50,964 nt of DNA, taken from Alphaproteobacteria bacterium (GTDB taxonomy: Bacteria; Pseudomonadota; Alphaproteobacteria; Caulobacterales; Aquidulcibacteraceae). The translations under genes were made by a program, and so were the position numbers. The notes under the pieces were generated by a model that saw only the letters and a program-made list of their open reading frames with translations, searched no databases and was not told the DNA's origin. Location of the stretch: assembly GCA_026400735.1 (NCBI GenBank), contig JAPLOL010000062.1, positions 1-50,964 on the forward strand. The letters are read 5' to 3'. Shown here one piece after another: positions 1 to 50,964 of the stretch; positions within the stretch are counted from its first letter, which is position 1, and every line of letters starts with the position of its first letter.

Positions 1-130
1 CACCATGCGTGCGCACTTGCGCATCTGCGGGCGTGGCCAGGCACATCGCGGCAAACGCCGCGCAGAGCGCAACGCCGCCTCGCACGAAGCGAGACGGCGC
101 GCTCAAAAAGGTGGCCGTGTTGCGGATCAT
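1..130 (-). CDS. Secreted protein, N-terminal part only (cut by window edge)
   Basis: An ATG at 130-128 overlaps the TGA of the preceding small gene (ATGA) and opens a frame running off the left edge. The 43 visible residues begin MIRNTATFLSAPSRFVRGG, followed by a hydrophobic stretch (VALCAAFAAMCLATPADAQ) that is a typical Sec signal peptide with a cleavage site after ADAQ. Only about five mature residues are visible, so the function cannot be read. Overlap with the upstream stop implies translational coupling, making it the third gene of the operon that starts with the Asn/Ser/Asp repeat protein at 588-2675. If this is a Fap-like fibre operon, a periplasmic peptidase or outer-membrane export component would be expected here; that is inference. 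Confidence 0.75.
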   Translation of the reverse strand, partial: MIRNTATFLSAPSRFVRGGVALCAAFAAMCLATPADAQVRTHG

Positions 131-513
131 GAACCCGGAACTGGCGCCAGCACGACAGAGACGTTCATGCTGGATTGAAGGTTGTTGTTGTGTCCGGTGT
201 TAATCACGAAGTTGCCGATCCCGTCATAGCCGGAAAAAGCGCCTGACCCGAGGTTCACCTGCCCGGAGCTGACAGTGTCGCCAGTCACCGAATTGCCTGT
301 GTTCGTCGCGGTCAAAACTTGCCCCGTATCGATCACCACCTCGACGCCCGTCCCTCCAGAGAGGGCGCCCATGTCTTCCAAGCTCAGAAGCTCCGTTTCG
401 TCAGCCGGGGCTGGCGAACCCGAAGCGGGAAGGGCTTCATGAGCTGATGCTGCGCTGGCCGAAACCAGAACCGCGGCGATCAGGATCCCTCTCACTTTGG
501 TCACGCTCTTCAT
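127..513 (-). CDS. Small Sec-exported protein with double-glycine-like motif; fibre-subunit candidate
   Basis: 128 residues. The start at 513 is chosen over an in-frame ATG ten codons upstream because AAGGAAGG lies about 8 bases before it. Residues 1 to about 25 form a signal peptide (MKSVTKVRGILIAAVLVSAS). A short acidic segment then carries LLSLEDMGALSGG, which matches the leader consensus of C39-peptidase substrates (L-12, S-11, hydrophobic -7 and -4, GG). The remaining ~75 residues are Asn/Gly/Ser/Thr-rich beta-prone sequence ending in a module (GAFSGYDGIGNFVINTG...NNNLQ) that also closes the neighbouring 695-residue protein. No Cys and no membrane helix after the signal. It lies 74 bases downstream of the repeat gene and overlaps the next gene by ATGA. 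I do not know a named family; Fap/curli-like minor subunit is my best guess. Confidence 0.8.
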   Translation of the reverse strand: MKSVTKVRGILIAAVLVSASAASAHEALPASGSPAPADETELLSLEDMGALSGGTGVEVVIDTGQVLTATNTGNSVTGDTVSSGQVNLGSGAFSGYDGIGNFVINTGHNNNLQSSMNVSVVLAPVPGS

Positions 514-546
514 TGTGCGCGCCTTCCTTCTTTGTAGAGGCAAGAA

Positions 547-576
547 CCAGGCCGATGGGCGAACCCACCGGCCTGG
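547..576 (-). terminator. Intergenic hairpin with TTCG tetraloop (attenuator or mRNA-stabilising)
   Basis: Between the repeat gene stop (588) and the next gene start (513), the minus strand reads CCAGGCCGGTGGG-TTCG-CCCATCGGCCTGG: a 13-bp stem with one G-U pair and an extra-stable UUCG loop. The bases that follow (TTCTTG) are too poor in T for a strong terminator. A partial attenuator or a 3' end protecting the repeat-gene message would fit, letting the large subunit be made in excess of the downstream genes. Confidence 0.55.
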
Positions 577-587
577 CCTTAACCGCC

Positions 588-2675
588 TTACGGACGGCCG
601 TTGCCGAACGTGACGTTGGCGTTGGCGCCGACGGCTGTCGCCGCTTGGTTCGCCGAGGCCATGCCAGTGTTCATGCTGGACGTGTTGATGCCGCCGAAGT
701 TAGCAAACGCGCCGCCGTCCATCGAAATGTCACCGGTTGCGATTTCGCCTTCTTTGAAGCCATGGGCATCGATTTGGATGTCCGTCACGAGAGCGCCGAG
801 TTCCATCGACGTGACAACCATCGTGGTGGTTGAGTTGTCAGCGTTGTAGGAGTCTTCGACCCGCGTGTTGTTCGAGTCTTCCACCCGCACCGAGTTGTCG
901 GTGTTGAAGGAGTCTTCGTTACGAACGTCGGTGTTGAACGAGTCATCAACCGAGTGATCGTCGTTGAACGAGTCTTCGTTGCGGACCGAGTTGTCCGTGT
1001 TGAATGAGTCATCGTTCTCAACCGAGTTATCGGTGTTGAACGAGTCGTCGTTGTTGGTCGAGTTGTCGTTGCCGCTGTTGGCGACGTCGACGTTGACAGA
1101 GTTGTTGCTGTTGTCGGTCAGCGTGTTGTTCGACGCAACAGTGTTGAACGATTCGTCATTCTCGACCGAGTTATCGGTGTTGAACGAGTCGTCGTTGTTG
1201 GTCGAGTTGTCGTTGCCGCTGTCGGCTACGTTGACGTTCGTCGAGTTGTTGCTGTTGTCCGTCAGCGTGTTGTTCGACGCCACCGTGTTGAACGATTCGT
1301 CGTTATCAACCGAGTTGTCCGTGTTCACGGAGTTGTCGTTGCCCGAGTCGGCAACGGCCACGTTGAGGTTCGTCGAGTTGTTCGAGTTGTCGGTGTTGAT
1401 TGAGTCGTCCGAGTTGAACGAGCCGTCGTTGTCGTCGCCCGCCTGGCGCCAGTCGGCGTCAGTGTAGTCTTGCGCGTTGACGATGCTTTGGTCGCCGCCG
1501 ACTTGGCTGTTGCGATCGCCGTCGATCGACTGGCTGTTGCCAGTGTCATCAACCGCGACGGCCAGGTTGGTCGAGTTGTTCGAGTTATCGGTGTTAACCG
1601 AGTTGTCGTTGCCTGAGTCGGCAACGGCGACGTTCGTCGAATTGTCCGAATTGTCGTTGCCGCTGTCAGCGATCGCGAGGTTCGTCGAATTGTTCGAGTT
1701 GTCGGTGTTGACCGAGTTGTCGTTGCCGCTGTCGGCGATGTTCAGCGAGTTGTTGCTGTTGTCCGTCAGCGTGTTGCCGGATGCAACGGTGTTACCCGAG
1801 GCAACGGTGTTGTAGGACTCATCGTTGCCGGCGTCAGCAACGGCGACGTTCGTCGAGTTGTTGCTGTTGTCGGTGTTGACCGAGTTGTCGTTGCCGCTGT
1901 CAGCAACCGACAGGTTCGTCGAGTTGTTGCTGTTGTCGGTCAACGTGTTGCCCGAAGCGACGTTGTTGTAGGACTCGTCGTTGCCGGCATCAGCGACTGC
2001 GACGTTCGTCGAGTTGTTGCTGTTGTCGGTGTTGGTCGAGTTGTCGTTGCCGCTGTCGGCGATGTTCAACGAGTTGTCCGAGTTGTCGGTGTTGACTGAG
2101 TTGTCAACGCCATTGCCCGAGAAGTTGCCGTTGCCGGAGTCAGCCACGTCAACGTTTGTCGAGTTGTCGTCGCCGTTACCCGAGAAGTTGCCATTGCCGC
2201 TGTCGGCGATGTCGGTCGAGTTGTCGTCGCCATTGCCCGAGAAATTGCCGTTGCCGCTGTCGGCGACGTCAACGTTCGTCGAGTTGTTGGTGTTGTCGGT
2301 GTTCGTCGAGTTGTCGTTGCCTGAGTCGGCGACGGCCAGATTCACGTTCGTCGAGTTGTCCGAGTTGTCGGTGTTGAACGAGTCTTCGTTCTTGGTCTCG
2401 TTCTCGTTCTTGACTTCTTGGTTGAACGAATCTTCGACCGAAGTGTCGATCGTCGTGGTTTCTTGGTTCGAATAAGAATCCGCGCTTTGCGACGAGTTGA
2501 ACGAGTCTTCAGCGGTAAATTCGTTCTCGGTCTCGCTGTTGTCGACCGTTGCGGTGCTGTCGTCGTATGCGACGGCGTTGCCGTCATCCATACCCGGCGC
2601 GCCAGCCCAAGCAGCCGGCGCGAACGCCAGACCGAGGGCAACAGCACAAACCGAGCTCAAAAGCTTCAGTTGCAT
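588..2675 (-). CDS. Asn/Asp/Ser/Thr-rich repeat protein, secreted; candidate fibre/amyloid or adhesin subunit
   Basis: 695 residues. The start at 2675 has GGAGG 9 bases upstream and gives a clean signal peptide (MQLKLLSSVCAVALGLAFAP, AWA cleavage). From about residue 60 to 610 the protein is almost wholly low-complexity repeats of two kinds: TDNSNNSTNVAVADSGNDNS-like units near the centre and DSFNTDNSVENDE-like units near both ends. Three GNGNFSGNGDDNST units sit early. It has almost no Lys/Arg and no Cys after the signal, so it is very acidic. The last ~80 residues change character: TSMELGAL, then GGAFANFGGINTSSMNTG...ANQAATAVGANANV, which parallels the C-terminus of the next gene. Regular spacing of Asn/Ser suggests a beta-solenoid or cross-beta fibre; the NQ-rich C-terminal pattern recalls Fap repeats. 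A Sec signal and lack of GGxGxD repeats argue against type I secretion. Confidence 0.8.
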   Translation of the reverse strand: MQLKLLSSVCAVALGLAFAPAAWAGAPGMDDGNAVAYDDSTATVDNSETENEFTAEDSFNSSQSADSYSNQETTTIDTSVEDSFNQEVKNENETKNEDSFNTDNSDNSTNVNLAVADSGNDNSTNTDNTNNSTNVDVADSGNGNFSGNGDDNSTDIADSGNGNFSGNGDDNSTNVDVADSGNGNFSGNGVDNSVNTDNSDNSLNIADSGNDNSTNTDNSNNSTNVAVADAGNDESYNNVASGNTLTDNSNNSTNLSVADSGNDNSVNTDNSNNSTNVAVADAGNDESYNTVASGNTVASGNTLTDNSNNSLNIADSGNDNSVNTDNSNNSTNLAIADSGNDNSDNSTNVAVADSGNDNSVNTDNSNNSTNLAVAVDDTGNSQSIDGDRNSQVGGDQSIVNAQDYTDADWRQAGDDNDGSFNSDDSINTDNSNNSTNLNVAVADSGNDNSVNTDNSVDNDESFNTVASNNTLTDNSNNSTNVNVADSGNDNSTNNDDSFNTDNSVENDESFNTVASNNTLTDNSNNSVNVDVANSGNDNSTNNDDSFNTDNSVENDDSFNTDNSVRNEDSFNDDHSVDDSFNTDVRNEDSFNTDNSVRVEDSNNTRVEDSYNADNSTTTMVVTSMELGALVTDIQIDAHGFKEGEIATGDISMDGGAFANFGGINTSSMNTGMASANQAATAVGANANVTFGNGRP
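840..2520. repeat. Degenerate tandem repeats inside the repeat gene; best copy pair 1024-1311
   Basis: The coding repeats are also DNA repeats. The clearest is a 144-base (48-codon) tandem pair, 1024-1167 and 1168-1311, whose first ~55 bases (starting GAGTTATCGGTGTTGAACGA) are identical and which stay alignable to the end. Shorter units such as GAGTTGTCGTTGCCGCTGTC recur many times to 2330. Spacers are not unique, so this is not a CRISPR array. Copy number could change by recombination in steps that keep the reading frame. Confidence 0.85.
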
Positions 2676-2716
2676 TTCCAAATACCTCCGTACGCAATGA
2701 TGCCGGCGCCCCCCAT

Positions 2717-2825
2717 TGGTTAATGTTCGGGATGGTGCGGCCAGCTTTGCGCAAGTTACGGAGAGGCGAGAGACAATCTTGGTTAAACAACTCAATCGAG
2801 AAATACTGCGGTCGTTCCTGGTTAA
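2717..2825 (-). promoter_or_regulatory. Three TTAACCA motifs (CtrA half-site-like) in the 353-base intergenic region
   Basis: The gap 2676-3028 between the divergent repeat gene and sugar dehydratase is visibly more AT-rich than its surroundings. On the minus strand it contains TTAACCA three times (plus-strand TGGTTAA at 2717-2723, 2780-2786 and 2819-2825). The CtrA master regulator of alphaproteobacteria recognises TTAA-N7-TTAAC and the half-site TTAACCAT, so these may be CtrA sites. No full gapped site is present and no sigma-70 promoter is convincing. A short open frame here looks like chance. Confidence 0.4.
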
Positions 2826-3028
2826 TTTGCCTGTTTTTGCGCGAGAAGTTAAAGGCGATTTCCAATTCTATGAGAATTCACCAGAGTTATGGCGATTACT
2901 TGACGTTAGTCTTGAGCGATGTGTGATCGCAACACTCGCCGCCTATCAACGCCGCTCACTGGTCGGAAATGTTTCGCGCGTGTATTTGGTTGGGCGTGCG
3001 AATCGTGGGGAATGGGGACCTCTGGCCG

Positions 3029-4099
3029 ATGCTGTCGTTTGCTTTACGCAGGCCTGAGGGGCAGTTCGATCTCGCGGCTTTGAAAGCGTTTTTTGCGGGC
3101 AAGCGGGTCTTGATTACCGGGGCCGCTGGCAGCGTTGGCGGCGCCTTGTCGATGCAGCTCGCGAAGCTCGGCTGTGCGCACTTGGCGATGCTCGACCAAT
3201 TCGATCACGGGCTCATTGAGATTGTCGAGGCGGTGAAGCGCGCGGCGCCTGCCATGCAGACCACCGAGGCCTTATGCGACGTGCGCGATGAAGGGCGTTT
3301 AGACGCTTGGATGCGCCGCATCGAGCCTGATGTTGTAATTCACTCAGCGGCGCTGAAGCACGTTCACTTGGGCGAGCGCCATCCAGTCGAATGCGTGCTG
3401 ACGAACTTGGTTGGAGTGCGCAATGCCGTGGGCGCCGCAGCGAAGGCGGGCGCCGCGCATTTCGTGCTGATTTCATCGGACAAGGCCGCTGCACCCACTT
3501 GCGTTATGGGCGCTACCAAGCGTCTGGCTGAACTTTATCTCTACGGTTTCCAGCTCGAAGAGCCGACACCGATGAAGATGAAGTCCGTGCGCTTCGGTAA
3601 TGTGCTCGGGTCGCAGGGATCGGTTTTGCCGCGTTTCGCCGGGCAGATTGAAGCTGGTGGCCCGTTGGAGGTCACCCATCCCGACATGGAACGCTATTTC
3701 ATGTCCTCGGATGAAGCGGTGGGGCTCATTCTAAGCGTGACCGCGCTGGAACAGGAGCCGGGCGCCTATTTCATGGAGATGGGCGAGCCGGTTTCTATTC
3801 TTGATCTCGGCCGCGATCTCATCGCCAAGTCTGGTAAAGACATCGAAATCGAGTTCACCGGCCTTCGTCCGGGCGAGAAGCTCAGCGAGCAACTCACGGA
3901 CGACTACGATCAGATCCAGCCGTCAGGTTTGCCGAACGTTTTTCGCATCACGCCAGCGAGCGCCGACGCGTACATGACTTCAGCGGATGTGGCTCATCTT
4001 GAAGGTCTGGCGCGTACGATGGAAAACGCCATTGTGCGCCAGCGTGTGTTTGCGCACCTCGACGAGAGGCTGAGCCGCGAAGAGCGCGCCGTCGGTTAG
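3029..4099 (+). CDS. FlaA1/CapD-type nucleotide-sugar 4,6-dehydratase (short, soluble form)
   Basis: 356 residues from the ATG at 3029, which has GGGGA 10 bases upstream; an ATG at 2969 would add 20 residues without a good ribosome site. An N-terminal Rossmann fold carries [12 protein letters not shown] (NAD binding). The catalytic region reads [18 protein letters not shown], the Ser-Met-Lys triad of WbpM/FlaA1-class UDP-GlcNAc 4,6-dehydratases, where Met replaces the usual SDR Tyr. The family motifs [14 protein letters not shown] and [12 protein letters not shown] follow. The long members have N-terminal membrane helices and an extra domain; these are absent, so this one should be cytosolic. 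It would make a UDP-4-keto-6-deoxyhexose for surface polysaccharide. Its stop overlaps the convergent apt stop by four bases. Confidence 0.85.
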
Positions 4100-4623
4100 T
4101 TGCCCTCGAAGGCGCACAGCGCCTCGGTCCGGAGCCCGAGATCTCGTAGCTTTTGCATGCCGCCAAGGTCCGGCAGGTCGATTACAAAGCTCACGCCCGC
4201 AACGGTGGCGCCCAAGCCTTCAATCAGCTTCACCGCCGCAAGCGCAGTGCCGCCGGTGGCGATAAGGTCATCGATGATCAGCACTTTTTCGCCAGCTTTC
4301 ACGGCATCCTCGTGCATCTCGACTGAGTCCACGCCGTATTCGAGTTGGTAGTCCTGTCGGAGCGTGCGCCAGGGGAGCTTTCCCTTTTTCCGCACCGGTG
4401 CGAACCCAACCGAGAGCTGATGCGCGACCGCGCCGCCGAGCACAAAGCCTCGCGCCTCGATTCCGGCGACTTTGTCGACGCCAACGCCCACATAGGGCTC
4501 GACGAGACGATCTATGGCGACACGCAGCGCGCGCGGATTTCCGAGCAGAGTTGTGATGTCACGGAACATCACACCAGGCTTCGGGTAATCTGGAATGGTG
4601 CGGATCGCGTCCCTTAGATCCAT
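4096..4623 (-). CDS. apt: Adenine phosphoribosyltransferase
   Basis: 175 residues, normal length for Apt. It converts adenine plus PRPP to AMP in purine salvage, in the cytosol. The PRPP-binding signature [14 protein letters not shown] is intact near residue 115, and the N-terminal adenine-site region ([18 protein letters not shown]) and KKGKLPW loop are typical of bacterial Apt. GGGAG lies about 7 bases before the ATG. It stands 21 bases downstream of tolC in the same direction, so it may be read through from the type I secretion operon. Its stop overlaps the stop of the convergent dehydratase (TTAG). Confidence 0.95.
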
Positions 4624-4644
4624 GCGCTGCTCCCGCGCCGACGA

Positions 4645-5949
4645 TCAGTTGGTGCGGCCGGTCGCAGTGTCCAGTGTGAGCACGCCCGTGGCCGCCAGCA
4701 AGGCGTAAGAGGCGACTGTAGCGTCGGCATTTGCGCGCACACGCCCGATCAGCGCATTGCGCGCTTCTTCTTCAGCGTCGAGCACGTCGAGCGTGGAGCG
4801 CAAACCATAGCCGCGTTCTCGTTCCGCGCCTTCGACCGCGATGGCGGAAGCTTCCACTTGCTCATTTGCGGCCGCGAGGACGTCGCGACTTGCCACAAGG
4901 TCGCTCCAGGCGGCGCTCACGTTTGCGATGACTTCGCGGCGCTGAGCTTCGGTTCGCGCCTCGGCGCGATCGACGTTGATCCGACTTTGGCGCGTGCGCG
5001 ACCAAGCGTAGCCGCCCTCAAAGAGCGGCATGCTGAATTGCGCGACGGCGCTTGAGCTCTCGCGCCGAGATTCGGAGGTGCTGAAGTCGCGGTTCTCCTC
5101 GGCGCGCCCGACGAGTGAAACTTGGGGGAGTAGCGCTGAGCGTTCGATCGTAACTTGTGCTTGGGCTGCGCGTTCAGCCTGTTGCGCCCTGGCGAGATCA
5201 GGGTGTTGCTCGTCAGCAAGGCGCACGGCTTCTTCCATCGAGTGCGGGGTCTGCGGCAGCGCCGCAACCGGCGTTAGGCCTTGCGGTGGACGCCCAACGA
5301 TCGCGATGTACCGCGCCTGTGAACTTTCCAGATCGGCACGCGCGCGCGCTAGTGCGGCTCGCGCGCCGGCGAGCCGCGTTTGTGCTTGAGCGACATCGGT
5401 GCGGCTCACTTCTCCGACATCGAGCCTGCGCCGCGTGCCTGCGAGCAAACGGCTCAATCCGTCCACGTGCTCTCCCCGCAAGCGAAGGATTTCTTGATCC
5501 CGCAGTACACCCACGTAGGCGTTGACGGTCGCCAGCAGCAGGTCTTGTTCGCGCGAGCGAAGTCCTTCGCGTGCAGCGGCGATGTTTGCGTTAGCGAGGC
5601 GCGCCTGGCCGCTGCGGCGGAAGCCGGTGAAGAGCTGTTGCGTGACTTGAGCCACACCGGTTGAGGGCGTGAGTTCGTCCTGCGTTGTGGTCGGTCCGAA
5701 GAAGCCGTTGGTGTCGCTTTCGACGTTCTGTATCCCCGTGCTCGCGCTTACGCCGAGCGACGGAAGATAGGAGGCGACTGCTTGCGCGCGCTCTTCCCGC
5801 GCCGCCCGCACCGCTAGTCGCGCTTCTTCGAGATTGGGGTTATTGGCGTGCGCGGCCACCAACGCATCATCGAGCGTGTCGGCATGCGCCGCGCACGGCG
5901 CGATCAGCGCTGGCGCAATAAGCGCTAGCGAAGCGAACAGGGTTCTCAT
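4645..5949 (-). CDS. tolC: TolC-family outer-membrane channel of a type I secretion system
   Basis: 434 residues from the ATG at 5949, preceded by GGGAGG; an upstream ATG nine codons earlier would spoil the signal peptide. The signal is MRTLFASLALIAPALIA, cleaved near AHA. Two long alpha-helical, Gln/Ala/Arg-rich repeats follow, each beginning with the TolC pattern (DDALVAAHANNPNLEEARL and EEAVRLADEQHPDLARAQQA), as expected of trimeric outer-membrane factors with an internal duplication. It starts 2 bases after the HlyD-type gene stop, so ABC ATPase, adaptor and channel form one operon. It provides the outer-membrane exit duct. Confidence 0.92.
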   Translation of the reverse strand: MRTLFASLALIAPALIAPCAAHADTLDDALVAAHANNPNLEEARLAVRAAREERAQAVASYLPSLGVSASTGIQNVESDTNGFFGPTTTQDELTPSTGVAQVTQQLFTGFRRSGQARLANANIAAAREGLRSREQDLLLATVNAYVGVLRDQEILRLRGEHVDGLSRLLAGTRRRLDVGEVSRTDVAQAQTRLAGARAALARARADLESSQARYIAIVGRPPQGLTPVAALPQTPHSMEEAVRLADEQHPDLARAQQAERAAQAQVTIERSALLPQVSLVGRAEENRDFSTSESRRESSSAVAQFSMPLFEGGYAWSRTRQSRINVDRAEARTEAQRREVIANVSAAWSDLVASRDVLAAANEQVEASAIAVEGAERERGYGLRSTLDVLDAEEEARNALIGRVRANADATVASYALLAATGVLTLDTATGRTN

Positions 5950-5951
5950 GT

Positions 5952-7220
5952 TCAGTCCTCCCGCAGGGAGCGCCACAGCGTCTGGTTCAGGGGCTCAAGC
6001 AAATATTGCAGCGCTGTGCGCTTGCGTGTCGGGATAACAACCTGCGCCGAGAGGCCTGCGCGCAGCGTGTGCTCGTCGCCCGCAGCCTCGGTCAGCCGCC
6101 GAAGTTCTTCCGGCGAGACGGCGACTTGCGCGACGAAATAACCTTGGCCCGATCGTTCGTCGATAAAACGGTCCGCAGACACTTGCCGAACTTCACCATA
6201 GACGAGCGGCAGATTGCGGCCGCCAAAGGCGCTGATGCGTACTTCTGTGCGCTGCCCAACTTTGAGATTATCCGCTGACTCCGGCGCTACGCGCGCTTCA
6301 ACGATCAGGTCTTGGCCTTCCGGCACAATGTCCATGAGCCGTTCGCCTGCGCGAACGACACCGCCAACGGTGTGAACCTGAAGGCCCACGACGACGCCTG
6401 CGACCGGTGCGCGAAGGCGTGTCAGCTCGAGCCGCTCCCGCGCTCCCGCGAGTTGCGGGGTCAATTCTGCCAGGCGCGCTTCCACTTGGCGCGAGTCGCC
6501 AAAGCGTTCTTGCTGTGTCGAAGCGATGAGCGAAGTCAGTTCAGAACGACGTCCTTGGAGTTCCGCGAGGCTGCGTTCCAAGGCGCGTACGCGCGTCATC
6601 GGCACGAGTTGCTCCTCGGCCAATGTTCGCATGCCTGAAAGTTCTTCGTTGAGCAGCGCTTCTTGCCGGTTCAGCGAGGTGATCTCGCCGCGATAGCCAG
6701 AAATGCGCGCGTCGTACGCGCTCCAGGAGCCGCCGCGTGCTTCGCGCCGATGCCGTTCGAATGCCGCGTCCGCGATTGCGGCATCGTCCGGCGAAAGCGC
6801 CGCCCATTCCGCTGGCCGTTGCAACGTACCCGAGCCGCTTTGTTCGGCGGCCAGCCGCGCGCGCTGCATCTGCAGATCGACGACCTGTGAGAGTAGGGCC
6901 TGTTCCTGCGCTACCAGTTCCGGCGAGCCCAGCTCGATCAGAACCTGGCCTTGAGCGACGCGGTCACCCTCTTCGACGTGGAGAGCGGAAACAATGCCCC
7001 CATCGCGATGCTGCACTGTCTGCCGATTGCCGGCGACGACGATCACACCGGGCGCCACCACCGCCGCGTCCAGGGGCGCAAATGCAGCCCAGCCGCCAAA
7101 TCCAAGGAAGAACACGAGAAGTGCAATCACTCCGCCGCGGATCTCCTTGCCGCCGGAATCGTCGGCGTTATCGAGATCAGACTCGAGCGTAGGCCGCCGG
7201 TTGAGAAGCTCGATGGTCAT
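5952..7220 (-). CDS. HlyD-family periplasmic adaptor of type I secretion
   Basis: 422 residues. An N-terminal cytosolic tail is followed by one membrane helix at about residues 30-50 (VIALLVFFLGFGGWAAFAPL). The biotinyl-lipoyl half-motifs are split around a coiled coil: VQHRDGGIVSALHVEEGDRVAQGQVLIEL and later LTRLRAPVAGVVVGLQVHTVGGVV. The middle third is a long Arg/Glu/Leu coiled coil, and the C-terminal beta domain is of the AprE/PrtE type. It bridges the inner-membrane ABC protein and TolC. Its ATG overlaps the stop of the ABC gene (ATGA), indicating coupled translation and 1:1 assembly. Confidence 0.93.
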   Translation of the reverse strand: MTIELLNRRPTLESDLDNADDSGGKEIRGGVIALLVFFLGFGGWAAFAPLDAAVVAPGVIVVAGNRQTVQHRDGGIVSALHVEEGDRVAQGQVLIELGSPELVAQEQALLSQVVDLQMQRARLAAEQSGSGTLQRPAEWAALSPDDAAIADAAFERHRREARGGSWSAYDARISGYRGEITSLNRQEALLNEELSGMRTLAEEQLVPMTRVRALERSLAELQGRRSELTSLIASTQQERFGDSRQVEARLAELTPQLAGARERLELTRLRAPVAGVVVGLQVHTVGGVVRAGERLMDIVPEGQDLIVEARVAPESADNLKVGQRTEVRISAFGGRNLPLVYGEVRQVSADRFIDERSGQGYFVAQVAVSPEELRRLTEAAGDEHTLRAGLSAQVVIPTRKRTALQYLLEPLNQTLWRSLRED

Positions 7221-8962
7221 TGTCGCGAACCCTCGTTTGGCACGGCCACAGGGCGAGGGCCGGCGCCAGGATTGATCCGCGCAAGTACGGCGTCGCGTGG
7301 GCCGAACGCGTCAATACGGCCTTCGGCGACGATCATCAGTTTGTTGACCTGGCTAAGAAAGCCAGTGCGGTGCGCCACGATAATGCTGCATACCCCTCGT
7401 GCACTTGCTTCCCTCAAGGCGTTGATCAGCGCTGTCTCACCGTCATTGTCCAAGTGTGCGTTCGGTTCGTCGAGTGCAAGCAGGACCGGATCGCCGTAAA
7501 GCGCGCGCGCGAGCGCCACGCGTTGTGCTTGGCCAGCTGAGAGCCCGCGTCCGTTCGGACCGATTTCTGTGTCGTAGCCGCGCGGTAGCGACAGGATCAT
7601 GTCATGCGCGCCGGCTTGCTGTGCCGCTCGAACGATTGCGTGATCGACTCCATCGCCAACGAGGCTGTCGAAGCGCGAAATGTTCTGGCCGATAGTGCCC
7701 CCAAATAGCGCAACTTCCTGCGGCAAATATCCGACGTGCCGGCCTAGCCGATCGGAATCCCAGTCCGTCATTTTGGCGCCGTCCAGACGCACAGCGCCTC
7801 CATCGGGAAGCGCTGCTCCGGCGATTGCGCGTAGGAGCGTCGTCTTGCCCGCGCCGCTCGGGCCGATTACGCCGATAATGTCCCCTGGCTCGCCACGGAA
7901 TGTCGCATTCATCAACAGAAAGCGGTCACCCGTCGGCGCGCGCACGGTCACGCTTTCAACGCTGAGTATGCCGCGAGGCTCGGGCAGGTTGGTGTAGTCG
8001 CGTTGGGTTTCTTGGGTGCGGAGAACTCGCGTGATGACGCCGTAGGCTTGTCGCCCTTGCTCGAATTGCCGCCAAGCTCCCACGATCAATTCGAGCGGCG
8101 CATATGCGCGTGAGCACAAGATTGATGCGGCAATGATGCCGCCAGCGGAAATGTCTTGTCGCAAAGCTAAGAACGCACCGAGGCCCAGCGCGGCAGATTG
8201 CAACACTAGGCGCGTGAACTTTGTCGTCGCAGTGTAAAACGAGTTCGCGCTGCCCGCGAGGTTTGTGCTTTCATTCAAGGACACGCGCATACGCAGCTGA
8301 CGCTCGACGAGCCGTTCCTGCATCCCAAGCGCGCGCGCCGCATCGCCTTGAATGCTGTCCGCAGATTGTAGGCCATACATGGCGCCCGCCGTTTCCTCGT
8401 TCGCCTTCAATGCGTCCTGCATGACACGCTGGTTCACGAGTGCGATCGCGACCAAGGTGGCGCCGCCGAGTAGAGCGAGCATTCCGATCCAAGGATGGAT
8501 GAGGAAACAAACGGCGATATAAATTGGCGCCCATGGCGCGTCGACCACTGCAAGCGCTGGCGGTCCGCTGAGAGCGCTGCGCAGCGCGTCGAACTCTCGC
8601 AGGATCGAAGCGTGGCCCGCTGCGGCGCGGCCTTCGCGCTGCAACGCCGCCCGAAGCACTGAAGGTGCGAGAACGCGATCCAACCGCCGCGACATCGCCA
8701 ACAGCAAGCGGATCCGCGTTCCATCCAGGAACGCCAGCACAGCCAAGCTCGCGACCAACACCAGCGTCAAATAGACGAGCGTCAGCACGCCGCCTGACGC
8801 CAAAACGCGGTCGTACACTTGCAGCATGTAGATGGACGGCGCGAGGTAGAGCAGGTTCAGACAGGCGCTGAACAGGATCACGAAGCCGATGTGGCGACGG
8901 CACGCGTCGAGCGCCGCCTTGAGCGTGCTGGACGCCGGCTGTTGTTCGGCCTTTCCGGCCAT
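7217..8962 (-). CDS. Type I secretion ABC permease/ATPase (PrtD/AprD class)
   Basis: 581 residues from the ATG at 8962; a GTG four codons upstream lies within the GAGG ribosome site and is less likely. The N-terminal half is the transmembrane domain with no C39 peptidase domain, typical of PrtD/AprD/HasD exporters of RTX-type substrates. The C-terminal ATPase shows Walker A GPSGAGKTT at about residue 368, signature LSAGQAQRVALARAL, Walker B VLLALDEPNAHLD and a switch His (VAHRTG). It heads the three-gene exporter operon. No substrate with RTX repeats is encoded nearby in the window. Confidence 0.93.
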   Translation of the reverse strand: MAGKAEQQPASSTLKAALDACRRHIGFVILFSACLNLLYLAPSIYMLQVYDRVLASGGVLTLVYLTLVLVASLAVLAFLDGTRIRLLLAMSRRLDRVLAPSVLRAALQREGRAAAGHASILREFDALRSALSGPPALAVVDAPWAPIYIAVCFLIHPWIGMLALLGGATLVAIALVNQRVMQDALKANEETAGAMYGLQSADSIQGDAARALGMQERLVERQLRMRVSLNESTNLAGSANSFYTATTKFTRLVLQSAALGLGAFLALRQDISAGGIIAASILCSRAYAPLELIVGAWRQFEQGRQAYGVITRVLRTQETQRDYTNLPEPRGILSVESVTVRAPTGDRFLLMNATFRGEPGDIIGVIGPSGAGKTTLLRAIAGAALPDGGAVRLDGAKMTDWDSDRLGRHVGYLPQEVALFGGTIGQNISRFDSLVGDGVDHAIVRAAQQAGAHDMILSLPRGYDTEIGPNGRGLSAGQAQRVALARALYGDPVLLALDEPNAHLDNDGETALINALREASARGVCSIIVAHRTGFLSQVNKLMIVAEGRIDAFGPRDAVLARINPGAGPRPVAVPNEGSRQ

Positions 8963-9161
8963 GTGCGTTCCCACCTCAGCGCGCCGTCTGCGGACGCCAC
9001 GTTTCTATAAAGCATCGATTATCCCACGCTAGGCGGGCGGGCAGCCTCCACCGCGACAGATCGGCCGGAAGTTCCCCGAAGGACACGTTGGATGGCCAAT
9101 TTCAGCCGTCGCGCTAGCCGGTTAGGAGGGCGCAACCTTACGGTGTTAGACCTCGCCGCAT

Positions 9162-10286
9162 ATGAGCCCGGTCCCGTTCGAAGCCGCCCGCGCCTGGATG
9201 TTCGAAGCGGCGCTACCCTTGTGGGCCGAGCGCGGCGTCGATCGCGTGGACGGGGGATTTTACGAGGAACTCGATCCTGAGGGCCGGCCGACTGCCTGCG
9301 ACTTCAAACGCGTCCGCGTCATGTGCCGGCAAATCTACGTATTTTCCCACGGCGCGGTGTTGGGCTGGAAGCAAGGCGCCGACATTTCGGAGTGGGGCTA
9401 CAAATACCTCGTCACCCAAGCGCGTCTCCGAGAGGGCGGCTGGGCGCGAGTGCTTTCGCGCCATGGTGCGGTGATCGACTCCACCATTGATCTGTACGAA
9501 CTCGCGTTCGTGATCTTCGCGATGGCGTGGCGCTATCGCGCCTCTGGTGATCTCGAAGCACGCGCGCACGCTCTAGATACGCTCGAATTCATACGCATGC
9601 GCATGCGTGCGCCCAATGGCGGCTTCTGGCACTCGCTGCCGTTGACAGGCACGCGCGAGCAGAACCCGCACATGCATCTGGCGGAAGCGTGCCTAGTCGC
9701 GTTCGAAGCTACGGGCGAAGAGGTGTTTCTCGATACAGCACGCGAAGTCGTGCAGCTTTTCGCGACGCGCTTCTTCGATCCGCGCACATTGGGCGAGCGT
9801 TTCGATCAAACATGGGCGCGCGTCGGCGGCGGAGTCGAACCGGGCCATCATTTTGAGTGGACCTGGATATTGGCGCACTATCAGCGGCTGACCGGTGAGC
9901 CAGTCGCCACGCTTGCGGCGCGGTCCGCTGAATTTGCTGAGCGCTACGGCGTCGATCCTGGCACACACGCTGTCTACGACGCTCTCTCTCAGGAAGGCGA
10001 CGTGCTGGAAAGCTCATCACGAATCTGGACGAATACTGAGCGGATCAAAGCGGCGCTTGGGCTTTTTGAACTGGACGGCCGTGATCCGCGGGACGCGCTT
10101 GCCAGCTCATGCGGCCTAATTTTTGGCCGCTATTTCGCGAACGATATCCCAGGCCTTTGGACCGATCGCTTCGACGGTATGGGCAGGCCAATGACAACGG
10201 CGACGCCGGCATCGTGCGTGTACCACTTATTCTTGGCGTTCTCTGAGATGCTGCGACTCGAGCCGCAGATATCGAAGCTGCCTTAA
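9162..10286 (+). CDS. AGE-family epimerase/isomerase (N-acylglucosamine 2-epimerase or mannose isomerase type)
   Basis: 374 residues, an (alpha/alpha)6-barrel protein of the AGE family. Family landmarks include GGFYEELDPEGRPT near the N-terminus, KRVRVMCRQIYVFSHGA, RAPNGGFWHSLP, NPHMHLAEACL and VEPGHHFEWTWIL, which carries conserved His/Glu of the active site. Members interconvert GlcNAc/ManNAc, mannose/fructose or mannose-6-P/fructose-6-P; the substrate cannot be decided from sequence. The position beside sugar-nucleotide genes favours a precursor role. The ribosome site is weak. The stop is shared with the convergent aminotransferase (TTAA overlap). The ~200 bases upstream show no clear promoter. 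Confidence 0.85.
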   Translation: MSPVPFEAARAWMFEAALPLWAERGVDRVDGGFYEELDPEGRPTACDFKRVRVMCRQIYVFSHGAVLGWKQGADISEWGYKYLVTQARLREGGWARVLSRHGAVIDSTIDLYELAFVIFAMAWRYRASGDLEARAHALDTLEFIRMRMRAPNGGFWHSLPLTGTREQNPHMHLAEACLVAFEATGEEVFLDTAREVVQLFATRFFDPRTLGERFDQTWARVGGGVEPGHHFEWTWILAHYQRLTGEPVATLAARSAEFAERYGVDPGTHAVYDALSQEGDVLESSSRIWTNTERIKAALGLFELDGRDPRDALASSCGLIFGRYFANDIPGLWTDRFDGMGRPMTTATPASCVYHLFLAFSEMLRLEPQISKLP

Positions 10287-11413
10287 GCGCCAGCCTTGCC
10301 GAATTCACGGATCGCATTGGCGATCTTGGTTTGAGTCTGGCCATCGAGGTACGGGTGCATCGGCAGCGCTAGCACGCGGTGGCAGATGGTTTCGCTCACC
10401 TCCAAGCCGCCAGCGCCGACCGGGAAGGTTTCATATGCGGTCTGCTTGTGCAGCGGCTTCGGATAGTATTGCGCGGTTGGGATGCCGGCTTCGCGCAGGT
10501 GTGCTGCGAGGCCATCGCGATCATCGGCTTCGATCACGTACTGCGCCCAAGTCGAAACACCACCGTCGATCACCTTCGGCGTCGTGACCAAGCCTTCGAG
10601 CATTTGCGCATAGCGATCGGCGACTTCGTTCCGCATCGTGATCTCCTCGGAGAAAATCGCGAGCTTCTCGATCAAGATTGCTGCCTGGATCGTGTCGAGG
10701 CGCGAGTTCATGCCGATGCGGGCGCAATTGTATTTGTCGTCACCGCTGGCGCCGTGAAAGGCTATCGAACGCATAAGAACGTTTTCGGCGTCGTCATTGG
10801 TCAGCGTCGCGCCGCCGTCGCCGTAACAACCCAGCGGCTTTGCCGGGAAGAACGATGTGGTCTGTGCATCGGCCCAATGCATTGGGTGCTTGCCGCCCAG
10901 CGTGCAGCCGAAGCCTTGCGCGCTGTCGGCGATGAGCTTCAGCCCTTCGCGCTTACAGATCGCTGCAATCGCCGGATAATCCGCCGGTTGGCCGAAGAGA
11001 TCGACGACGATCACAACCCTTGGCTTCAGCTTGCCGTCCTTTTTCACACCCGCGATCGCGGCTTCGAGCGAGGCCGGATCCATGTTGTAGGTGTCGGGCA
11101 GAACGTCGACGAACACTGGCGTCGCCTGCACCCACGGCACGATCTCGGCGGTGGCGGCAAACGTAAAGCTCGGCGTGAACACGGCGTCGCCTTCGCACAC
11201 GCCCCACGCCCAGAGCGGCAGCACGAGTGCATCGGTGCCGTTGGCGTTGCCGATGCAGTGTTTGGCCTCAGCGAACGCCGCGAGCTGGCCTTCGAGCTGC
11301 TTCACTTCCGGTCCGAAAATGTAAGCGCCCGAGCGCACGACTTTTGAAACGGCGGCGTCGATCTTGTCGGCAATGCGTGCGCGCTGCGCTTGCAGGTCGA
11401 TAAACGGGATCAT
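10283..11413 (-). CDS. DegT/DnrJ/EryC1-family PLP sugar aminotransferase (GnnB/WbpE-like)
   Basis: 376 residues. It transfers an amino group from glutamate to a 3- or 4-keto nucleotide sugar. The PLP Schiff-base lysine is Lys192 in TSFFPAKPLGCYGDGG; ADSAQGFG holds the PLP-contacting Asp; NGTDALVLPL and YNCARIGMNSRLDTIQAA are class signatures. The motif set matches the WbpE/GnnB branch, which aminates UDP-3-keto-GlcNAc(A). It lies 15 bases after a Gfo/Idh/MocA oxidoreductase that could make the 3-keto substrate, downstream of glmS. I infer UDP-GlcNAc3N synthesis for 2,3-diamino lipid A, but O-antigen amino sugar is the alternative. Confidence 0.9.
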   Translation of the reverse strand: MIPFIDLQAQRARIADKIDAAVSKVVRSGAYIFGPEVKQLEGQLAAFAEAKHCIGNANGTDALVLPLWAWGVCEGDAVFTPSFTFAATAEIVPWVQATPVFVDVLPDTYNMDPASLEAAIAGVKKDGKLKPRVVIVVDLFGQPADYPAIAAICKREGLKLIADSAQGFGCTLGGKHPMHWADAQTTSFFPAKPLGCYGDGGATLTNDDAENVLMRSIAFHGASGDDKYNCARIGMNSRLDTIQAAILIEKLAIFSEEITMRNEVADRYAQMLEGLVTTPKVIDGGVSTWAQYVIEADDRDGLAAHLREAGIPTAQYYPKPLHKQTAYETFPVGAGGLEVSETICHRVLALPMHPYLDGQTQTKIANAIREFGKAGA

Positions 11414-11428
11414 GTCTTCCTCGGATAC

Positions 11429-12352
11429 TTAAGTGAGTGAGGGCAGGCCCGAGGCGGCATCCACCTCAAGCGCCAATTCCAGAACCGCGAGCGCTTCGTC
11501 GCCATCGACCACCGGCCGCGGCGCGACGCCAAGAACGGCGTCGATGAATTGCGCGACATTGGCGCCAAGTGGATCGCTGCCGATGCGGGTTTCGCCGAAT
11601 GCGGCGTTGAGCGGGAAGCGCGTTGTGTTCTCGAAGGTGCGGGCGAGGAAGTCGATCTTCACTTCGCCCGACGGATAGATTGCGTGCATGTAGCGGCGGC
11701 GCTCGTCCGCGATGCGGCTGGAGATGAACTTGGCTTCCGCGCCGACGAACGAGAGCGTCGCTTCGATGCGATCGGCGGTGCGGCCGTGCTCGCTGACGGC
11801 CGTCGCGCTCACGTGCTCTGGCTTTTGCTTCAGCAACATCAGCGCCAGATCGAGATCGTGGACCATCAGATCGAGCGTGACCGAAACGTCTGCGCTGCGC
11901 CCGGTCCACGGACCTTCGCGCACGCTTTCGATATGCGTCGGCTTTTCTGGTGCGGTGAGGAGACCCATCGCTTCGAACACCAGGCGCTCCTGGTGACCGC
12001 AGCCGACTATGAGTTTCTTCTCGCGGGCAATCTTCACGATGTGCGAGCCGCGTTCGATATCCGTCGCGATTGGTTTTTCGATGAGGAGATGCTTGCCGGC
12101 CTCAAGCGCCGCGATGCCTGCATCGCCATGAAACGACGGCGGGGAAGCGATCGTCACGATATCGCAGGCGGCGAACAGCGCGTCGCGCGTTGCGAAGCTC
12201 TCTGCGCCGTGGGTGTCGGCGAGTTGCTGTGCGCGCTCGTCGTCTGGATCGAACACGCCGACGAACTGCACGCGCGCGTCTTCGGCATACTTCCGCGCAT
12301 GGATGCGCCCGAAGGCGCCTGCGCCAAGCACGCCTGCCCGAAGCTTGCTCAC
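11429..12352 (-). CDS. Gfo/Idh/MocA-family oxidoreductase (GnnA/WbpB-like)
   Basis: 307 residues, starting with GTG that overlaps the glmS stop (GTGA). The N-terminal Rossmann domain carries VLGAGAFGRIHARKY; the family motif with catalytic Lys is HLLIEKPIA near residue 95; the C-terminal alpha/beta domain includes the VHDLDLALML segment with the conserved His/Asp. Such enzymes oxidise the C3 hydroxyl of UDP-GlcNAc or its uronic acid with NAD. Coupling to glmS and the following DegT gene suggests it acts directly on UDP-GlcNAc (GnnA-like) rather than on a uronic acid. Substrate assignment is inferred from context only. Confidence 0.87.
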   Translation of the reverse strand: MSKLRAGVLGAGAFGRIHARKYAEDARVQFVGVFDPDDERAQQLADTHGAESFATRDALFAACDIVTIASPPSFHGDAGIAALEAGKHLLIEKPIATDIERGSHIVKIAREKKLIVGCGHQERLVFEAMGLLTAPEKPTHIESVREGPWTGRSADVSVTLDLMVHDLDLALMLLKQKPEHVSATAVSEHGRTADRIEATLSFVGAEAKFISSRIADERRRYMHAIYPSGEVKIDFLARTFENTTRFPLNAAFGETRIGSDPLGANVAQFIDAVLGVAPRPVVDGDEALAVLELALEVDAASGLPSLT

Positions 12353-14172
12353 TCGACGGTCACCGACTTTGCAAGGTTGCGCGGTTGGTCAACGTCCGTG
12401 CCTTTGTGCACGGCGGTGAAATACGCCAGCAATTGGATCGGTACCGAGTACACGAGCGGGGCAATGAACGGATCGCACGCCGGGATCATGATGATGTGCT
12501 TGGCGATGTCCGCGCACGCCACAGCGCCCGCCGCGTCCGTGATCACGATCAGCTTGCCGCCGCGCGCGTTCACTTCCTGCATGTTCGAGAGCGTTTTCTC
12601 GAACAGCGCATCGTGCGGGGCGACCACCACAACCGGCGTGTGCTCATCAATGAGCGCAATTGGGCCGTGCTTCAGTTCGCCAGCGGCATAGCCTTCGGCG
12701 TGGATGTACGAGATTTCTTTCAGCTTGAGCGCGCCTTCGAGTGCGATCGGATAGTGCACGCCGCGGCCGAGATAGAGCACGTCGCGCGCCTGCGCGAGTT
12801 CGAGCGCGATCTTCTCGATCTCTGGCTCGCACGCCAGCGCATCGGCCACCAAACGCGGCGTTTCCATCAGCGCATGAACGAGACGGCCTTCTTCTTGGCC
12901 GGAGAGCGTTCCGCGTGCGCGGCCAACCGCAATTGCGAGCGCCGCGAGCGCCGAGAGCTGGGCGGTGAACGCCTTCGTCGAAGCAACGCCGATTTCCGGA
13001 CCAGCCAAGGTCGGCAGCCGCGCATCGGCTTCGCGCCAGATCGTGGACTCCGGCACGTTCACAACGGCCAGCGTCTTCAGCCCGTTCTCTTTGCAATAGC
13101 GCAGCGCCGCCAACGTATCGGCCGTCTCGCCAGATTGCGACACGAACACCGAGAACGCCTTCTTGCCGAACGCCGGTTTCCGGTAGCGGAACTCAGAGGC
13201 GATGTCGGTCTCAACCGCGATGCCGGAGATCTGCTCGAGCCAATACTCAGCCACGCGCCCCGCATAGTGCGCCGTGCCGCAGCCAATCACGATAGCGCTG
13301 TCCGCCGAAAGATCGACGCCGTCGAGATCCGGCATCTCTACGCGCTCTTCGTATGCGTTCACGTAGCGCGTGATCGTGCGGCCGATGGTTTCCGGCTGCT
13401 CGTAGATTTCCTTCTGCATGAAGTGGCGGTGGTTGCCCTTTTCGGCCGCGGCCGCGCCGCCCGCGAACAAGTGCACCTTACGCTCGGCTACCATGCCCTG
13501 CGCGTCGAGCACTTTCACCTTCGTGCGCGACAGCACGGCGATGTCGCCTTCTTCGAGAAACATCACCCGTTGCGTGAACGGAGAGAGAGCGATCGCGTCC
13601 GAGCCCAGGAAGTTTTCACCGTCGCCCAGGCCAACCGCCAATGGGCTGCCTTTGCGCGCGCCGACGAGAATGTCGTCGTCGCCTGCAAACAACACGGCGA
13701 TGCCGAACGCGCCTTCGAGGCGGCGGACAGCGCTGATCGCGGCTTGCTCGGGCTTTTGGCCTTTATCCAGATAATCCGTGATCAGGTGCGCGATAACTTC
13801 GCTGTCAGTCTCGGACGAAAACTTGTGCCCGGCGGCAGCAAGCTCTTCGCGCAGCGCGCGGAAGTTCTCGATGATGCCATTGTGGACGATGGCGACCTTA
13901 TCGGTGGCGTGCGGGTGGGCGTTGCCGGTCGTCGGCGCGCCGTGCGTCGCCCAGCGCGTGTGACCAATGCCGCTGACGCCAGCGAGCGGCGACTTTTCAA
14001 GTTCGGCTGCCAGGTTTGCAAGTTTGCCGGCGGCGCGGCGGCGCGTGATCGCGCCATTTTCCAACGTCGCGACGCCTGCGGAATCGTAGCCCCGGTATTC
14101 CAGAAGCTTCAAAGCCTGGACTAGCCGGGGCGCCGCCGGATCAGCGCCCAGGATGCCGATAATTCCGCACAT
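12349..14172 (-). CDS. glmS: Glutamine--fructose-6-phosphate aminotransferase (isomerizing)
   Basis: 607 residues, the usual length. It makes glucosamine-6-P from fructose-6-P and glutamine, committing carbon to UDP-GlcNAc. The nucleophile Cys2 (MCGIIGILG) confirms the start. The N-terminal Ntn glutaminase shows EYRGYDSAG and GHTRWATHG; two SIS domains follow (IGCGTAHYAG, VSQSGETADT, RGVHYPIALEGALKLKE), ending in the typical KSVTVE. It heads a three-gene set with the oxidoreductase and aminotransferase and is divergent from glmM across 205 bases (14173-14377). I see no glmS ribozyme, which is expected since that element belongs mainly to Firmicutes. Confidence 0.97.
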   Translation of the reverse strand: MCGIIGILGADPAAPRLVQALKLLEYRGYDSAGVATLENGAITRRRAAGKLANLAAELEKSPLAGVSGIGHTRWATHGAPTTGNAHPHATDKVAIVHNGIIENFRALREELAAAGHKFSSETDSEVIAHLITDYLDKGQKPEQAAISAVRRLEGAFGIAVLFAGDDDILVGARKGSPLAVGLGDGENFLGSDAIALSPFTQRVMFLEEGDIAVLSRTKVKVLDAQGMVAERKVHLFAGGAAAAEKGNHRHFMQKEIYEQPETIGRTITRYVNAYEERVEMPDLDGVDLSADSAIVIGCGTAHYAGRVAEYWLEQISGIAVETDIASEFRYRKPAFGKKAFSVFVSQSGETADTLAALRYCKENGLKTLAVVNVPESTIWREADARLPTLAGPEIGVASTKAFTAQLSALAALAIAVGRARGTLSGQEEGRLVHALMETPRLVADALACEPEIEKIALELAQARDVLYLGRGVHYPIALEGALKLKEISYIHAEGYAAGELKHGPIALIDEHTPVVVVAPHDALFEKTLSNMQEVNARGGKLIVITDAAGAVACADIAKHIIMIPACDPFIAPLVYSVPIQLLAYFTAVHKGTDVDQPRNLAKSVTVE

Positions 14173-14377
14173 AGTTAATCTCTTAGTCCCTTCGCGCGCC
14201 CCACGGGGCTCATGCCCGTTCGCGTGTTGATTTGCACTTCAATTAGTCTTTCAACATGCGACGGAGTTTCGTGGTGCGCGCAGCTGGCGTGTGCAACGAT
14301 TTTTGCTTAAGCGCTCACCGCTGATAGAATTACCCGACTTTGGGCGCGACCTGAAGCCGGATGGAGCATTCACTACC

Positions 14378-15739
14378 ATGAGCAGAGCCTATTTCGGCAC
14401 AGACGGCATCCGCGGAACGGCGAACAAGTTTCCAATGACGCCGGAAGTCGCCATGCGCGTCGGCCTGGCGGCCGGCAAGCGTTTCCGCTCGGCTGACGAT
14501 CGCCGCCACCTCGTGGTCATCGGCAAAGATACGCGTCTTTCAGGCTACATGCTCGAACCGGCGTTAACCGCTGGCTTCACTGCTGCCGGCATGGACGTGG
14601 TTCTGTTTGGCCCGCTGCCGACGCCGGCTGTCGCGATGCTGACGCGCTCGCTGCGCGCCGATCTCGGCGTGATGCTCTCTGCCTCGCATAACAAGTTTGC
14701 CGACAACGGCATCAAGCTCTTCGGCCCGGACGGCTACAAGCTCTCCGATGCTGCCGAGATCGAGATCGAGCAGCTGATGGATGCGCCGCTCGACACCCAC
14801 CTGTCCGCGCCGGACAAGCTCGGCCGCGCCCGCCGCATCGACGACGCCCAGGCGCGCTACGTCGAGATCGTGAAGGCGACGTTCCCGAAACGCCTCTCGC
14901 TGAAGGGGCTCCGCATCGTGATCGATGCCGCCAATGGCGCCGCTTACCAAGTCGCCCCGGTCGCGCTCTATGAACTGGGCGCTGAGGTTATCAAGATCGG
15001 CGTCGAGCCGAACGGGTTCAACATCAACGAGGAAGTCGGCTCCACCGACACTAAGGCCCTGAAGGAAGCGGTCCTCAAGTATCGCGCCGACATCGGCATC
15101 GCCCTCGACGGCGACGCTGATCGCGTCGTCATCGTTGACGAGAAAGGCCATACCATCGACGGCGACCAGCTCATGGCGCTCATCGCCAAGAACTGGAAGG
15201 AGCAAGGCACGCTCACCAAGGGCGGCATCGTCGCCACCGTGATGAGCAATCTCGGCCTTGAGCGTTTCCTGAAGGGCCTCTCGCTGAAGCTAGAGCGCAC
15301 CAACGTGGGTGACCGCTACGTCGTCGAGCAAATGCGCGCCAAGGGCTACAATGTCGGCGGCGAACAATCCGGCCACATCATCCTCAGCGACTTCTCCACC
15401 ACTGGCGACGGCCTGTTGGCGGCGCTGCAAGTGCTCGCGGTGATCGTGCAGTCCGGCAAGCCGGCCAGCGAAGTCTGCAAGCAAGTCGACCCAGCTCCGC
15501 AAATCCTGGAAAACGTCCGCTACGAACGCGGCAAGCCCGATCCGATGGAAGCCTCCACTGTGAAGGCGGCGATTAAAGACGCCGAAGAGCGCCTCAAAGG
15601 CACTGGCCGCATGCTCGTGCGCAAGAGCGGCACCGAGCCGCTCGTGCGCATCATGGCCGAGGGCGATGACGAAACGCTCGTGCGGTCGGCCGTCAATGAC
15701 GTGAAGGCGGCGGTCGTCGCGGCGGCGAAAGCGGCCTAA
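14378..15739 (+). CDS. glmM: Phosphoglucosamine mutase
   Basis: 453 residues from the ATG at 14378, which begins [16 protein letters not shown] as GlmM should; the frame is open 29 codons further upstream but that part is not family-like. It converts glucosamine-6-P to glucosamine-1-P. The catalytic phosphoserine loop is [13 protein letters not shown], the metal loop ALDGDADRV, the sugar-specificity loop GEQSGHII and the C-terminal phosphate-binding loop [13 protein letters not shown]. Divergent from glmS, with which it forms the UDP-GlcNAc route. The stop overlaps that of the convergent CARDB-like gene (CTAA). Confidence 0.97.
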
Positions 15740-16332
15740 CGGCCCGCTGGCGCCGGCGCGCTTATCGGCGTCGCCGGCGGACGTGCCGGTAACGGCGCAA
15801 CGTTGTTTGCTTCGTTGCAATCGGGGATGCCTGCGCGCGTGCCTTCGCTGGCGTAGACAAGCCGCAACCTTAACCGCCGCCCTGCCGCTTCCGGCGGAAT
15901 GACACCGCGCACCACGCCGCGCACGGAGTGCGCAAAGGCGAGCGAAACGTGTCCGTCGGCATCGAGTGTCGTGATTGCGGGTGCAACGGCGATGCGCGTC
16001 GCGCCTGCCGCCGTTGTGAATTCGAGCGCCACTGAGGTGTCAGCCACGTTGCGCGTGACAAACGGCGTGTTGCCGTCATTGCGGACTTGCCACGTGACAG
16101 CCACTTCGTTCGCGCCAAGGGGAGCTTGCCCGGGTACTTCGGTCACAAACGCGGTCGTGCCGACGCCGAGGTCAGGGCAGCGTGCGATCGGCTGCGGCGG
16201 TCGCGTCGGCGCGCCCTTGCCATTGCCCTTGCCACCTTGCTGTTGCTGTCCTTGTGCGAGTGCTTGGCTCGTCAGCACCACGCCTTGCAATGCGGCGAGG
16301 CCGACCAGGCACGCCATAACTACTTTGCGCAT
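15736..16332 (-). CDS. Secreted protein with CARDB-like domain
   Basis: 198 residues. Signal peptide [20 protein letters not shown] with cleavage near ALAQ; then a Gln/Gly/Lys linker and a Pro-rich segment. Residues ~50-180 look like a CARDB (Ig-like adhesion) domain: [10 protein letters not shown], an [15 protein letters not shown] strand-turn, [15 protein letters not shown], and the closing DCNEANNV that matches the family's typical final motif. The tail is Pro/Ala-rich. Predicted periplasmic or surface-exposed; ligand unknown. It stands 97 bases downstream of pgi in the same direction and may be cotranscribed. Confidence 0.7.
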
Positions 16333-16429
16333 CGTGACTTTCCCCGCCGGCTTGGCTCAGCAGCCGGGTGCGTCCCCATGAGCCGGATCATAGCCGATGG
16401 CGCGCGTCCGGCCAATCGCCTTCCGCTCG

Positions 16430-17998
16430 TTACGTGCGCAGCTGTCGCACCCAAGCGGCTGTGCTGGGGTCCAGGTCGGCGGCCGGAGTACCGCCTTCGA
16501 GCGCCGGCAGCAGGGCGTTGGCCATCTCCTTGCCCAGTTCGACACCCCATTGGTCGAATGAATTGATCCCGGCGAGCACGCCCTCAGTGAAGGTGCGGTG
16601 TTCGTAGAAGGCGAGGAGCGCACCCAGGGCTTCCGGGGAGAGTTCGTCTATGGCCATTAAGGTCGACGCGCGATTGCCCGTGAACGTGCGGTGGGGCGCG
16701 AGGCGCACTGCTTCGGCCTCGCTCATGCCCGTGGCGATCATCTCGGCTTTGGCCTGCGCCGCCGTCTTGCCGACCATCAGCGCGCGCGCTTGCGCCAGTG
16801 CATTGGCGTAGACTTTTGCGCGGTGTGAGGGAGGGCCTTCCTGCGCGCCCGCGTTTACGATGAACTCTACGGGGACTTCCTCAACGCCTTGATGCAGCAA
16901 TTGGAAGAACGAATGCTGCGCGTTTGTGCCTGCCACGCCCCAGGTCACGGCGCAGGACGAGCGCTCCAGCGACGCGCCGTCACGTGTGACACCTTTGCCG
17001 TTGGACTCCATCTCTAGCTGCTGCGCCCACGTCGGCAGCAACCGCAGGCGTTCGGCGTAGGGGATGAGTGCGTACGAGCCGTGCCCAAGCGCTTCGCGAT
17101 TCCACATCTGAACCGCCGCCGAAATCGCGGGCAAATTCTGTGTGAACGGCGTGTCGCGGAAGTGATTGTCCATCTCCTCGGCGCCTTCGAGCATGCGGAA
17201 GAAGACGCCATGTGTCAGCGCGATCTCACAGACGAGCGAAACGCTGGACCATAGCGAATAGCGCCCGCCGACCCAGTCCCAGAACGGAAACACATCTTCC
17301 GCCGCAACGCCCCAAGCGACGGCCTTTTCCGGCGCGGCGGTCGCAGCCGCGATGCGCGCAGGACCCCAAGCGCGCACGAACTCGGCGTTGGCCAGCGTTT
17401 CCTGTGTTGTGAATGTCTTGGAGACGACGATGAGCAACGTCCGCCTCGGATCGAGCCCTTCGATCGCGTCGGCGACGTCGGCGCCATCAACGTTGGCTGC
17501 GAAGCGAACTGTGATGTTGGGCCGCCGATGCGCCTTTAGCGCATCGAGAACGACACGCGGGCCAAAATCAGAGCCTCCAATGCCGAGGTGGATCAATGCA
17601 TCGAAATCGCCGCTCTCCGCAATCTCGTGCGCAAATGCGTGCATGCGATCCAATACGCGGGTGACGTCATTGTCTCCGCCGGGCGGATCGGTGATGCGTA
17701 AAGCCCAGTGCTTAGCGGCGCGACCTTCAGTGGTGTTCACAATCTCGCCGCCGAAGAGCTTTGCGCGCCAGCCGTCAAAGTCCGCCGCTCCCGCCAACGC
17801 GCCTATCGCGTTCATCGCGGCCCCATCGATGCGCTGCTTCGAGAAGTCGGCATTCAAGTGTGGGGCCGCGAAGCTCAGCGCTTCGACGCGCTTCGGATCG
17901 GCGGCGAACAAGTCGAGCAGCTTTGCGCCCTTCAAGCGCGCCGCTTCGGCGGCGACTTGCGTCCAGGCTTGTTTCATCGCGATATCGTTGGCGCTCAT
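16430..17998 (-). CDS. pgi: Glucose-6-phosphate isomerase
   Basis: 522 residues. It interconverts glucose-6-P and fructose-6-P, supplying GlmS and hexose-1-phosphate pathways. The SIS domains carry IHLGIGGSDFGPRVV and VVSKTFTTQET; the segments WVGGRYSLWSSV, NGKGVTRDG and FTEGVLAGINSFDQWGVELGK are hallmark Pgi motifs. GAGG precedes the ATG by about 10 bases. It is divergent from galE with only 28 bases between the starts, so the promoters must overlap each other or lie inside the neighbouring genes. Confidence 0.97.
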   Translation of the reverse strand: MSANDIAMKQAWTQVAAEAARLKGAKLLDLFAADPKRVEALSFAAPHLNADFSKQRIDGAAMNAIGALAGAADFDGWRAKLFGGEIVNTTEGRAAKHWALRITDPPGGDNDVTRVLDRMHAFAHEIAESGDFDALIHLGIGGSDFGPRVVLDALKAHRRPNITVRFAANVDGADVADAIEGLDPRRTLLIVVSKTFTTQETLANAEFVRAWGPARIAAATAAPEKAVAWGVAAEDVFPFWDWVGGRYSLWSSVSLVCEIALTHGVFFRMLEGAEEMDNHFRDTPFTQNLPAISAAVQMWNREALGHGSYALIPYAERLRLLPTWAQQLEMESNGKGVTRDGASLERSSCAVTWGVAGTNAQHSFFQLLHQGVEEVPVEFIVNAGAQEGPPSHRAKVYANALAQARALMVGKTAAQAKAEMIATGMSEAEAVRLAPHRTFTGNRASTLMAIDELSPEALGALLAFYEHRTFTEGVLAGINSFDQWGVELGKEMANALLPALEGGTPAADLDPSTAAWVRQLRT

Positions 17999-18026
17999 GG
18001 GGCAGAGCCTCTAACAGGACGCGAGC

Positions 18027-19007
18027 ATGGCGACAATTCTTGTAACCGGCGGCGCGGGCTATGTGGGCTCGCATTGTTGCCTCGCGCTCGCGCGCGCAGG
18101 GCATCAGGTCGTCGTTTACGATAGCCTCTTCAACGGCCACGCCAAGTTTGCGAAATGGGGACCGCTGGAAGAGGGCGATATCCGAGACGCCGTGCGCTTG
18201 CGTGAGGTGTTCGCGAAGCATCGGCCCAATGCCGTTCTGCACTGTGCGGCGCTGATTGAAGTCGGCGAGTCTGTGAAGCATCCGGATCGCTTTCACGATG
18301 TGAATGTGCGCGGCACGGAGGTTCTGCTCGACGCCATGCGCGAGGCCGGTACGCGGGCGTTCGTGTTTTCCTCATCGTGCGCCGTCTATGGCGCACCTGA
18401 ACGATTGCCGATGGACGAAGCGCATCCGTATGCACCGACAAGCCCCTACGGCCAAAACAAGCTCGACGCCGAACGGCTAAGCGAAGCCGCTGCGGCGGCA
18501 CGCGGCGGATCGTACGCGCATCTGCGCTATTTCAACGCCGCGGGCGCCGCTTGGGGCGAGGGCCTGGGTGAAAGTCACGAGCCCGAGAGCCACGCCATCC
18601 CGCTGGCGCTGTTCACCCTTCTGGGGCGGCGCGAGACCTTCAAGATTTTTGGCGAGGATTATGAGACGCGCGACGGCACTTGCTTGCGCGACTACGTCCA
18701 TGTTTTGGATCTGGCCGACGCACACGTGCGTGCGATCGAGCGCTTGCTCGGCGGCGGCGAAAGCCTCGCTGCCAATCTCGGCACAGGCGACGGCGTCACT
18801 GTGCGCGAATTGATTGCGGCGATCGAGCGCGTCACTGGTCAGCGCGTGCCGGCGATACCGGCGCCGCGTCGCGACGGCGATTCACCTGCGTTGTTGGCCG
18901 ATAATTCGTTGGCGCTGCGTGAGCTAGGCTGGTTGCCCAGGCGCGATATCGACGAGATCATCGCCGACGCGTGGAAGTGGCACAGCGAGATTGAAGCGCG
19001 CACTTAG
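18027..19007 (+). CDS. galE: UDP-glucose 4-epimerase
   Basis: 326 residues. It interconverts UDP-glucose and UDP-galactose (or their GlcNAc forms). An extended SDR with NAD motif VTGGAGYVGSH at the N-terminus, FSSSCAVYG (catalytic Ser region) and SPYGQNKLDAE (Tyr and Lys). RYFNAAGA and GDGTCLRDYVHV are GalE-specific. AGGA lies 7 bases before the ATG. It is divergent from pgi. The last codon overlaps the stop of the convergent Tag-like gene (TTAG). Confidence 0.94.
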   Translation: MATILVTGGAGYVGSHCCLALARAGHQVVVYDSLFNGHAKFAKWGPLEEGDIRDAVRLREVFAKHRPNAVLHCAALIEVGESVKHPDRFHDVNVRGTEVLLDAMREAGTRAFVFSSSCAVYGAPERLPMDEAHPYAPTSPYGQNKLDAERLSEAAAAARGGSYAHLRYFNAAGAAWGEGLGESHEPESHAIPLALFTLLGRRETFKIFGEDYETRDGTCLRDYVHVLDLADAHVRAIERLLGGGESLAANLGTGDGVTVRELIAAIERVTGQRVPAIPAPRRDGDSPALLADNSLALRELGWLPRRDIDEIIADAWKWHSEIEART

Positions 19008-19678
19008 GCACTCGATCCGACACTAAAAGACAATATTCGGCTCACGTCGCGTTGCGGTAAGCCACTTTGCTCGGTCCATGAGTTGAACGCCGCCTGCACA
19101 GCTTTCATGTCGGCCTTTGACGTTGGGGCTTTGCTCACGATCTTCTCGCGGATCAACGCCTTCGTCACATCCTGCGAAAGGATGAAGCTGTCCCAGCCAT
19201 TGAAGCGCAGGAAGTACATCGTCGCCGATGGGCCAAGGTGCGAGGCGTGCTTCTTGAAGTGCTCCATCAGGCCGATCTGATCGTTCGCCGGCCACGATTT
19301 GAGGAAGGCGGTGAACGAGCCGTGCTCCTTTGCCGTGTCGATCACGAATTGCGCGTTGTTGATCGTCGCTTGAATCTTCGCGCCGTTGCGGACGATGCGC
19401 GTGTCTTTCAGTAATCGCGCGACTTCGCGATCGGCGTAGAACGCGACCTTATGCGGATCGAAGCGATCAAACGCTTCCTCGAAGCCTGGCCACTTCTTCT
19501 CGATCACGTCCCACGAGAATCCAGCTGAGAATGCCGCTTGCGCCATCGCCGCGAGCCAGCGGTCGTCGCTCTGCCTTTTCACCGCGGGTTTCTTGGCGTT
19601 CTCCGCCAAACGCTTCGCTAATCCCGCCTTGCCGTGATGCTTCTCAGCCAGCTTCACGATCTCGGAGAACTTGCGCAT
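19004..19678 (-). CDS. DNA-3-methyladenine glycosylase I-like protein
   Basis: 224 residues from the ATG at 19678, preceded by AGGA at a good distance; this start lies 35 bases inside the previous gene's 3' end. Similar to the Tag family of helix-hairpin-helix DNA glycosylases: AFSAGFSWDVIEKKWPGFEE, FDPHKVAFYADREVARLL and IVRNGAKIQATINNAQ are the recognisable blocks. The N-terminal Cys/Trp zinc motif of classical E. coli Tag is not evident, so this is a divergent subfamily. Likely role is excision of alkylated adenine. Its placement behind ugd has no obvious functional logic. Confidence 0.78.
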   Translation of the reverse strand: MRKFSEIVKLAEKHHGKAGLAKRLAENAKKPAVKRQSDDRWLAAMAQAAFSAGFSWDVIEKKWPGFEEAFDRFDPHKVAFYADREVARLLKDTRIVRNGAKIQATINNAQFVIDTAKEHGSFTAFLKSWPANDQIGLMEHFKKHASHLGPSATMYFLRFNGWDSFILSQDVTKALIREKIVSKAPTSKADMKAVQAAFNSWTEQSGLPQRDVSRILSFSVGSSA

Positions 19679-20000
19679 CGGTGTCCTCATAAGTGAACGG
19701 ATGGGCGCGGCGCCACTCGCTTTCACGGCGAGAAGCAATGCTGCTTAGCCAGCCTCCCACTAACACGAAGGGAACGCATAGTGCGCATAACCAAAGATGT
19801 TCTGGCAATCGAATGGCAAGCAGCACTGCGAAGAATGCTGAGAGCGCCAGTAAGAAGAATCCATAGCGAAATAGGCCTTGAGCGCGAGCGCCCGTCACGA
19901 TCCAGTTCTTGTAGCGAGCTATTAGTCGAACTCGCCCGGCAAGATCGGCTTCTTCGAGTCGCCTTGTGAGTTCTTTCGGATCGACGCCGTCCGCCTTCAT
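19644..20000 (-). CDS. Small membrane protein, two predicted helices
   Basis: 118 residues, unrecognised. The N-terminal ~40 residues are charged and cytosolic-looking (ELTRRLEEADLAGRVRLI). Two adjacent hydrophobic helices lie at about 44-63 (YGFFLLALSAFFAVLLAIRL) and 66-85 (HLWLCALCVPFVLVGGWLSS), then an Arg/Glu-rich tail. It starts 5 bases after ugd and its end overlaps the Tag-like gene by 35 bases, so it sits in the pgm-ugd operon. No catalytic motif. Confidence 0.7.
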   Translation of the reverse strand: MKADGVDPKELTRRLEEADLAGRVRLIARYKNWIVTGARAQGLFRYGFFLLALSAFFAVLLAIRLPEHLWLCALCVPFVLVGGWLSSIASRRESEWRRAHPFTYEDTDAQVLRDREAG

Positions 20001-20005
20001 GGAGA

Positions 20006-21310
20006 CTACGCCCGTCCGACGCTCACGTACTTGAAGCCCTTGGCGCGCATTTCATCGGGGCGATATATGTTGCGCAGGTCGATCACGGTTGGCGTTTTCA
20101 GCGCGTCCTTGATGCGATCCAAATCGAGCGCGCGGAATTGATCCCACTCGGTGATGATCACCACCGCGTCGGCGTTTTGGACGCAATCGTACGGCCCGGT
20201 CGCGAACTGGACGTCCTTTAGCATATGCTTGGCTTCGTTCATGCCTTCGGGATCGAACGCGCGAACCTTGGCGCCTTCATCCTGCAGGGCTGGCACGATA
20301 TCGAGCGCCGGTGCGTCGCGCATGTCGTCAGTGTTTGGTTTGAAGGTGAGGCCAAGGATGGCGATGGTTTTGCCTCGCAATTCGCCGCCCACTGCGTCGA
20401 TGATTTTCTGCGCCATCTTCTGCTTGCGTGCGGAGTTCACGCGCACGGTGGCTTCGATGAGCTCGATCGGGGCGTTGTTGTCGCGAGCGGTCTTCATCAA
20501 CGCGAGCGTGTCCTTCGGGAAGCACGAGCCGCCGTAGCCAGGGCCCGCGTTCAAGAACTTGCGGCCAATGCGGTTGTCGAGGCCGATGCCCTTAGCGACT
20601 TCTTGAACGTTGGCGCCGACGGCTTCGCAGAGATCGGCGATTTCGTTGATGAAGGTGATCTTCATCGCGAGAAAGCCGTTGCCGGCGTACTTGATCAGCT
20701 CCGAGGTGCGGCGCTCCGTGAACACGATCGGCGTTTCGTTGAGTGATAGTGGGCGATAGAGCTGGCGCATCACATCGCGCGCGCGTTCGTCAGTGGTGCC
20801 GACAACGACGCGATCCGGGCGCTTGAAGTCGCCGATGGCCGCGCCTTCGCGCAAGAATTCCGGGTTGGAGACGACGGCGAACTCGGCACTCGGGTTCGTC
20901 TTCTTGATGATGGCTTCGACTTCGTCGCCAGTGCCGACCGGCACCGTCGATTTGTTGACGATGACTGTGTAGCCGTTGATTAGGCCCGCGATCTCCTCGG
21001 CGGCAGCGTAAACATAGGAGAGATCGGCGTGGCCATCGCCGCGACGCGAGGGCGTGCCGACGGCGATGAACACAGCGTCGGCGTCGCGGATCGCGGCGCT
21101 CGGATCGGTCGTGAAGAAGAGGCGGCCTTGCTCGACGTTGTCTTTGACGAGCTCATCGAGGCCCGGTTCGAAGATCGGGATTTCGCCCTTCTGCAGACGC
21201 GCGATCTTGCCGGCGTCCTTGTCGACGCACGTCACCGTGTGGCCGAAGTCGGCAAAGCAGGCGCCCGAGACGAGGCCCACATAGCCGGTGCCGATCATTG
21301 TAACGCGCAT
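20006..21310 (-). CDS. ugd: UDP-glucose 6-dehydrogenase
   Basis: 434 residues, typical length. It oxidises UDP-glucose to UDP-glucuronate with two NAD. NAD-binding motif IGTGYVGLVSGACFAD at the N-terminus; the catalytic Cys is in GPGYGGSCFPKDTLAL near residue 260; the C-terminal UDP-binding domain holds LGLTFKPNTDDMRDAPAL. It could supply the UDP-xylose synthase encoded at 25167-26135 and any uronic acid in the exopolysaccharide. Same strand and close spacing with PMM/PGM and a small membrane protein suggest one operon. Confidence 0.96.
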   Translation of the reverse strand: MRVTMIGTGYVGLVSGACFADFGHTVTCVDKDAGKIARLQKGEIPIFEPGLDELVKDNVEQGRLFFTTDPSAAIRDADAVFIAVGTPSRRGDGHADLSYVYAAAEEIAGLINGYTVIVNKSTVPVGTGDEVEAIIKKTNPSAEFAVVSNPEFLREGAAIGDFKRPDRVVVGTTDERARDVMRQLYRPLSLNETPIVFTERRTSELIKYAGNGFLAMKITFINEIADLCEAVGANVQEVAKGIGLDNRIGRKFLNAGPGYGGSCFPKDTLALMKTARDNNAPIELIEATVRVNSARKQKMAQKIIDAVGGELRGKTIAILGLTFKPNTDDMRDAPALDIVPALQDEGAKVRAFDPEGMNEAKHMLKDVQFATGPYDCVQNADAVVIITEWDQFRALDLDRIKDALKTPTVIDLRNIYRPDEMRAKGFKYVSVGRA

Positions 21311-21363
21311 CGATGAATTCCTTTGGGAGTTTGGCGCTTCTAGAAACCGCCGTGGCGCTCAGG

Positions 21364-21747
21364 TCAAGCGGCGGCGCGCCGCAGCGCCTCGTTGACCGCA
21401 GCAAGCGCCAATTGGGCGTCTTTTTCACTTGCTGTCATATAGATCGGCGTTCGTTCGCCGCCCTGCGCGACGCTGACTTCGAAGCCTTTGCGCTTTACCT
21501 TAACCACCGCCGCTGCGCCAAAGAGCGCCGCCGAGATGATCCAGTACAACGGCATCAGAAATCCAAGGAGCAGAAGTACACATCCAAGCGCGATAAAGGT
21601 CGTGCGCACCGGGACCTGCACGGTCTTGGCCTCAAGCTGCGGCGCAAGTGCAGGTGTGACCGCTATTTCTGCGGAGGGGGTGATGATGCGCCGGTCAGTG
21701 ACGCTGAGCGCCGCACTCTTCAGGATTTGGACTTCCCCCTCGTCCAC
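21364..21747 (-). CDS. Small membrane protein, DUF6232-like
   Basis: 127 residues. It starts with GTG directly after the TAA of the PMM/PGM gene, behind GGAG, so translation is coupled. The N-terminal half is a small beta-rich region (SVTDRRIITPSAEIAV), then two hydrophobic helices (TTFIALGCVLLLLGFLMPLY and IISAALFGAAAVV), then VKVKRKGFEVSVAQGGERTPIYMTASEKDA, which recalls the DUF6232 pattern of membrane proteins with a PH-like fold. Function unknown. Confidence 0.7.
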   Translation of the reverse strand: MDEGEVQILKSAALSVTDRRIITPSAEIAVTPALAPQLEAKTVQVPVRTTFIALGCVLLLLGFLMPLYWIISAALFGAAAVVKVKRKGFEVSVAQGGERTPIYMTASEKDAQLALAAVNEALRRAAA

Positions 21748-23271
21748 TTAGATCTCCTGATTGTACTTGCCGACCTCTAGGAAGCGGGCGAGGCGGGGCT
21801 TCACTTCTTCGCGGAAGAGCGCCTTCATGTCGTCATCGCTGGTCATGCTTTCGACGACCACGACCAGTTCAGGCTTGTTCGATGAGGCGCGCACCAGCAC
21901 CCAAGCGCCATCTTCCAGCGTAACGCGCGCGCCGTTCACGGTGTTGACGTCGCGAATGGAGCGTCCGAGGATTTTGCCGCCTTCGCTGGCGAGCTTCTGG
22001 TAGTCGGCGACGACGCGATCGACGATGCCGTACTTTTTCTCGTCATCGCAGTGCGGGCTCATGGTCAGCGACGTGAAGCTCTTCGGCAGCGCGTCCTTCA
22101 GCTGGCTGAGCTTCTTGCTCGGATTGCGGTCGAGCATCGCAAGAACGGCAGCCGCGGCGACGATGCCGTCGTCATAGCCATTGCCGAGTGGCTCGCGAAA
22201 GAAGAAGTGGCCTGACTTTTCGAAGCCCGCGAGCGCGCCGAGTTCGGTGGTGCGGCGCTTGATGTAGGAGTGGCCGGTCTTCCAATAATCGACCTTCGCG
22301 CCGTTGGCTTTCAGCACGGGGTCGATCGCGTAGAGCCCGGTGGATTTCACGTCGGCAACGAAAGTCGCGTTCTTGTGGGTAGCGCTGAGATCACGCGCGA
22401 GCATCAGGCCCACTTTGTCGGCGAAAATTTCGTCGCCTTGATCGTCAACGACGCCGCAGCGGTCGCCGTCGCCGTCGAAGCCGAGCGCCAGATCAGCGCC
22501 GTGCTTCTTCACTGCGGCCGCCATGTCGTGCAGCATTTCGCTGTCTTCAGGATTGGCGTTGTAGTTGGGGAACGTCCAGTCGAGCGCCGTGTGGAGATCG
22601 ATGACTTCCGCACCCATGCGCCGGAGAGCTTCCGGTGCAAACGCGCCAGCTGTGCCGTTGCCGCATGCGGCGATGACTTTGATCGGACGCGTGAGTTTCA
22701 CGCGGGATACGATGTCCGCGATGTAGCGCTCGCGCATGTCCTCGACGCGCTTGTAGGCTCCGCCCGGGCGCTCCTTGAAATTTCCGCCAAGCACGATGTC
22801 GCGGAGCTTGCCCATTTCGTCGGGGCCGAAAGTGAGTGGACGATCAGCGCCCATCTTCACGCCGGTCCAGCCGTTTTCATTGTGGCTCGCCGTCACCATC
22901 GCGACGCACGGAATGTCGAGCGCAAATTGCGCGAAGTAGGCGGTCGGCGAGAGCGCGAGGCCGATGTCGTTCACTTCCATGCCGGCCTGCATCAAGCCGA
23001 GCGTCAGCGCTTGCTTGATCGAGGTGGAGTAAAAGCGGAAGTCGTGCCCAACCACGATACGCGGTGCGACGCCAAATTCGTGGATCAGCGTGCCGAGGCC
23101 AAGCCCCAGCGCTTGCACGCCGAGCAGATTCAGTTCCGGCGGCTTCTCGTTTCCCTGAATGCCGAACCACCAGCGCGCGTCGTATTCGCGAAAGCCTGTC
23201 GGCTTAACCAAAGGCAGCGCTTCGAAATCAGCGGAATTTGGCGCGAGGCTTGCGCGCGGCGCAGGCAGCAT
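21748..23271 (-). CDS. Phosphomannomutase/phosphoglucomutase
   Basis: 507 residues. An alpha-D-phosphohexomutase, AlgC/ManB type, moving phosphate between C6 and C1 of mannose or glucose for GDP-mannose and UDP-glucose synthesis. Catalytic Ser loop MVTASHNENGWTGVKMG, metal loop LGFDGDGDRCGVV, sugar-binding GFEKSGHFFF and a C-terminal phosphate loop VRASSNKPELVVVVES. The N-terminal ~25 residues are variable, so the exact start is less sure. It leads an operon with a small membrane protein and ugd, which links hexose-1-P production to UDP-sugar oxidation. Confidence 0.92.
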   Translation of the reverse strand: MLPAPRASLAPNSADFEALPLVKPTGFREYDARWWFGIQGNEKPPELNLLGVQALGLGLGTLIHEFGVAPRIVVGHDFRFYSTSIKQALTLGLMQAGMEVNDIGLALSPTAYFAQFALDIPCVAMVTASHNENGWTGVKMGADRPLTFGPDEMGKLRDIVLGGNFKERPGGAYKRVEDMRERYIADIVSRVKLTRPIKVIAACGNGTAGAFAPEALRRMGAEVIDLHTALDWTFPNYNANPEDSEMLHDMAAAVKKHGADLALGFDGDGDRCGVVDDQGDEIFADKVGLMLARDLSATHKNATFVADVKSTGLYAIDPVLKANGAKVDYWKTGHSYIKRRTTELGALAGFEKSGHFFFREPLGNGYDDGIVAAAAVLAMLDRNPSKKLSQLKDALPKSFTSLTMSPHCDDEKKYGIVDRVVADYQKLASEGGKILGRSIRDVNTVNGARVTLEDGAWVLVRASSNKPELVVVVESMTSDDDMKALFREEVKPRLARFLEVGKYNQEI

Positions 23272-23350
23272 GGGCGGTCTTCCAGGTCGTTAGCAGGGGG
23301 TGCGGGCGGTGTGGTCGATATGGCTGCGGATTTCAATCCGCCGCCCTGTC

Positions 23351-23935
23351 TCAGGTGCGCGGCATAATCCGGATACGCGTGATCTCGAGTCCGTAAGCCA
23401 TGTCCGGCTGAGGCGAGACTGGGTGAATGCCGATGGCGTTCACGGAGGCGCGGGGCGGCAAATTGAACCGCAGCGTCGCCGTCTCCGGCGGTGCGTCGAG
23501 CGTCACCCACGGCGAAGGCCCAGTGTCACTGCGAAGGCTTACGGCAAGCCGGTTTGCCGCATTCACTGGGAGGGGATTGTAACTGACTTCAACGACGACC
23601 GGTCTGCCGCTTATGGCTGCGGCGTCTTCCGGCGTCAGCAGGATGCGCGTGCCCTGATCGGCCGGTTGCGGGGCGGGTTGAGCCATGGTTTGCGCCACTC
23701 GCAGTCGCAGCGGACGACCCCAATAGTCGCGCACAACCGTCGTCTCTTCCGCCCCTTGATCGGGAGAATCGAAGCGGTCGCGCTCGTACACCATCCATTC
23801 GCCGTCGCGTTCGGCCGACACCGGCGCCGGTTGACGCGGCCAAGATTGCGGGCGCAGGCTCACGACGATTGCCAGCCCGGCGATGATGACCGCCAGGGGG
23901 TAAAAGATGATCGGGTGAAGCAGCCAGTGACGCAT
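23351..23935 (-). CDS. Membrane-anchored hypothetical protein
   Basis: 194 residues from the ATG at 23935. I reject a start 42 codons further up, which would overlap the divergent gpmA. One N-terminal helix at about residues 8-28 (HPIIFYPLAVIIAGLAIVVS) anchors a periplasmic domain of ~160 residues that is beta-rich (VVVEVSYNPLPVNAANRLAV, ATLRFNLPPRASVNAIGIHPV) and might be a jelly-roll fold. Not recognised by name. It is divergent from gpmA, with 87 bases between the starts. Confidence 0.7.
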   Translation of the reverse strand: MRHWLLHPIIFYPLAVIIAGLAIVVSLRPQSWPRQPAPVSAERDGEWMVYERDRFDSPDQGAEETTVVRDYWGRPLRLRVAQTMAQPAPQPADQGTRILLTPEDAAAISGRPVVVEVSYNPLPVNAANRLAVSLRSDTGPSPWVTLDAPPETATLRFNLPPRASVNAIGIHPVSPQPDMAYGLEITRIRIMPRT

Positions 23936-24022
23936 CGGGGTTGGGTGTAGCGTGCCCGGGGGCGGGCTTCCAAGCGGCTTCGGCTCTTGACGGGCCGTGA
24001 CGGGGCTGGGAGCAAGCGGGCC

Positions 24023-24739
24023 ATGCCTTATCTCGCACTGCTTCGTCACGGCCAGAGCCAATGGAATCTGGAAAATCGCTTCACCGGCTGGGTGGATGTC
24101 GACCTAACGCCGGCGGGCGAAGCGCAGGCTCGGCGCTCCGGGGAACTGCTCGCGGCGAGTGGGGTGCCGTTCGATAAGTTATTCACATCGGTGCAGACGC
24201 GGGCGATCCGAACCGGGTCGCTGGCGACGGAGGCGGCCAAACTGGCCTGGCTGCCGGTGGCGCGCGATTGGCATTTGAATGAGCGCCACTACGGGGCGCT
24301 GACTGGCTTGGATAAGGCCGAGACGGCCGCCAAGCACGGTGAGGAGCAAGTGCTGGTCTGGCGCCGTTCCTACGATGTGCCGCCGCCACCATTGGAGCGC
24401 GGCGGGGAGTTCGATCTTTCGAAGGATCGCCGCTACGCGGGCGTGGACGTGCCGCAGACAGAATCCCTGAAGCTTACGCTCGAGCGCGTGCTTCCGTATT
24501 GGCGCGAGGCGATCGTGCCGGATCTGAAGGCGGGCAAAAATCTCATCATCGCCGCGCACGGCAATTCGCTGCGCGCGATCGTGAAGCATCTCTTCAACGT
24601 GCCGGATGGCGATATCGTCCACGTCGAGATTCCAACGGGCAATCCGCTATTGATTGAGCTCGATGCCAATCTGAAGCCGATCTCGGTGCGCTATCTTGAT
24701 GAGAGCCGCGCCGAGAAGCTGCCAGCGTTGCCTGCGTGA
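24023..24739 (+). CDS. gpmA: 2,3-bisphosphoglycerate-dependent phosphoglycerate mutase
   Basis: 238 residues from the ATG at 24023, behind GGGAG. It interconverts 3- and 2-phosphoglycerate in glycolysis. The phospho-histidine motif is [33 protein letters not shown] carries the acid Glu; the second catalytic His is in [12 protein letters not shown]. The lid region is shorter than in some enterobacterial GpmA. It is coupled to the next gene by a GTGA overlap, an unusual partner for a glycolytic enzyme. Confidence 0.95.
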
Positions 24740-25166
24740 ACGACTTGGAATTCATGCGGCGCGCGCTGGAGCTGGCGGTGCTTGGCGTGGGGCGAACCGG
24801 CGATAATCCTTCCGTGGGCTGTGTGATCGTGCGTGATGGCGTGATCATCGCCGAAGCGCACACCGCCGATGGCGGCAGGCCGCACGCGGAAGAGCAGGCT
24901 GTTGCGTTGGCCAATGCGAGTGGAGCCACCGCGTACGTGACGCTTGAGCCATGCGCTAGGCGATCGAACGGATCGGCGTCGTGCGCCGATCGGCTCATCC
25001 AAGCTGGCGTGGCGCGCGTGGTGATCGCGACAGGTGATCCGCATCCGTTTGTGGATGGTGCAGGCATTGAGCGACTGCGCGCGGCGGGCGTGCTGGTTGA
25101 GACTGGCTTATTGTCGGAAGAAGCTCGCACGCAGAACGCCGACTTCTTCGCGCAGTGGACCAAGGG

Positions 25167-25170
<4 letters not shown>
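24736..25170 (+). CDS. Stand-alone RibD-type pyrimidine deaminase
   Basis: 144 residues, GTG start overlapping the gpmA stop. It matches the N-terminal deaminase domain of Rib[15 protein letters not shown], zinc-ligand [27 protein letters not shown] (zinc Cys pair, spaced nine residues rather than the usual eight) and [19 protein letters not shown]. The C-terminal reductase half found in normal RibD is absent and the protein ends cleanly at [11 protein letters not shown]. It may deaminate the riboflavin precursor with a separate reductase, or act on another pyrimidine. The stop overlaps the convergent UXS stop (TTAG). Confidence 0.88.
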
Positions 25171-26135
<965 letters not shown>

Positions 26136-26421
26136 GAGTTTTGCTTAAGAGTGTTCGCAATCCCCGGCAAATTTCACGGCAGCGCGAAGAGCTCTGAAAG
26201 CATTTCGATTTTTCCGATGTCGAGATTGGCGCCACGCTGTACTCGGCAAAACTGGAACATTTTACCCACAGGGGCATCGAAGACACAGCGGTTCCGAATT
26301 ACCTCTGAGTAATGAGCAATACGTCTTCAAATTTTGAACCAACACGGCCAAGTGCAGGGCATCAAGCGGTCGAGGCGTTCGGGTTTGTCGACGGCCGCAA
26401 CGGGATGGAGAAAAATCTCTC

Positions 26422-27174
26422 ATGAAGAAAACCGCATTGCTCGCGGCGCTCGCTGCTGCGTTCGTCGCTACGCCTGCCCTGGCCCAATCTGGCGGCCACG
26501 TTGGCGTTACCTATGGCAGCACCGATTCAAGTGGCTCCGATGGCGACACTTGGCAGGTTGAAGGCGCGTTCGGTGGAAACAGCGGCTCGGTCGGCTATCA
26601 AATCGACGCTGGTATCGGCAGCACGGATGCTGGCGGCAGCATCGATGATCGCACAATCGCTGGCCACCTCTATTGGCACAACGACAACTGGAACCTCGGC
26701 GGCGTAATCGCCACGACGAACCTCGACGACGGCGACAGCGTTGACGAGACGGTTTACGGCATCGAAGGCTCGTTCAACCTTGCCCCGAACGCAGTGCTGA
26801 CCGGCAGCTACACGGTTGGTGAAACCGAGTTCATCGTCGATCTCGACACGTGGAATGCCGACATCGGCCTGAACTACTACTTCACCGACAACTTCCGCGT
26901 CGGTGGCACGCTTGGCACCGGCAATCTCGACGCCGGCGGCGGCGCCGATTTCGACACGACGTCCTACGGCATCAGCGCCGAGTGGCAATTGTCGTCGACG
27001 CCGATCAGCTTCACGGCTGGCTACAGCACGATCGATACGGACGTGTTCGGCGAGTACGACACGCTGAAGGTTGGCGTGCGCTGGAATTGGGGTGGCACGC
27101 TGCGCGAGCGCGATGCCGCCACGCCGTTCGAGACCCAAACGGGCCTCTATCAGCGCGTGTACGGCCTTCAGTAA
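26422..27174 (+). CDS. Outer-membrane beta-barrel protein (porin-like)
   Basis: 250 residues. Signal peptide MKKTALLAALAAAFVATPALA, cleaved before QSGG. The rest is regular alternating polar/hydrophobic strands with Gly/Asp turns (GGHVGVTYGSTDSS, WNADIGLNYYFTDNFRVGGT, TSYGISAEWQL, SFTAGYSTIDTD), consistent with a 10-14-stranded barrel. No lipobox, no Cys. The C-terminus (YQRVYGLQ) does not end in the classical Phe. It is a single-gene unit closed by a strong terminator, as expected for an abundant envelope protein. Specific solute unknown. Confidence 0.8.
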   Translation: MKKTALLAALAAAFVATPALAQSGGHVGVTYGSTDSSGSDGDTWQVEGAFGGNSGSVGYQIDAGIGSTDAGGSIDDRTIAGHLYWHNDNWNLGGVIATTNLDDGDSVDETVYGIEGSFNLAPNAVLTGSYTVGETEFIVDLDTWNADIGLNYYFTDNFRVGGTLGTGNLDAGGGADFDTTSYGISAEWQLSSTPISFTAGYSTIDTDVFGEYDTLKVGVRWNWGGTLRERDAATPFETQTGLYQRVYGLQ

Positions 27175-27200
27175 GAACTGAAAGCTAAGCTAGCTATTAA

Positions 27201-27227
27201 GGGCGCTCCGTCAGGAGCGCCCTTTTT
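27201..27227 (+). terminator. Rho-independent terminator after the outer-membrane barrel gene
   Basis: GGGCGCTCC-GTCA-GGAGCGCCC followed by TTTTT: a perfect 9-bp GC-rich stem, 4-base loop and T-run, starting 27 bases after the stop codon. It also overlaps the last codons of the convergent gene ending at 27211. Confidence 0.95.
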
Positions 27228-27807
27228 GCTGCGCGCCGTCCAACTTTGTACCGACGTAGGAGGGCATCGGCGGTGGTTCGATGTCTGGTCGGTGATTTTT
27301 GATCGCGGCGGCGAACTTAGCGTTCCCTGGATAGAGGTAGCTCCAATACACGCGCCGTCCGTCGTGTGCTTCGAGATACCAGTACATTGTGAAAGTCGTG
27401 CCGGAGCGAGCCACGTCTGGCCACGCAATTGTCGCGCGCTGCAATCCGAGCGTGCCCAACACCATTTGCGATGCGCCATCGACGCAGCTCTTGCTCCAAC
27501 TCAGCGCGTGCAGAGACGTCACGGACGGAAACATACAGCCCGCGAAAAGCGCGCCGATCACAAACAAGATTGCGCCAATCCAAAACGCATCTGGTTCAGC
27601 GATCATGAGCGCCACGGCGCACAACACGAGGATCGCGCCGAACACAGTGATAATCCAACCGCTCCAGCGATCGGGTCTGATCGTGCCGCTGTCGCCATCA
27701 AGTTTGTAAGGCTCGGCGGATTGCAGGTGTGACGCGAACCGGCGGACCAGGATCGATGACAGCAGCGTCATTCCGCCGGCGATTAGCGCAGAAATGAGCG
27801 ACGACAC
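27211..27807 (-). CDS. Membrane protein, DUF3592-like topology, function unknown
   Basis: 198 residues. Helices at about 5-22 (SALIAGGMTLLSSILVRRF), 52-70 (GWIITVFGAILVLCAVALMI) and 76-95 (FWIGAILFVIGALFAGCMF); then a soluble C-terminal domain of ~90 residues (ATIAWPDVARSGTTFTMYWYLEAHDGRRVYWS) that looks like a small beta-sandwich. I do not recognise the family firmly. It follows the SANT-like small gene by 48 bases on the same strand, so it may be the last gene of the kdsA operon. Its 3' end lies inside the terminator of the convergent gene. Confidence 0.65.
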   Translation of the reverse strand: MSSLISALIAGGMTLLSSILVRRFASHLQSAEPYKLDGDSGTIRPDRWSGWIITVFGAILVLCAVALMIAEPDAFWIGAILFVIGALFAGCMFPSVTSLHALSWSKSCVDGASQMVLGTLGLQRATIAWPDVARSGTTFTMYWYLEAHDGRRVYWSYLYPGNAKFAAAIKNHRPDIEPPPMPSYVGTKLDGAQQKGRS

Positions 27808-27855
27808 GTTATGGCCTCCCGCAACGCAGGCTATCAGCCGTCGGCGGCGCGTCTA

Positions 27856-28035
27856 CTAGCGCAATTTCGCGATGGTGAGGCCGTCGGCCTTGGCGCGGTC
27901 CTTCACGGATTCTTCGCTGCGCGTGAGCGCTTTGGCGATCGCCTTCAGCGACATGCCTTTGCCCGCGAACTGGTGAAGCTTCTGAATCTCGTCCTGCCGC
28001 CAGGGCTGACGATGGCGTTCGAATTTCTCGGTCAT
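27856..28035 (-). CDS. 59-residue SANT/Myb-like helix-turn-helix protein
   Basis: Start ATG overlaps the kdsA stop (ATGA), stop TAG at 27858-27856. The translation begins MTEKFERHRQPWRQDEIQKL and continues with FAGKGMSLKAIAKALTRSEESVKDRAKADGL. This is the alphaproteobacterial SANT/Myb-like pattern: W at the first helix, then a K-G-x-S-L-x-x-I-A-x-x-L-x-R-x-x-x-x-V recognition segment. It is basic, without a signal or membrane helix, so probably a DNA-binding or nucleoid-associated small protein. Because it is only 59 codons it is easily missed by length filters. Coupled translation with kdsA is the strongest argument that it is real. Confidence 0.8.
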   Translation of the reverse strand: MTEKFERHRQPWRQDEIQKLHQFAGKGMSLKAIAKALTRSEESVKDRAKADGLTIAKLR

Positions 28036-28892
28036 TCGGCAGCGATCGCTGAGCGTTTGGCGAGGCGATCGAACGCAACGAGATCGCCGATCAGATCTTC
28101 GAGCTGATCGAACGGCACCATGTTCGGGCCGTCGCTCGGCGCGTTATCCGGATCGGGATGCGCTTCCAGGAACACCGCCGCAACGCCGATCGAGACAGCA
28201 GCGCGTGCGAGAACCGGCACGAACTGGCGTTCACCGCCCGAAGTATCGCCGCGACCGCCTGGCTGTTGAACGCTATGCGTCGCATCGAACACGACTGGCG
28301 CGCCGAAGCTCTTCATGATCGGGATCGCGCGCATGTCGGAGACTAGCGTGTTGTAGCCGAACGAGGCGCCGCGCTCGCAGGCCATGACGTTTGGATTGCC
28401 GCTGCCGGTGATCTTGGCGATCACGTTCTTCATGTCCCACGGGGCCAGGAACTGGCCCTTCTTGACGTTGATCGGCTTGCCGGTTTCAGCGGCGGCGATC
28501 AGCAGGTCGGTCTGGCGGCAGAGGAATGCCGGGATCTGCAGGACATCCACGACTTCGGCGACTTCGGCACATTGCTCTGGCAGGTGCACGTCGGTGATCA
28601 CCGGTACACCGATCTTTTTGCGGATCTCTTCGAAGATGGGCGCCGATTGATCAAAGCCCGCGCCGCGCTTGGTGGACAGGCTGGAACGGTTGGCTTTGTC
28701 AAAACTGGTTTTGTAGATGAACCCTGCGCCGGCGCGCTTGAACACGTCGCGCAGAAACTCCGCCGTCTCGAGCGCGTGTTCGCGGCTCTCGAGTTGGCAA
28801 GGGCCGCAGATGAAGGTGACCGGCAGATTGTTGCCGATCTCAAGCGGCGTCGACTCGACGCGCGGAATGCGGATGACGGAGGCGGGGTTCAT
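28032..28892 (-). CDS. kdsA: 3-deoxy-8-phosphooctulonate synthase (Kdo-8-P synthase)
   Basis: 286 residues. It condenses arabinose-5-P with phosphoenolpyruvate to Kdo-8-P for LPS inner core. Signatures: FICGPCQLES at the N-terminus, FDKANRSS, VITDVHLPEQ, NVKKGQFLAPWDMKNV, CERGASFGYN and VFDATHSVQQPGG. AAAGGA precedes the ATG. Its substrate enzyme KdsD is encoded at 33132. Unlike many proteobacteria, it is not next to pyrG or eno; instead a tiny SANT-like gene is translationally coupled behind it. The 125 bases between it and the LysR gene hold no gene that I can see. Confidence 0.96.
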   Translation of the reverse strand: MNPASVIRIPRVESTPLEIGNNLPVTFICGPCQLESREHALETAEFLRDVFKRAGAGFIYKTSFDKANRSSLSTKRGAGFDQSAPIFEEIRKKIGVPVITDVHLPEQCAEVAEVVDVLQIPAFLCRQTDLLIAAAETGKPINVKKGQFLAPWDMKNVIAKITGSGNPNVMACERGASFGYNTLVSDMRAIPIMKSFGAPVVFDATHSVQQPGGRGDTSGGERQFVPVLARAAVSIGVAAVFLEAHPDPDNAPSDGPNMVPFDQLEDLIGDLVAFDRLAKRSAIAAE

Positions 28893-29017
28893 GGCGGTCC
28901 TTTGTGGGAGCCTGACACTTAGGCCGTAGCCGCCACAGGCTCAACCTCACACCCGCGTGTGGCTGCTATGAAATGGCTGTCAGATGCGAGGTTTTCTATG
29001 GGTCGCATCGGCGACGT

Positions 29018-29938
29018 CTATTCGGCCGCTTCCGCGATCTTGAGCGAGCACGGTGGTTCTTCGGCGGCAGCTCGGGCTTGGAGCCAATCAGCGAAGCGCT
29101 GGGCGTCTGGGCCGGGATTGCGGCCGGTGGGCCAGCAAAGCCAGTAGGCGAAGGTATCTCTTACGGCGATATCAAACGGCGTGACGAGGCGTCCCGCGCG
29201 GATTTCATCAATGGCGAGCCATTGGCGCCCGAGCGCGACGCCTTGGCCGGCGAGCGCGGCCCTCAGCAGCAGCGGGCTATCGTCAAACTTTGGGCCAGTG
29301 TTGGGCTCGGGCCAATCCAGATTGGCGGCCTGAAACCAGCGCGTCCATGGCGTCCACGGATTGCGCAGCAGCATGGCGCGTTTGAGATCGGCGGGCGTGT
29401 CGAGCTTGTGCTTGTCGCGATACTCGGGACTGCAGACGGGTGTCAGCGCTTCGTCGAAGAGCTTAGTGGCGTGCAGCCCCGGCCAACCGCCAGCGCCGAG
29501 ACGGATGCCGAGATCGATGCCTTCCTTGCGATAATCGTTGAGCGCCTCGGTGACACGCAGCTCGATGTCGATCTCTGGATGCTCGGCGCGAAAATCGCCG
29601 AGACGCGCGAAGAGCCAGGTTGAAGCAAGGCTCGGCACAGCGGTGATAACGATGTGGCGCTGCGCCTTGCTGTGAGCGCCCTTCGGCGGCGGAAAGGCTT
29701 GTTCGAGGATAGAGAGCCCTTGGCGCACTTGCGCTTCGAGCTGCTGGCCGTCGGGCGTGAGCTGCATGGTGTTGCCGGCGCGGCGGAAGAGCGTGACGCC
29801 CACGCGTTGCTCAAGCTCACGAATGCGATGGCTGACCGCGCCATGGGTGAGGCCCAGCTCTTCGGCGGCTTTCGAATAGGACTTCAAACGTGCCGCCGCC
29901 TCGAAGGCGCGGAGCGTCTGTAGAGAGGGCAAAGACAT
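29018..29938 (-). CDS. LysR-family regulator, GcvA-like
   Basis: 306 residues. The N-terminal winged HTH is SLQTLRAFEAAARLKSYSKAAEELGLTHGAVSHRIRELEQRVG, the GcvA/AmpR pattern. The periplasmic-binding-like effector domain from ~90 includes LASTWLFARLGDFRAEHPEIDIEL and DLGIRLGAGGWPGL, both typical of the GcvA branch. It would bind as a tetramer upstream of a divergent gene; the divergent neighbour at 30083 is a 48-residue membrane peptide gene, which is therefore the first candidate target. Effector unknown. The C-terminal ~15 residues are extra and Ala/Glu-rich. Confidence 0.9.
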   Translation of the reverse strand: MSLPSLQTLRAFEAAARLKSYSKAAEELGLTHGAVSHRIRELEQRVGVTLFRRAGNTMQLTPDGQQLEAQVRQGLSILEQAFPPPKGAHSKAQRHIVITAVPSLASTWLFARLGDFRAEHPEIDIELRVTEALNDYRKEGIDLGIRLGAGGWPGLHATKLFDEALTPVCSPEYRDKHKLDTPADLKRAMLLRNPWTPWTRWFQAANLDWPEPNTGPKFDDSPLLLRAALAGQGVALGRQWLAIDEIRAGRLVTPFDIAVRDTFAYWLCWPTGRNPGPDAQRFADWLQARAAAEEPPCSLKIAEAAE

Positions 29939-30082
29939 CCGATTTTGACCCCGCGGGGATGTGAATTCCGCTCACATCCAAGTCGTCCACTCCTCGTTCG
30001 GATTCAAGGGGTGGGGCGCCCATCTCGAGTTTGTCGCCGAGAGAATTTCATCGTTTCCCGGCTCAAAATTGGAGGAACGACA

Positions 30083-30229
30083 ATGTTGAAACCTGCAGGT
30101 CTTTATATCGATGCGCTCGAACACGGCACGCCGTTGGCGGTCAAGGCCGCTTCGGTCGCGGTGGCGACGTTGCTGGTGCTGCTGGTTGCGGTGCCGGTGC
30201 TCGCGATTGGCGCGGCGGTGGTTGCCTAA
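30083..30229 (+). CDS. 48-residue single-helix membrane peptide
   Basis: ATG at 30083 with GGAGG 7 bases upstream, the best ribosome site in this region. The first ~20 residues are amphipathic (LYIDALEHGTPLAVKAA) and the rest is one uninterrupted hydrophobic helix (VAVATLLVLLVAVPVLAIGA). There is no cleavage site, so it should stay in the inner membrane. It is divergent from the LysR gene, and a hairpin follows its stop, making a one-gene unit. No known family recognised. The strong ribosome site and its own terminator-like hairpin support a real gene. Confidence 0.65.
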   Translation: MLKPAGLYIDALEHGTPLAVKAASVAVATLLVLLVAVPVLAIGAAVVA

Positions 30230-30244
30230 CGCCGCCCGCCTGTC

Positions 30245-30297
30245 GGGGCCGCTTCTCTCCCATGCCCATGGTCCGCCCCTAAGCGGCCCCGCCATTT
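30245..30297 (+). terminator. Inverted repeat with T-run after the 48-residue gene
   Basis: GGGGCCGCTT (30245-30254) and AAGCGGCCCC (30281-30290) form a perfect 10-bp stem around a 26-base loop that itself holds CCATG/CATGG. ATTTTC follows. It lies between two convergent genes (30229 and 30301) and probably ends transcription of the small gene. Confidence 0.6.
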
Positions 30298-30300
30298 TCT

Positions 30301-31992
30301 CTATGACTTGAGCAAGCTCTTCAGAGCGGCTTCGGGCGTCGCGGCCTCGGTGTGAATGCGCCCCCACAGTCCTAAGAACAACATCGGATAGCGGAGCGCT
30401 TCGTGTGCTTCGTCGGTGAAGATGGCGCGGATCGTCTCGGCGCTGGCGGCAGCGCGAACGGCTTCGACTTGCGGCAGCGTTTGCGTGAGCTCGGCTGCGC
30501 GTGGTGCAATCCATGACGCGACGGGGACGGTGAAGCCCTTCTTCTTTGCCCACGGCTCGGCGGCAGGGCAGTTCTTCTCCAGCCAGGCACGCAGGATGTA
30601 TTTGCCGAACTTGCCGCGCGTTTTGAGATTGTCCGGCAGGTGGAAGGCGAACGCCGCGACTTCTGGATCGAGGAACGGCGTGCGGCCTTCGAGGCCATGC
30701 GCCATCAGCATGCGATCTAGCTTCAAGAGAAGATCGTTCGGTAGCCAAGTCGCGATGTCGGCAGCTTGCGCTTGCTGGAGCGTTGAAAGCGCTGCGCGCT
30801 CCAACCTGCTAGCTGCGCGCCATGCTTCGATCGCGCTTGAACCGAGGATCGCGTCGGTTTGTGGTTCCGCCACGCGGCCGCCAAGCCATGTCGGCCGCTG
30901 CGCGCGACGATAGCGTGAATAGCCGCCAAACAGTTCGTCGCCGCCTTCGCCGGTGATCACCACGGTGAGGCGCTTCTTGGCCTCCTGCGCGAGCTTGTAG
31001 GTGGGCAGGCAAGCATAGTCGGCGACAGGATCATCCATCGCCCACGCCACTTGCGGGACGATTGACCAAAAATCCTCCTCACCGAAGCTGACGTCATTCC
31101 AATCCAGATTGAGCTGCCGCGCCACGCGTTCAGCTTGTGCGCGCTCATCCCGTGCGCCTTCCGCCTCGAAGCCACACGTATAGGCGACCACCGGCCGTTC
31201 ATTGAGCCGCGCCATCATGGTGGCGACCGTCGCGCTATCGATGCCGCCCGAGAGGAACAGGCCGTAAGGAACGTCGGAGCGCTGGTGAACTTTGATCGAG
31301 TCTTCCAGAACGCGATCGAGTTCGGCAATCGCAGCGGTATCATCGCGGATCCGAGCGCGCGATGGCGGCAGGGCTGAGCGCGTTCGGTGGCGCTTCACTT
31401 CACCATTCACAATCTCAATGATCTCGCCGGGCTCCAGGCGGATCACGCCCGGCCATGCTGTTTCGTTTTCGAGTGTGTAGTGGAGCGCCGCGACCTGGTT
31501 GCAGATCGCCGGCTTCACTTGCGCTTTGCCAAACGAGCGAGGCTCCGATGAAAACGCGACAGCGCCGTTGTGCGCGTGAATGTAGAGCGGTTTGATGCCG
31601 AACGGATCACGGACGAGCCAAGTGCGGCCATCGCAGCCAATTAGGCAAAACGCATACATGCCGCGCAGGCGATCGAACGCGGCTTCGCCCTCCCGCGCAT
31701 AGATATGCAGCAACGGTTCAAAGTCCGATCCGGTGCCGAGCTTGGCTTTGAGTTGATATTCTTCGCTGAGTTCGATGTAATTATAGATCTCGCCGTTGCC
31801 GATGATGGTTGAGCCGGCGGCGTGCAGAGGCTGCCACCCGCCTTCAAGATCAATGATCGAGAGCCGTGCGTGCGCCAAAGAATAGCGCTCGCTCTCCTCA
31901 ACGCGAATGCCGTTGGGGCCGCGGTGCGCGATCGCGTCGATAAGCGCCTGCGCGCCGGACTTCTCGCCAATGATGCCAGCAATGCCGCACAT
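30301..31992 (-). CDS. Glutamine-dependent asparagine synthetase-like amidotransferase
   Basis: 563 residues from the ATG at 31992; this start is required because Cys2 (MCGIAGIIG) is the glutaminase nucleophile. The N-terminal class-II glutaminase has AHRGPNG, HARLSIIDL and NGEIYNYIEL. The C-terminal synthetase has the PP-loop LFLSGGIDSATVA, VVITGEGGDELFGGYSRYRR and LDRMLMAHGLEGRTPFLD. Its start overlaps the stop of a glycosyltransferase gene by one base (TGATG). That pairing suggests amidation of a sugar acid or polysaccharide component rather than housekeeping asparagine synthesis, though AsnB activity cannot be excluded. Confidence 0.88.
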   Translation of the reverse strand: MCGIAGIIGEKSGAQALIDAIAHRGPNGIRVEESERYSLAHARLSIIDLEGGWQPLHAAGSTIIGNGEIYNYIELSEEYQLKAKLGTGSDFEPLLHIYAREGEAAFDRLRGMYAFCLIGCDGRTWLVRDPFGIKPLYIHAHNGAVAFSSEPRSFGKAQVKPAICNQVAALHYTLENETAWPGVIRLEPGEIIEIVNGEVKRHRTRSALPPSRARIRDDTAAIAELDRVLEDSIKVHQRSDVPYGLFLSGGIDSATVATMMARLNERPVVAYTCGFEAEGARDERAQAERVARQLNLDWNDVSFGEEDFWSIVPQVAWAMDDPVADYACLPTYKLAQEAKKRLTVVITGEGGDELFGGYSRYRRAQRPTWLGGRVAEPQTDAILGSSAIEAWRAASRLERAALSTLQQAQAADIATWLPNDLLLKLDRMLMAHGLEGRTPFLDPEVAAFAFHLPDNLKTRGKFGKYILRAWLEKNCPAAEPWAKKKGFTVPVASWIAPRAAELTQTLPQVEAVRAAASAETIRAIFTDEAHEALRYPMLFLGLWGRIHTEAATPEAALKSLLKS

Positions 31993-33017
31993 CAGAGGCC
32001 CCCCAACGCATCGAATAGTGCGCGCCATTGGGCAACGATGGCCGCTTCAGAGAATTCCGTTTCGACGCGCTGCGCGCCGTTGGCGACAAATTTCGCGGAG
32101 AGGTCTTTGTCCGCGAGCAAAACCTTCGTCTTCGCCGCAAGAGCCTCTGCGTCATCAATCTCGATCAAGAACCCGTCTTCGCCATCACGAATGAGCGCGC
32201 CCGGGCCAGCGGACTTTGCGGCAATTACCGGCACGCCATGCGCCCATGATTGAATGACGACGTTGCCGAGCGGTTCGAATCGAGAAGGGAAGAGCACCAG
32301 GTCGGCGGTGCGATAGAGCGAAGGCGCATCATCGCGCCAACCGAGAAATCGCACGCGATTCGCAACGCCAAGGTCTTGCGCCTGCGACTTGAGAATGGCT
32401 TCGTCTGGCCCATCACCGGCGATCCACAGATACGCGTCAGGAATCCGCTGCAATGCGCGCAACGTGGTGTCGTGGGCTTTGTTGGTGTGAAGGCGCCCCA
32501 TGCCGAGCAGAAGCGGCGCCCCTTCAGGCGTCTCCAGCGACGCTCGGTTGACTTTCGCGCCTTCGCCAGGGCTGGCGAAGTTCGGAATGTAGTGCGCGCG
32601 CTCCTTCGGCCAGCCTTCGCGCACGATCCAGTCAACGATGTCTTGCGTGTTGCCGACAAGCGCGTCGAAATCGCGGTAGTTCTTCAGTTTGTAGTAGCCA
32701 CCGAGGCGACCAATTCGTTTCCACGGGCCTCGGGGCGTGAGGCTGGCGGCACGGTTCATCCAGGCAATGATGATGCGAGCGTCTTGCTCGCGCGCGAACG
32801 CGGCGACGGCGGTGGCTGTAGTGAAGTCGAATGGCTTCGAAAACGGTAGGACGCGCGTGGTTATGCCGAGACCGGCAAGTGCGGCTTCTCGACCTGGATG
32901 TGCGCGGATTGTTGCGCCCTGTGCTATGTTGGCGCGCTTGAAGGCTCCCGCGAGCGCAATGAAGTAGGCCTCAGCGCCGCCATTGGCGGACGAACCCATG
33001 GTCTGAAGCAGGCTCAT
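31992..33017 (-). CDS. GT4-family glycosyltransferase
   Basis: 341 residues. GT-B fold, retaining family 4: an N-terminal SSANGGAEAYFIALAGAF donor/acceptor-loop region, LLLGMGRLHTNKAHDTTLRA at the start of the C-terminal domain, YLWIAGDGPDEAIL, RVRFLGWRDD and the E-x7-E region FPSRFEPLGNVVIQSWAHGVPVIA. No membrane helix, so peripheral on the inner membrane. Position next to an amidotransferase and opposite kdsD suggests LPS core or surface-glycan assembly. The ribosome site is poor and the N-terminus begins directly at the Gly-rich loop; translation may start upstream of 33017 from a non-ATG codon. Confidence 0.88.
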   Translation of the reverse strand: MSLLQTMGSSANGGAEAYFIALAGAFKRANIAQGATIRAHPGREAALAGLGITTRVLPFSKPFDFTTATAVAAFAREQDARIIIAWMNRAASLTPRGPWKRIGRLGGYYKLKNYRDFDALVGNTQDIVDWIVREGWPKERAHYIPNFASPGEGAKVNRASLETPEGAPLLLGMGRLHTNKAHDTTLRALQRIPDAYLWIAGDGPDEAILKSQAQDLGVANRVRFLGWRDDAPSLYRTADLVLFPSRFEPLGNVVIQSWAHGVPVIAAKSAGPGALIRDGEDGFLIEIDDAEALAAKTKVLLADKDLSAKFVANGAQRVETEFSEAAIVAQWRALFDALGGL

Positions 33018-33131
33018 GCGGGGAAGGCGGGACGGATCATGCGACGGCTCCCGACATAGAGGTCAGCGGCGCCCGCCTCAACCGCTTGCTCGCAGATGAC
33101 TTTTCTTCACTCTCATGCGAGAGGGGCCGCC

Positions 33132-34109
33132 ATGAGCATTATCGACCCGAAGGCTGCCGTTGCGGCGGGGCAAGAGACTATTCGCGCCGAGGCGCGCGCC
33201 CTGGACACGCTTGCTGGGGCGCTGGAGGGCGCATTGAACGAGCCCTTCGTGCACGCGGCGCGTTTGTTGGCAGAGGCTAAGGGCCGAGTCATCGTCTCGG
33301 GTATGGGCAAGTCGGGCCACATCGCGCGCAAGATCGCTGCGACCTTGGCGTCCACGGGCACGCCCGCGCAGTTCGTTCATCCAGCCGAGGCGAGCCATGG
33401 CGATCTCGGGATGATCGTCGAGACCGATTGCGTGCTGGCGATTTCGCGCTCTGGCGAAACGGCTGAGCTCTCTGATCTTTTGTATCACTGTCGGCGCATC
33501 CATGTGCCGATCATCGGCATGACCTTTAAGCCGGGCTCGTCGCTGGCTAAGGCATCGACGGCCGCGCTCGTCCTGCCGGAGTGCGGTGAGGCGAGTGAGG
33601 AGGCGCCGGCGCCCACCACATCGACTACGATGTGCCTCGCCCTCGGCGACGCGCTCTCGGTAGCGCTGATCAAAGCGCGCGGCTTCACCGCCGATCATTT
33701 TGGCGCGATCCATCCGGGCGGAAAGCTTGGCGCGGCGTTGAAGAAGGTTACGGATGTGATGCGTGTGGGGCAAAGCGATCCGCTGATCGCGCCCGATCTC
33801 TCTGTGCCGGATACCATGAAGGCGATGAGCGCTGGTGGTATTGGCGCCGTCGGCGTCATCGAAGGCGGCAAGCTAATCGGCATTGTCACTGATGGTGATC
33901 TTCGCCGCAAACTCGCGCCGGAGATGTTCAGCAAAACTGCGCGCGACATCATGACGGCGGCGCCCAAAACCATCGCGCCAGATGCGCCGATAGCGGACGC
34001 GATCGCGATCATGAACGAAAAGCGGATCACGCTGTTGTTCGCAGTTGAAGATGGAAAGCCTGTCGGCGTCGTGCATATGCACGATTTGCTCGCGGCGGGT
34101 GTGCGCTAA
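33132..34109 (+). CDS. kdsD: Arabinose-5-phosphate isomerase (KpsF/GutQ family)
   Basis: 325 residues from the ATG at 33132 behind GAGAGGGG; an ATG 12 codons upstream lies before this ribosome site and is rejected. It converts ribulose-5-P to arabinose-5-P, the substrate of KdsA. SIS domain: VSGMGKSGHIARKIAATLAS, FVHPAEASHGDLGM, AISRSGETAEL and GDALSVALI. Two CBS domains follow (residues ~200-325): DVMRVGQSDPLI and DIMTAAPKTIAPD. Divergent from the glycosyltransferase across 114 bases. Confidence 0.95.
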   Translation: MSIIDPKAAVAAGQETIRAEARALDTLAGALEGALNEPFVHAARLLAEAKGRVIVSGMGKSGHIARKIAATLASTGTPAQFVHPAEASHGDLGMIVETDCVLAISRSGETAELSDLLYHCRRIHVPIIGMTFKPGSSLAKASTAALVLPECGEASEEAPAPTTSTTMCLALGDALSVALIKARGFTADHFGAIHPGGKLGAALKKVTDVMRVGQSDPLIAPDLSVPDTMKAMSAGGIGAVGVIEGGKLIGIVTDGDLRRKLAPEMFSKTARDIMTAAPKTIAPDAPIADAIAIMNEKRITLLFAVEDGKPVGVVHMHDLLAAGVR

Positions 34110-34126
34110 GAGTCTTGGGGGACCAG

Positions 34127-35437
34127 ATGAAGATGCTTGCGAAGCTTTTAGTTGCTGCGGCGTTGTTGGCTGCACCGGCGAGCGCGCAAACGGCTGGCGG
34201 TTTTACGCCCTCTGTTGAAACGTCCATCCAATCGGTGCTGCCGCGCATGATCGCGTGGCGGCGGGATTTCCATGAACATCCGGAGCTTTCGTACGAAGAA
34301 GTGCGGACCGCGCGCGTTGTTGCGGCGCACCTTCGCTCTTTGCGCATGGAAGTGCGCACTGGCGTCGCGTTGACGGGTGTCGTCGGCGTGCTGCGTGGCG
34401 GCCGGCCAGGGCCCGTGATTGCGCTCCGTGCGGATATGGACGCGTTGCCGGTGACCGAAGAAGGCGACTTGCCGTTCCGCTCGCGGGCGCGTGGCCACTA
34501 CAATGGCCAAGAAGTTGGCATCATGCATGCGTGCGGGCACGACACCCACGTTGCTGTGCTGATGGCGGCTGCAACGGTGTTGGCCTCACAGCGCGAGCAT
34601 CTCGCGGGCACGGTGATCTTCGTGTTTCAGCCGTCGGAAGAAGGCGCGCCTCCAGGCGGGTTCGGCGGTGCGCGGCGCATGCTTGCCGAGAACGTCTTTG
34701 GCGACCTGCATCCCGAAGCGATCTACGGCTTGCACGCGTGGCCGCAGGCAAGTGGTACGGTCACGATGATCTCCGGTCCGATGATGGCGGGCTCGGATCG
34801 TATCGACATCACAGTGACAGGTAGCCAAACCCACGGCGCACAACCGCACGCCGGTGTCGATCCGATCGTGGCGTCAGCGCAGATCATCAACGCGCTGCAA
34901 ACGGTGCCTTCGCGCCAGATGGATGCGGTGGGGTCGCCTGTGATCGTCACCATTGGTCTGATTCAAGGCGGCGTGCGCTACAACATCATTCCGCAGACCG
35001 TGCAGATGCAGGGCACGCTGCGCTACCTCAATCCGGAAACGCGCGAGCGCTTTTATGAGCGCATTCGCCGGACGATTACGGAAACAGCGGCGGCGACCGG
35101 CGCGACGGCTGAGGTCACTATCACCGAGAACGCCATCCCGACAGTGAACCCGCCCGCGCTCATGGCGCGTACCCGCGCCGCCGTTGTGCAGGTTCTGGGC
35201 GAGGATCACGTCAATAGTGGTTTGCCCGTAATGCCTGCAGAAGACTTCGCGTACTTTCAGCAGGCGGTTCCAGGGGTGTTTTTCTTCTACGGCGTGAACC
35301 CGCCGGGCGTAACGCAAGCGGAGGCCGCGCCTAACCACAACCCGCGTTTCTTCGTGCATGAGCCCGCAATGGAAACGGCGCTGCGCGCAATGCTGGCGGT
35401 TACCCTGGATCGGGTCGGCGGAAACAACGAGAGTTGA
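34127..35437 (+). CDS. Exported M20-family amidohydrolase/peptidase
   Basis: 436 residues. Start at 34127 behind GGGGGA; signal peptide MKMLAKLLVAAALLAAPASA. The mature part is the M20D (hippurate hydrolase/IAA-amino-acid hydrolase) family: RRDFHEHPELSYEE, ALRADMDALPVTEE, HACGHDTHVAVLMAAA (metal ligands) and VFQPSEEGAPPGG; dimerisation domain with SQTHGAQPHAGVDPI; GLPVMPAEDFAYF near the C-terminus. Most bacterial homologues are cytosolic, so the signal peptide marks a periplasmic variant that could cleave N-acyl amino acids or peptides arriving from outside. It begins 17 bases after kdsD and may be cotranscribed. Confidence 0.92.
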   Translation: MKMLAKLLVAAALLAAPASAQTAGGFTPSVETSIQSVLPRMIAWRRDFHEHPELSYEEVRTARVVAAHLRSLRMEVRTGVALTGVVGVLRGGRPGPVIALRADMDALPVTEEGDLPFRSRARGHYNGQEVGIMHACGHDTHVAVLMAAATVLASQREHLAGTVIFVFQPSEEGAPPGGFGGARRMLAENVFGDLHPEAIYGLHAWPQASGTVTMISGPMMAGSDRIDITVTGSQTHGAQPHAGVDPIVASAQIINALQTVPSRQMDAVGSPVIVTIGLIQGGVRYNIIPQTVQMQGTLRYLNPETRERFYERIRRTITETAAATGATAEVTITENAIPTVNPPALMARTRAAVVQVLGEDHVNSGLPVMPAEDFAYFQQAVPGVFFFYGVNPPGVTQAEAAPNHNPRFFVHEPAMETALRAMLAVTLDRVGGNNES

Positions 35438-35495
35438 TGGACGGCAAACTTGCGCCGTACCTTGCACACGATAAGGTTTGGTGAGGGGTTCTGTT

Positions 35496-36248
35496 ATGAA
35501 GCGTATCGCGCTCGGCGCCATCGCCGTACTTGGTTTGCTCGTTTTTGCCGCGCCGGCTTCGGCGGACGTGCAATGGCAGGTGTTTGAGCGCCGCCGCGAA
35601 CAGTGCTTCAACACGATGAATAGCGCTACGCCTGAAGAGAGCATCCGTGGTTGCTCCGACATCATCAGCATGCGCAGTGTCACTGGAAACGGTCGTGCCC
35701 AAGCCTACAAACTCCGTGGCGATCGTTACCGTGAACTACGCGACTGGGATCGCGCTCTCGCCGACTACAATCAGGTCATCCGGATGCGCGGCGATCACCC
35801 CGGCGCCTATTATCGCCGTAGCGAAGTGTTCCTGGCCCAGGGTGAATACGCGCGCGCTATGGAGGATGCCAATGCTGTCATCCGCATAGCGCCCGACACG
35901 CCAGGTGGTTACCGCGTGCGTTGCGAAGTTCGTGTCGCCCAGAACGTTGAACTCGATCAGGCGCGCAGCGATTGCGATCATGCGCTCGAAATCAATGCCA
36001 TCGACACGGCCGCGCTCGCTGCACGCGGAGTGGTCAGTCTGCGCACCGGCTCTAACCAGCAAGCGTTTGCGGATTTCGACGCAGCCATTTTTAACGGCCG
36101 GCGCGTTGCGCGCACTTTGTATGGGCGCGGCATTGCCTCGCTTCGAATGGGCCGTCAGCGCGAAGGTCGCGCAGACATTGAAGCGGCAGAGCAACTGCAG
36201 GCCGAGATCGGCGCGACGTTCGCGAGCTACGGCGTTACGCCTCCCTGA
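35496..36248 (+). CDS. Periplasmic TPR-repeat protein
   Basis: 250 residues from the ATG at 35496 behind GAGGGG. Signal peptide MKRIALGAIAVLGLLVFAAP, cleavage after ASA. From about residue 65 there are four to five TPR units (AYKLRGDRYRELRDWDRAL, AYYRRSEVFLAQGEYARAME, ALAARGVVSLRTGSNQQAF, LYGRGIASLRMGRQREG). A Cys pair in the N-terminal segment (REQCFNTM, IRGCSDI) and a second in the middle (VRCEVR, SDCDHAL) could form disulfides, as in related alphaproteobacterial proteins. A scaffold role is likely; partner unknown. Confidence 0.85.
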   Translation: MKRIALGAIAVLGLLVFAAPASADVQWQVFERRREQCFNTMNSATPEESIRGCSDIISMRSVTGNGRAQAYKLRGDRYRELRDWDRALADYNQVIRMRGDHPGAYYRRSEVFLAQGEYARAMEDANAVIRIAPDTPGGYRVRCEVRVAQNVELDQARSDCDHALEINAIDTAALAARGVVSLRTGSNQQAFADFDAAIFNGRRVARTLYGRGIASLRMGRQREGRADIEAAEQLQAEIGATFASYGVTPP

Positions 36249-36279
36249 TCTGAGGCGCGGCGTCCGGTCGCGCTTTTGC

Positions 36280-36308
36280 TTGACTCTGCGGTAGCAGAGG
36301 GGCCCTAT
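36280..36308 (+). promoter_or_regulatory. Possible sigma-70 promoter for the cold-shock gene
   Basis: TTGACT (36280-36285) and CCCTAT (36303-36308) with a 17-base spacer, 117 bases before the csp start, leaving a long 5' leader as usual for cold-shock genes. A perfect 6-bp inverted repeat CTCTGC-GGTA-GCAGAG (36284-36299) overlaps the spacer and could instead be the end of the preceding TPR transcript. Confidence 0.35.
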
Positions 36309-36424
36309 GCGGCTCGGACGGTCGGGACGATCACGACCCGCGCGGAATCGCGTCGGCTACTCACCCCCCAAAAGTCCAACCCGCGGGTCTATTTTAGGCG
36401 CGGGAGTTTGCGAGGAGTGCGGCC

Positions 36425-36634
36425 ATGGCTACGGGCGTGGTGAAATGGTTCAACATGCAAAAGGGTTTCGGCTTCATCGCGCCGGACGAGGGCGGGGCCG
36501 ATGTCTTCGTTCACGTCAGCGCCGTTGAGCGTTCGGGCCTCACCGGTCTGAAAGAGGGCCAGGCGGTCAGCTTCGAGATCGAAAACGACCCACGTAAGAA
36601 CAAGCCGTCAGCGGTCAACATTAAGCCAGTCTGA
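36425..36634 (+). CDS. Cold-shock domain protein (CspA family)
   Basis: 69 residues, one cold-shock OB-fold domain. [18 protein letters not shown] carries RNP1 (KGFGFI) and [14 protein letters not shown] carries RNP2. It binds single-stranded RNA/DNA and melts mRNA structure. GAGGAG-like sequence (GCGAGGAGTG) lies about 7 bases upstream. A strong terminator follows 25 bases after the stop, so it is its own transcription unit. Confidence 0.96.
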
Positions 36635-36658
36635 CGCGGTTCTAAGACTTGAAGTTTC

Positions 36659-36696
36659 AATCGCCGTGCGGTTCACCGTACGGCGATTTTGTTTTT
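36659..36696 (+). terminator. Rho-independent terminator after the cold-shock gene
   Basis: AATCGCCGTGCGG-TTCA-CCGTACGGCGATT, a 13-bp stem with one G-U pair, then TTGTTTTT. It ends only 14 bases before the next ATG (36710), so the GST gene either depends on read-through or has a promoter inside this short region. Confidence 0.93.
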
Positions 36697-36709
36697 CCGG
36701 GAGATTCCC

Positions 36710-37771
36710 ATGACCGCCCCGTTCCGCCTCTATGGCGCGGAGCTTTCGCCCTACTCAGTGAAGGTGCGTTCTTACCTTCAATATAAGGGTCTCGACTTTG
36801 AATGGCGCGCGCGCACCAACGCGACGCAGGAAGAGTTCCAGCGTTACGCCAAGCTGCCTTTGATTCCGGTGCTGGTCGATGCAGACGAGAATGCACTCCA
36901 AGATTCCACGCCGATCATCGAGAAGCTCGAAACCCAATACACGGATCAATCGATCGTCCCGGAAGAGGCGTCACTGGCGTTCCTCTCAGCGCTGATCGAG
37001 GACTATGCTGACGAGTGGCTCAACAAGGCGATGTTCCACTATCGCTGGAGCTACCCGGAAGACCAAGAAAGCGCCGCCAAACGGATCAGCGACATGATCT
37101 TCGATGGCGCTGAGAAGCCGGAAGGCATCGAAGAGCAAGTCCGGACGCGGATGATCAGCCGTCTCTATCATGTAGGCTCGTCGCCTGAGACGGCGCCCCT
37201 GATCGAGGGGTCGTTCACGCGTCTGCTCGGCTTGCTCGATACGCTGTTCGGTAAGCGGCCTTACCTTTTTGGCGGCCGCCCCTCGCTCGCGGACTTCGGC
37301 TTGGCCGGTCAGCTGCAGCAACTTAACTCCGATCCGACGCCGGGGACGTTGCTTCGGACGCAAGCGCCCAACGTCGTGAAGTGGCTGGAGCGGATGGAAA
37401 AGCCGAAAGCCGAAGGCGCGTTCGCATCGTTCGCGGACGTGAAAGACGACATCGCCGAACTGCTTCGTGCTGAGATCGCCGGCGCATATCTGCTCTGGAT
37501 GGACGCCAATGGCCGCGCTGTCGCCAATGATGCCAGTGGCGTCAGCGTCGATATCGCGGGCACCACGTTTGTGCAGAAGCCGCAACGCTACGCCGCAAAA
37601 GCCTTCAACGAACTGCGCCGCAAGCGTTCGCTTGTTGATGATGAGGCGCTAGGCGCACTGCTTACCGAGACCGGCGTGGACGCGCTGCTGGCTGCCGCGA
37701 GCCGCAGTGATGACGAGACCGGCGCCGATGATGACGGCGACGACGACTCGGACGAAGGCGACGAGGAATAA
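36710..37771 (+). CDS. Glutathione S-transferase-like protein with C-terminal extension and acidic tail
   Basis: 353 residues from the ATG at 36710 behind GGGAG. The N-terminal thioredoxin-like GST domain is evident (PFRLYGAELSPYSVKVRSYL; PLIPVLVDADENALQDSTPI with the cis-Pro). An all-helical C-terminal domain follows to ~235 (RPYLFGGRPSLADFGLAGQL). Ordinary GSTs end near 220 residues; this one adds ~85 residues that look folded (LLWMDANGRAVANDASGVSV) and a very acidic disordered tail of Asp/Glu (DDDGDDDSDEGDEE). Ser takes the place of the catalytic residue. Function of the extension unknown. No gene partner is obvious. Confidence 0.85.
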   Translation: MTAPFRLYGAELSPYSVKVRSYLQYKGLDFEWRARTNATQEEFQRYAKLPLIPVLVDADENALQDSTPIIEKLETQYTDQSIVPEEASLAFLSALIEDYADEWLNKAMFHYRWSYPEDQESAAKRISDMIFDGAEKPEGIEEQVRTRMISRLYHVGSSPETAPLIEGSFTRLLGLLDTLFGKRPYLFGGRPSLADFGLAGQLQQLNSDPTPGTLLRTQAPNVVKWLERMEKPKAEGAFASFADVKDDIAELLRAEIAGAYLLWMDANGRAVANDASGVSVDIAGTTFVQKPQRYAAKAFNELRRKRSLVDDEALGALLTETGVDALLAAASRSDDETGADDDGDDDSDEGDEE

Positions 37772-37812
37772 TTCGCTAGAACACAGCGTAGAGCGACCTC
37801 CAGATGCGCACG

Positions 37813-37846
37813 AAAAACGGCGCGCGTCTGGGGGAACGCGCGCCGT
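37813..37846 (-). terminator. Rho-independent terminator for hsp20
   Basis: Read on the minus strand: ACGGCGCGCG, 10-base loop, CGCGCGCCGT, then TTTT. The 10-bp stem is perfect. It lies 81 bases beyond the hsp20 stop and between convergent genes, and could also stop the GST transcript weakly. Confidence 0.8.
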
Positions 37847-37869
37847 CGGTTTGGTCTAGGGAATAATGT

Positions 37870-37913
37870 GCTCGCCGCGCGGCGCGGGGGGAGGGGATGG
37901 CCGCGCGGCGAGC
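37870..37913. repeat. Perfect 14-bp inverted repeat
   Basis: GCTCGCCGCGCGGC (37870-37883) and GCCGCGCGGCGAGC (37900-37913) around a 16-base purine-rich loop, directly after the hsp20 stop. No T-run. Together with the terminator it makes a double-hairpin 3' end, which may protect the hsp20 mRNA. Confidence 0.85.
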
Positions 37914-37926
37914 GGGAAGCGGGGGA

Positions 37927-38406
37927 TTAAGCCGCTTCTGTTTCGTCGTTCGCCGCGTCCACTACTTTCGGCTGGGACTTGGCGCCGGTTGCAGAGCCGA
38001 TCGCGATCTTGCGCGGCTTCAGCAGTTCAGGAAGCTCGCGAACAAGATCGATCGTCAGCAGGCCGTTCTCCAGCTTGGCGCCGGAGACGCGAACGTGGTC
38101 AGCAAGACCGAAGCGGCGTTCGAAGCTGCGCTCGGCAATGCCGCGATGCAGGAAGTTACGCTGCTCGGGTGCTTTGCGTTGGCCGGTGACGAGGAGCGAG
38201 TTCTGCTTGAACTCGATGTTCAAATCGTCTTCGCCGAAGCCGGCTACCGCCAATTCAATGCGGAAATTGTCTTCGCCGATCTGTTCGACGTTGAACGGGG
38301 GATAGCCAGGCGCAGCGTCCAAACGCGCGGCCGTGTCCATCAAGCTCGCAATGCGGTCGAAGCCGACCAGCGTGCGGTAAAGGGGGTTGAGTTCGTTCGA
38401 AGCCAT
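37927..38406 (-). CDS. Small heat-shock protein, Hsp20/IbpA family
   Basis: 159 residues. ATP-independent holdase that binds unfolding proteins. The alpha-crystallin domain spans about residues 36-130 (PPFNVEQIGEDNFRIELAVAGF, DLNIEFKQNSLLVTGQR, RSFERRFGLADHVRVSGAKLENGLLTIDL). N-terminus MASNELNPLYRTLVGFDRI is the class A alphaproteobacterial type. The C-terminal anchor is reduced to the PRKIAIG segment. AAAGGA precedes the ATG and is likely occluded by a ROSE-like thermometer. Confidence 0.94.
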   Translation of the reverse strand: MASNELNPLYRTLVGFDRIASLMDTAARLDAAPGYPPFNVEQIGEDNFRIELAVAGFGEDDLNIEFKQNSLLVTGQRKAPEQRNFLHRGIAERSFERRFGLADHVRVSGAKLENGLLTIDLVRELPELLKPRKIAIGSATGAKSQPKVVDAANDETEAA

Positions 38407-38462
38407 GCGTTTTGTCCTTTCAAAGCGACATACAGGCGCTCCCTTGGAAATTCCTGGGGAGC
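38407..38462 (-). promoter_or_regulatory. ROSE-like RNA thermometer in the hsp20 leader
   Basis: On the minus strand the leader holds a stable hairpin (GCTCCC ... GGGAGC, 38462-38438) followed by TCGCT-TTGA-AAGGA (38428-38415). The latter fits the ROSE element core, U(U/C)GCU pairing across a short loop with the AGGA ribosome site, with the diagnostic unpaired G. ROSE elements are common before alphaproteobacterial small heat-shock genes. I judged this by eye without folding. Confidence 0.6.
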
Positions 38463-38630
38463 TGATTTGCCGGCTGTTTCCGTCCCCGAAGGCGGCGGGC
38501 TGGCCAGCGGCGCGACCCCAGATGGGCGCCGCACAACACGGCAGATGGGGGCTCTAAACGACCGTTCAAGACCCGTTTGGGGGCGCGCCGTTTTGACAAT
38601 GTTAGCGCTTCGGGCTTAGCGCTCTGACCC

Positions 38631-39512
38631 ATGCTGCTAACCCGTCGCTCCGCCACTTTGGGATTGGGACTTGGCCTCGCCGCTTGCGGGCGCTCGCAAC
38701 AGAGCGCCGCTGATGCGCCGCCGGAGGGTTCGCTCGCCTGGGCGATTGCCGGCGATTGGCGCATCGATCCAGAACGCGACGAGTGGCGCCATCCGCTGCA
38801 GACGCTTCTCTTTTGGGGTCTGCAAGGCGACATGACGGTGCTGGAAATTTATCCTGGCCTTGGTTGGTACACATCGATCCTCGCACCGTACCTGCACGCG
38901 AATGGAGGGCACTTGATCGCCGCCAGCTTCGATCCACGCGGCAGCGCGGCGCAGCGCGAGACACTGGCTGCTTGGCAATCGCGTTTTGGCGAGGACGAAA
39001 ATCTCTATGGCGACATCACACGCACTGCAGTCACCGCCAATGGCGCTGCGCTGGCGCCCGCTAACAGTGTCGATCTCGCGATCCTTTCCAACAACGTTCA
39101 CACGCTGATGGCTGCAGGCATTGCTGAGCGCGTCTTCGCCGGCGTGCTCGCCGCATTGAAGCCAGGCGGCGCATTCGGCATTGAACAGCATCGTGCATCA
39201 TCGACGGGGTTGCAGGATCCGCTCGCCGGCACTGGCTACGTGCAAGAGGCGTATGTCCGCGCGCTTGCGCAGGAAGCCGGCTTCGAGTTTGTCGCCGCGA
39301 GCGATCTCAACGCCAACGCGCGCGACAGCCGCGATCATCCGTTCGGCGTTTGGACTCTGCCGCCGACTTTGCGCTCCTCGCCGCTAGGGCAGGAAGACGA
39401 TCCCCGCTTCGACACCGCGCCCTACGAAGCGATCGGTGAGAGCGACCGCATGACGCTGAAATTCCGCAAGCCGAGTGGGACTGCCCCAGCGGCGCCTCAA
39501 ACCACCCCATAA
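38631..39512 (+). CDS. Lipoprotein with SAM-methyltransferase-like fold (COG4798 type)
   Basis: 293 residues. The N-terminus MLLTRRSATLGLGLGLAACG combines a twin-arginine pattern (TRRSATLGL) with a lipobox (LAAC), so it should be an exported lipoprotein. The body is a class I methyltransferase-like Rossmann domain: MTVLEIYPGLGWYTSILAPYL (motif I variant), DLAILSNNVH, and LKPGGAFGIEQHRA (motif IV/post). SAM is not expected outside the cytosol, so the fold may serve another ligand. Homologues in this group are annotated as predicted methyltransferases. The ribosome site is weak. It is divergent from hsp20 with 224 bases between the starts. Confidence 0.82.
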   Translation: MLLTRRSATLGLGLGLAACGRSQQSAADAPPEGSLAWAIAGDWRIDPERDEWRHPLQTLLFWGLQGDMTVLEIYPGLGWYTSILAPYLHANGGHLIAASFDPRGSAAQRETLAAWQSRFGEDENLYGDITRTAVTANGAALAPANSVDLAILSNNVHTLMAAGIAERVFAGVLAALKPGGAFGIEQHRASSTGLQDPLAGTGYVQEAYVRALAQEAGFEFVAASDLNANARDSRDHPFGVWTLPPTLRSSPLGQEDDPRFDTAPYEAIGESDRMTLKFRKPSGTAPAAPQTTP

Positions 39513-39614
39513 TCACGTCACACCCAAGCTTGACGCGCCCGTCACTCTTGCGGCGGCGGCGGCTGTGGTGTGTAAGGTGGCCCTCGAAGGCCACGAAGGT
39601 CCGGAGGAAAAGCC

Positions 39615-39914
39615 ATGACGTACGAGGAAATCCTGAAGCGCTTCACCGATGGCAACGTGACCGTGCCCGGCAAGAAGGTGAAGTTCGACTTCGGCGACGC
39701 TGGCAAGATCTTCCTCGACGGCGGCGCTGGCAAGGTTTCGGCCGAAGATGCGGCCGCCGACACGACCATCAAGGTGAAGCTCGAAGACTTCGTCGACATG
39801 GCAGGTGGCAAGCTCGATCCGACCGCTGCATTCATGCAAGGCAAGCTGCGCGTTGAAGGCGACATGGGCGTTGCCATGCAGCTGCAAGGCGTGATGGCGA
39901 AGCTGCGCGGCTAA
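39615..39914 (+). CDS. SCP2 sterol/lipid-binding domain protein
   Basis: 99 residues, a single SCP2 domain: KVKFDFGDAGKIFLDGGAG, then DTTIKVKLEDFVDMAGGKLDPTAAFMQGKLRVEGDMGVAMQL, the most conserved SCP2 block. GGAGG stands 10 bases before the ATG. Such stand-alone proteins carry hydrophobic ligands such as acyl-CoA. The next gene, a lysophospholipase-like hydrolase, starts 4 bases after its stop, suggesting a lipid-handling pair. Confidence 0.92.
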   Translation: MTYEEILKRFTDGNVTVPGKKVKFDFGDAGKIFLDGGAGKVSAEDAAADTTIKVKLEDFVDMAGGKLDPTAAFMQGKLRVEGDMGVAMQLQGVMAKLRG

Positions 39915-39918
39915 GCGA

Positions 39919-40860
39919 TTGGCGTTCGTACGCGTTCCTGGCAACGAACCGCCCGATGGGGCGGAAGAGCATTGGCTTGAAGGCCGCGGCGGTGTGAAGG
40001 TGCGGGTATTGACCGCGCCTTCCACCCGCGGTGAGGCGCGCGGCTCTGTGATCGTTGCGCCGGGGCGCACTGAATTTATCGAAAAATACTTCGAGGTGAT
40101 CCGCGAGCTTCAAGCTCGCGGATTTGCCGTCTTCTGCATCGACTGGCGTGGGCAGGGCCTTTCTGGCCGCGAAGTCGAGAACTCGCTGAAGGGCCATCTC
40201 GTAAGCTTCGATGATCCGGTGAACGACCTTTCGACGGCGTTGAAACTTTTGGCCGACCGTTTGCCGCGCCCCTACATCGGGCTGGCGCATTCGATGGGTG
40301 GCGCGATCACGCTACGCGCATTGATGACGCGCCGCGTCGAATACGAAGCGGCGGCTTTCTCGGCGCCGATGTGGGGCATTCCGAACCTGACGGATGTTGC
40401 CAAGAAATACGTGCGCTTCATGGTCTCTCTAGGCGCGGGCGGCCAGTTCGCGCCGAACGTCGAGAAGAAATGGAAGCGCGAGAACTTCAAGAAAAATCCG
40501 GTCACGCATGACAAGGCGCGGCACGATCGCTGCCAAGGCTTGATCGCAGAAGAGCCGCGCCTTGCGCTGGCTGGCCCGACCAATGGGTGGGTCGCAGCAG
40601 CTGCGGATGCGACGGAAGGTTTCCGCCAACCTGGCGCGCTCGCGCACGTGCGCATCCCCGTGCTGGTCGCGACCGCTGGCGAAGAACAGCTCGTTGACAA
40701 CGCTGCGCAAGAAGCGGTGGTCCATGAATTGCCGGATGTGCGCCACATCACCATCGAAGGCGCCAAGCACGAAATTCTGATGGAAGTCGATCCGATCCGG
40801 AATCAATTCTGGGAAGCGTTCGATCAACTGGTAGAGCGCGTCGCTCCCGCACGCGTTTAA
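39919..40860 (+). CDS. Alpha/beta hydrolase, lysophospholipase/monoacylglycerol-lipase type
   Basis: 313 residues, TTG start 4 bases after the SCP2 gene. The start is uncertain since no strong ribosome site is seen, but there is no in-frame ATG before the conserved region. The oxyanion/strand region is SVIVAPGRTEFIEKYFEVI, the family block FCIDWRGQGLSGR follows, the nucleophile elbow is GLAHSMGGAI, the acid lies near ATAGEEQLVDN and the His in EGAKHEILME. No signal peptide, so cytosolic. Matches the PldB/lysophospholipase L2 group; actual substrate unknown. Confidence 0.88.
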   Translation: MAFVRVPGNEPPDGAEEHWLEGRGGVKVRVLTAPSTRGEARGSVIVAPGRTEFIEKYFEVIRELQARGFAVFCIDWRGQGLSGREVENSLKGHLVSFDDPVNDLSTALKLLADRLPRPYIGLAHSMGGAITLRALMTRRVEYEAAAFSAPMWGIPNLTDVAKKYVRFMVSLGAGGQFAPNVEKKWKRENFKKNPVTHDKARHDRCQGLIAEEPRLALAGPTNGWVAAAADATEGFRQPGALAHVRIPVLVATAGEEQLVDNAAQEAVVHELPDVRHITIEGAKHEILMEVDPIRNQFWEAFDQLVERVAPARV

Positions 40861-40872
40861 GCGGAGGCCCAC

Positions 40873-41925
40873 ATGGCCGGAGAACTTGTTCTAGTCACCG
40901 GCGGTTCGGGCTTCATAGGCGCGCATTGCATCATCCAATTGCTGCAGAAGGGCTATCGCGTTCGCACGACAGTGCGGTCGTTGTCGCGCGAAGAAGAGGT
41001 CCGCAACATGATCCGCCAAGGCGGTGTCGAGCCGGGTGAGAACCTCGCGTTCTTTGCAGCGGATCTCATGAAGGATGACGGCTGGGCGCAAGCTGCCGAA
41101 GGTTGCACGTACGTGCTTCACGTCGCCTCGCCATTCCCGCCGGCAACGCCTGAGCACGAAGACGAACTGATCATCCCGGCGCGCGATGGCGCGCTACGCG
41201 TTCTCAAAGCTGCGCGTGACGCCGGCGTGAAGCGCGTTGTCCTCACCTCAAGCTATGCCGCCATCGGCTACGGTCAAAAGCCGCAGCGCAAACCTCATAA
41301 CGAAGAGAACTGGACCAATCCCGACGGCGACGATGTTCGCGCGTATACGAAGTCCAAGACCATCGCAGAGAAGGCGGCTTGGGATTTCATCGCCAACCAA
41401 GGCGGTGCGCTTGAACTGTCTGTGGTGAACCCTGTCGGTGTGTTCGGCCCCGTGCTCGGCCCAGACTACTCAACCTCTATCCTTTTGGTGCAGCGTTTGA
41501 TGGACGGCGCGATGCCAGGTGTGCCGCGCTTGTATTTCGGCGCTGTCGATGTCCGCGACGTCGCCTGGATGCACATCGAGTGCATGACCAACCCCGCCGC
41601 CAAAAGCCAACGCTTCCTGGCAGTGGCTGGTGACTTCATGTCGATCAAAGACATCGCCCAAATCCTGAAGCGCCGTCTCGGCCCTGCCGCTAAGCGCGTG
41701 CCGACGATGCAGATCCCGGATTTCATGGTCCGCATGGCCGCCAAGCGCGACGCCGCGATCGGCTCGATCCTGCCCGAGCTCGGCAAGCGCAAGAACGGCA
41801 CGAACGAGAAGGCGCGGCGTCTGCTCGGCTGGAAGCCGATCTCCAACGAAGACTGCATCGTTGCGACCGCCGAGAGCTTGATAAAACTCGGGCTGTTGAA
41901 GGACTCGCCGAAAAAAGCGGCGTGA
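40873..41925 (+). CDS. Extended SDR (dihydroflavonol-reductase-like NAD-dependent epimerase/reductase)
   Basis: 350 residues behind GGAGG. NAD(P) motif VTGGSGFIGAHCIIQLL; YVLHVASPFPPATP and VVLTSSYAAIGYG are typical of the dihydroflavonol-4-reductase/aldehyde reductase branch; catalytic Tyr and Lys in VRAYTKSKTIAEKAAW. In contrast to the sugar epimerases earlier in the window it probably reduces an aldehyde or ketone. The C-terminal ~50 residues are basic. The ECF42-like promoter for the next operon begins 2 bases after its stop. Confidence 0.87.
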   Translation: MAGELVLVTGGSGFIGAHCIIQLLQKGYRVRTTVRSLSREEEVRNMIRQGGVEPGENLAFFAADLMKDDGWAQAAEGCTYVLHVASPFPPATPEHEDELIIPARDGALRVLKAARDAGVKRVVLTSSYAAIGYGQKPQRKPHNEENWTNPDGDDVRAYTKSKTIAEKAAWDFIANQGGALELSVVNPVGVFGPVLGPDYSTSILLVQRLMDGAMPGVPRLYFGAVDVRDVAWMHIECMTNPAAKSQRFLAVAGDFMSIKDIAQILKRRLGPAAKRVPTMQIPDFMVRMAAKRDAAIGSILPELGKRKNGTNEKARRLLGWKPISNEDCIVATAESLIKLGLLKDSPKKAA

Positions 41926-41926
41926 G

Positions 41927-41953
41927 TGTCGAAATCGGCTGGCGCCGCGCGTC
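41927..41953 (+). promoter_or_regulatory. Candidate ECF42 promoter, copy 1
   Basis: TGTCGA (41927-41932), 17 bases, CGTC (41950-41953), followed by ACTGAGGCGAGGG. The same arrangement recurs at 43570 before the second DGPF gene with the same spacing and near-identical flanks. A TGTCGA -35 element is, from memory, the motif described for ECF42 sigma factors. It lies 47 bases before the first DGPF gene. Confidence 0.7.
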
Positions 41954-41999
41954 ACTGAGGCGAGGGTGACGAAGCCCCAATCAGTCCTTGGAGGGTGCG

Positions 42000-42350
42000 A
42001 TGACGCAATATCTGCTTTTGATCTATGCGCAGGAGTCCACGTTCGGGGAGATGACGCCCGATCAGCTTTCCGCCGAAATGGGCGCTTACGTGGCCTACAC
42101 ACAGGATCTGGCCAAAGCCGGTGTGCTTGTCGCTGGCGATGAACTGCATCCCGTTGCCACCGCAAAAACCGTGAGGGTGTCAGACGGCAAGCGAAAGGTC
42201 GTCGATGGCCCGTTTGCCGAAACCAAAGAGGCGCTCGGCGGCTACTACCTCGTGAACGTCGAGACTGTCGAGGATGCGTTGGCCTGGGCTGCGAAGTGCC
42301 CCGGTGCGCGTTACGGGAGCATTGAAGTGCGTCCCGTCGTCATGCGTTGA
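42000..42350 (+). CDS. DGPF/YciI-family protein, copy 1
   Basis: 116 residues from the ATG at 42000 behind GGAGGG. It starts MTQYLLLIYAQESTFGEM and holds the family-defining VVDGPFAETKEALGGYYLVNV and CPGARYGSIEVRPV. The fold is a ferredoxin-like YciI barrel; catalytic His/Asp of enzymatic YciI is not clear. DGPF proteins are the usual neighbours and targets of ECF42 sigma factors. Its stop overlaps the sigma gene start (TTGA), so the two are co-translated. Confidence 0.93.
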   Translation: MTQYLLLIYAQESTFGEMTPDQLSAEMGAYVAYTQDLAKAGVLVAGDELHPVATAKTVRVSDGKRKVVDGPFAETKEALGGYYLVNVETVEDALAWAAKCPGARYGSIEVRPVVMR

Positions 42351-43570
42351 GCCCACAAGCGACCGCCGAGCGCGTCGCGCGCGAGAGCTACGGGCGCCTG
42401 CTTGCCATGCTTGCCGCGCGCACGCGCGACGTGGCTGCCGCTGAAGATGCGTTGGCTGACGCATTCGCGGCGGCGCTTTTAGCCTGGCCGCGTGGCAGCA
42501 TCCCAGACAGTCCCGAAGCCTGGCTCTTTGCCGCGGCGAAGCGGAAGCTCATCGACGCCGCGCGCCGCGCGAAGACTGCGCATGATGGCGAAGGGCATAT
42601 CGTGCTCGCGATCGAAGAGCTGGAATCGGAAGTCGCGGCGCGTATCCCGGACCAACGTCTCGGATTGATGTTCGCCTGTGCGCACCCTGCGATCGATGAG
42701 AGCGTGCGCACGCCGCTAATGCTGCAAGCTGTGCTTGGCTTTTCAGCCGAGCGGATTGGCGCAGCGTTCTTTGTCGAACCTACCGCCATGGGTCAACGGC
42801 TCGTACGGGCGAAGAAGAAGATTCGCGACGCTGGCATCGCGTTTGAGGTGCCGAACCCTGCGACGTGGCACGCGCGTTTCACCGCCGTGCTCGACGCAAT
42901 TTACGCCGCCTACGGCTCGGGTTGGAGCGATCCGCTCGGCGCCGACCCAGAGCGTCGCGGCTTGGCGGAGGAGGCGGTCTGGCTCGCGCGCGTTCTGGTT
43001 TCGCAAGTGCGCGAGGAGCCGGAGCCGCTTGGGCTGCTTTCACTCATGCTGCATCTTGAAGCGCGCCGCCCCGCGCGTCGCGACCGCGACGGCTCCTTTG
43101 TGCCGCTCGACGAGCAAGACGTCTCACTCTGGCGCCGCGATCTCATTCTGGAAGCTGAAACTCATTTACGCGCCGCTAGCGCCCTTCAGCGTCCTGGCCG
43201 TTACCAGCTGGAGGCGGCAATTCAATCCGCCCACGCCACGCGCGCCTGGCGCGGAGAAGCTGATTGGGACGCGATTATCTTACTCTACGCCGCGCTGTCG
43301 GAATTGACTGGTTCGCCGGTCGCCAGGCTCAATGCCGCCGCGGCGATAGCTCGACGAGATGGCCCCGACGTTGGTCTCGCCGCCGCAGAGGATTTGGCCC
43401 GCGTCAATCCCATGCTGAACGACTATCAACCGTACTGGGCGTTGAAGGCTGACCTCTGTGCGCGGCTCGATCGCGTTGAGGCCGCGCGCGCCGCCTACGA
43501 CGAAGCGATAGCTCGCGAAGCCGATCCCGTCGTCCGTAACTTTCTCCAGCAGCGGCGAGCCTCGGTGTAA
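42347..43570 (+). CDS. ECF42-group RNA polymerase sigma factor with C-terminal extension
   Basis: 407 residues, TTG start overlapping the preceding stop. Region sigma-2 (residues ~8-75) includes DVAAAEDALADAFAAALLAWP and PEAWLFAAAKRKLIDAARR; sigma-4 lies around 100-160 (LMFACAHPAIDESVRTPLML, LVRAKKKIRDA). ECFs are normally ~200 residues; the extra ~200 (DUF6596 then TPR-like helices, YAAYGSGWSDPLGADPERRG; LGLLSLMLHLEARRPARRDR; GRYQLEAAIQSAHA) are diagnostic of ECF42. This extension takes the place of an anti-sigma factor; none is encoded here. Flanked by two DGPF genes with matching promoters, it probably regulates itself and both. Confidence 0.93.
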   Translation: MSPQATAERVARESYGRLLAMLAARTRDVAAAEDALADAFAAALLAWPRGSIPDSPEAWLFAAAKRKLIDAARRAKTAHDGEGHIVLAIEELESEVAARIPDQRLGLMFACAHPAIDESVRTPLMLQAVLGFSAERIGAAFFVEPTAMGQRLVRAKKKIRDAGIAFEVPNPATWHARFTAVLDAIYAAYGSGWSDPLGADPERRGLAEEAVWLARVLVSQVREEPEPLGLLSLMLHLEARRPARRDRDGSFVPLDEQDVSLWRRDLILEAETHLRAASALQRPGRYQLEAAIQSAHATRAWRGEADWDAIILLYAALSELTGSPVARLNAAAAIARRDGPDVGLAAAEDLARVNPMLNDYQPYWALKADLCARLDRVEAARAAYDEAIAREADPVVRNFLQQRRASV

Positions 43571-43596
43571 GTCGAAATGCCGAAGAGCCGCGCGTC
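43570..43596 (+). promoter_or_regulatory. Candidate ECF42 promoter, copy 2
   Basis: AGTCGA (43570-43575), 17 bases, CGTC (43593-43596), followed by AGTGCGGCGAGGG. It matches copy 1 at 41927 in both boxes, in the spacer start (AAT), in GCCGCG before CGTC and in the downstream GGCGAGGG. It overlaps the last base of the sigma gene stop and lies 43 bases before the second DGPF gene. Confidence 0.7.
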
Positions 43597-43638
43597 AGTG
43601 CGGCGAGGGCGTAGTCCGCGCCCCACAAAGGAGCACTC

Positions 43639-44001
43639 ATGCAATACGCCCTGCTTGTCTACGAAACCGAAGCTGATTTCGCGACGCGGGACGATGTCAG
43701 CCGCAGTACGGCGTATCGTGCAGCGCACTTGGAATTTCTAAACTCACTCAAGGCCGCGAATGTTGCGATACAAAGCGTCGTCGGCGGCGCGGGCCTGCGA
43801 GCACCGCATACGGCGACAACTGTTCGCAAGCGCGGCGGCTCGCGCCAAGTGGTTGACGGGCCGTACAGCGACATCAAAGAGCAGCTTGGCGGCTTCTATC
43901 TGATCAACGTGGCCGACCTCAATGCCGCCCTCGATTGGGCCGAGCGTTGCCCGACCGCATCCACCGGCGCAGTGGAAGTGCGGCCGATCAATCCCGCCTA
44001 G
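43639..44001 (+). CDS. DGPF/YciI-family protein, copy 2
   Basis: 120 residues behind AAGGAG. Begins MQYALLVYETEADFATRDD; signature VVDGPYSDIKEQLGGFYLINV (DGPY instead of DGPF) and CPTASTGAVEVRPI. It is clearly related to the copy before the sigma gene but diverged. Own ECF42-type promoter directly upstream. The stop overlaps the stop of the convergent phosphatase gene (CTAG). Confidence 0.92.
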   Translation: MQYALLVYETEADFATRDDVSRSTAYRAAHLEFLNSLKAANVAIQSVVGGAGLRAPHTATTVRKRGGSRQVVDGPYSDIKEQLGGFYLINVADLNAALDWAERCPTASTGAVEVRPINPA

Positions 44002-44696
44002 TTCGGATACGCCCGCGCGAGTTCGCGGCGCGCTGCATCGAGATCGCGGCGGAACGCCGGATCAGCGTGCATGCGCGCGATCACGCCAGCAGCAAGCAGA
44101 CGACCAGCTTCGATGTCGCTTGGGAAGTGATAGCCACAGATCACGCGGCTATCGCCGTAGTCGCGGCCGCGCTGCAAGATTGCATCGGCGCGCGACGGCA
44201 CGAGTTCGGCCATCACCAACGCCCAAGCCCAGCCGCCGGCGCTGTGGCCTGACGGATAAGAGCCACTCGCGGCGAGGCGTTCATCCGGCGCGTCGCATTG
44301 GACGACGCTGGGATTGTCTAAGAATGGGCGGCGGCGCGCATAAGCGTCCTTCGCGGCGCCGATTGGCGGCGAGAGGCCGTTCAACACGTCAGCAAACACG
44401 CGCGCCGTGCGCGGCAAGCGCGCTTCGGCGAATGTGTCGCCAAACACCGGATTCATCGCGACCCACGGGCTCCACGGAATGTCAGCGCGGGCCTGTGCGA
44501 GGCGCTCAGCCGAAACGGTCGGATGCATCGCGAGACGGTCAGCGGCGGCGCGTGCGGATTCGAGCGCTGGCGCTGGACCGGAGATGGCCGCGCCATCTAT
44601 GATCGGTGTGGCGTCAACCGCAGGGCGGGTTTGCGCGAACGCCGGCGCCGCAAGTGCGAGCGTCGCCGCGACGATCAGCGTTTGTAGCTTCAGCAT
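43998..44696 (-). CDS. Periplasmic class A acid phosphatase (PhoN/PAP2 family)
   Basis: 232 residues from the ATG at 44696, preceded by AAGGGG; upstream in-frame ATGs lack a signal peptide. Signal MLKLQTLIVAATLALAAPAFA. The tripartite PAP2 phosphatase signature is complete: KDAYARRRPF, then GSYPSGHSAGGW, then SRVICGYHFPSDIEAGR with the nucleophilic His. It dephosphorylates organic phosphates in the periplasm at low pH. No regulator or transporter alongside. Confidence 0.94.
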   Translation of the reverse strand: MLKLQTLIVAATLALAAPAFAQTRPAVDATPIIDGAAISGPAPALESARAAADRLAMHPTVSAERLAQARADIPWSPWVAMNPVFGDTFAEARLPRTARVFADVLNGLSPPIGAAKDAYARRRPFLDNPSVVQCDAPDERLAASGSYPSGHSAGGWAWALVMAELVPSRADAILQRGRDYGDSRVICGYHFPSDIEAGRLLAAGVIARMHADPAFRRDLDAARRELARAYPN

Positions 44697-44805
44697 GGTC
44701 CACCCCTTCGGTCGCGGCCCTCCGCCGCTTTCGTCTGGCATAAACAGAAATGTCACAAAAGGGAACGTGGGTGCGATGGAGCGGGGATCGTGTATCGGTG
44801 GCTGT

Positions 44806-45453
44806 ATGACCTCGCCGCCGCGAAATCCCTCTGACGCGTACACGCGGTTCAAACGGTCGACGATGATCGACTACGACGCGTGGCGCGAGGGCACGCCTTA
44901 TGACGTCGCGGCGCTCGGCGAAGTGACGAGCGACGAGCGCGACCTGCTGACGGAAGAGCTCTGCGAGAGGAGTTCGCTGGATTGGCGCGATGTCGAGGCG
45001 CTTCGAGCGCTCGCGACGCCGAAAGCGCTGAAGCGCCTCGGCGTCGCCGCCGAAAAACAAACTGACGGCGGCGGCATCGAAGCGTTCATGGATGAGGTGG
45101 CGCAAGGCTGGACGCCGGAGATCGAGACGCGCTTCATCGAAAAGCTTCAGCGGGTCCAATCGATGACCGGGGCGCTGGACCGCCTCTATGAGATCGCGCA
45201 AGCGCACCCAACACCAGCCGTGATGGAGCAACTTCTGCGCAACGCGCGAATCCATTCCGATCCGACCGTGCGCTATTCGATGGGCGGATTTTTGCTGGAA
45301 CTCACCGGCCATATCGATACGCGCTATACCTTTGACGCCAATATTCGCCCGCACTTGTTGAACCTCAACAGCGCGAACTATGCAGACTACAAAGCAGCGG
45401 TGGCTTGGTTATCAGAGAAAGTTGCTAACCCGCTGCGGAACCCGGAACCGTGA
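44806..45453 (+). CDS. Hypothetical protein, HEAT-like helical
   Basis: 215 residues from the ATG at 44806; starts at 44776 and 44863 are possible and none has a strong ribosome site. All-helical, acidic, without signal or membrane helix. The sequence begins TSPPRNPSDAYTRFKRS and has a recognisable acid block SDERDLLTEELCERSSLDWRDVEALRAL, then paired helices (ALKRLGVAAEKQTDGG, PAVMEQLLRNARIHSDPTVR) in the style of HEAT/ARM repeats. No family recognised. It is divergent from the phosphatase and 45 bases before the next gene. Confidence 0.7.
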   Translation: MTSPPRNPSDAYTRFKRSTMIDYDAWREGTPYDVAALGEVTSDERDLLTEELCERSSLDWRDVEALRALATPKALKRLGVAAEKQTDGGGIEAFMDEVAQGWTPEIETRFIEKLQRVQSMTGALDRLYEIAQAHPTPAVMEQLLRNARIHSDPTVRYSMGGFLLELTGHIDTRYTFDANIRPHLLNLNSANYADYKAAVAWLSEKVANPLRNPEP

Positions 45454-45498
45454 ATATATACGGCGGTTGATCCTGAGGTATTTCAGGAGATCCCGGTT

Positions 45499-45894
45499 AT
45501 GGCCACGGCAACCAAAGACGAAATCATCGGGCTCGAGAAAGAGTATTGGGACGCGATGAAGCGCAAGGACGGCAAGCGATCATCGCAACTCTCCGGCAAA
45601 GTCTCGCTCACCACAGGTGCGCGGGGCGTCACCAGTATCCCGAAAGACAAGATGGGCAAGATGACCGAAGAGGGCGACTGGACACTCGAATCCTACGCGT
45701 TCGAAGACATCGAAGTGATCACGCCAGCGCCAGACGTGGCGATCATCGCTTACAATGTAACGCAGAAGGTGACGATGGGCGGCAAGCCGCAAGAATTGCG
45801 CGCCGCCGATAGCTCGACTTGGATTCGGGGCGCCGATGGTTGGGAATGTCACGCGCACAGCGAGACAATTCTGGAAGACGCGAAAAGCGCATAG
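45499..45894 (+). CDS. NTF2-like protein (DUF4440/SnoaL type)
   Basis: 131 residues behind AGGAG. Cone-shaped NTF2-like fold: EIIGLEKEYWDAMKRKD helix, KMGKMTEEGDWTLESYAFEDIEV, and strands VAIIAYNVTQKVTMGGK, SSTWIRGADGWECHAHSET. DUF4440 members bind small hydrophobic ligands or act as isomerases; no catalytic Asp/His pair can be assigned. Probably in one transcript with the preceding helical protein. The gene is followed by a strong hairpin. Confidence 0.87.
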   Translation: MATATKDEIIGLEKEYWDAMKRKDGKRSSQLSGKVSLTTGARGVTSIPKDKMGKMTEEGDWTLESYAFEDIEVITPAPDVAIIAYNVTQKVTMGGKPQELRAADSSTWIRGADGWECHAHSETILEDAKSA

Positions 45895-45907
45895 TCGCAG
45901 TCAATGG

Positions 45908-45940
45908 GTGAGAGGCCACCGAATCTCGGTGGCATCTCAC
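45908..45940. terminator. Hairpin between convergent genes
   Basis: GTGAGA-G-GCCACCGA-ATC-TCGGTGGC-A-TCTCAC: 14 paired bases with one G/A mismatch and a 3-base loop, centred between genes ending at 45894 (+) and 45957 (-). There is no T-run on either side, so it may be a bidirectional, Rho-assisted stop or an mRNA-stabilising structure. Confidence 0.6.
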
Positions 45941-45956
45941 TATTGTTGGATCTCAT

Positions 45957-46430
45957 TCAACCGCGCCGCGCTGCGTCGATCTTCGCGACGTCGATCTTTT
46001 TCATGGTCATCATCGCGTCGAATGCGCGCTTCGCTTCGGCGCCGCCGGCCGCCATTGCTTCATTCAGCGTGCGAGGCGTGATCTGCCAGTTTAGTCCCCA
46101 TTTGTCCTTGCACCAGCCGCACTCACTCTCGGCTCCGCCATTTCCGACGATCGCGTTCCAATATCGATCCGTCTCAACTTGATCCTCTGTTTGGATTTGG
46201 AACGAGAAGGCTTCGGTGTGAGGGAACTGAGGGCCTCCATTGAGGCCGATGCAGGGGATGCCGACGACTGTGAACTCGACAACGAGAACGTCGCCCTGTT
46301 TGCCGTCTGGATAATCGCCCGGCGCGCGCGTCACCTTACCAACCGACGTATTGGGGAATGTTGCCGCGTAGAACTTGGCGGCCTCTTCGGCGTCGCGATT
46401 GTACCAGAGGCAGATGGTGTTTTTGTTCAT
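45957..46430 (-). CDS. VOC-superfamily protein, PhnB-like
   Basis: 157 residues behind AAGGA. Begins MNKNTICLWYNRDAEEAAKFY, the PhnB/3-demethylubiquinone-methyltransferase-like VOC group; GPQFPHTEAFSFQIQTEDQ and CGWCKDKWGLNWQI (metal-face strand) are conserved. Two betaalphabetabetabeta modules. Catalytic role unknown; many members are uncharacterised despite the methyltransferase label. C-terminal helix with MTMKKIDVAKI is the usual family end. Confidence 0.92.
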   Translation of the reverse strand: MNKNTICLWYNRDAEEAAKFYAATFPNTSVGKVTRAPGDYPDGKQGDVLVVEFTVVGIPCIGLNGGPQFPHTEAFSFQIQTEDQVETDRYWNAIVGNGGAESECGWCKDKWGLNWQITPRTLNEAMAAGGAEAKRAFDAMMTMKKIDVAKIDAARRG

Positions 46431-46538
46431 GTCGAGGTCCTTGGTGAGCTAACCAGTAACTAGCGCGAAGCTGTTGCGTTTCAATTGTCGGGAATGAGAG
46501 CACCGAAACGTCCTCTGAGCGATTAGGGAGAATCGCCA

Positions 46539-47183
46539 ATGATCACCATCACTGCCTTCGCGGATTCGCCTGACCAAGGCGCAGGTTTGGCGCGCGACAT
46601 GATTGTACGCTGGGCGCTGGAAGAGGTTGGCCAGCCGTATGAGGCGCGTCTCGTGCCGTGGAAAGACTTCAAGAAACCAGAGCACCGCCAGCGCCAGCCG
46701 TTTGGGCAGATCCCGACGTATGAGGAAGGTGATCTTGTCCTGTTCGAGTCGGGCGCTATCGTTCTGCATATTGCGGAGCGTTTTCCCGGTCTGTTTCCCG
46801 GTGACGCCAACGCCCGCGCCCGCGCGATCACCTGGATGTTTGCTACGGTGAGCGATGTGGAGCCGTTGATCATTCAGCGTGAAGTCACGGAATATCTGGA
46901 AAGCGACAAGAGCTGGGCAGCCGAACGCATGCCGCTTGTAGAGCAGCGCATTCGAGAACGTCTTAGCGAGCTTTCGGCGTATATCGGTGGCGCAGACTGG
47001 ATCGACGGTGAATTCGGCGCGGCTGACGTGTTGTTAGTGCAGGCGCTGCGCCGCCTCGAAGGACAGGGCCCGTTGATCGAATTCCCACTACTCACTGCGT
47101 ACGTCGAACGCGGCAAAGCGCGCCCAGCGTTCAAACGTGCGTTCGCTGCACAATTGGCGGTGTTTCAGAGGGCGAACGCTTAG
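46539..47183 (+). CDS. Glutathione S-transferase family protein
   Basis: 214 residues behind GGGAGA. N-terminal thioredoxin-like domain: ITAFADSPDQGAGLARDMIVRWALEE; QPFGQIPTYEEGDLVLFESGAIVLHIAERF with the cis-Pro and the ESGAI glutathione motif. C-terminal helices with IGGADWIDGEFGAADVLLV (N-capping box). Standard length, unlike the extended GST at 36710. Glutathione-dependent detoxification is likely; substrate unknown. Confidence 0.93.
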   Translation: MITITAFADSPDQGAGLARDMIVRWALEEVGQPYEARLVPWKDFKKPEHRQRQPFGQIPTYEEGDLVLFESGAIVLHIAERFPGLFPGDANARARAITWMFATVSDVEPLIIQREVTEYLESDKSWAAERMPLVEQRIRERLSELSAYIGGADWIDGEFGAADVLLVQALRRLEGQGPLIEFPLLTAYVERGKARPAFKRAFAAQLAVFQRANA

Positions 47184-47234
47184 CCAAGTGGCGCTTTCCT
47201 GGAACGCAAATCCCTTCTATGTTCACGGCGTTTC

Positions 47235-47245
47235 GGGGGGGGGGG
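47235..47245 (+). repeat. G11 homopolymer at the ribosome-binding position
   Basis: Eleven consecutive G lie 5-15 bases before the ATG at 47250, where the Shine-Dalgarno sequence must sit. Length changes by slipped-strand mispairing would alter spacing of the ribosome site. It is also a place where sequencing errors are common. Confidence 0.9.
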
Positions 47246-47249
47246 CATC

Positions 47250-47921
47250 ATGTCGTCATTCAAGGCGCTTGGCCTGCGTGTTATTGCTGGCTTGTTTGTG
47301 GCAGTCATTTGCGTTTCAGGCGCCGTCCCGTCGGCGACTGCGCAATCCTACCGCACCAGCGGCATGCCATGCGCCAATGAAGATGGCCGCTGTAACTTTT
47401 CCGGCTCGCGCTTCGTTCGATATGGCGCGGGCGATCGTTTCACCGTTCGCTTGCTGACTGATGGGACCGATTGCACCAACACTGTGTTCGGCGATCCTGT
47501 GCCGAACGTGCGCAAGGCTTGCTATCTTGAAAGTGCAATCATTCCGACGCGCCGCTGCGCCGACGAAGACGGCCGCTGCAGCTTTATGGAAACGCGAATT
47601 GTCTTCTACGGGGCCGGCGATCGTTACACGACGCGCGCGCTGACGAATGGGACCGCTTGCACGAATGCGGTGTTCGGCGATCCAGCGCCTGGTGTCCGCA
47701 AAGCTTGCTACACCGAGGCCGGTTCACCGGTGCGCGGTGGCGCTGTTTGTGCCAACGAAGGCGGCCGCTGCGCCTTCAATGGTTCGCGCTACGTGTATTA
47801 CGGCGCTGGCGATCGTTTTGCGGTTCGTTTGCTGACGAATGGCGCCGATTGCACGAATGCTGTCTTCGGCGATCCGACGCCTGGCGTACGCAAGAGCTGC
47901 TATGTCGACACGCGTCGGTGA
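47250..47921 (+). CDS. Secreted protein with three Cys-rich FGDP modules
   Basis: 223 residues. Signal peptide with charged start (MSSFKALGLRVIAGLFVAVI) cleaved near ATAQ. The mature protein is three ~58-residue modules in tandem, starting near residues 41, 102 and 167. Each follows C-A-[ND]-E-x-G-R-C-x-F, R-x-V-x-YGAGDR[FY], R-x-LT-x-G-x2-CTN-x-VFGDP-x-P-x-VRK-x-CY: four Cys per module, probably two disulfides. Similar modules are attached to extracellular enzymes in other bacteria as I recall, but here no catalytic domain exists. Carbohydrate or surface binding is a reasonable guess. The G11 tract is immediately upstream. Confidence 0.85.
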   Translation: MSSFKALGLRVIAGLFVAVICVSGAVPSATAQSYRTSGMPCANEDGRCNFSGSRFVRYGAGDRFTVRLLTDGTDCTNTVFGDPVPNVRKACYLESAIIPTRRCADEDGRCSFMETRIVFYGAGDRYTTRALTNGTACTNAVFGDPAPGVRKACYTEAGSPVRGGAVCANEGGRCAFNGSRYVYYGAGDRFAVRLLTNGADCTNAVFGDPTPGVRKSCYVDTRR

Positions 47922-47927
47922 GTTGAT

Positions 47928-48478
47928 TCAAAGCACGGAAATGAAAGTGATGGCGTACCAGGCCGTCAGCGCGGCCATTAACGCAACTGCGCCAATCTGA
48001 ACGCGCCGATCCGGCCAAAGCCAAGCAGCGCCTATGATCGCAAGCTGACCCACATTGACCCATCCTGCCAATTGCAGCGGCGCGATCGCCAAATTGCCGC
48101 CAATGCTGAGCAGCTGGTACGCGAAGAGTACGCTCATAAACTTACGGCGGTTTGTGTTGTAGAAGGCGTTTAGATCCGTGCCCTCGGTGATCTCGCCCTC
48201 GGCCGGCACAGCAAGGCCACACGCTACATAAAGCACCGTCGCCATCAACAGCAAGAACGAGACGAAACCAAGCGTCCACACTTCGGCTTCACGCAAGTGC
48301 CAGGTCGAAACCAATAGTCGATACACCAGAACACCAGCAGCGCGATCCAACCTGCGTGCACGAACGAGAACTTCACACCGCGCGCGTGGATGAGGCGCAC
48401 GATGCCTGCCAGCAAGTGCGTGAACGCCAGCGATACGACCACCGAGAAGATGACGCTAACATATTCGAAGGTGCTCAT
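47928..48478 (-). pseudogene. Frameshifted small integral membrane protein (copy A of a paralogous pair)
   Basis: Two adjacent frames make one protein. The N-terminal frame from 48478 starts MSTFEYVSVIFSVVVSLAFT and reads to CIDYW; the remainder (STWHLREAEVWTLGFVSFLL ... WYAITFISVL) is in the next frame and ends at 47928. Adding one base at about 48311, where TATTGG-TTTCG would be TATTGGGTTTCG, restores 183 residues. Copy B at 49799-50335 has the same length and order of helices, which proves the join. About five membrane helices. Either a real one-base deletion in a short G run or a sequencing error. Function of the family unknown. Confidence 0.85.
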
Positions 48479-48514
48479 TTTAACGGCCCTAGCTTGGCTT
48501 CATGCAGCGAAAGA

Positions 48515-49099
48515 TCACAATTGCGGCGGCCGCGGCGCCGCGCTTTGACGTAGGCCAGCGTAGAGATCGCGCATATAATTATCGTCGAGGCCCGCAACGA
48601 TCGGCGCGGCGATCTCATACATTGGCACGCCTTGCCAGCCTGGCGCTTGCGACACGAACCAAGCCTTGCCGAAGCGGCTGCCGAAATAGACGGGCGCAGT
48701 ATTGCGGATGAGCCGCTCGGCTTCGCCGCGCGTGCGTAGGCCAGCGCGCTCCATTTGAAACGCCGTGTCCCATTGCAGCATCAATGACACGAGCACGGCT
48801 TCGTTCATGCGGATGTCGATGTCGGTCATGGTTTCGGGCGCGTTGTAGCTTTTCACCCAAGCGGCCGTTTGTTCGGGAGATGCTAGATGCAGCTCTGTAT
48901 CCAGCATGAACTGATTGAGCTGGTTTTCAGTGGCGACGCGCGTCAGCTCGGCGTTCTGACGGATCTCGATGATCAGCGCGAAGAGGCCGAGGACGACGCC
49001 GATGTTGGCGATGAGCGCGAGCCAGCGGCCATAGCGATCTAAGCGCTGTTCGGTGACTGGGGTGGGGGTGCTTGGCGCGGCGGCGTTCGTCTGACTCAT
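48515..49099 (-). CDS. Hypothetical membrane-anchored protein
   Basis: 194 residues. Short Pro/Thr-rich N-terminus, one membrane helix at about residues 26-45 (WLALIANIGVVLGLFALIIE), then a helical soluble domain: RQNAELTRVATENQLNQFML, LHLASPEQTAAWVKSY, LVSLMLQWDTAFQMERAGL and a C-terminal AAPIVAGLDDNYMRDLYAGL. The EIRQNAELTR block after the helix is common in a family of uncharacterised alphaproteobacterial proteins. It sits 36 bases upstream of the broken copy A gene on the same strand. Confidence 0.78.
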   Translation of the reverse strand: MSQTNAAAPSTPTPVTEQRLDRYGRWLALIANIGVVLGLFALIIEIRQNAELTRVATENQLNQFMLDTELHLASPEQTAAWVKSYNAPETMTDIDIRMNEAVLVSLMLQWDTAFQMERAGLRTRGEAERLIRNTAPVYFGSRFGKAWFVSQAPGWQGVPMYEIAAPIVAGLDDNYMRDLYAGLRQSAAPRPPQL

Positions 49100-49219
49100 G
49101 GCGTGAGCTTAATCCAGCGCGCGAAAGTGTTGGATAGATTTTTGGGCTTCCTTGCGGTGCAGGGTCCACATCAGACGAAGCGCGGGCTATGTGACGCTAA
49201 GCAATTCGACGGAGCTGGC

Positions 49220-49762
49220 ATGGCGAAGTTTGTGTTTGGAATGAACATGTCGCTCGACGGCTATGTCGACTTCGACAGGTTCGCGCCTGATCCGGCATTG
49301 TTTCGCTATTTCATCGAGCAAACGCGCAAGACAGCCGGCAGCATTTACGGGCCGCGCCTTTATGAGCTCATGAGCTATTGGGATGGCGATGCCTGGAACC
49401 AAGATGGCCGAGCGCAAGACGATCTGCGCGCGTTCGCGGAGGCGTGGCGGGCGATGCCGAAATGGGTGGTGTCACGCTCCTTGAAAGAGGTGGGGCCGAA
49501 CGCGACGCTGATCGGCGGCGATTTCGAAACCGCGATCCGCAAACTGAAAGCCGAGCGCGACGGTGAGATCGAACTGGGCGGGCCGAAGTTGGCGGCGGGC
49601 TTGGCGGAGCTTGGCCTGATCGACGAATATCACGTCTTCCTGCATCCCGTCGTGCTCGGACACGGCGAACCGTTCTTCGCCGGCGTGACGCCGAAGCTGC
49701 GGCTGGTGGGGAGTGAGCGGATTGGGGAGCAGGCGCTCAAGCTGACGTACGCGCCGGCGTGA
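49220..49762 (+). CDS. Dihydrofolate-reductase-like protein (RibD C-terminal domain family)
   Basis: 180 residues from the ATG at 49220 behind GGAG. It holds the RibD_C/DHFR-like fold: FGMNMSLDGYVDFD (N-terminal strand), IYGPRLYELMSYWDGD, MPKWVVSRSLKEV, and IELGGPKLAAGLAELGLIDEYHVFLHPVVLGHGEPFF (NADPH-site region). No deaminase half. Members are mostly uncharacterised NADPH reductases, not true DHFR. Interestingly the only RibD deaminase half in the window is 24 kb away and equally alone. Confidence 0.93.
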   Translation: MAKFVFGMNMSLDGYVDFDRFAPDPALFRYFIEQTRKTAGSIYGPRLYELMSYWDGDAWNQDGRAQDDLRAFAEAWRAMPKWVVSRSLKEVGPNATLIGGDFETAIRKLKAERDGEIELGGPKLAAGLAELGLIDEYHVFLHPVVLGHGEPFFAGVTPKLRLVGSERIGEQALKLTYAPA

Positions 49763-49798
49763 ACTCTCTCTCCCGAGCAGCGAGAGTGATCGATGGAG

Positions 49799-50335
49799 TC
49801 AGGCCAGAAAGCGCCGCACAACAAACATCCAAAGGATAAGGCTCGCAGCGAGGTAAGTGGCGATCACCTTGTGGACGCGCGCGTTTTGAAACGCGATGCC
49901 GAGGGCGGCGAGCGCGCAATAGTGCGCGACGAAGATGAGTTAGTACCAGGGTTGGAAGAGGTCACCCAACATTGCAGTTTGCGCGAGGTCGAGAACGCCC
50001 ATGGCGAAGAACAGGCTGAGAAATGTGCGGCGGTGTTTGATCTCGGCGCGCACGTCTTCGTTGGGCGGATAGAGCGCCACCGGCATCGCGAAGACGGTCA
50101 GCGCCCATAGGACCAGAATTGCGAACGCGTCGAATGTCCAAGTCTCGAAATCTCGCCAGCGAAACAGCGTCCACCATTGCCCAAGCACGAGCATCGTCGT
50201 GAACGACAGATAGGCGCCGCGCTCGTAGCTGAGCTTGCGCTGGAAAACATGGGCCATGGCGTTGGTCAAGAGATGCGCCAGACCCAGGCCAAAAATGATC
50301 GAGATGAAAACGGAGATGAATTCGAAGGTGGACAT
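49799..50335 (-). pseudogene. Small integral membrane protein interrupted by an in-frame TAA (copy B)
   Basis: Begins MSTFEFISVFISIIFGLGLA at 50335 and is open for 131 codons to TAA at 49942-49940 (after GDLFQPWY). The same frame then stays open for 46 more codons (LIFVAHYCALAALGIAFQNA, then RVHKVIATYLAASLILWMFV) to a TGA at 49801-49799. The total of 178 residues equals the reconstructed copy A at 47928, and the last helix aligns with copy A (DRRVQIGAVALM). The TAA is therefore a nonsense mutation or an error, not the native end. A short truncated product could still be made. Confidence 0.82.
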
Positions 50336-50382
50336 GCGGCAGCCTAACGCGGCGTCGCTCGTGTTGGATAGATTTTCGCAAC

Positions 50383-50411
50383 AAAAAGGCCGCTCCTTTT
50401 GGAGCGGCCTT
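50383..50411 (-). terminator. Rho-independent terminator of the deoxyhypusine-synthase-like gene
   Basis: On the minus strand: AAGGCCGCTCC-AAAA-GGAGCGGCCTT followed by TTTGTTG. The 11-bp stem is perfect. It starts 27 bases after the stop of the gene ending at 50438. Confidence 0.95.
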
Positions 50412-50437
50412 CGTGTTTCTGCGGTGGCGCAGTTCGC

Positions 50438-50964
50438 TTACGCGAACAACTTTGCCCAATTGTGAGCTTGGCGTTTTTTCCAGCCGCCGCGGTGGTAGGC
50501 GTCGCTTACGATGATCGGCGCAACCGATGTCGCTTCCGCGAACACCATCTGCTCGTGCACGGTCGAGACCTTGCCCCAGCTTGCGGCTTCTTGCAGCGTT
50601 GAAGAGGAACACGCGCCGTCGCGAACGTCCGCCACCGTGATCTGCACGGCGTATTTGTGCACTTCGACATCGTGGTGGCCGAGGATTTCGGCGCAGACGA
50701 CGGTGTCTTGCGCGAAGTTCTTCGGCACGCCGCCGCCGACCATGAAGAGCGCGGTGGTGCCGGCGGCGAGTTTGATCTCGGTCAGTTCACGGAAGTCGCC
50801 GCCGCTATCGATGGTGAGATAGGGCTTGCCGGCTTTGCGGCGCTCGACTTGGTGCTTCACGATGCCAAAGCCGGCCGAGCAATCCGAGAACGCCGGCACG
50901 AAGATCGGCACGCCCTTTTCGTAGGCGCGCTGAATCAGTGAGTCTTTCTTCTTGGCGTTGCCAG
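50438..50964 (-). CDS. Deoxyhypusine-synthase-like protein, C-terminal part (cut by window edge)
   Basis: 175 residues visible; the frame is open past the right edge (GNAKKKDSLIQRAYEKGVPI before the first internal Met), so the N-terminus is missing. Matches DHS-family enzymes: VPIFVPAFSDCSAGFG, LFMVGGGVPKNFAQD (NAD-binding), YAVQITVADVRDGACSS and EAASWGKV, which holds the catalytic-Lys position. Bacteria lack eIF5A, and bacterial homologues are thought to make homospermidine or related polyamines using NAD. Full length is usually ~340-350 residues. The terminator after it is strong. Confidence 0.88.
   Translation of the reverse strand, partial: GNAKKKDSLIQRAYEKGVPIFVPAFSDCSAGFGIVKHQVERRKAGKPYLTIDSGGDFRELTEIKLAAGTTALFMVGGGVPKNFAQDTVVCAEILGHHDVEVHKYAVQITVADVRDGACSSSTLQEAASWGKVSTVHEQMVFAEATSVAPIIVSDAYHRGGWKKRQAHNWAKLFA

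Follow-up and report, generated by a model that had tools for sequence, protein, structure and literature searches.

Three consecutive genes for signal-bearing proteins at the very edge of an alphaproteobacterial contig (order Caulobacterales) raise the question of what they build: a fibre of a known kind, a distinct relative of one, or another exported product. They lie in the window, as we call the whole stretch of 50,964 nucleotides that was analysed. A first-pass annotation had placed three minus-strand genes with Sec-type signals at positions 1-2675, and both coordinates and lengths proved correct; the signals were present as well, judged by eye like all Sec signal calls in this work. The large gene (588..2675, minus strand, stop included) encodes 695 aa and the small gene (127..513, minus strand, stop included) 128 aa. 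The third (1..130, minus strand) overlaps the small gene by ATGA, codes for the beginning of a FapD-family C39 peptidase and runs off at base 1 after 43 codons. Since the window is the entire contig C130 and base 1 is the contig end, there is no sequence left of it. From the sequence comparisons below, we consider it likely that these genes open an operon which encodes an extracellular fibre related to Fap and exported by FapD/FapF-type machinery; the product would then be a fibre, and possibly an amyloid one.

Conservation of the locus, the peptidase and the pore

Conservation was followed in 17 sources, namely the window and 16 further loci. All 17 have the small protein, 16 the C39 gene (with the window copy partial at the contig end) and 15 a fourth, FapE-like gene, and the C-terminus of the large protein was recognised in 14. 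In the relatives, the C39 gene, a FapD homologue, lies directly downstream of the small gene and is followed by the FapE-like gene, so that the C39 peptidase anticipated next to the subunits was indeed found there. The operon occurs in named Brevundimonas and Asticcacaulis strains, and tests are therefore practical. In the genome of the window, contigs C130 and C87 overlap by 477 bases with 86% identity, the last 79 bases of C130 being identical; this may represent a single locus that varies between strains, or else two copies, and the contigs were kept as separate sequences and not joined.

The 43 codons of the window match positions 1-43 of the C39 profile (E 1.1e-6). Because the complete C39 genes of the relatives match NCBIfam FapD (E 4.9e-46, although with 156.8 bits against an equivalog cut-off of 330), the third gene of the window was assigned to the FapD family. 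The Cys, His and Asp of the C39 protein are invariant in 16 of 16 sequences. An unrooted FapD tree, which took 35 of the 53 intended sequences (34 different; 18 were excluded by the extraction pattern), parts the group of the window from canonical Fap by a branch with 98/96 support. It was drawn with a midpoint root for display only, and three of its rows are long-branched. Alphaproteobacteria contain canonical-type Fap genes as well as the separate group, and genome G884 carries both types. The fapABCDEF operon was described from Pseudomonas, and a 2013 survey, in the portion used here, confines Fap to the Beta-, Gamma- and Deltaproteobacteria (PMC3792158). Together, the FapD, FapE-like and FapF homologues, the split in the tree and the genome with both types bear out the initial description of a system related to Fap but distinct from it.

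A FapF-like pore had also been expected. Seven Caulobacteraceae loci have a FapF homologue next to the operon, and the profile of these seven pores matches FapF of the PDB (E 1.6e-39). In the window's own genome, the homologue is encoded on another contig (E 6.6e-156) and matches NCBIfam FapF with E 3.3e-41, but with 141.4 bits against an equivalog cut-off of 700. Among 398 genomes of the order, 13 of the 14 that are positive for the small subunit also have FapF (p 4e-14); the FapF count leaves out 11 of 47 genomes with a match weaker than E 1e-20, and the small-protein count includes one weak match (G543, E 1.1e-4). Within the genus, where pore and operon lie on different contigs, FapF was found in 6/7 operon genomes versus 3/23 operon-free ones (p 9e-4), with the partial matches of G008, G014 and G020 excluded from the counts. 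FapF was not found in operon genome G003, which is 82% complete, and it is retained without the operon in three genus genomes that are 99% complete (G007, G010 and G019). The putative Fil pilus system (FilB C39 peptidase and FilC pore, in NCBIfam names) shows the same pair of peptidase and pore families, but its matches are weaker than those of Fap (FilB, E 3.2e-33; FilC, E 2.2e-25).

Candidate fibre subunits and their relation to Fap repeats

The large gene (588..2675, minus strand) encodes a signal peptide, an acidic low-complexity region of about 600 residues rich in Asn, Ser, Asp and Thr, and a conserved C-terminal module. The protein has a pI of 4.05, consists of 21.7% N, 14.5% S and 14.2% D, and carries 122 D+E versus 11 K+R. 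Its repeat region is predicted to be disordered by charge-hydropathy (H 0.368 versus a limit of 0.478), with a Ser periodicity of six residues (0.27). Since the hydrophobic periodicity is only weak (0.10), we do not argue for a beta-solenoid. Orthologues range from 192 to 1130 residues, and the shortest, that of L025, contains 16 acidic and 10 basic residues, so that not every orthologue has the long acidic region. We regard the large protein as a candidate major fibre subunit with a FapC-like role, and the small protein as a candidate minor subunit or nucleator with a role like that of FapB. Structure prediction for the small subunit was of low confidence (mean pLDDT 46), with a weak short helix at residues 45-51 only, and a search of solved structures with the small-protein profile returned nothing at E<=10.

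The two subunits had been said to share the same kind of C-terminus, and profile-profile comparison agrees with this: the module of the large protein (591..776, minus strand, residues ~634-695), a candidate single Fap-type repeat, matches that of the small protein (160..279, minus strand, residues ~79-118) with E 9.6e-5 over 40 columns, and none of 60 column permutations reached this score. Each subunit holds one candidate repeat only. The canonical FapB/FapC repeat is given as GN-X-G-N-X2-AG-X2-NQQ-X-N in the section used of PMC5557850. Searched directly against the subunits, the canonical repeat profile gave 7.7 bits for the best real hit and 8.4 bits for the best shuffle, and direct profile-profile comparison was equalled by 2/60 permutations for each subunit. 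Pfam and NCBIfam at E<=1 gave no family, curlin included, for either window subunit. Direct membership of FapB/FapC was thus rejected, there being no family match for the proteins of the window, L016, L021 and C87 and no repeat score above shuffles. A connection appears through repeats from other Alphaproteobacteria: the large C-terminus matches these bridging repeats with E 1.5e-5, and they match canonical Fap repeats with E 8.3e-7, with 0/60 permutations as good in both cases. The large C-terminal module would therefore be tied to canonical Fap repeats transitively only, via these intermediates. FapC carries a C-X-X-C at its C-terminus (PMC5135000, in the part consulted); this motif is absent from the C-terminus of the large protein, the sole Cys of which sits in the signal peptide. 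The major subunit seems to have been pared down to a single repeat and a variable low-complexity region, acidic here.

Leader-like motifs, proposed working and alternative readings

The FapE-like protein aligns with canonical FapE over 31 N-terminal columns only (E 1e-4, probability 58%); NCBIfam FapE matches the L019 protein weakly (E 0.01) and gives no match for the C87 protein. All 14 complete FapE-like proteins contain a GG-ending leader-like motif, as do 9/10 outside the order. In the small subunits the motif was seen in 12/17, with strict GG in 3/10 outside the order, and some FapF linkers also bear such a C39 double-glycine leader-like motif. It takes the forms EDMxxLSGG or ELxxxRGG. 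In the small protein of the window it reads LSLEDMGALSGG (352..387, minus strand, residues 43-54, from alignments; the weak model helix covers 45-51), and we propose that FapD may cut it after residue 54. When a position matrix was derived from canonical FapE, it separated the motifs from background only weakly, with 5/14 FapE-like proteins scoring below zero, those with low scores having GG in place of GR/GK, and the top score among 142 background ORFs being 12.8; the motif claim therefore rests on the alignments instead. Since leader-like motifs occur in the FapE-like proteins, in the majority of the small subunits and in some of the FapF linkers, substrates of FapD can be proposed. The substrate was stated to be open in the parts used of two papers from 2017 and 2018 (PMC5557850, PMC6173800), and a 2025 review names FapE, along with the periplasmic portion of FapF, as likely FapD targets (PMC12822426). 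The conserved motifs would pin down the exact putative cut site and add the small subunit as a candidate substrate.

In the proposed working, all products would reach the periplasm by Sec, given their signal-like N-termini. The large acidic protein would be the main subunit, polymerising through its C-terminal module, with the long, variable, negatively charged low-complexity region staying disordered and coating the fibre; the small protein would act as minor subunit or nucleator. Since both peptidase and substrates bear Sec-like signals, the putative cutting would occur in the periplasm, where the FapD homologue may trim the double-glycine leaders off the FapE-like protein and the small subunit, possibly also cut the FapF linker in this genus, and so license export. 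The FapF-type coiled-coil/beta-barrel pore, homologous to FapF, would pass the subunits across the outer membrane. Bacteriocin-type secretion likewise combines a C39 peptidase with double-glycine leaders, but here there is no fused ABC transporter, and the Sec-like signals set the system apart.

Like Fap, the locus combines a FapD-family peptidase, a FapE-like protein with a possible N-terminal match to FapE and a FapF-type pore, begins with the genes for a large and a small subunit, and in some cases has a separate fapF. No fapA-like gene caught the eye among its genes; known fap operons often do without fapA and sometimes have fapF separated, according to the portion used of PMC3792158. An ordinary canonical Fap operon with fast-evolving subunits would explain all this, yet is improbable: the window-type FapD stands on its own side of the well-supported branch, G884 holds both types, the subunits fail the direct repeat test, with one diverged candidate repeat versus typically three in Fap, and the C-X-X-C is missing. 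The very long acidic Asn/Ser/Asp region in the window's genus and the leader-like motif of the small subunit are further differences. Somewhat less improbable, though still unlikely, is Fap-type export of a non-amyloid product, with the large protein as a soluble or loosely attached acidic coat, a charged brush, and the small subunit as anchor. Strong acidity, predicted disorder, variable orthologue length and the single candidate repeat per subunit would all suit a brush; however, the C-terminal module connects to Fap repeats via intermediates, and canonical FapC linkers are described as highly variable too (PMC3792158, same portion). The likely reading stays that of a Fap-related fibre.

Curli and the HfaA/HfaB/HfaD holdfast anchor also include exported small proteins rich in Asn and Gly, as here, and the host shares its order with Caulobacter. 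Of the CsgG-like genes that the first-pass annotation had thought worth looking for, the genome has two, both located away from the operon, on contigs C41 and C42; no curlin or CsgG match was obtained among the scanned operon proteins, and the operon encodes a C39 peptidase and shows co-occurrence with FapF. A curli or Hfa relative was therefore rejected as barely conceivable. It is also very improbable that the operon works for the type I secretion system next to it and not for a FapF pore, the C39 protein being that system's leader peptidase. ABC, HlyD and TolC genes at 4645-8974 do adjoin the operon in the window, L011 has such genes nearby as well (by eye), and C39 peptidases are usual in type I systems (PMC5557850, in the section used), whereas the C39 protein and its proposed substrates bear Sec-like signals (by eye), the Caulobacteraceae neighbours differ, with FapF holding the adjacent place, and an M10 serralysin-like RTX gene past the operon on C87 is a likelier type I substrate.

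More tentatively, with chances we put at a little under even, Alphaproteobacteria would possess a system that is sister to Fap, its periplasmic C39 peptidase being a genuine double-glycine leader peptidase that acts on the minor subunit and FapE, and on the FapF linker in some lineages, and the main protein in this genus being a single amyloid-type module with a very long acidic Asn/Ser/Asp brush. If true, this would be a second class of FapD/FapF-dependent secretion and would reveal what FapD cuts. A fibre of the Fap kind would extend to a range of Alphaproteobacteria, with very different fibre proteins, highly acidic here, and the one-repeat subunits help to probe the minimal sequence required for a Fap-type fibre.

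Hairpin and upstream sequence

Between the large and small genes lies a covarying intercistronic RNA hairpin (548..575, minus strand, arms 575-565 and 558-548) without a U-tract, which probably causes the large subunit to be made in excess of the small one. Of 13 large-small intergenic stretches, 12 fold (z from -2.2 to -5.6). In an alignment of seven same-genus sequences, 77/77 cells pair and 4/11 pairs are changed on both sides; further pair types were no better than shuffles (243/500). A 5' leader hairpin masking the ribosome site found no support, the z values of 6 sequences lying between -0.5 and 1.8. No sigma-54 promoter was found before the large gene in the window; among 15 upstream stretches, a strong site occurs in L094 only (11/12 positions, 0/200 shuffles). 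Upstream of the large gene, on the minus strand, two TTAACCA boxes (2786-2780 and 2825-2819) come near the CtrA half-site TTAACCAT, the consensus given in the part used of PMC3692519.

Operon structure and secretion machinery

The first-pass annotation had described three consecutive minus-strand genes at the left end of the window, and the window sequence reads as it had noted: a large protein (2675..588), a small protein (513..127) and a third gene that starts at 130 and is cut at base 1. The large protein has 695 residues, a pI of 4.05 and 122 acidic versus 11 basic residues, and its gene contains tandem repeats of 18, 36, 48, 144 and 156 bases, among others. Since the window is a whole contig, one of 173 in the assembly, the identity of the third gene had to come from relatives. 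Matches to the small protein were found in 7 of 61 related genomes and at 15 loci in named records, which carry the labels Hyphomonadaceae, Caulobacteraceae (or one of its genera) or Alphaproteobacteria. The relatives share a single gene order, in which the genes for the large and small proteins are followed by one for a C39 peptidase of about 250 residues and then by one for a fourth protein of about 190. The peptidase, which the annotation had suggested looking for, matched NCBIfam FapD (E 4.9e-46) and Pfam Peptidase_C39 (5.9e-23), with Cys73, His157 and Asp173 present in every one of the 16 sequences, and the 43 codons visible in the window match positions 1-43 of the C39 profile (E 1.1e-6).

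The FapF-like pore sought along with it was also found. In seven loci (L018, L019, L020, L021, L023, L024 and L025), the operon adjoins a gene for an outer-membrane protein whose N-terminal part is a coiled coil, and no such gene lay within the fetched stretch of loci from the window's own genus. The L021 protein matched NCBIfam FapF with an E of 3e-41, and a profile of the outer-membrane protein retrieved the crystallised FapF from the PDB (E 1.6e-39); all FapD and FapF matches lie under NCBI's own cut-offs for these families. In the window's own genome, the FapF homologue is on a separate contig, C103 (E 6.6e-156). Among 30 genomes of the genus, the C39 gene of the operon was present in 7, FapF (E below 1e-100) in 9 and both together in 6 (p 9e-4). 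Of 398 Caulobacterales genomes, 14 had the small protein, 36 had FapF at E<=1e-20 and 13 had both, so that the operon is patchy, occurring in less than 4% of the sampled genomes of the order. A C39 match at E<=1e-10 was obtained in 28 of 385 genomes of the class; in ten genomes outside the order it was below 1e-60, with a small protein preceding the C39 gene, and in nine of these ten a FapE-like motif follows it. We regard the machinery of the operon, with high confidence, as Fap-related.

A FapF homologue without the operon was seen in three genomes (G007:C20, G010:C8 and G019:C5), where, just as in the window's genome, its neighbours are 3-oxoacid CoA-transferase-like genes (named by eye); the operon may have been lost there, or the pore may be used otherwise. 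The FapF homologue of a different Caulobacterales family (L093:8633-10357 and L094:5208-7076) has a periplasmic part that includes a LysM domain, which binds peptidoglycan, and it adjoins a gene for an NtrC-type regulator (named by eye).

Subunit repeats and candidate FapD substrates

The C-termini of the large and small proteins are alike, as had been claimed, and related to each other (E 9.6e-5), and neither protein directly matches the canonical Fap repeat profile, again in agreement with the annotation. Two loci outside the order, L100 and L101, encode large subunits that contain multiple 'SFxGxxGVxTVxQNNGxxN'-type repeats. These matched the C-terminus of the large protein (probability 79.5, E 1.5e-5) and the canonical Fap repeats (probability 91.6, E 8.3e-7), in both cases with none of 60 column permutations as good, and they bridge the gap between the two. 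The small protein matched them weakly (2 of 60 permutations as good), improving to 0 of 60 when the L100 and L101 small proteins were added. Given these matches, and repeats that were chosen with a pattern of our own, a choice that may favour the match, the large protein likely carries one diverged Fap-type repeat, and the small protein, with less certainty, may carry one too. The product of the operon is likely a fibre, which may be amyloid. The low-complexity part of the large protein seems free to change its chemistry across relatives; by eye, it is Gly/Asn/Ala-rich instead of Asn/Ser/Asp-rich in five loci (L102, L103, L104, L023 and L024).

Near the N-terminus, canonical FapE proteins of the phylum have L-x-D-x-E-L-x-x-x-R-G-[RK]-[YF], or a sequence close to it, in 21 of 22 loci from 20 genomes, a count that leaves out the 77-residue fragment L070. 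The same block, with GG, was present in 14 of 14 complete FapE-like proteins within the order, leaving out the L017 fragment, which lacks the motif region, and in 9 of 10 outside it. This 66-residue open fragment is all that was found of the gene behind C39 in L017, through decay or assembly error. Small subunits have an EDMxxLSGG-like motif, with a strict GG in 12 of 17 within the order; outside the order, G is followed by G, R, K, A or M in 8 of 10, three of these eight with a strict GG. FapF linkers of the window's genus show SDADLSEIRGAG or similar in 9 of 9, and no clear GG or GA site was seen in the seven Caulobacteraceae FapF proteins. The motifs of the FapE-like proteins, small subunits and FapF linkers of the window's genus agree with the pattern of leaders that C39 peptidases cut in bacteriocin systems, and FapD is proposed to cut at them.

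The 2017 structure paper describes FapD as needed and proteolytic with an unclear target, and the Fap proteins as without canonical C39 sequences, naming FapE and perhaps FapF as likely substrates (PMC5557850). A double-glycine motif in FapF was noted in a 2016 review (PMC5135000), and FapE and FapF are the supposed targets in a 2025 review (PMC12822426). Thus, cutting of FapE and FapF is not a new idea; new here are the precise conserved leader-like motif and the small subunit as an additional candidate substrate.

Relation to canonical Fap

In an unrooted FapD tree of 35 sequences, which does not tell which type is derived, a branch with 98/96 support separates canonical Fap from this group, and L115, an unassigned alphaproteobacterial sequence, falls on the canonical side. 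One genome (G884) holds both a canonical-type operon and the variant (L105 and L125). Because direct repeat matches, CxxC and the tree all failed to place the system within canonical Fap, it is not an ordinary member, and its description as related to Fap but distinct is supported.

Canonical-type components also occur in the class. In G031, from the window's family but a different genus, an operon of canonical appearance encodes three subunits with multiple repeats (NCBIfam FapC, E 1.1e-6 to 1.6e-17), FapD and FapF, and the gene in the place of FapE gave no FapE match. Canonical-type FapE was found in two further alphaproteobacterial genomes, G145 and G184 (E about 1e-22, under the cut-off). 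A 2013 survey placed Fap solely in Beta-, Gamma- and Deltaproteobacteria (PMC3792158), and a 2018 review added 25 genera, as well as five more phyla in which fapD and fapF are co-located (PMC6173800); its supplement may already list alphaproteobacterial Fap. Among the matches listed in our literature search there was no recognised report of Fap in Alphaproteobacteria, which is no proof of absence.

Intergenic hairpin, upstream boxes and neighbouring genes

The large and small genes are separated by a strong hairpin without a U-tract. Compared with shuffles, folding was better in 12 of 13 intergenic stretches (z from -2.2 to -5.6) but not in L023. Folding of two further stretches, with no shuffles for comparison, showed the L019 hairpin in L018 and none in L024. 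In seven same-genus sequences, 77 of 77 cells pair and both sides change in 4 of 11 pairs, a result reached by 6 of 500 shuffles. Hairpins of this sort often make the message upstream of them more stable, as would suit a major subunit encoded ahead of minor ones.

All 6 of the same-genus loci examined have TTTAACCAAG ahead of the large gene, and 4 of these 6 have another TTAACCA 39-40 bases farther upstream; TTAACCA was found in none of nine other upstream stretches examined. In the window, the conserved boxes are 39 bases apart (2780-2825). They are close to the CtrA half-site, TTAACCAT in the consensus of PMC3692519, and the fibre may therefore be under cell-cycle control.

Type I secretion genes (TolC-like, HlyD-like and ABC transporter) adjoin the fibre operon at 4645-8974. 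Past the operon on C87, another contig of the same genome, Pfam identifies an M10 serralysin-like RTX protein among the gene products. Judged by eye, comparable genes come next in L011 and L012 as well, and the proteins are likely substrates of the adjoining secretion system. The start of C87 (L026) falls within another version of the small gene, with 86% DNA identity over 477 bases (window 1-476); over its last 79 bases, the window's contig is identical to C87. Genome G003 likewise has two different copies (C69 and C418), and both cases may reflect either a strain mixture or two operon copies.
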